Origin: Candidatus Zixiibacteriota bacterium
GTDB taxonomy: Bacteria; Blakebacterota; Blakebacteria; Blakebacterales; Blakebacteraceae
DNA: 17,503 nucleotides
Direction: 5' to 3'
NCBI GenBank assembly: GCA_030604325.1
Contig: JAUVWC010000001.1
Coordinates: 1-17,503 of the forward strand
How positions within the stretch are numbered: position 1 is the first letter of the stretch; each line of letters opens with the position of its first letter. The position numbers were made by a program, and so were the translations under genes. Positions 1 through 17,503 of the stretch are shown piece after piece. The notes below the pieces were generated by a model that did not search any database, was not told the DNA's origin, and worked only from the letters and a program-made list of their open reading frames with translations.

Positions 1-1
1 A

Positions 2-1057
2 CCAAAAACCACCCTACCAATTCTTTCCAACCTTTTACTTAAGGCTGAGGAGGGACGTCTCTTCGTATCAGCCACCGATCTCGACATCTCGAGGAAAACA
101 TCGGTAAATGGCGATGTTCTTGAGGAGGGAATAACCACAGTACCAGCAAGAAAATTCTCAGAGATAATCAAAGAGTTGCCCGAGGAGACGTTCCAGCTGG
201 ACGAGAGCGAGGATCGGATAAGCCTAACGTGCGGGAGGGGCCAGTATAAACTCACCGGAATGGATTGGGAGGAATTCCCTAAGATTCAGGGCGCTGTGGA
301 GGGGCAACACATTCAGATCGAGGGGGAGCGCGTAAGGCGGATGGTAAGCACTACCACGTTTGCCGTTTCCAGCGATGAGACCAGGCCCGCCCTCGGGGGC
401 GTACTGTGGAAGATATTCGGCAAGGATACCAAAATGGTCTCTACCGACGGCCATCGACTAGCGATAATAGAGTTAAGTGGTTTGGTTGTGGGGAATGGAG
501 ATATAGACGTGGAGATCATTGTTCCGCCCAAGGCACTCAATCAGATAACACGACTCGTCGGTGAGGGGAAGGAACTCAAAGAGGTCGTAGTAGGGGAGAA
601 ATACCTTCAGGCCGACCTTGGCGATACAATCCTGTTTACGCGCCTCATCGAGGGTCCATACCCCAATTACGAACTGGTTATGCCAAAAGACAGTGACAAG
701 AGACTGGTGGTTGACCGTGATGTCCTGGAGGCAGCGGTGCGGCGGGTGTCGATCTTGAGTAATATGCAGACGCATCAGGTAAAATTCGACCTCGAGGACA
801 ACAGCGCACAGCTAAGTGCCGTAAGTCCGGACCTCGGGGCGGAGGCGCGCGAGCAGATAGAGGTAGAGTTTAAGGGATCTCCCATGTCGCTGGCATACAA
901 TGCCGCCTACTTATTGGAGATTCTAAGGCACATCCCCCATGGAGAGATAGAAATGACCCTCAAGACCTTTGTCAGCGCCGGTTTGATTCGTCCCGTCGAG
1001 CAGGCCGAAGGTGAGGATCTGACGTTCCTGTTAATGCCACTGCGCCTGAATGATTGA
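2..1057 (+). CDS. dnaN: DNA polymerase III beta subunit (sliding clamp), 5'-truncated by window edge
   Basis: This is the ring-shaped clamp that encircles DNA and tethers DNA polymerase III and other replication and repair factors. The frame is open from base 2, so the start codon lies outside the window; by comparison with the family about 20-25 residues are missing. The first visible residues include TLPILSNLLL, the conserved N-terminal signature of DnaN, followed by an SATDLDISRK segment like the family's 'TDLE' region. The second and third clamp domains follow, with STDGHRLAI near nucleotides 443-470. The C-terminus ends LLMPLRLND, matching the typical MPMRL-type ending. The visible part is 351 residues. 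A TTG at 176 could be mistaken for a start, but the protein homology clearly continues upstream. The stop overlaps the start of recF by 8 bp, which suggests translational coupling. The position next to recF and gyrB is the classic arrangement near dnaA and the origin. Confidence 0.96.
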   Translation, partial: PKTTLPILSNLLLKAEEGRLFVSATDLDISRKTSVNGDVLEEGITTVPARKFSEIIKELPEETFQLDESEDRISLTCGRGQYKLTGMDWEEFPKIQGAVEGQHIQIEGERVRRMVSTTTFAVSSDETRPALGGVLWKIFGKDTKMVSTDGHRLAIIELSGLVVGNGDIDVEIIVPPKALNQITRLVGEGKELKEVVVGEKYLQADLGDTILFTRLIEGPYPNYELVMPKDSDKRLVVDRDVLEAAVRRVSILSNMQTHQVKFDLEDNSAQLSAVSPDLGAEAREQIEVEFKGSPMSLAYNAAYLLEILRHIPHGEIEMTLKTFVSAGLIRPVEQAEGEDLTFLLMPLRLND

Positions 1058-2177
1058 CAGGGAGAATGGCGAGAAGCCGCTCCCTACGTGGCTTCGGAGG
1101 CTATCTCTCCGAGCGTTCCGCAATTATTCATCCATCGACCTAGAGCTCAGCCCCGGTCTGACGCTTGTAGTGGGGCCAAATGGTCATGGCCAGACGAACC
1201 TGATTGAGGCCATCAACTTTCTCTGCCTGGGACGGTCGTACAGGGAACGCAGCAACAGGCGCGTGATAATGTTTGGTGCCCGGCAGGCGCGGCTGCATGG
1301 GGAGTTGGAGTGGGATGGCAGCGGCCACAACATCGAGATCGTCCTGGATAGTGATGGTAATAAAGCAGCCAAGATGGATGGGGCTGCTCTGGGGAGAATG
1401 AGTGAACTGGTGGGTAAGGTGCCGGTGGTGAGCCTTACACCGGAAGATGGGGATCTCGTGGGAGGAGAGCCGGGAGCGCGACGGAGGTTTCTTGATCTAA
1501 TTCTGGCGCAGTCGGACCGTGTCTACCTGGAGGCGCTGAGAAGGTATCGAAGGGTTCTTCTACAAAGGAACGCGAGCCTTCGTGAAGGACGACAGGCGCT
1601 GGCCGAGACATACGAGGTCCCTTTGATCGAAAACGCCGTAGTAATACGGCAGAAGCGGGCCGCACTGATCGAATTTCTAGCGGGGAGCGCAGGGGAGACG
1701 TACAACACGATAAGCCAGCAGGACGAGAACTTCACCGTCTGCTACCGTCCAAATCCGGCAGGGGATGTCAGTAACCGGCACGACGTGACCGAGGCGCTCG
1801 CCCGGGCGAGGGACATAGACGCGGAACGGGGATTAACCAGCGTGGGGCCACATCGGGACGATGTTTACATGGAGGTTGATGGGCGGCAATTGCGGACATA
1901 CGGATCGCACGGTCAGGCGCGAACCGCGCTGGCGACACTAAAGCTGGCAGAGGTGAGCTATTACGCCGAGGTCTACGACCGGCCACCCCTGCTGGTTATG
2001 GACGAAGTCGCGGCGGTACTGGACCGCACCCGGGCCGCGAATCTGGTTGGGCTTCTTGCGGATATGTCCTCACAGGTGTTTGTTACTTCACCTTCTGAGG
2101 AAGATCTGAGTGCGGTAGCGGGGGCAGCAGGTTGCATTGTGGATGTGGACCGGGGAAGGGCGAAAACGAGGCGGTAA
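1050..2177 (+). CDS. recF: RecF, SMC/ABC-type recombination mediator, with altered Walker A
   Basis: RecF binds DNA at single-strand gaps and, with RecO and RecR, loads RecA for gap repair and fork restart. The 375-residue protein has the family layout. The N-terminus reads LRRLSLRAFRNY, the RecF signature. The Walker A loop at residues 42-50 reads GPNGHGQTN, where the family has GxNGQGKTN, so the ATP-contacting Lys is Gln48 (codon CAG, 1191-1193). TSVGPHRDD matches the conserved TSxGPHRDD segment. An ABC signature-like SHGQ begins at Ser286. Walker B is LLVMDEV with Asp318 and Glu319, followed by AVLD in the D-loop place. The ATG at 1050 overlaps dnaN by 8 bp and gives about 15 residues ahead of the usual RecF start; I saw no better in-frame start. 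Everything except the Walker A Lys looks intact, so the gene seems maintained, but ATP binding may be altered. A sequencing error at one base is the main alternative. Confidence 0.95.
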   Translation: MIDRENGEKPLPTWLRRLSLRAFRNYSSIDLELSPGLTLVVGPNGHGQTNLIEAINFLCLGRSYRERSNRRVIMFGARQARLHGELEWDGSGHNIEIVLDSDGNKAAKMDGAALGRMSELVGKVPVVSLTPEDGDLVGGEPGARRRFLDLILAQSDRVYLEALRRYRRVLLQRNASLREGRQALAETYEVPLIENAVVIRQKRAALIEFLAGSAGETYNTISQQDENFTVCYRPNPAGDVSNRHDVTEALARARDIDAERGLTSVGPHRDDVYMEVDGRQLRTYGSHGQARTALATLKLAEVSYYAEVYDRPPLLVMDEVAAVLDRTRAANLVGLLADMSSQVFVTSPSEEDLSAVAGAAGCIVDVDRGRAKTRR

Positions 2178-2220
2178 GGGGATGTCGGAGCACGAGCCAT
2201 GCTTGCGGACGTGATGTAGA

Positions 2221-4550
<2,330 letters not shown>

Positions 4551-4556
4551 CGACTA

Positions 4557-7268
4557 ATGTCTGCTCTACACCGACAGCGGATCGTACCTGTGAACATCGA
4601 GGAGGAGATGAAGTCCTCCTACATCGACTACTCGATGTCGGTGATAGTCGCCCGCGCGCTGCCCGACGTTCGGGACGGCCTCAAGCCGGTCCATCGCCGC
4701 ATTCTCTATGGAATGAGGGAGTTGGGGCTGCACCCGAACCGGGCCCATCGCAAGAGTGCCCGGCTCGTAGGGGACGTGCTCGGTAAGTACCATCCCCACG
4801 GCGACTCGGCGGTCTACGACAGCCTTGTGCGGATGGCGCAAGACTTCTCGCTGCGCTACCCGCTGGTGGACGGCCAGGGCAACTTCGGCAGCGTGGACGG
4901 GGATTCCGCCGCCGCCATGCGCTACACCGAATGCCGGCTCACACCGATCGCCGGCGAGATGCTCCAGGATCTGGATAAAGATACCGTGGAGTGGATACCC
5001 AATTTCGACGAGACACTCCAGGAGCCCAATGTTCTCCCGACCAAACTGCCAAACCTGCTCGTAAATGGTACCTCAGGGATCGCCGTAGGTATGGCGACCA
5101 ATATCCCGCCGCACAACCTGACCGAGGTGGTAAACGGGCTGGTTCACCTGGTGGACCACCCGGATGCGGAGATCGATGACCTGACGGACTACATCACCGG
5201 ACCAGATTTTCCGACCGGCGGGATTATCTACGGCAGGCATGGTATAGGTGAGGCCTACCGGACGGGGCGGGGCAAAGTGATGGTTCGCGCCCGTGTCCAC
5301 ATCGAAGAGGTGAAAGACCGGGAGCGTATCGTCGTCACCGAGATCCCCTATCAGGTGAACAAGGCGAACCTGATAGAGAAGATCGCCGAACTGGTGCGGG
5401 CGAAGAGGGTGGAGGGGATTTCGGACCTCAGAGATGAATCGGATCGGGAGGGCATGCGGATCGTGCTGGAGCTGAAGCGGGACGCCCCGGCCGAGGTGAT
5501 AATCAATAAGCTGTACAAGCATACCCAGCTTCAGACCACATTCGGTATCATCAATCTGGCGCTGGTGGGGGGACAGCCGAGAGAGCTGAACCTAAAGGAG
5601 ACCCTACAGGCCTTCCTCGACTTCCGCCACTACGTGGTGGAGCGGCGCACCCGCTTCGAACTGGCCCAGGCCGAAGCGCGAGCCCATATCCTGGAAGGGC
5701 TGAAGATCTGCGTCGACAACATCGATGAGATCGTGGCCCTCATCAAGAAGGCCAAAGATCCCGCCACCGCGAAGAGGGAGCTGAAAAAGAAGTTCAAGCT
5801 TTCGAATGAACAGGCCCAAGCCATCCTCGATATGCGACTGGCCCGGCTGACGGGGCTGGAGAGGAAGAAGATCGAGGAGGAGTATCGGGAACTGATCGAG
5901 AGAATCGCCCATTATAAAGAGGTCCTGGCCAACCGGGGACTGCGGATGGCGATCGTCAAAGAGGAACTGCTGGATCTGCTGGAGAAGTACGGGGACAGCA
6001 GACGCACCGAGATCCGGGAGGATGTGGGGGAGTTCAACGTCGAAGACCTGATCGCTGAAGAAGACATGGTGATCACCATTTCCCACCAGGGGTACACAAA
6101 GCGTATCCCCGTTTCGACCTACCGGCGCCAGGGACGCGGGGGCAAGGGTGTGAGGGGGATGGGCACGAAGGAGGAGGACTTCGTCGAGCATCTCTTCGTG
6201 GCTTCAACCCACTCATATATTCTCTTCTTCACCGACCGCGGGAAGTGTTACTGGCTCAAGGTTTACGACATCCCTCAAGGAGGACGCTTAGCTAAAGGCC
6301 GACCGTTGATCAACCTGATTCAGGTGGAGAAGCAGGAAACGGTGAGAGCGATGTTGCCGGTCCGCATCTTTGAAGAGGGTAAGTGCGTAGTATTCTGTAC
6401 CACGCGCGGGTTGGTGAAAAAGACTCCACTGCCCGACTACAGTCACCCACGCCGGGACGGCATTATTGCCATCGACATAGTGAAGGGTGACGCCCTGATC
6501 GGGGCGCAGCTCACCGATGGAACCTGTGACATTATTCTGGGCACGAAGAAGGGCATGGCCATCCGCTTCCACGAGGATGATGTACGTCAGATGGGACGCG
6601 ACACGCGGGGTGTGAAAGGTATCACGCTGGCCAAGGAGGGAGATGGGGTCGTGGGGATGGTGGTAGTGCGGCGGGAAGGCTGCATTCTGACCGCAGCCGA
6701 ATACGGCTATGGGAAGCGTACCAGGATCAGCGATTACCCGCTGCAGCGCAGGGGAGGTAAGGGAGTCATAACAATGAAGAGCTGTGATCGGAACGGCGAC
6801 GTGCTGACACTGCAGGAGGTGGTTGAAAGCGACGAGTTGATGCTGATCACCAGAAATGGCCTGATAATCCGCCAGGCGGCCAAGGAGATCTCTATCATTG
6901 GGCGCAACACCCAGGGGGTGAGATTAATGAACATGGGCAAGGGGGATATGGTGGTGGACGTCGCCCGCGTGGTTGAAAAGGAGCAATCTGAGGATATCAG
7001 CGGGGTCCCCGCGCCTGCCGAATCTGACACGGCCCCGGACGCCGCTGATTCTTTTGGCGGAAAAAAGAAAAATGGCGCATCAAAAGACGCTCGAGGTGTA
7101 AAGACAGCACCTAAATCCAGGACAACGGGTAAGACTAAAGCAGCGAGTAGGTCCAAAACGGCCAGCAAGGCCAAAACGGCCAGCAAGGCCAAAACAGCCG
7201 GCAGGTCGAAGACAGCGAGCAAGACCAGTACAGCGGTGAAGCCAAACAAAGGCCGTGGGGGCCGCTGA
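4557..7268 (+). CDS. gyrA: DNA gyrase subunit A with lysine-rich C-terminal tail
   Basis: GyrA carries the DNA-cleaving tyrosine and the DNA-wrapping C-terminal domain of gyrase. The breakage-reunion domain is complete: the active-site Tyr123 lies in [11 protein letters not shown], and the quinolone-determining region reads [10 protein letters not shown] with Ser84 and Asp88, the residues typical of quinolone-sensitive enzymes. The C-terminal beta-pinwheel contains a canonical GyrA box, QRRGGKG (near nucleotide 6743), which marks true gyrase rather than topoisomerase IV. An earlier pinwheel blade carries the similar [11 protein letters not shown]. The protein is 903 residues, longer than usual because of a tail. 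After an acidic stretch (near residues 812-830), residues 836-903 are almost purely basic: 23 Lys/Arg and one Asp in 68 residues, with KTASKA repeats like histone H1 tails. It starts 6 bp after gyrB and is the last gene before a 459-bp gap, so it probably ends this transcription unit; no clear intrinsic terminator is visible. Confidence 0.98.
7155..7226 (+). repeat. 18-bp tandem repeat coding KTASKA in the GyrA tail
   Basis: Two identical 18-bp units, AAAACGGCCAGCAAGGCC, lie at 7155-7172 and 7173-7190. Two degenerate units follow at 7191-7208 and 7209-7226. All are in frame and encode Lys-Thr-Ala-Ser-Lys-Ala or close variants from residue 867. The unit differs in length and codons from the gyrB repeat, so the two tails arose by separate expansions rather than by copying one to the other. 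Confidence 0.9.
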
Positions 7269-7393
7269 CAGGGAATATTCAATATGTTACCCACTAACAT
7301 CCAGTTGTTGACACTCCTGTGGACTCATTAGATCTGTTCCGCGTAACTTGTTGTTTACCAATCAATTAGAACCTTCGATGTGCTAACGAAGAT

Positions 7394-7402
7394 TGTGGAT
7401 AA
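7394..7402 (-). promoter_or_regulatory. Perfect-consensus DnaA box (TTATCCACA on the minus strand)
   Basis: The plus strand reads TGTGGATAA, the exact complement of the E. coli consensus TTATCCACA. A weaker match, TGTGTATTA, lies at 7478-7486, one mismatch from TTWTNCACA when read on the minus strand. One perfect site is unlikely by chance in a 459-bp gap, but a full origin normally has several boxes plus an unwinding element. It may be an outlying part of the origin, a DnaA-titration site, or a site for DnaA acting as a transcription factor. Confidence 0.5.
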
Positions 7403-7449
7403 TTCCGCAGGAATGGTGGAGAAGTAGGATTTTCGACCACGTGTTGGTC

Positions 7450-7469
7450 CCAATTGGAGTGTAATTGGA
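7450..7469. repeat. Palindrome CCAATTGG with AATTGGA direct repeat at 11-bp period
   Basis: CCAATTGG at 7450-7457 is a perfect 8-bp palindrome. Its right part, AATTGGA (7452-7458), recurs at 7463-7469, an offset of 11 bp, so both copies face the same side of the helix. Just upstream lies GACCACGTGTTGGTC (7435-7449), with 5-bp arms around a 5-nt centre. This arrangement is typical of transcription-factor sites, but no regulator can be assigned. Confidence 0.35.
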
Positions 7470-7541
7470 ACAGAATATGTGTATTATTGACACGCAGTAA
7501 TTCCTCGTCGCGTTGCAGAATGACTACACTCGGAGGTGAAA

Positions 7542-7626
7542 CCGGCTACCTGCCATATCCGTAATATGCTCGTAGAGCAATGATAGCCGGGCAATGGAGG
7601 AAGTTCCATTCATTTGTTCTCCATTG
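7542..7626. repeat. Cluster of nested inverted repeats upstream of the sigma-54 promoter
   Basis: CCGGCTA (7542-7548) is complementary to TAGCCGG (7584-7590). Inside lie CATAT/ATATG (7554-7558 and 7564-7568) and TGCTC/GAGCA (7567-7571 and 7575-7579, 3-nt loop). Directly after comes CAATGGAG (7592-7599) paired with CTCCATTG (7619-7626), which competes with AATGGA/TCCATT (7593-7598 and 7605-7610). If transcription starts near 7651, these are DNA-level sites at about -109 to -25, and the first group falls where enhancer-binding proteins of sigma-54 usually bind. If transcription starts further upstream, they could fold as RNA. Confidence 0.4.
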
Positions 7627-7640
7627 GCACGAAGTGTGCT
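7624..7640 (+). promoter_or_regulatory. Sigma-54 (RpoN) -24/-12 promoter
   Basis: The sequence TTGGCACGAAGTGTGCT matches the sigma-54 consensus YTGGCACG-N4-TTGCW at 12 of 13 fixed positions; the only mismatch is G for the first T of the -12 box. The invariant GG (7626-7627) and GC (7638-7639) are exactly 10 bp apart. The predicted start is near 7651, giving a 77-nt leader before the ATG at 7728. The downstream gene group encodes an NtrX-like sigma-54 activator with GAFTGA, which supports the call. That this activator acts here is inference. Confidence 0.75.
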
Positions 7641-7654
7641 GACTGTTATGGATG

Positions 7655-7680
7655 CCCGGCATGCGGTTGTGCGCACCGGG
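7655..7680 (+). other. Hairpin at the predicted 5' end of the envelope-operon mRNA
   Basis: CCCGG (7655-7659) pairs with CCGGG (7676-7680), and TGCG (7662-7665) pairs with CGCA (7672-7675), leaving a 2-nt bulge and a 6-nt loop GTTGTG. G7654-T7681 could add a wobble pair. With transcription starting near 7651 this hairpin would cap the 5' end of the transcript, which could protect the mRNA from decay. There is no T-tract, so it is not an intrinsic terminator. Confidence 0.4.
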
Positions 7681-7683
7681 TCG

Positions 7684-7701
7684 ATGAGGCGCATGAGGCG
7701 C
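7684..7701 (+). repeat. 9-bp tandem duplication ATGAGGCGC in the leader
   Basis: ATGAGGCGC occurs twice without a gap at 7684-7692 and 7693-7701, between the leader hairpin and the ribosome-binding site. Its role is unknown; the GAGG cores could act as weak secondary ribosome contacts, or it may be a chance slippage product. Confidence 0.5.
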
Positions 7702-7714
7702 CAACGATGCGGGC

Positions 7715-7720
7715 AAGGAG
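7715..7720 (+). promoter_or_regulatory. Ribosome-binding site AAGGAG for the outer-membrane protein
   Basis: AAGGAG lies 7 nt before the ATG at 7728. It decides the start of the outer-membrane protein, because this ATG opens directly into a signal peptide while the in-frame upstream starts (TTG 7614, ATG 7707) lack comparable sites. Confidence 0.8.
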
Positions 7721-7727
7721 TCATTCA

Positions 7728-9476
7728 ATGATAAGCACACGCTGGGCGGTTTCCATCCTGCTTGTGATGCTGACCGCTACAAGTGCACCGGCCATGGTGA
7801 CCATTTCAGCTGGTGATATCACCCTGTGGGGGGGAGATGGGGCAGCGGTGATGCAAGAGAGTCCCCGCCGGATAAAGGGTGATTTTCGTATCGAGAGAGG
7901 CGAGGTGCTTCGATGCGACCTTATCGTCGAGGGGGGGATACTGACTGTAGATGGGGAGCTCCACGGGTGGGCGGTTGTGGCCTACGGTGATGTGTTTGTC
8001 CGCGGTACGGTTCAGGGGATGGTGGTGGCCCTCTACGGTGATGTGATGGTTCTGGACAGCGGACTGGTCCGGGGCGATGCGGTCAGCATCGAGGGGGATG
8101 TGATCGTACAAGGTTCCGGTGCCATAACCGGCAGTGATGTGTCAACGACCCGACGGGGCCTGGAAAGGCAGGGCAGAGATGTGGCCTGGGCGCGCCTGGT
8201 GCGGCAGTCCGGAGTGCTGGGCAAGGGAGATGAGCGGGAATACGAGCAGCGGCAGCGGGAGTGGGACTTCGAATGGGACGAGAGGCGGGACTACCGGCGA
8301 TGGCCCGCCTATATATTCGCCTACACAGGCAGCTTCCCTCTTGGTGGGTTTGTCTATAATCGGATTGACGGGCTGACGCTGCAGGGGGAGATCTTCAACT
8401 CCCAGCATGATTGGGAAGATGCGGCGACCAGCTTCTATGGCGGCGCTGGATACGGATTCTGGAGCAAGGAGCTCTACTACCGGTTGGGATTGAATCGTTA
8501 CTTCTTCCCCGGCACCCCGATAGAGATCGGAATCGGGATGTACCGGCAGTTGGAAACCGAGGATACCTGGTACATCACTCCCAATGAGAACAACCTGAAT
8601 GCACTGCTGGCCCGTTACGACTGGTACGACTACTACCGGGTGGAAGGTCTGCAGGCTCACCTGGGGTTCGCGCCCCAACGTTGGCTGAAGCTCGGTGTGC
8701 GCTATGCTCAGGAGAGAGAGATAGCGGCGGAAAAAAAGTGTAACTGGGCTATTTTCGGCGGCGACCGTCTCTTTCGTAATAATGAGTGGTATGTTACCTA
8801 CGACCCCGATCCCGCGCTTCGGGCTACTCTGCCGGCGGATGAGGGGGAGGTCCACCGCCTTATTTACTCCCTGCGACTCGATCTGACCTCGGTATGGCGA
8901 AAACGGCCCTCGCGGGGAGTGGTTGTGGACGCAACGTTAGAACAGGTGGAGCACCAGGGCATCGACTTCGGGGCATATCGGGGCGACCCGTTCAACTACG
9001 AGCGGCTGCTGGTCAGGCTGGCGGCGTACCAACGGCTCAGTCGGATCGACCACCTCGCCCTGCGTGTGATGGTCGGCTCGGCGCACGTAGACGCCCCTGA
9101 TACCATACCCGTGCAACACCGCTACTACCTGGGGGGCGTTGGCAGCCTGCGGGGCTATGATTTCAAGAGGTTCAGCGGGAACCGTCTCTTCCTCGGAACC
9201 CTGGAATACACCCTCGGTGCAGACGGATGGTCACCACTCTTCGACGGTTGGGCGCTGACTTTTTTCTACGACCACGGACTGGCCTGGGATGCCCAGCCCG
9301 AGGCAGTTATTGAAGAGGAGCTGACGCCGAAACAGGCAGATGTAATGCGTAGCGTTGGTGCGGCCATCGCTCCATTCGGCTGGGGCGGCTTAAGGCTCGA
9401 GGTGGCCTACCCGCTGGATCCAAAAGAAGAAGAAAGAAAGTTCACCTATTACATTCGGTGGTCGTTTGATTTTTAA
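7728..9476 (+). CDS. Outer-membrane protein: bactofilin-like beta-helix plus Omp85/BamA-type barrel
   Basis: This 582-residue protein is predicted to sit in the outer membrane. Residues 1-22 form a signal peptide (basic start, ILLVML core, cleavage after SAPA). Residues about 55-138 are a ladder of short GD-rich turns such as YGDVFVRGTV, YGDVMVLDSG and EGDVIVQGSG, resembling the polymer-forming beta-helix of bactofilins. A charged, Arg/Glu-rich linker follows (about 140-185). The rest is rich in alternating aromatic and polar strands; GGVGSLRGYDF around Ser473-Tyr477 matches the LRGY/VRGF motif of the Omp85 barrel lock region. The last residue is Phe, the usual BamA-recognition signal. Classical POTRA domains are not apparent, so it is unlikely to be BamA itself; a specialised transporter, insertase or scaffold is possible. 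It heads the operon behind a sigma-54 promoter and is followed 24 bp later by a toastrack protein. The barrel call is firm, the beta-helix call moderate, the function unknown. Confidence 0.8.
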   Translation: MISTRWAVSILLVMLTATSAPAMVTISAGDITLWGGDGAAVMQESPRRIKGDFRIERGEVLRCDLIVEGGILTVDGELHGWAVVAYGDVFVRGTVQGMVVALYGDVMVLDSGLVRGDAVSIEGDVIVQGSGAITGSDVSTTRRGLERQGRDVAWARLVRQSGVLGKGDEREYEQRQREWDFEWDERRDYRRWPAYIFAYTGSFPLGGFVYNRIDGLTLQGEIFNSQHDWEDAATSFYGGAGYGFWSKELYYRLGLNRYFFPGTPIEIGIGMYRQLETEDTWYITPNENNLNALLARYDWYDYYRVEGLQAHLGFAPQRWLKLGVRYAQEREIAAEKKCNWAIFGGDRLFRNNEWYVTYDPDPALRATLPADEGEVHRLIYSLRLDLTSVWRKRPSRGVVVDATLEQVEHQGIDFGAYRGDPFNYERLLVRLAAYQRLSRIDHLALRVMVGSAHVDAPDTIPVQHRYYLGGVGSLRGYDFKRFSGNRLFLGTLEYTLGADGWSPLFDGWALTFFYDHGLAWDAQPEAVIEEELTPKQADVMRSVGAAIAPFGWGGLRLEVAYPLDPKEEERKFTYYIRWSFDF

Positions 9477-9500
9477 GGGACAGGATAATGGAGTGGTTCG

Positions 9501-10370
9501 ATGAGTAAAAGTGAACGACAGGCACTGAAAGCCATTGTGGTTACCGTGCTGTTGCTGGCGGCGACTACCCTGCTGTCCGCGCAGAGCCAGCCTCAGATGA
9601 TTACCAAGTCCTTCACTCCCGATACCGGGCGCCCGCTGAGCGTGAAGATCCGGGGTGATGGAGCGGAGATCATGATCAAAGGTGTAGCTCGAGACGGCGA
9701 GGGGCGGGCACGATACCGCTTCGATGAAGAACACTTCACGGCCTCCCTCGAGTGGGAGCCGGAGAAGAACACCTTTCGGGCCATACTCGACATGGACCTC
9801 CACAGTTTTGATACCGACGACGAGGAGCACGAGTCGGAACTGAAGGTGCTCCTGCCGCGCCGCCCGGAGGTGGATCTGGATTGTTCGCTCAAGGCGGGCG
9901 TTGTGGATCTAGACGGTGGTGGGCTGACATTCAACGAGCTGGAGCTGGCTTTGTGGGCGGGTGAGCTGAAAGCCACATTTCCGACTCCATCGAACAAGGT
10001 AATCGGAAGGGTGGAGGTGGACGTCAAACTGGGGGAGATGCATTTGAATGAGCTGGGTAACCTGGCCTGCGAGGAACTGGATGTGAACGGGTTCGCAGGG
10101 GAAATGACGCTGGATTTCAGCGGTTCAGTGTCGATGAGGCGGGAGGCGAGGATAGATCTGGAGATCGGCCAGATCACCATTTATGTCCCGAAGGGTATGG
10201 CTGTCCAGGCCAGAATCAGCAAGCTGGGTTTCCTCGCAGAGGTTGACATTCCCGGTGGGTGGAGGAAGGAGGGGAGGTACGTATACTCGCCCGGTACCAG
10301 CAGGGGTGAGGCCGAACTGAGGCTGGACATACGGGGTGGAATCGGCGCAATAACGATCGTCGAGCGATAG
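9501..10370 (+). CDS. Secreted toastrack-like protein (DUF4097/LiaF C-terminal type)
   Basis: This 289-residue protein starts at an ATG preceded by GGAG with 7-nt spacing. Residues 1-27 are a signal peptide: basic head, VVTVLLLAATTLL core, likely cleavage after LSA. No later membrane segment is visible, so it should be periplasmic or surface-attached. The mature part is a regular series of beta-strands of the form LDLGxGxLxL and VDVKLGEMHLNEL, ELDVNGFAGEMTLDFSG and IDLEIGQITIYVPKGM, the right-handed toastrack pattern of DUF4097/DUF2154 proteins and of the LiaF C-terminal domain. The VPKGM and ISKLGF segments resemble LiaF-C endings, where conserved Pro-Gly turns close the rack. In LiaF this fold works in envelope-stress sensing with a two-component system; here a kinase/regulator pair is encoded two genes later. 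A link is plausible but inferred. Assignment rests on pattern rather than a diagnostic motif. Confidence 0.65.
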   Translation: MSKSERQALKAIVVTVLLLAATTLLSAQSQPQMITKSFTPDTGRPLSVKIRGDGAEIMIKGVARDGEGRARYRFDEEHFTASLEWEPEKNTFRAILDMDLHSFDTDDEEHESELKVLLPRRPEVDLDCSLKAGVVDLDGGGLTFNELELALWAGELKATFPTPSNKVIGRVEVDVKLGEMHLNELGNLACEELDVNGFAGEMTLDFSGSVSMRREARIDLEIGQITIYVPKGMAVQARISKLGFLAEVDIPGGWRKEGRYVYSPGTSRGEAELRLDIRGGIGAITIVER

Positions 10371-10402
10371 CGCACGCTGCCTCGGCATATGTGGGGAGTC
10401 GA

Positions 10403-11074
10403 GTGTTCCAAAAACTGGGCACACTATTAATCGTAATAACTATCGTACCGGCCGCGGCCAGTGGACAGGAGCCGGAGCCGGCGGTAGTCATCGAGGATGT
10501 GTGGCGTCATGAGGGGGAGCTTCGCTTCTCCGTTGAAGCTACCGGTCTGTTCGATGAGGAAGCACAGCGGACTATCAGACAGGGCGGCACCGCTGCTCTC
10601 GAATATACGATCGAACTCTACCGTCGTCGGGCAGGTTGGTTCGACACAATTGTCAACACCCCCCTCATTGTTCCCTTCAGGGTTAGCTACGATGCCTTCG
10701 AGCGAAAATACCGGCTCCTCGGGGCCGACATCCGCCTGAAAACAGATAACTTCGACGATATTGTGGCCCAGTGCACCAAGCTGGATTCGGTTTCCATGGG
10801 TTCGATAGAGGAAATGAAGATGGATATGAATGCCACCTATTACCTGGTGGCCCGCGTGAGTTATCAGCCCTTGACGGTAGATACAATTGATGAATTGCGC
10901 GACTGGGTGAGCAAGCCTGGCAGTCGCTCATCCGATCGGGAGAGCGCCGAAAGTAGATCCTCGGGGGTGGGATCAAGGCTCGCCCGTGCGCTGATGAGTG
11001 CAGCGGGCTACGGGGAGGAGGAACTCCGGGGGGAGAGCCGCCGCTTTAAACCCTCCGACCTTCCAGAACGCTAA
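10403..11074 (+). CDS. DUF4390 family secreted protein
   Basis: The 223-residue product begins with a signal peptide (MFQKLGTLLIVITIVPAAASG). The GTG at 10403 is chosen because GGGGAG (10393-10398) lies just upstream, with short 4-nt spacing; an in-frame GTG at 10391 would add four residues but has no ribosome site. The mature region has the DUF4390 layout: a beta segment with LRFSVEATGLFDEEAQRTIRQGG, then LEYTIELYRRRAGWFD, then FRVSYDAFERKYRL, and a later YYLVARVSYQPL. In this family the strand pattern and the YD...Y element are the conserved parts. DUF4390 genes are often found directly upstream of ntrY-ntrX, and here the kinase starts 3 bp after its stop, which strengthens the call. A role in presenting envelope signals to the kinase is an inference; no biochemical function is established to my knowledge. 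The C-terminal 45 residues are Ser/Arg/Glu-rich and probably disordered. Confidence 0.8.
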   Translation: MFQKLGTLLIVITIVPAAASGQEPEPAVVIEDVWRHEGELRFSVEATGLFDEEAQRTIRQGGTAALEYTIELYRRRAGWFDTIVNTPLIVPFRVSYDAFERKYRLLGADIRLKTDNFDDIVAQCTKLDSVSMGSIEEMKMDMNATYYLVARVSYQPLTVDTIDELRDWVSKPGSRSSDRESAESRSSGVGSRLARALMSAAGYGEEELRGESRRFKPSDLPER

Positions 11075-11077
11075 CCA

Positions 11078-12760
11078 GTGCCTGACCCGTCGCTGCCAGC
11101 CGTTTATGTCTTCTTTGCCTGGGTCGTTTTCCTGACTTTCATCGTCATCGCTATTGTTGTCTACCGGTGGCGGAATCCGCAGCGGTACAGCAGGTTCCAA
11201 CTCAAGCTCACCCTTGCCCTCATTCTCTTCCTGCTCGTTCCTACCGCACCGCTCATCTTTGTAGCGGGCACAGCAGTCGATCAGGTCCGGGCATTCTTTG
11301 TTGCCCTTCCGGTTGACGAGGCGCTGGAGAGCGGTCTCGATGTGGTGCGGCTGGCGCTCGCCAGTGAGGAGGCCCGGCTTCAGGCGTGGGCACAAGAGGT
11401 AACGGAGGAGGCACCGGTCACCGGTGGCCGGCTCGCCCGACCCGATTTCACGATGCGCTTCGCGCGTGGTGAGGAGGGCGGGTGGGAGATGGGTGAGTTT
11501 GAACCCGGGCCGTCGGTCAGAGGGCCGCGTGCGGATTCTCTCAGGGCCGATCCTCCCGACCCACGTGTCGAGAGGGTGTATGTTCTCGAGGATGTAGAAT
11601 TTACCTGGGATGAACGCACGTTTTTCAACTACCGCGACCGTGGCGTCTATATGGCTCTGGTCAAGATCCCCGGCAGTGAAGCTATCGCGGCAGCAGGGGT
11701 CTGGATAGATTCCCAGATCGTGGAGGCCCGGTACACCCTGGGTGATGGACTGAACAGTTTTCGCAGGATCACCATGCTGGGAGGCAGGCGCACGCAGGAA
11801 GTGTTATGGATCGTGGCCAGCCTCTGGATGGTTGTTCTGACCATGGTTGCCTTCTTTGCGGCGCGTGTATTGGCAAGGGGGGTAAGCGAACCGGTAGTGG
11901 GGCTGGCGAAGGGAATGGCGGCGGTCGCCAACGGGGATCTGAGTGCCCGTGTGGACATCGGTGCCCGTGATGAGATGCGGGTCCTTGTCGATTCGTTCAA
12001 CACCATGACCGACCAACTCAAGGAGGCGCGCGAGCGCATTGTTACGGTGGAGAAGCAGGCTGCCTGGAGAGACGTGGCGCGGGGGATTGCGCACGAGATA
12101 AAAAATCCGCTTACCCCGATTCAGATAGGTCTTCACCGTGTGCGCACCCGCCTCGAATCTAATGGGACCTTGCAGACCGATCCTGCGCTGCGGGACTCCC
12201 TTCAGACGATGAGCGAAGAGGTGGAGGCACTGCGGCGGATGGCCGCCTCCTTCAGTGAGTTTGCCCAGCTTCCTCAGCCTAAAATGAAAGAGGCGGACCT
12301 GGAAGCAGTCGTCCGGGGTGCGGTGGCACTCTTTCGGGAGGGGGTACAGAAGACCAGGATTGTCGTTAGAGTGAAGGGGCAGGTTCCACCTCTCTTTATG
12401 GACGCCGATCTGGTCAAGCGTGCCCTGATCAATCTTGTGAAGAATGCGGTGGAGTCGGTTGAGGCGGCGGGGAGCGGGGGAGTTGAGGTTGTGCTCGAGC
12501 GGCATGGCAGGGAACTGGACCTGGAGGTCCGGGACGGCGGACTGGGATTTGAGCAGGGTAATGCCGCAAGGCTGTTCAACCCCGACTACTCCACTAAATC
12601 GAGGGGGACCGGTCTCGGGCTGTCGATGGTGGCCAGGATAGTGGCGGACCACTCGTGGGAAATAGAGGCCGAAAGTGAGGGGCCCGGCAAGGGAGCCGTA
12701 TTGCGCATACGCATTCTCCTCGATGAGGAGAACCGATCCATTGGCCTGGAGGGCATGTAA
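11078..12760 (+). CDS. NtrY-like membrane sensor histidine kinase
   Basis: This 560-residue kinase probably phosphorylates the NtrX-like regulator encoded next. It starts at a GTG 3 bp after the DUF4390 stop. Two membrane helices lie at about residues 5-27 and 39-60, then an extracytoplasmic region of about 180 residues, then a third helix at about 242-264. A HAMP domain follows (about 262-320, with PVVGLAKGMAAVANGDL). The phospho-acceptor is His339 in VARGIAHEIKNPLTPIQ, the NtrY-type H-box. The N-box is INLVKNAVESVE, G1 is VRDGGLGF and G2 is STKSRGTGLGLSMV, so the ATPase domain looks complete. Unlike well-known NtrY proteins, there is hardly any sequence between HAMP and the H-box, so the usual PAS domain is missing and sensing probably depends on the extracytoplasmic part. 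Its stop TAA overlaps the start of the regulator by one base. Pairing with that regulator is very likely; the signal is unknown, and nitrogen control should not be assumed. Confidence 0.92.
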   Translation: MPDPSLPAVYVFFAWVVFLTFIVIAIVVYRWRNPQRYSRFQLKLTLALILFLLVPTAPLIFVAGTAVDQVRAFFVALPVDEALESGLDVVRLALASEEARLQAWAQEVTEEAPVTGGRLARPDFTMRFARGEEGGWEMGEFEPGPSVRGPRADSLRADPPDPRVERVYVLEDVEFTWDERTFFNYRDRGVYMALVKIPGSEAIAAAGVWIDSQIVEARYTLGDGLNSFRRITMLGGRRTQEVLWIVASLWMVVLTMVAFFAARVLARGVSEPVVGLAKGMAAVANGDLSARVDIGARDEMRVLVDSFNTMTDQLKEARERIVTVEKQAAWRDVARGIAHEIKNPLTPIQIGLHRVRTRLESNGTLQTDPALRDSLQTMSEEVEALRRMAASFSEFAQLPQPKMKEADLEAVVRGAVALFREGVQKTRIVVRVKGQVPPLFMDADLVKRALINLVKNAVESVEAAGSGGVEVVLERHGRELDLEVRDGGLGFEQGNAARLFNPDYSTKSRGTGLGLSMVARIVADHSWEIEAESEGPGKGAVLRIRILLDEENRSIGLEGM

Positions 12761-14115
12761 TGAACGGCCGGGTGTTGATCATTGATGACGAAGATGGCGT
12801 CCGCCGGAGCCTGCGGGGACTTCTGGAGGATGAGGGTTACCGCGTCGAAGAGGCACCTTCGGGTGAAGAAGGGCTTCAGATTGCCGATGAGGTATCCCCC
12901 GATCTGATCATGCTCGACGTTGTGCTGGGTGGCATTGATGGGTTGGAAGTGCTGGCTCGGCTGGTCGAGCAGGGATATCGGTATCCGGTCATCATGATGT
13001 CGGGGCATGCAACTCTTGAGAACGCGGTCAAGGCGACACGCCTGGGTGCCACGAACTTTCTGGAGAAACCGCTGGCGGCGGAAAAGGTGCTGGCCGAGGT
13101 GTCTACGGCCGTGGAGCTGGCCCGGTTGCGCCGCGAGAACGAAAGCCTGAGGGCTGAAATCGACCATAGCCACACGATGATAGGAGAGTCCGCTGCCATG
13201 CAGCGGCTGCGGGAGCGGATCCGCAAGGTGGCTCCGACACGGGCGACGGTTCTCATCCTGGGGGAGAGCGGCACCGGAAAGGAACTTGTCGCGCGTGCGG
13301 TGCATGCGCACAGCGAGCGTGCAGATCAACCTTTCGTCCAGGTGAACTGTGCGGCCATCCCCCGGGACCTGATCGAATCTGAGCTCTTCGGGCATGAGAA
13401 GGGGGCGTTTACCGGCGCTATCTCCATGCACCGCGGCCGTTTCGAACAGGCGGATGGTGGGAGCATCTTCCTCGATGAGGTGGCGGATACGAGCCTCGAG
13501 GTTCAGGCCCGGTTGCTGCGTGTGCTCCAGGAGGGAGAAGTCCAGCGCGTGGGAAGTGAGAAAGTATTCCATGTAGACGTCCGGGTCATCGCCGCCTCCA
13601 ACCAGAACCTGGGGGAGCTGATAGAAGAGGGGCGGTTCCGCGAAGACCTGTATTATCGGCTGAATGTGCTTCCCCTCCAGGTACCACCCCTGCGTGATCG
13701 CCGGGAGGACATTGCCGCCCTCGCCAGGGAATTCGTCTCACACTTCGCCCGTGTCAACAACCGTCACCCGATCGATCTGACCGACGGCGGTATTGAGGCG
13801 TTGCTGGATAGCCAGTGGCCGGGTAATGTGCGTGAACTCCGCAACGCCGTGGAGCGACTCATGATCCTTCATGAGGGCAACACGGTTGGGGCACCTGAGG
13901 TCGAGGAGATACTCCCGGGATCGGGCGGACAGGCCACCCCGCCCATGGAGGAGCCTGAGGGAGAGAGCTTGCGCGACAGAGTGGAAGCCTTCGAGGCTCA
14001 ACTACTGGCACGGGAGCTGGAGAAAACTGGTGGAGTGGTCTCACATGTTGCCGAGCGCCTCAACACGGACCGGGCTAATCTGTATAGGAAGTTGAAGCGG
14101 TACGGATTGAAATGA
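12760..14115 (+). CDS. NtrX-like sigma-54-dependent response regulator
   Basis: This 451-residue protein has the three-part NtrC-family structure. The receiver domain (about 1-120) has the acidic pocket DDED at 9-12, phospho-acceptor Asp53 in LIMLDVVLGG, a Ser in the MMSGHA segment and Lys in FLEKPL. The AAA+ domain has Walker A GESGTGKE (from Gly168), the sigma-54 contact loop GAFTGA (215-220, intact) and Walker B GGSIFLDEV, plus a conserved arginine-rich region ending WPGNVRELRN. The C-terminus is a Fis-type helix-turn-helix (about 424-451). All elements for ATP-driven opening of sigma-54 promoters are present. It overlaps the kinase stop by one base and the mfd start by four. A good sigma-54 promoter lies at the head of the same gene group (7624-7640), so autoregulation is an attractive hypothesis. 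The name NtrX-like reflects similarity and gene order rather than a proven nitrogen role. Confidence 0.94.
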   Translation: MNGRVLIIDDEDGVRRSLRGLLEDEGYRVEEAPSGEEGLQIADEVSPDLIMLDVVLGGIDGLEVLARLVEQGYRYPVIMMSGHATLENAVKATRLGATNFLEKPLAAEKVLAEVSTAVELARLRRENESLRAEIDHSHTMIGESAAMQRLRERIRKVAPTRATVLILGESGTGKELVARAVHAHSERADQPFVQVNCAAIPRDLIESELFGHEKGAFTGAISMHRGRFEQADGGSIFLDEVADTSLEVQARLLRVLQEGEVQRVGSEKVFHVDVRVIAASNQNLGELIEEGRFREDLYYRLNVLPLQVPPLRDRREDIAALAREFVSHFARVNNRHPIDLTDGGIEALLDSQWPGNVRELRNAVERLMILHEGNTVGAPEVEEILPGSGGQATPPMEEPEGESLRDRVEAFEAQLLARELEKTGGVVSHVAERLNTDRANLYRKLKRYGLK

Positions 14116-17100
14116 CCTCCATAGAACGCGCTCCCTGCGCGCCCCTGCTCGAGGAGTGGCGGGAAGCGGTCGCCGGAACTTCCATCTTCCAGACCGTATC
14201 GGATCGCATACGCCGGGGCGAAAACATCGAACTTCCCACGCTTCCCGGGTCCCTGCCAATCGTGCTGCTGGCTGTGGTAGTGAGGGAACTACCGGGGATG
14301 GGGCTGCTGGCAGTGCTGCCCGAGCCCGAAGAAGCCGAGGCGGCCGCCCTCGATTTTGCTGCCCTGTTGGGGGAGGGGACGGTACGGTTGTTGCCGCCTT
14401 GGCCTTTTGCTGCTTATGAAGAGCTGAGTCCTTCACCATTACTCTCTTTCGAACGCTGCGACGCACTCGTCCACCTGTGTCGGCTTGCTGCTGGCACGGG
14501 GAATATCGCCGGTGATGCGCGGGATGAGATTGGGGGGGTGGTAGTGACATCGGCCCCCGCGCTGACGCAGTGGTCAGCCGACAGGCGGGAGCTGCTGGCG
14601 AGCGAGCTCGAGCTTGTCAGAGGTGGGGAGCGGAGCTTCGAGGAACTGGTCGAGAGACTGATCGAGCTGGGTTATGAGCGAACCGGGATGGTAGAGGGGC
14701 CGGCGGAGTTCGCCGTTCGTGGTGGATTAATTGATATCTCACCGCCCAGCCGCGGCCAAGGCATCCGGGTCGAGTTCTGGGGTGATCGGATCGAGTCGCT
14801 GCGGGAGTTCAAGCTGAGAGATCAGAGAGCGGTCGGAGTGCTCGGGGGGGTGAGTGTGCCTGCGGTGCGGGAAGTGCCGATGCATGAGGAAGCGATGGTG
14901 CGCGCGCTGGAGCGGGCCGGCACCGACCTGGCCGGTGGGATACTGCCCGACACCCCTCTGGAGAGAGCGCTGGAAAGGGAGCAGTTCTGGGAGGGCCTGC
15001 AGTGGTACCTTCCCCTGTTTGTAAGGACTCCCTCTACGGTGGCCGACCTGCTCCCTGATGGGTCTATAGTGGTCATGTGGGAACCGGAACGGGTAGAGGA
15101 GACTCTGCTGGAGCTGCACCGGCAGGCCGCCGAAGACTATGCAGGCCTCGAGCAGCCCGGCGGCTGGCTTCCTCCCGAAAGGATCCTTACTCCGGCCGAC
15201 ATCCTGGATCGCCTTCGAGATTCCTTTCCTGGTGTGAACCTGCCTCTGGTGGCCGCACCCGGAGCCGAAGCGGTGCGCACCGATGCGGGCCGGGCCCCGG
15301 CGGTCTCGGGTGAATTCAACAGGCTCCGGGAAGAAATTGAACGCCTGCACCGGAAGGGGCTGACACCGACGATCCTGGTGGAGGAGGAGGGACAGCGCCG
15401 GCGGCTTGCGGATCTGCTGGGGGAAGAGGTTGAAGAGGGTCCCCGGCTATTGCTGGGGCAGCTGAGCGAGGGATTCGTATGGCCGGAGGCGAGGCTTGCG
15501 GTCTGGCCCGACCACGAGATCTTCAGGAGACCCCGACGGAGCCGTCGCCCGCGCACTGTCGGCGGCCGCTTCATCCGATCGTACCGCTCTCTGAATGTTG
15601 GTGATCTTGTCGTCCATGTCGATCACGGGATCGGTCGCTATGAAGGACTTCGGGGTCTTGAGGTGGACGGAGTTCATACCGAACTGCTGGAGCTGGTCTA
15701 TGCAGGGGGAGACAGGTTATTGGTTCCCATCGACCAGATGGCCCGGGTACAGCGATATATCGGGGCCAAGGCTGATGCAACACCTCCGCTGAACACCCTG
15801 GGTGGTAAGGTCTGGGAGCGGGCCGTGGAGAGGGCCCGGACAGACCTGTTTGAAATGGCCGAGGAGCTCGCCAGGTTGTACGCCGCCCGTAAGACGTTGA
15901 GGGGGACCGCCTACCCTCCGGACGATCTCCTGATGGAGGAGCTGGAAGCCTCTTTTCCCTATGGGGAAACGCAGGACCAGGTGCGTGCTGTGGAAGAGGT
16001 GAAGAGGGATCTGGAATCGTCGAAGAACATGGACCGCCTTATATGCGGGGATGTGGGCTACGGTAAAACCGAAGTGGCCATCCGGGCCGGGCTGAAAGTG
16101 ATCGAAGGGGGAGGACAGGTAGCCGTGCTCGTACCTACCACGGTTCTCGCCCAGCAGCACCTGGAGACCTTTCGCCAGCGGCTGGACGGGTTCCCGGTGC
16201 GCATTGAGATGCTGAGCCGCTTCCGGACCCGCTCCCAGCAGCGTCGGACGCTGGAGGACCTGGCCTCGGGGCAGGTGGACCTGGTGATCGGTACGCACCG
16301 GTTGCTTAGCAGGGATGTTTCCTTCTCCCGACTGGGCCTCGTGGTGGTGGACGAGGAACATCGCTTCGGCGTCAGGGCCAAGGAAAAGTTGAAATCGATT
16401 CGCACACAAGTGGACGTGCTCAGCCTCACAGCGACCCCCATCCCGAGAACACTACACATGTCGCTGCTCGGCATACGGGACATATCGATCATCACCACGC
16501 CGCCGGAGGACCGCCTGCCCATCCATACCGAGGTGGTTAGATTCGACGAGGGGCGTATTGAAGGGGCGATCAGGCGGGAGATGGACCGGGGCGGCCAGAT
16601 CTTTTTCGTGCACAACCGGGTGCAGTCGATTGATGCCGCCGTGGGCCTCGTCGGGCGGCTGGTTCCCGAGGCCCGCATCGGGCTCGCTCACGGCCAGATG
16701 AACGAGCGGAAGCTGGAGAGGGCGATGCTCGAGTTCGCTTCGGGTGGAACGGACGTACTCGTTTCGACGATGATTGTAGAATCGGGGCTCGATCTGCCCA
16801 ACGCGAATACGCTGCTGGTCAACCGTGCGGACCGTTTGGGTCTGGCCCAACTCTACCAGCTCAGGGGGCGGGTGGGGCGCTCGAGCCAGAAGGCCTACGC
16901 CTATTTCCTTGTGCCGCCCGGACATCGTCTAAATAGGGACGCAAGGCGGCGGCTGCAGGCGGTGCAGGAACACTCCGAATTGGGGGCCGGGCTAAACCTT
17001 GCCATGCGCGACCTGGAAATCAGGGGGGCCGGGAACCTGCTCGGTGCCCAACAGCACGGGTATATAGCAGCCGTGGGCTACGATCTCTTCCAGGAGATGC

Positions 17101-17503
17101 TCGAAGAAGCTGTTGCTGAAATACATGGCACGCCGGCAGCGATCTGGTCACCGCCCCGCCTGGAACTGCCGGGTGAGGCATTTCTGCCGGAGGCATATGT
17201 CTCGGCGGCGGGCCTGAGACTGGAATTCTACCGACGCGCGGTGGAAGCCCGTTCGATCGAAGAAGTCGGAGGCCTGTATGCAGAGCTGCGGGACAGGTTC
17301 GGGCCGCTACCTCCCGAAGCGGGTGCCCTGCTCGACGCTTCTATCATGCGGATTATGGGTGCGGAACTTGGTCTCGACTCGCTGGTTGTACAGAAGAATA
17401 TGTTGATAGGGAGGCTTCCTGCCGATCGCATACTCGATCGGCCTTCCTGGGAAGCATTTCTAGAGCGGCTGGGCTCGGCGGCACAGTTTACCGGCCACGC
17501 GCC
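14112..17503 (+). CDS. mfd: Transcription-repair coupling factor Mfd, 3'-truncated by window edge
   Basis: Mfd removes RNA polymerase stalled at DNA damage and recruits UvrA for nucleotide excision repair. The frame is open from the ATG at 14112 (overlapping the upstream stop as ATGA) to the window end, 1130 codons; Mfd is usually about 1150 residues, so only the extreme C-terminus is missing. The N-terminal UvrB-like region contains EFAVRGGLIDIS and RVEFWGDRIESLREF (from about residue 194). The polymerase-binding CarD-like domain starts at about residue 497 with GDLVVHVDHGIGRYEGL. The helicase core is complete: Walker A GDVGYGKT (646-653), DEEHRF (from Asp747), SLTATPIPRTLHMSLLGIRD, and IVESGLDLPNANTLLVNRAD followed by LAQLYQLRGRVGRS. 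RIRGAGNLLG-type sequence (EIRGAGNLLGAQQHG) follows, then the start of the TRCF C-terminal domain. All catalytic motifs are present. Its tight coupling to a two-component system is unusual in my knowledge of mfd neighbourhoods. Confidence 0.97.
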   Translation, partial: MTSIERAPCAPLLEEWREAVAGTSIFQTVSDRIRRGENIELPTLPGSLPIVLLAVVVRELPGMGLLAVLPEPEEAEAAALDFAALLGEGTVRLLPPWPFAAYEELSPSPLLSFERCDALVHLCRLAAGTGNIAGDARDEIGGVVVTSAPALTQWSADRRELLASELELVRGGERSFEELVERLIELGYERTGMVEGPAEFAVRGGLIDISPPSRGQGIRVEFWGDRIESLREFKLRDQRAVGVLGGVSVPAVREVPMHEEAMVRALERAGTDLAGGILPDTPLERALEREQFWEGLQWYLPLFVRTPSTVADLLPDGSIVVMWEPERVEETLLELHRQAAEDYAGLEQPGGWLPPERILTPADILDRLRDSFPGVNLPLVAAPGAEAVRTDAGRAPAVSGEFNRLREEIERLHRKGLTPTILVEEEGQRRRLADLLGEEVEEGPRLLLGQLSEGFVWPEARLAVWPDHEIFRRPRRSRRPRTVGGRFIRSYRSLNVGDLVVHVDHGIGRYEGLRGLEVDGVHTELLELVYAGGDRLLVPIDQMARVQRYIGAKADATPPLNTLGGKVWERAVERARTDLFEMAEELARLYAARKTLRGTAYPPDDLLMEELEASFPYGETQDQVRAVEEVKRDLESSKNMDRLICGDVGYGKTEVAIRAGLKVIEGGGQVAVLVPTTVLAQQHLETFRQRLDGFPVRIEMLSRFRTRSQQRRTLEDLASGQVDLVIGTHRLLSRDVSFSRLGLVVVDEEHRFGVRAKEKLKSIRTQVDVLSLTATPIPRTLHMSLLGIRDISIITTPPEDRLPIHTEVVRFDEGRIEGAIRREMDRGGQIFFVHNRVQSIDAAVGLVGRLVPEARIGLAHGQMNERKLERAMLEFASGGTDVLVSTMIVESGLDLPNANTLLVNRADRLGLAQLYQLRGRVGRSSQKAYAYFLVPPGHRLNRDARRRLQAVQEHSELGAGLNLAMRDLEIRGAGNLLGAQQHGYIAAVGYDLFQEMLEEAVAEIHGTPAAIWSPPRLELPGEAFLPEAYVSAAGLRLEFYRRAVEARSIEEVGGLYAELRDRFGPLPPEAGALLDASIMRIMGAELGLDSLVVQKNMLIGRLPADRILDRPSWEAFLERLGSAAQFTGHA

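Follow-up and report, generated by a model that had tools for sequence, protein, structure and literature searches.

A conserved sigma-54 promoter and upstream dyads suggest that an outer-membrane barrel operon is controlled by the NtrX-like regulator that it encodes

Does an operon that carries both an outer-membrane barrel protein and a two-component regulator answer to that regulator? The question is raised by the window considered here (by which we mean the whole stretch of 17,503 nucleotides that was analysed), in which a first-pass annotation had pointed to a near-perfect sigma-54 promoter ahead of an operon encoding its own sigma-54 activator. From this arrangement it had read a closed circuit, running from an envelope signal through an NtrY-like kinase and an NtrX-like regulator to the envelope genes and to the kinase and regulator themselves. 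As we will argue below from comparison of sequences, the two-component regulator encoded along with the barrel protein very probably activates this operon, its own gene included, via the sigma-54 promoter.

The window contains, in order, dnaN, recF, a small gene, gyrB/gyrA (recF, the small gene and gyrB/gyrA being identified by reading the proteins), a 459-bp spacer, and then six genes on the same strand (+). The six are tightly packed, with gaps of at most 24 bases, an overlap of 1 base between the kinase and activator genes, and an overlap of 4 bp between the activator gene and mfd. The first gene (7728–9476) codes for an outer-membrane protein, as had been claimed: it belongs to the Omp85 superfamily of barrel proteins (PF01103, 45.8 bits, cut-off 24), and its structure model (mean pLDDT 80) consists of an N-terminal beta-solenoid at approximately 47–140 and a barrel. 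The modelled beta-solenoid occupies the place expected for POTRA domains. Next come a protein with a LiaF-like_C domain (9501–10370; PF09922, 32 bits, cut-off 29), which falls below the NCBIfam LiaF cut-off, and a DUF4390 protein of the PlrP family (10391–11074; PF14334, 36.4 bits, cut-off 27). The fourth gene (11078–12760) encodes the sensor histidine kinase, for which the label NtrY-like stands in respect of HAMP, HisKA (with HEIKN) and HATPase and fails in respect of PAS: no Pfam match to a PAS domain was found in the kinase, leaving the NtrY set of HAMP, PAS, HisKA and HATPase incomplete. The kinase model includes an alpha/beta region at approximately 124–210 to which no name could be assigned, and a fold search with the whole model gave kinases among the 50 matches listed.

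The regulator, a sigma-54 activator with a Fis-type helix-turn-helix, is encoded by the fifth gene from the promoter (12760–14115), and its GAFTGA motif is intact, as annotated. Its domain content (PF00072, PF00158 and PF02954, all over cut-off) agrees with the reading as an NtrX-like response regulator; the NtrX family itself (NF051870) gives the best score of the table, 435.4 of the 600 bits required, followed by NtrC with 431.4 of 558.6. "NtrX-like" is the best label for the activator, though the protein lies under the NCBI NtrX cut-off. Its nearest named relative comes from a Candidatus Latescibacterota bacterium (84% identity), and the barrel, LiaF-like and DUF4390 proteins had no match on the pieces of named genomes that carry activator relatives (L033–L037). 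The sixth gene, mfd (14112–17503; TIGR00580, 970 bits, cut-off 800), runs off the window. Its 4-bp overlap with the activator gene is present in all four genomes of the phylum compared below, and a terminator scan returned 3 sites against 6.5 in shuffles; transcription reading through into mfd would be consistent with both.

The putative promoter, TTGGCACGAAGTGTGCT (7624–7640, + strand), agrees with the −24/−12 consensus at 12 of 13 positions in a pattern scan of the window, with one mismatch and with exact GG-N10-GC spacing, so the description of it as near-perfect holds. The consensus scored was YTGGCACGN4TTGCW. Between this element and the ATG at 7728 lie 87 bases, including the ribosome-binding site of the first gene (AAGGAG, 7715–7720, + strand), which is found before the ATG in all four orthologues; a transcript would be expected to start near 7651. 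By itself, the match to TTGGCACGAAGTGTGCT says little, because the consensus shows no excess across the genome: allowing up to 2 mismatches, we counted 89 matches, and 90 for the reversed pattern used as a control. The genome-wide scan was dropped as a proof of the promoter on this ground. Within the window, a scan allowing up to 3 mismatches gave 4 matches (12.6 in shuffles), and the score of the promoter region was not reached in any of 1894 equally long random windows taken elsewhere in it. One-mismatch matches in the window's genome number seven including TTGGCACGAAGTGTGCT; three (L002, L004 and L007) fall inside long, gene-like open reading frames, and three (L003, L006 and L008) are not clearly within such frames.

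What lifts the promoter above chance is its conservation in four genomes, namely that of the window (G000, a 63% complete assembly in which the window is contig C138), one of the same genus (G001) and two of the same family (G002 and G003), all of them incomplete assemblies. The first-pass annotation had proposed looking for rpoN in this genome and for the GG and GC elements in close relatives, and both were found: rpoN is present in G000 (PF04552, E 1.2e-60), as it is in 23 of 23 further genomes, and the −24/−12 element is kept ahead of the orthologous operon in 4/4 genomes of the phylum, as TTGGCACGGAGTGTGCT in G001, TTGGCATGAAAGGTGCT in G002 and TTGGCATGAATGGTGCT in G003, the form common to all four being TTGGCAYG-N4-GTGCT. 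In spacers that are 49–67% identical between pairs of genomes, 13 of the 17 promoter columns are invariant, compared with 128 of 501 over the whole spacer alignment (binomial P 1.6e-5, the place having been fixed beforehand); from the −12 element down to the ribosome-binding site, conservation in the four-genome alignment is poor. In G002 and G003, a rex-like gene stands between gyrA and the spacer, and the conserved block has nevertheless kept its place by the barrel gene. This rex-like gene (L079 4997–5680, L080 13092–13775; named by reading the protein) is absent from the window and from G001. The contigs of G002 and G003 break within the kinase gene, and for that reason the unity of the operon in these two genomes is presumed.

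Exact matches to TTGGCAYGN5TGCW in the four genomes number 9 (control, 5), of which 4 are this promoter. In G002, one such site precedes a pilC-like gene adjoining an activator and another lies near an activator. Sites of the TTGGCACG type are found before a pilin-like gene in G003 (L108 1501–1517) and, with 17 identical bases, before a carbohydrate-binding-like gene in both G002 and G003 (L105 61–77, L106 1501–1517); the one-mismatch site on L003 of G000 precedes a gene similar to those at the extra TTGGCAYGN5TGCW sites. The pilin-, pilC- and carbohydrate-binding-like names come from reading of the proteins only.

The −24/−12 match might instead have arisen by chance or reflect some structural property, within a spacer that is kept for an unrelated function such as binding of DnaA close to the replication genes. 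The near-equality of genome-wide consensus matches and control would fit such an account, as would a perfect DnaA box (TTATCCACA, 7394–7402, − strand) kept in the same spacer in 4/4 genomes. However, the conservation is concentrated on the −24/−12 letters, and like sites precede barrel operons in families where the pieces examined show no gyrA match alongside; we consider a chance origin extremely improbable. The DnaA box and a further conserved stretch of this spacer, TTGTTGACAC...TGTGGA (7304–7322), may possibly reflect DnaA control or origin function. Two observations speak against an origin in the spacer: the dnaA–dnaN spacer of G003 is richer in AT (0.60 versus 0.50), and no skew turn occurs within the window.

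If the site is indeed a sigma-54 promoter, where would its activator bind? Two conserved elements stand upstream on the + strand: dyad A, GTGTA-N5-GACAC (GTGTANTNTTGACAC, 7479–7493), with 13 of 15 columns invariant in the four genomes, and element B (CGTTGCAGAATGACTACA, 7511–7528), whose pattern is unique to the locus in 4/4. Allowing at most one mismatch, the dyad A pattern has 4 matches in the four genomes, all at this locus, and none in the control; the element B pattern, TGTTKCANNNTGACNACA, likewise has 4 matches, all at this locus, with 4 in the control. Element B starts 32 bp after the start of dyad A in every one of the four genomes, and dyad A starts at −146, −115, −145 and −144 relative to the promoter TGG, the odd distance (−115) differing by about three helical turns. 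Geometry of this kind between dyad and promoter is usual for NtrC-type enhancers. Dyads A and B look like an enhancer of the activator, with binding predicted at A as the main site and at B as a second, weaker one.

The right-hand part of dyad A is open to another reading, in which TTGACA at 7487 is the −35 element of a sigma-70 type promoter that dominates the spacer and leaves the sigma-54 site a minor role. TTGACAC is invariant in 4/4 genomes, and TATGTT can be read by eye 16 bases further on in G002 and G003, but the −10 is not kept (CATGTT in G001, CGCGTT in the window), a scan of 7200–17503 found no sigma-70-like site on the + strand, and TTGACAC can be accounted for as one side of a dyad common to another family. 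The sigma-70 reading of TTGACA at 7487 was rejected on the lack of a kept −10, and we think it very unlikely that a sigma-70 promoter is dominant here.

The enhancer interpretation can be followed into other lineages. DUF4390 (PF14334) was matched in 52 of 386 genomes, including 4/4 of the window's family over cut-off, and the DNA around the best match was examined in 48 genomes outside that family (a second match occurred in 6 of the 48; 4 of these lay elsewhere in the genome and were left out). By tblastn, 33 of the 48 loci have DUF4390 followed by a kinase, without a barrel match, and 25 of these show an activator-type match after the kinase, in 2 cases over the receiver part only. In ten loci (L171, L176, L177, L182, L183, L184, L190, L191, L194 and L197), activator, barrel and DUF4390 follow one another, with a kinase match before the activator in all except L183; the overall order elsewhere is kinase, activator, barrel, DUF4390, the same gene set with the GAFTGA of the activator intact. 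The barrel, DUF4390 and kinase genes lie in a row in L195 and L198 (family f176); neither locus shows an activator further downstream, and the 400 bp leading up to the barrel match contain no GG-N10-GC site. L174, L179 and L193 have none of these gene arrangements. When two families were widened, barrel matches were obtained in 5 of 6 genomes of f135 and 7 of 7 of f99; close homologues of the f99 proteins come from Gemmatimonadetes and more distant ones from Candidatus Eisenbacteria.

We scored 21 regions ahead of a barrel gene (4 from the window's family, 5 from f135, 7 from f99 and 5 from other lineages) by the best GG-N10-GC site in each. Starts in f99 were placed by homology (that of L176 from a 481-residue homologue, P0146), and L197 was left out of scoring because it has no spacer; G063, too, is without one. 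The best site reached at least 10 of 12 in 17 of the 21 regions, counts in which members of a family are not independent and base composition differs between sets. These comprise 16 of 16 regions from the three families (4/4, 5/5 and 7/7, respectively) and one of the five others (G209, 10; G174 and G196, 9; G327, 8; G334, 5). Equally long random windows from elsewhere in the respective piece (848 to 1905 per region) never reached the score of any of the 16; the proportion that did so was 4.7% for G209. In the 500 bp ahead of DUF4390 at the 33 barrel-less loci, the highest score was 9, never 10.

Dyads recur as well. The f135 spacers, aligned separately, contain TGTGTC and, approximately 21 bp on, GTGTC-N5-GACA(C/T) in 5/5; the GTGTC-N5-GACAC dyad, at −117 to −120, has the same 15-bp length and nearly the same arms as dyad A, the activators of the two lineages being about 50% identical. 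The best dyads of f99 are degenerate (8–9 of 10, at −66 to −98), and those of other lineages score 9 (G209), 8 (G174) and 6 (G196) of 10, with 6.4% (G239), 7% (G174) and 98.6% (G196) of shuffles matching the dyad score. When 23 genomes were searched for a dyad together with a promoter, 12 matches were obtained against 1 in the control. Four of them are at the operon studied here, one each in G000 to G003; five precede the barrel operon, each in a different f135 genome; one is in G389, and two more are in G388 and G390. This strict pattern has no match in the 13 other genomes and does not fit f99. In G389 (f135), where no barrel was matched, dyad and promoter come after the activator, and the examined locus ends 270 bp later. 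In G388 and G390, which represent two f135 genera, a dyad and sigma-54 site precede exported-protein and lipoprotein-like genes (L216 149–316, L223 1501–1668), a second candidate target. A looser scan of the 48 pieces found 10 matches on the DUF4390 strand (6 ahead of barrel genes and 4 elsewhere, 2 of the latter in barrel-less loci), none on the other strand and none in reversed sequence. A dyad with a −24/−12 site (11/12) also occurs at 10169–10184 of L177, reversed to the DUF4390 strand, before a small open reading frame near the G209 barrel locus.

Are the activators of these operons of one kind? All 20 activators of the barrel group (4 from the window's family and 16 others, including G389) have GAFTGA or GSFTGA, as do 11 of 23 at barrel-less DUF4390–kinase loci (within L151–L192). 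The remaining 12 of these 23 lack G[AS]FTGA, which makes it improbable that they act via sigma-54. A tree of 65 activators places the 23 from barrel-less loci on one side of a branch (98/97) and does not separate those of the barrel group from paralogues, 2 changes being needed; a single clade for the barrel group was neither supported nor rejected (AU p of 0.424). Since G000 has 9 matches to the activator at E ≤ 1e-20, the link between this activator and this promoter rests on proximity and conservation. Those 9 matches also speak for an alternative in which the sigma-54 promoter is real and is driven by another activator, the local kinase and activator being merely co-transcribed or acting elsewhere. 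Against it, the activator gene of f135 and f99 adjoins both the barrel gene and its promoter, the promoters of these families have dyads of like form upstream, and the recognition helices in the window's family, f135 and f99 have DR(A/T/P)NL(H/Y)R in common; we judge control by another activator unlikely.

We thus return to control by the operon's own regulator, a reading supported by conserved dyads specific to the locus and by similar dyads and promoters before related barrel operons; autoregulation itself we infer. It is likely, in our estimation, that TTGGCACGAAGTGTGCT is a working sigma-54 promoter of the six-gene operon as part of the circuit as a whole, that is, a sigma-54 promoter driven by kinase and activator via the dyads, with looping, autoregulation and read-through. 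In the circuit that we infer, which takes in binding, phosphorylation, looping, autoregulation, read-through into mfd and an envelope signal, the active NtrY-like kinase would phosphorylate the NtrX-like activator, which would bind the dyads at 7479–7493 and 7511–7528 and open the promoter for sigma-54 RNA polymerase by DNA looping. The transcript from approximately 7651 would run through the barrel, LiaF-like, DUF4390, kinase and activator genes and mfd, yielding the barrel and its periplasmic partners and, because both genes lie in the driven operon, more kinase and activator, which would amount to positive autoregulation. By analogy with PlrP of Bordetella, the DUF4390 protein probably tunes the kinase from the periplasm, and hence the condition of the outer membrane may be signalled by barrel and DUF4390; the presence of a barrel partner among the products of the target operon points to the outer membrane as the source of the signal.

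With kinase and activator inside the driven operon, the predicted loop would be closed in the window's family. The promoter of f135 and f99 follows the activator gene and precedes barrel and DUF4390, so that kinase and activator are outside the driven operon. Because of this, the closed loop is not general; on the gene orders seen, it is a property of the window's family, and the promoter position in f135 and f99 points to a shared core leading from the regulator to barrel and DUF4390. A bolder proposal, which we put forward tentatively as possible rather than probable, is that several little-studied lineages share a four-part signalling system from outer membrane to sigma-54, in which barrel and DUF4390 report to the NtrY-like kinase and are themselves the main products of a sigma-54 promoter driven by its NtrX-like partner via GTGTM-N5-GACAC. 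If true, this system would serve as sigma-E, Cpx or Rcs do in enterobacteria, and its loop would have closed in the window's lineage as kinase and activator came under the same promoter. In any case, an NtrX-like regulator gains a specific candidate promoter, together with a candidate binding site and target operon, all of them seen in three families known mostly from metagenomes; DUF4390 (PlrP), studied in Proteobacteria, is tied to an outer-membrane barrel; and the combined dyad and promoter site can find targets without expression data, such as the second f135 operon.

We found no report of the circuit in the literature searched (most subscription papers were outside its scope) and no paper there on Latescibacter with sigma-54; a study of sigma-54 across 16 phyla (PMC12316311) names neither Latescibacter nor Eisenbacter in its main text. 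Among known proteins, the BamA and TamA barrels are the best structure matches of the barrel model. The window's protein differs from them in its modelled beta-solenoid N-terminus, in having no Pfam match to POTRA families, and in scores far under the NCBIfam cut-offs (36.9 of 297 bits for BamA and 27.5 of 625 for TamA).

At the level of the circuit, the Psp response offers one parallel: there, envelope genes are driven by a sigma-54 activator, PspF, coded beside them, and the operon studied here likewise joins envelope genes to an adjoining sigma-54 activator gene. PspF, however, is not known to have a receiver domain or partner kinase, and no Psp protein is among the Pfam matches of the window's operon. 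The PlrP–PlrS–PlrR system shares a DUF4390 gene directly before the kinase and regulator genes, and HEIKN in the kinase. According to PMC13001219, genetic evidence suggests that the Bordetella PlrP inhibits the phosphatase activity of PlrS, and NtrX-type regulators of betaproteobacteria are without an AAA+ domain. By comparison with what is described there, AAA+ and GAFTGA are intact here, rsmB is absent, the operon has barrel and LiaF-like genes as well as a sigma-54 promoter, and the kinase is without a PAS match.

Closest in outline is NtrYX of alphaproteobacteria. In PMC7240162, NtrX of Rhodobacter sphaeroides is described as binding ahead of envelope genes and ahead of the operon that encodes it, with GCA-N9-TGC as its proposed site, and self-regulation and envelope targets therefore have precedent; as far as we have searched, the novelty lies in the sigma-54 promoter, in the dyad site and in the barrel gene set. 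Both systems pair a kinase with an NtrC-family regulator and have a proposed 15-bp dyad site, whereas the half-site here is GTGT...ACAC in place of that of R. sphaeroides, and the regulator of the window, while missing the NtrX cut-off, comes with a conserved −24/−12 promoter, a barrel gene and DUF4390 in addition.
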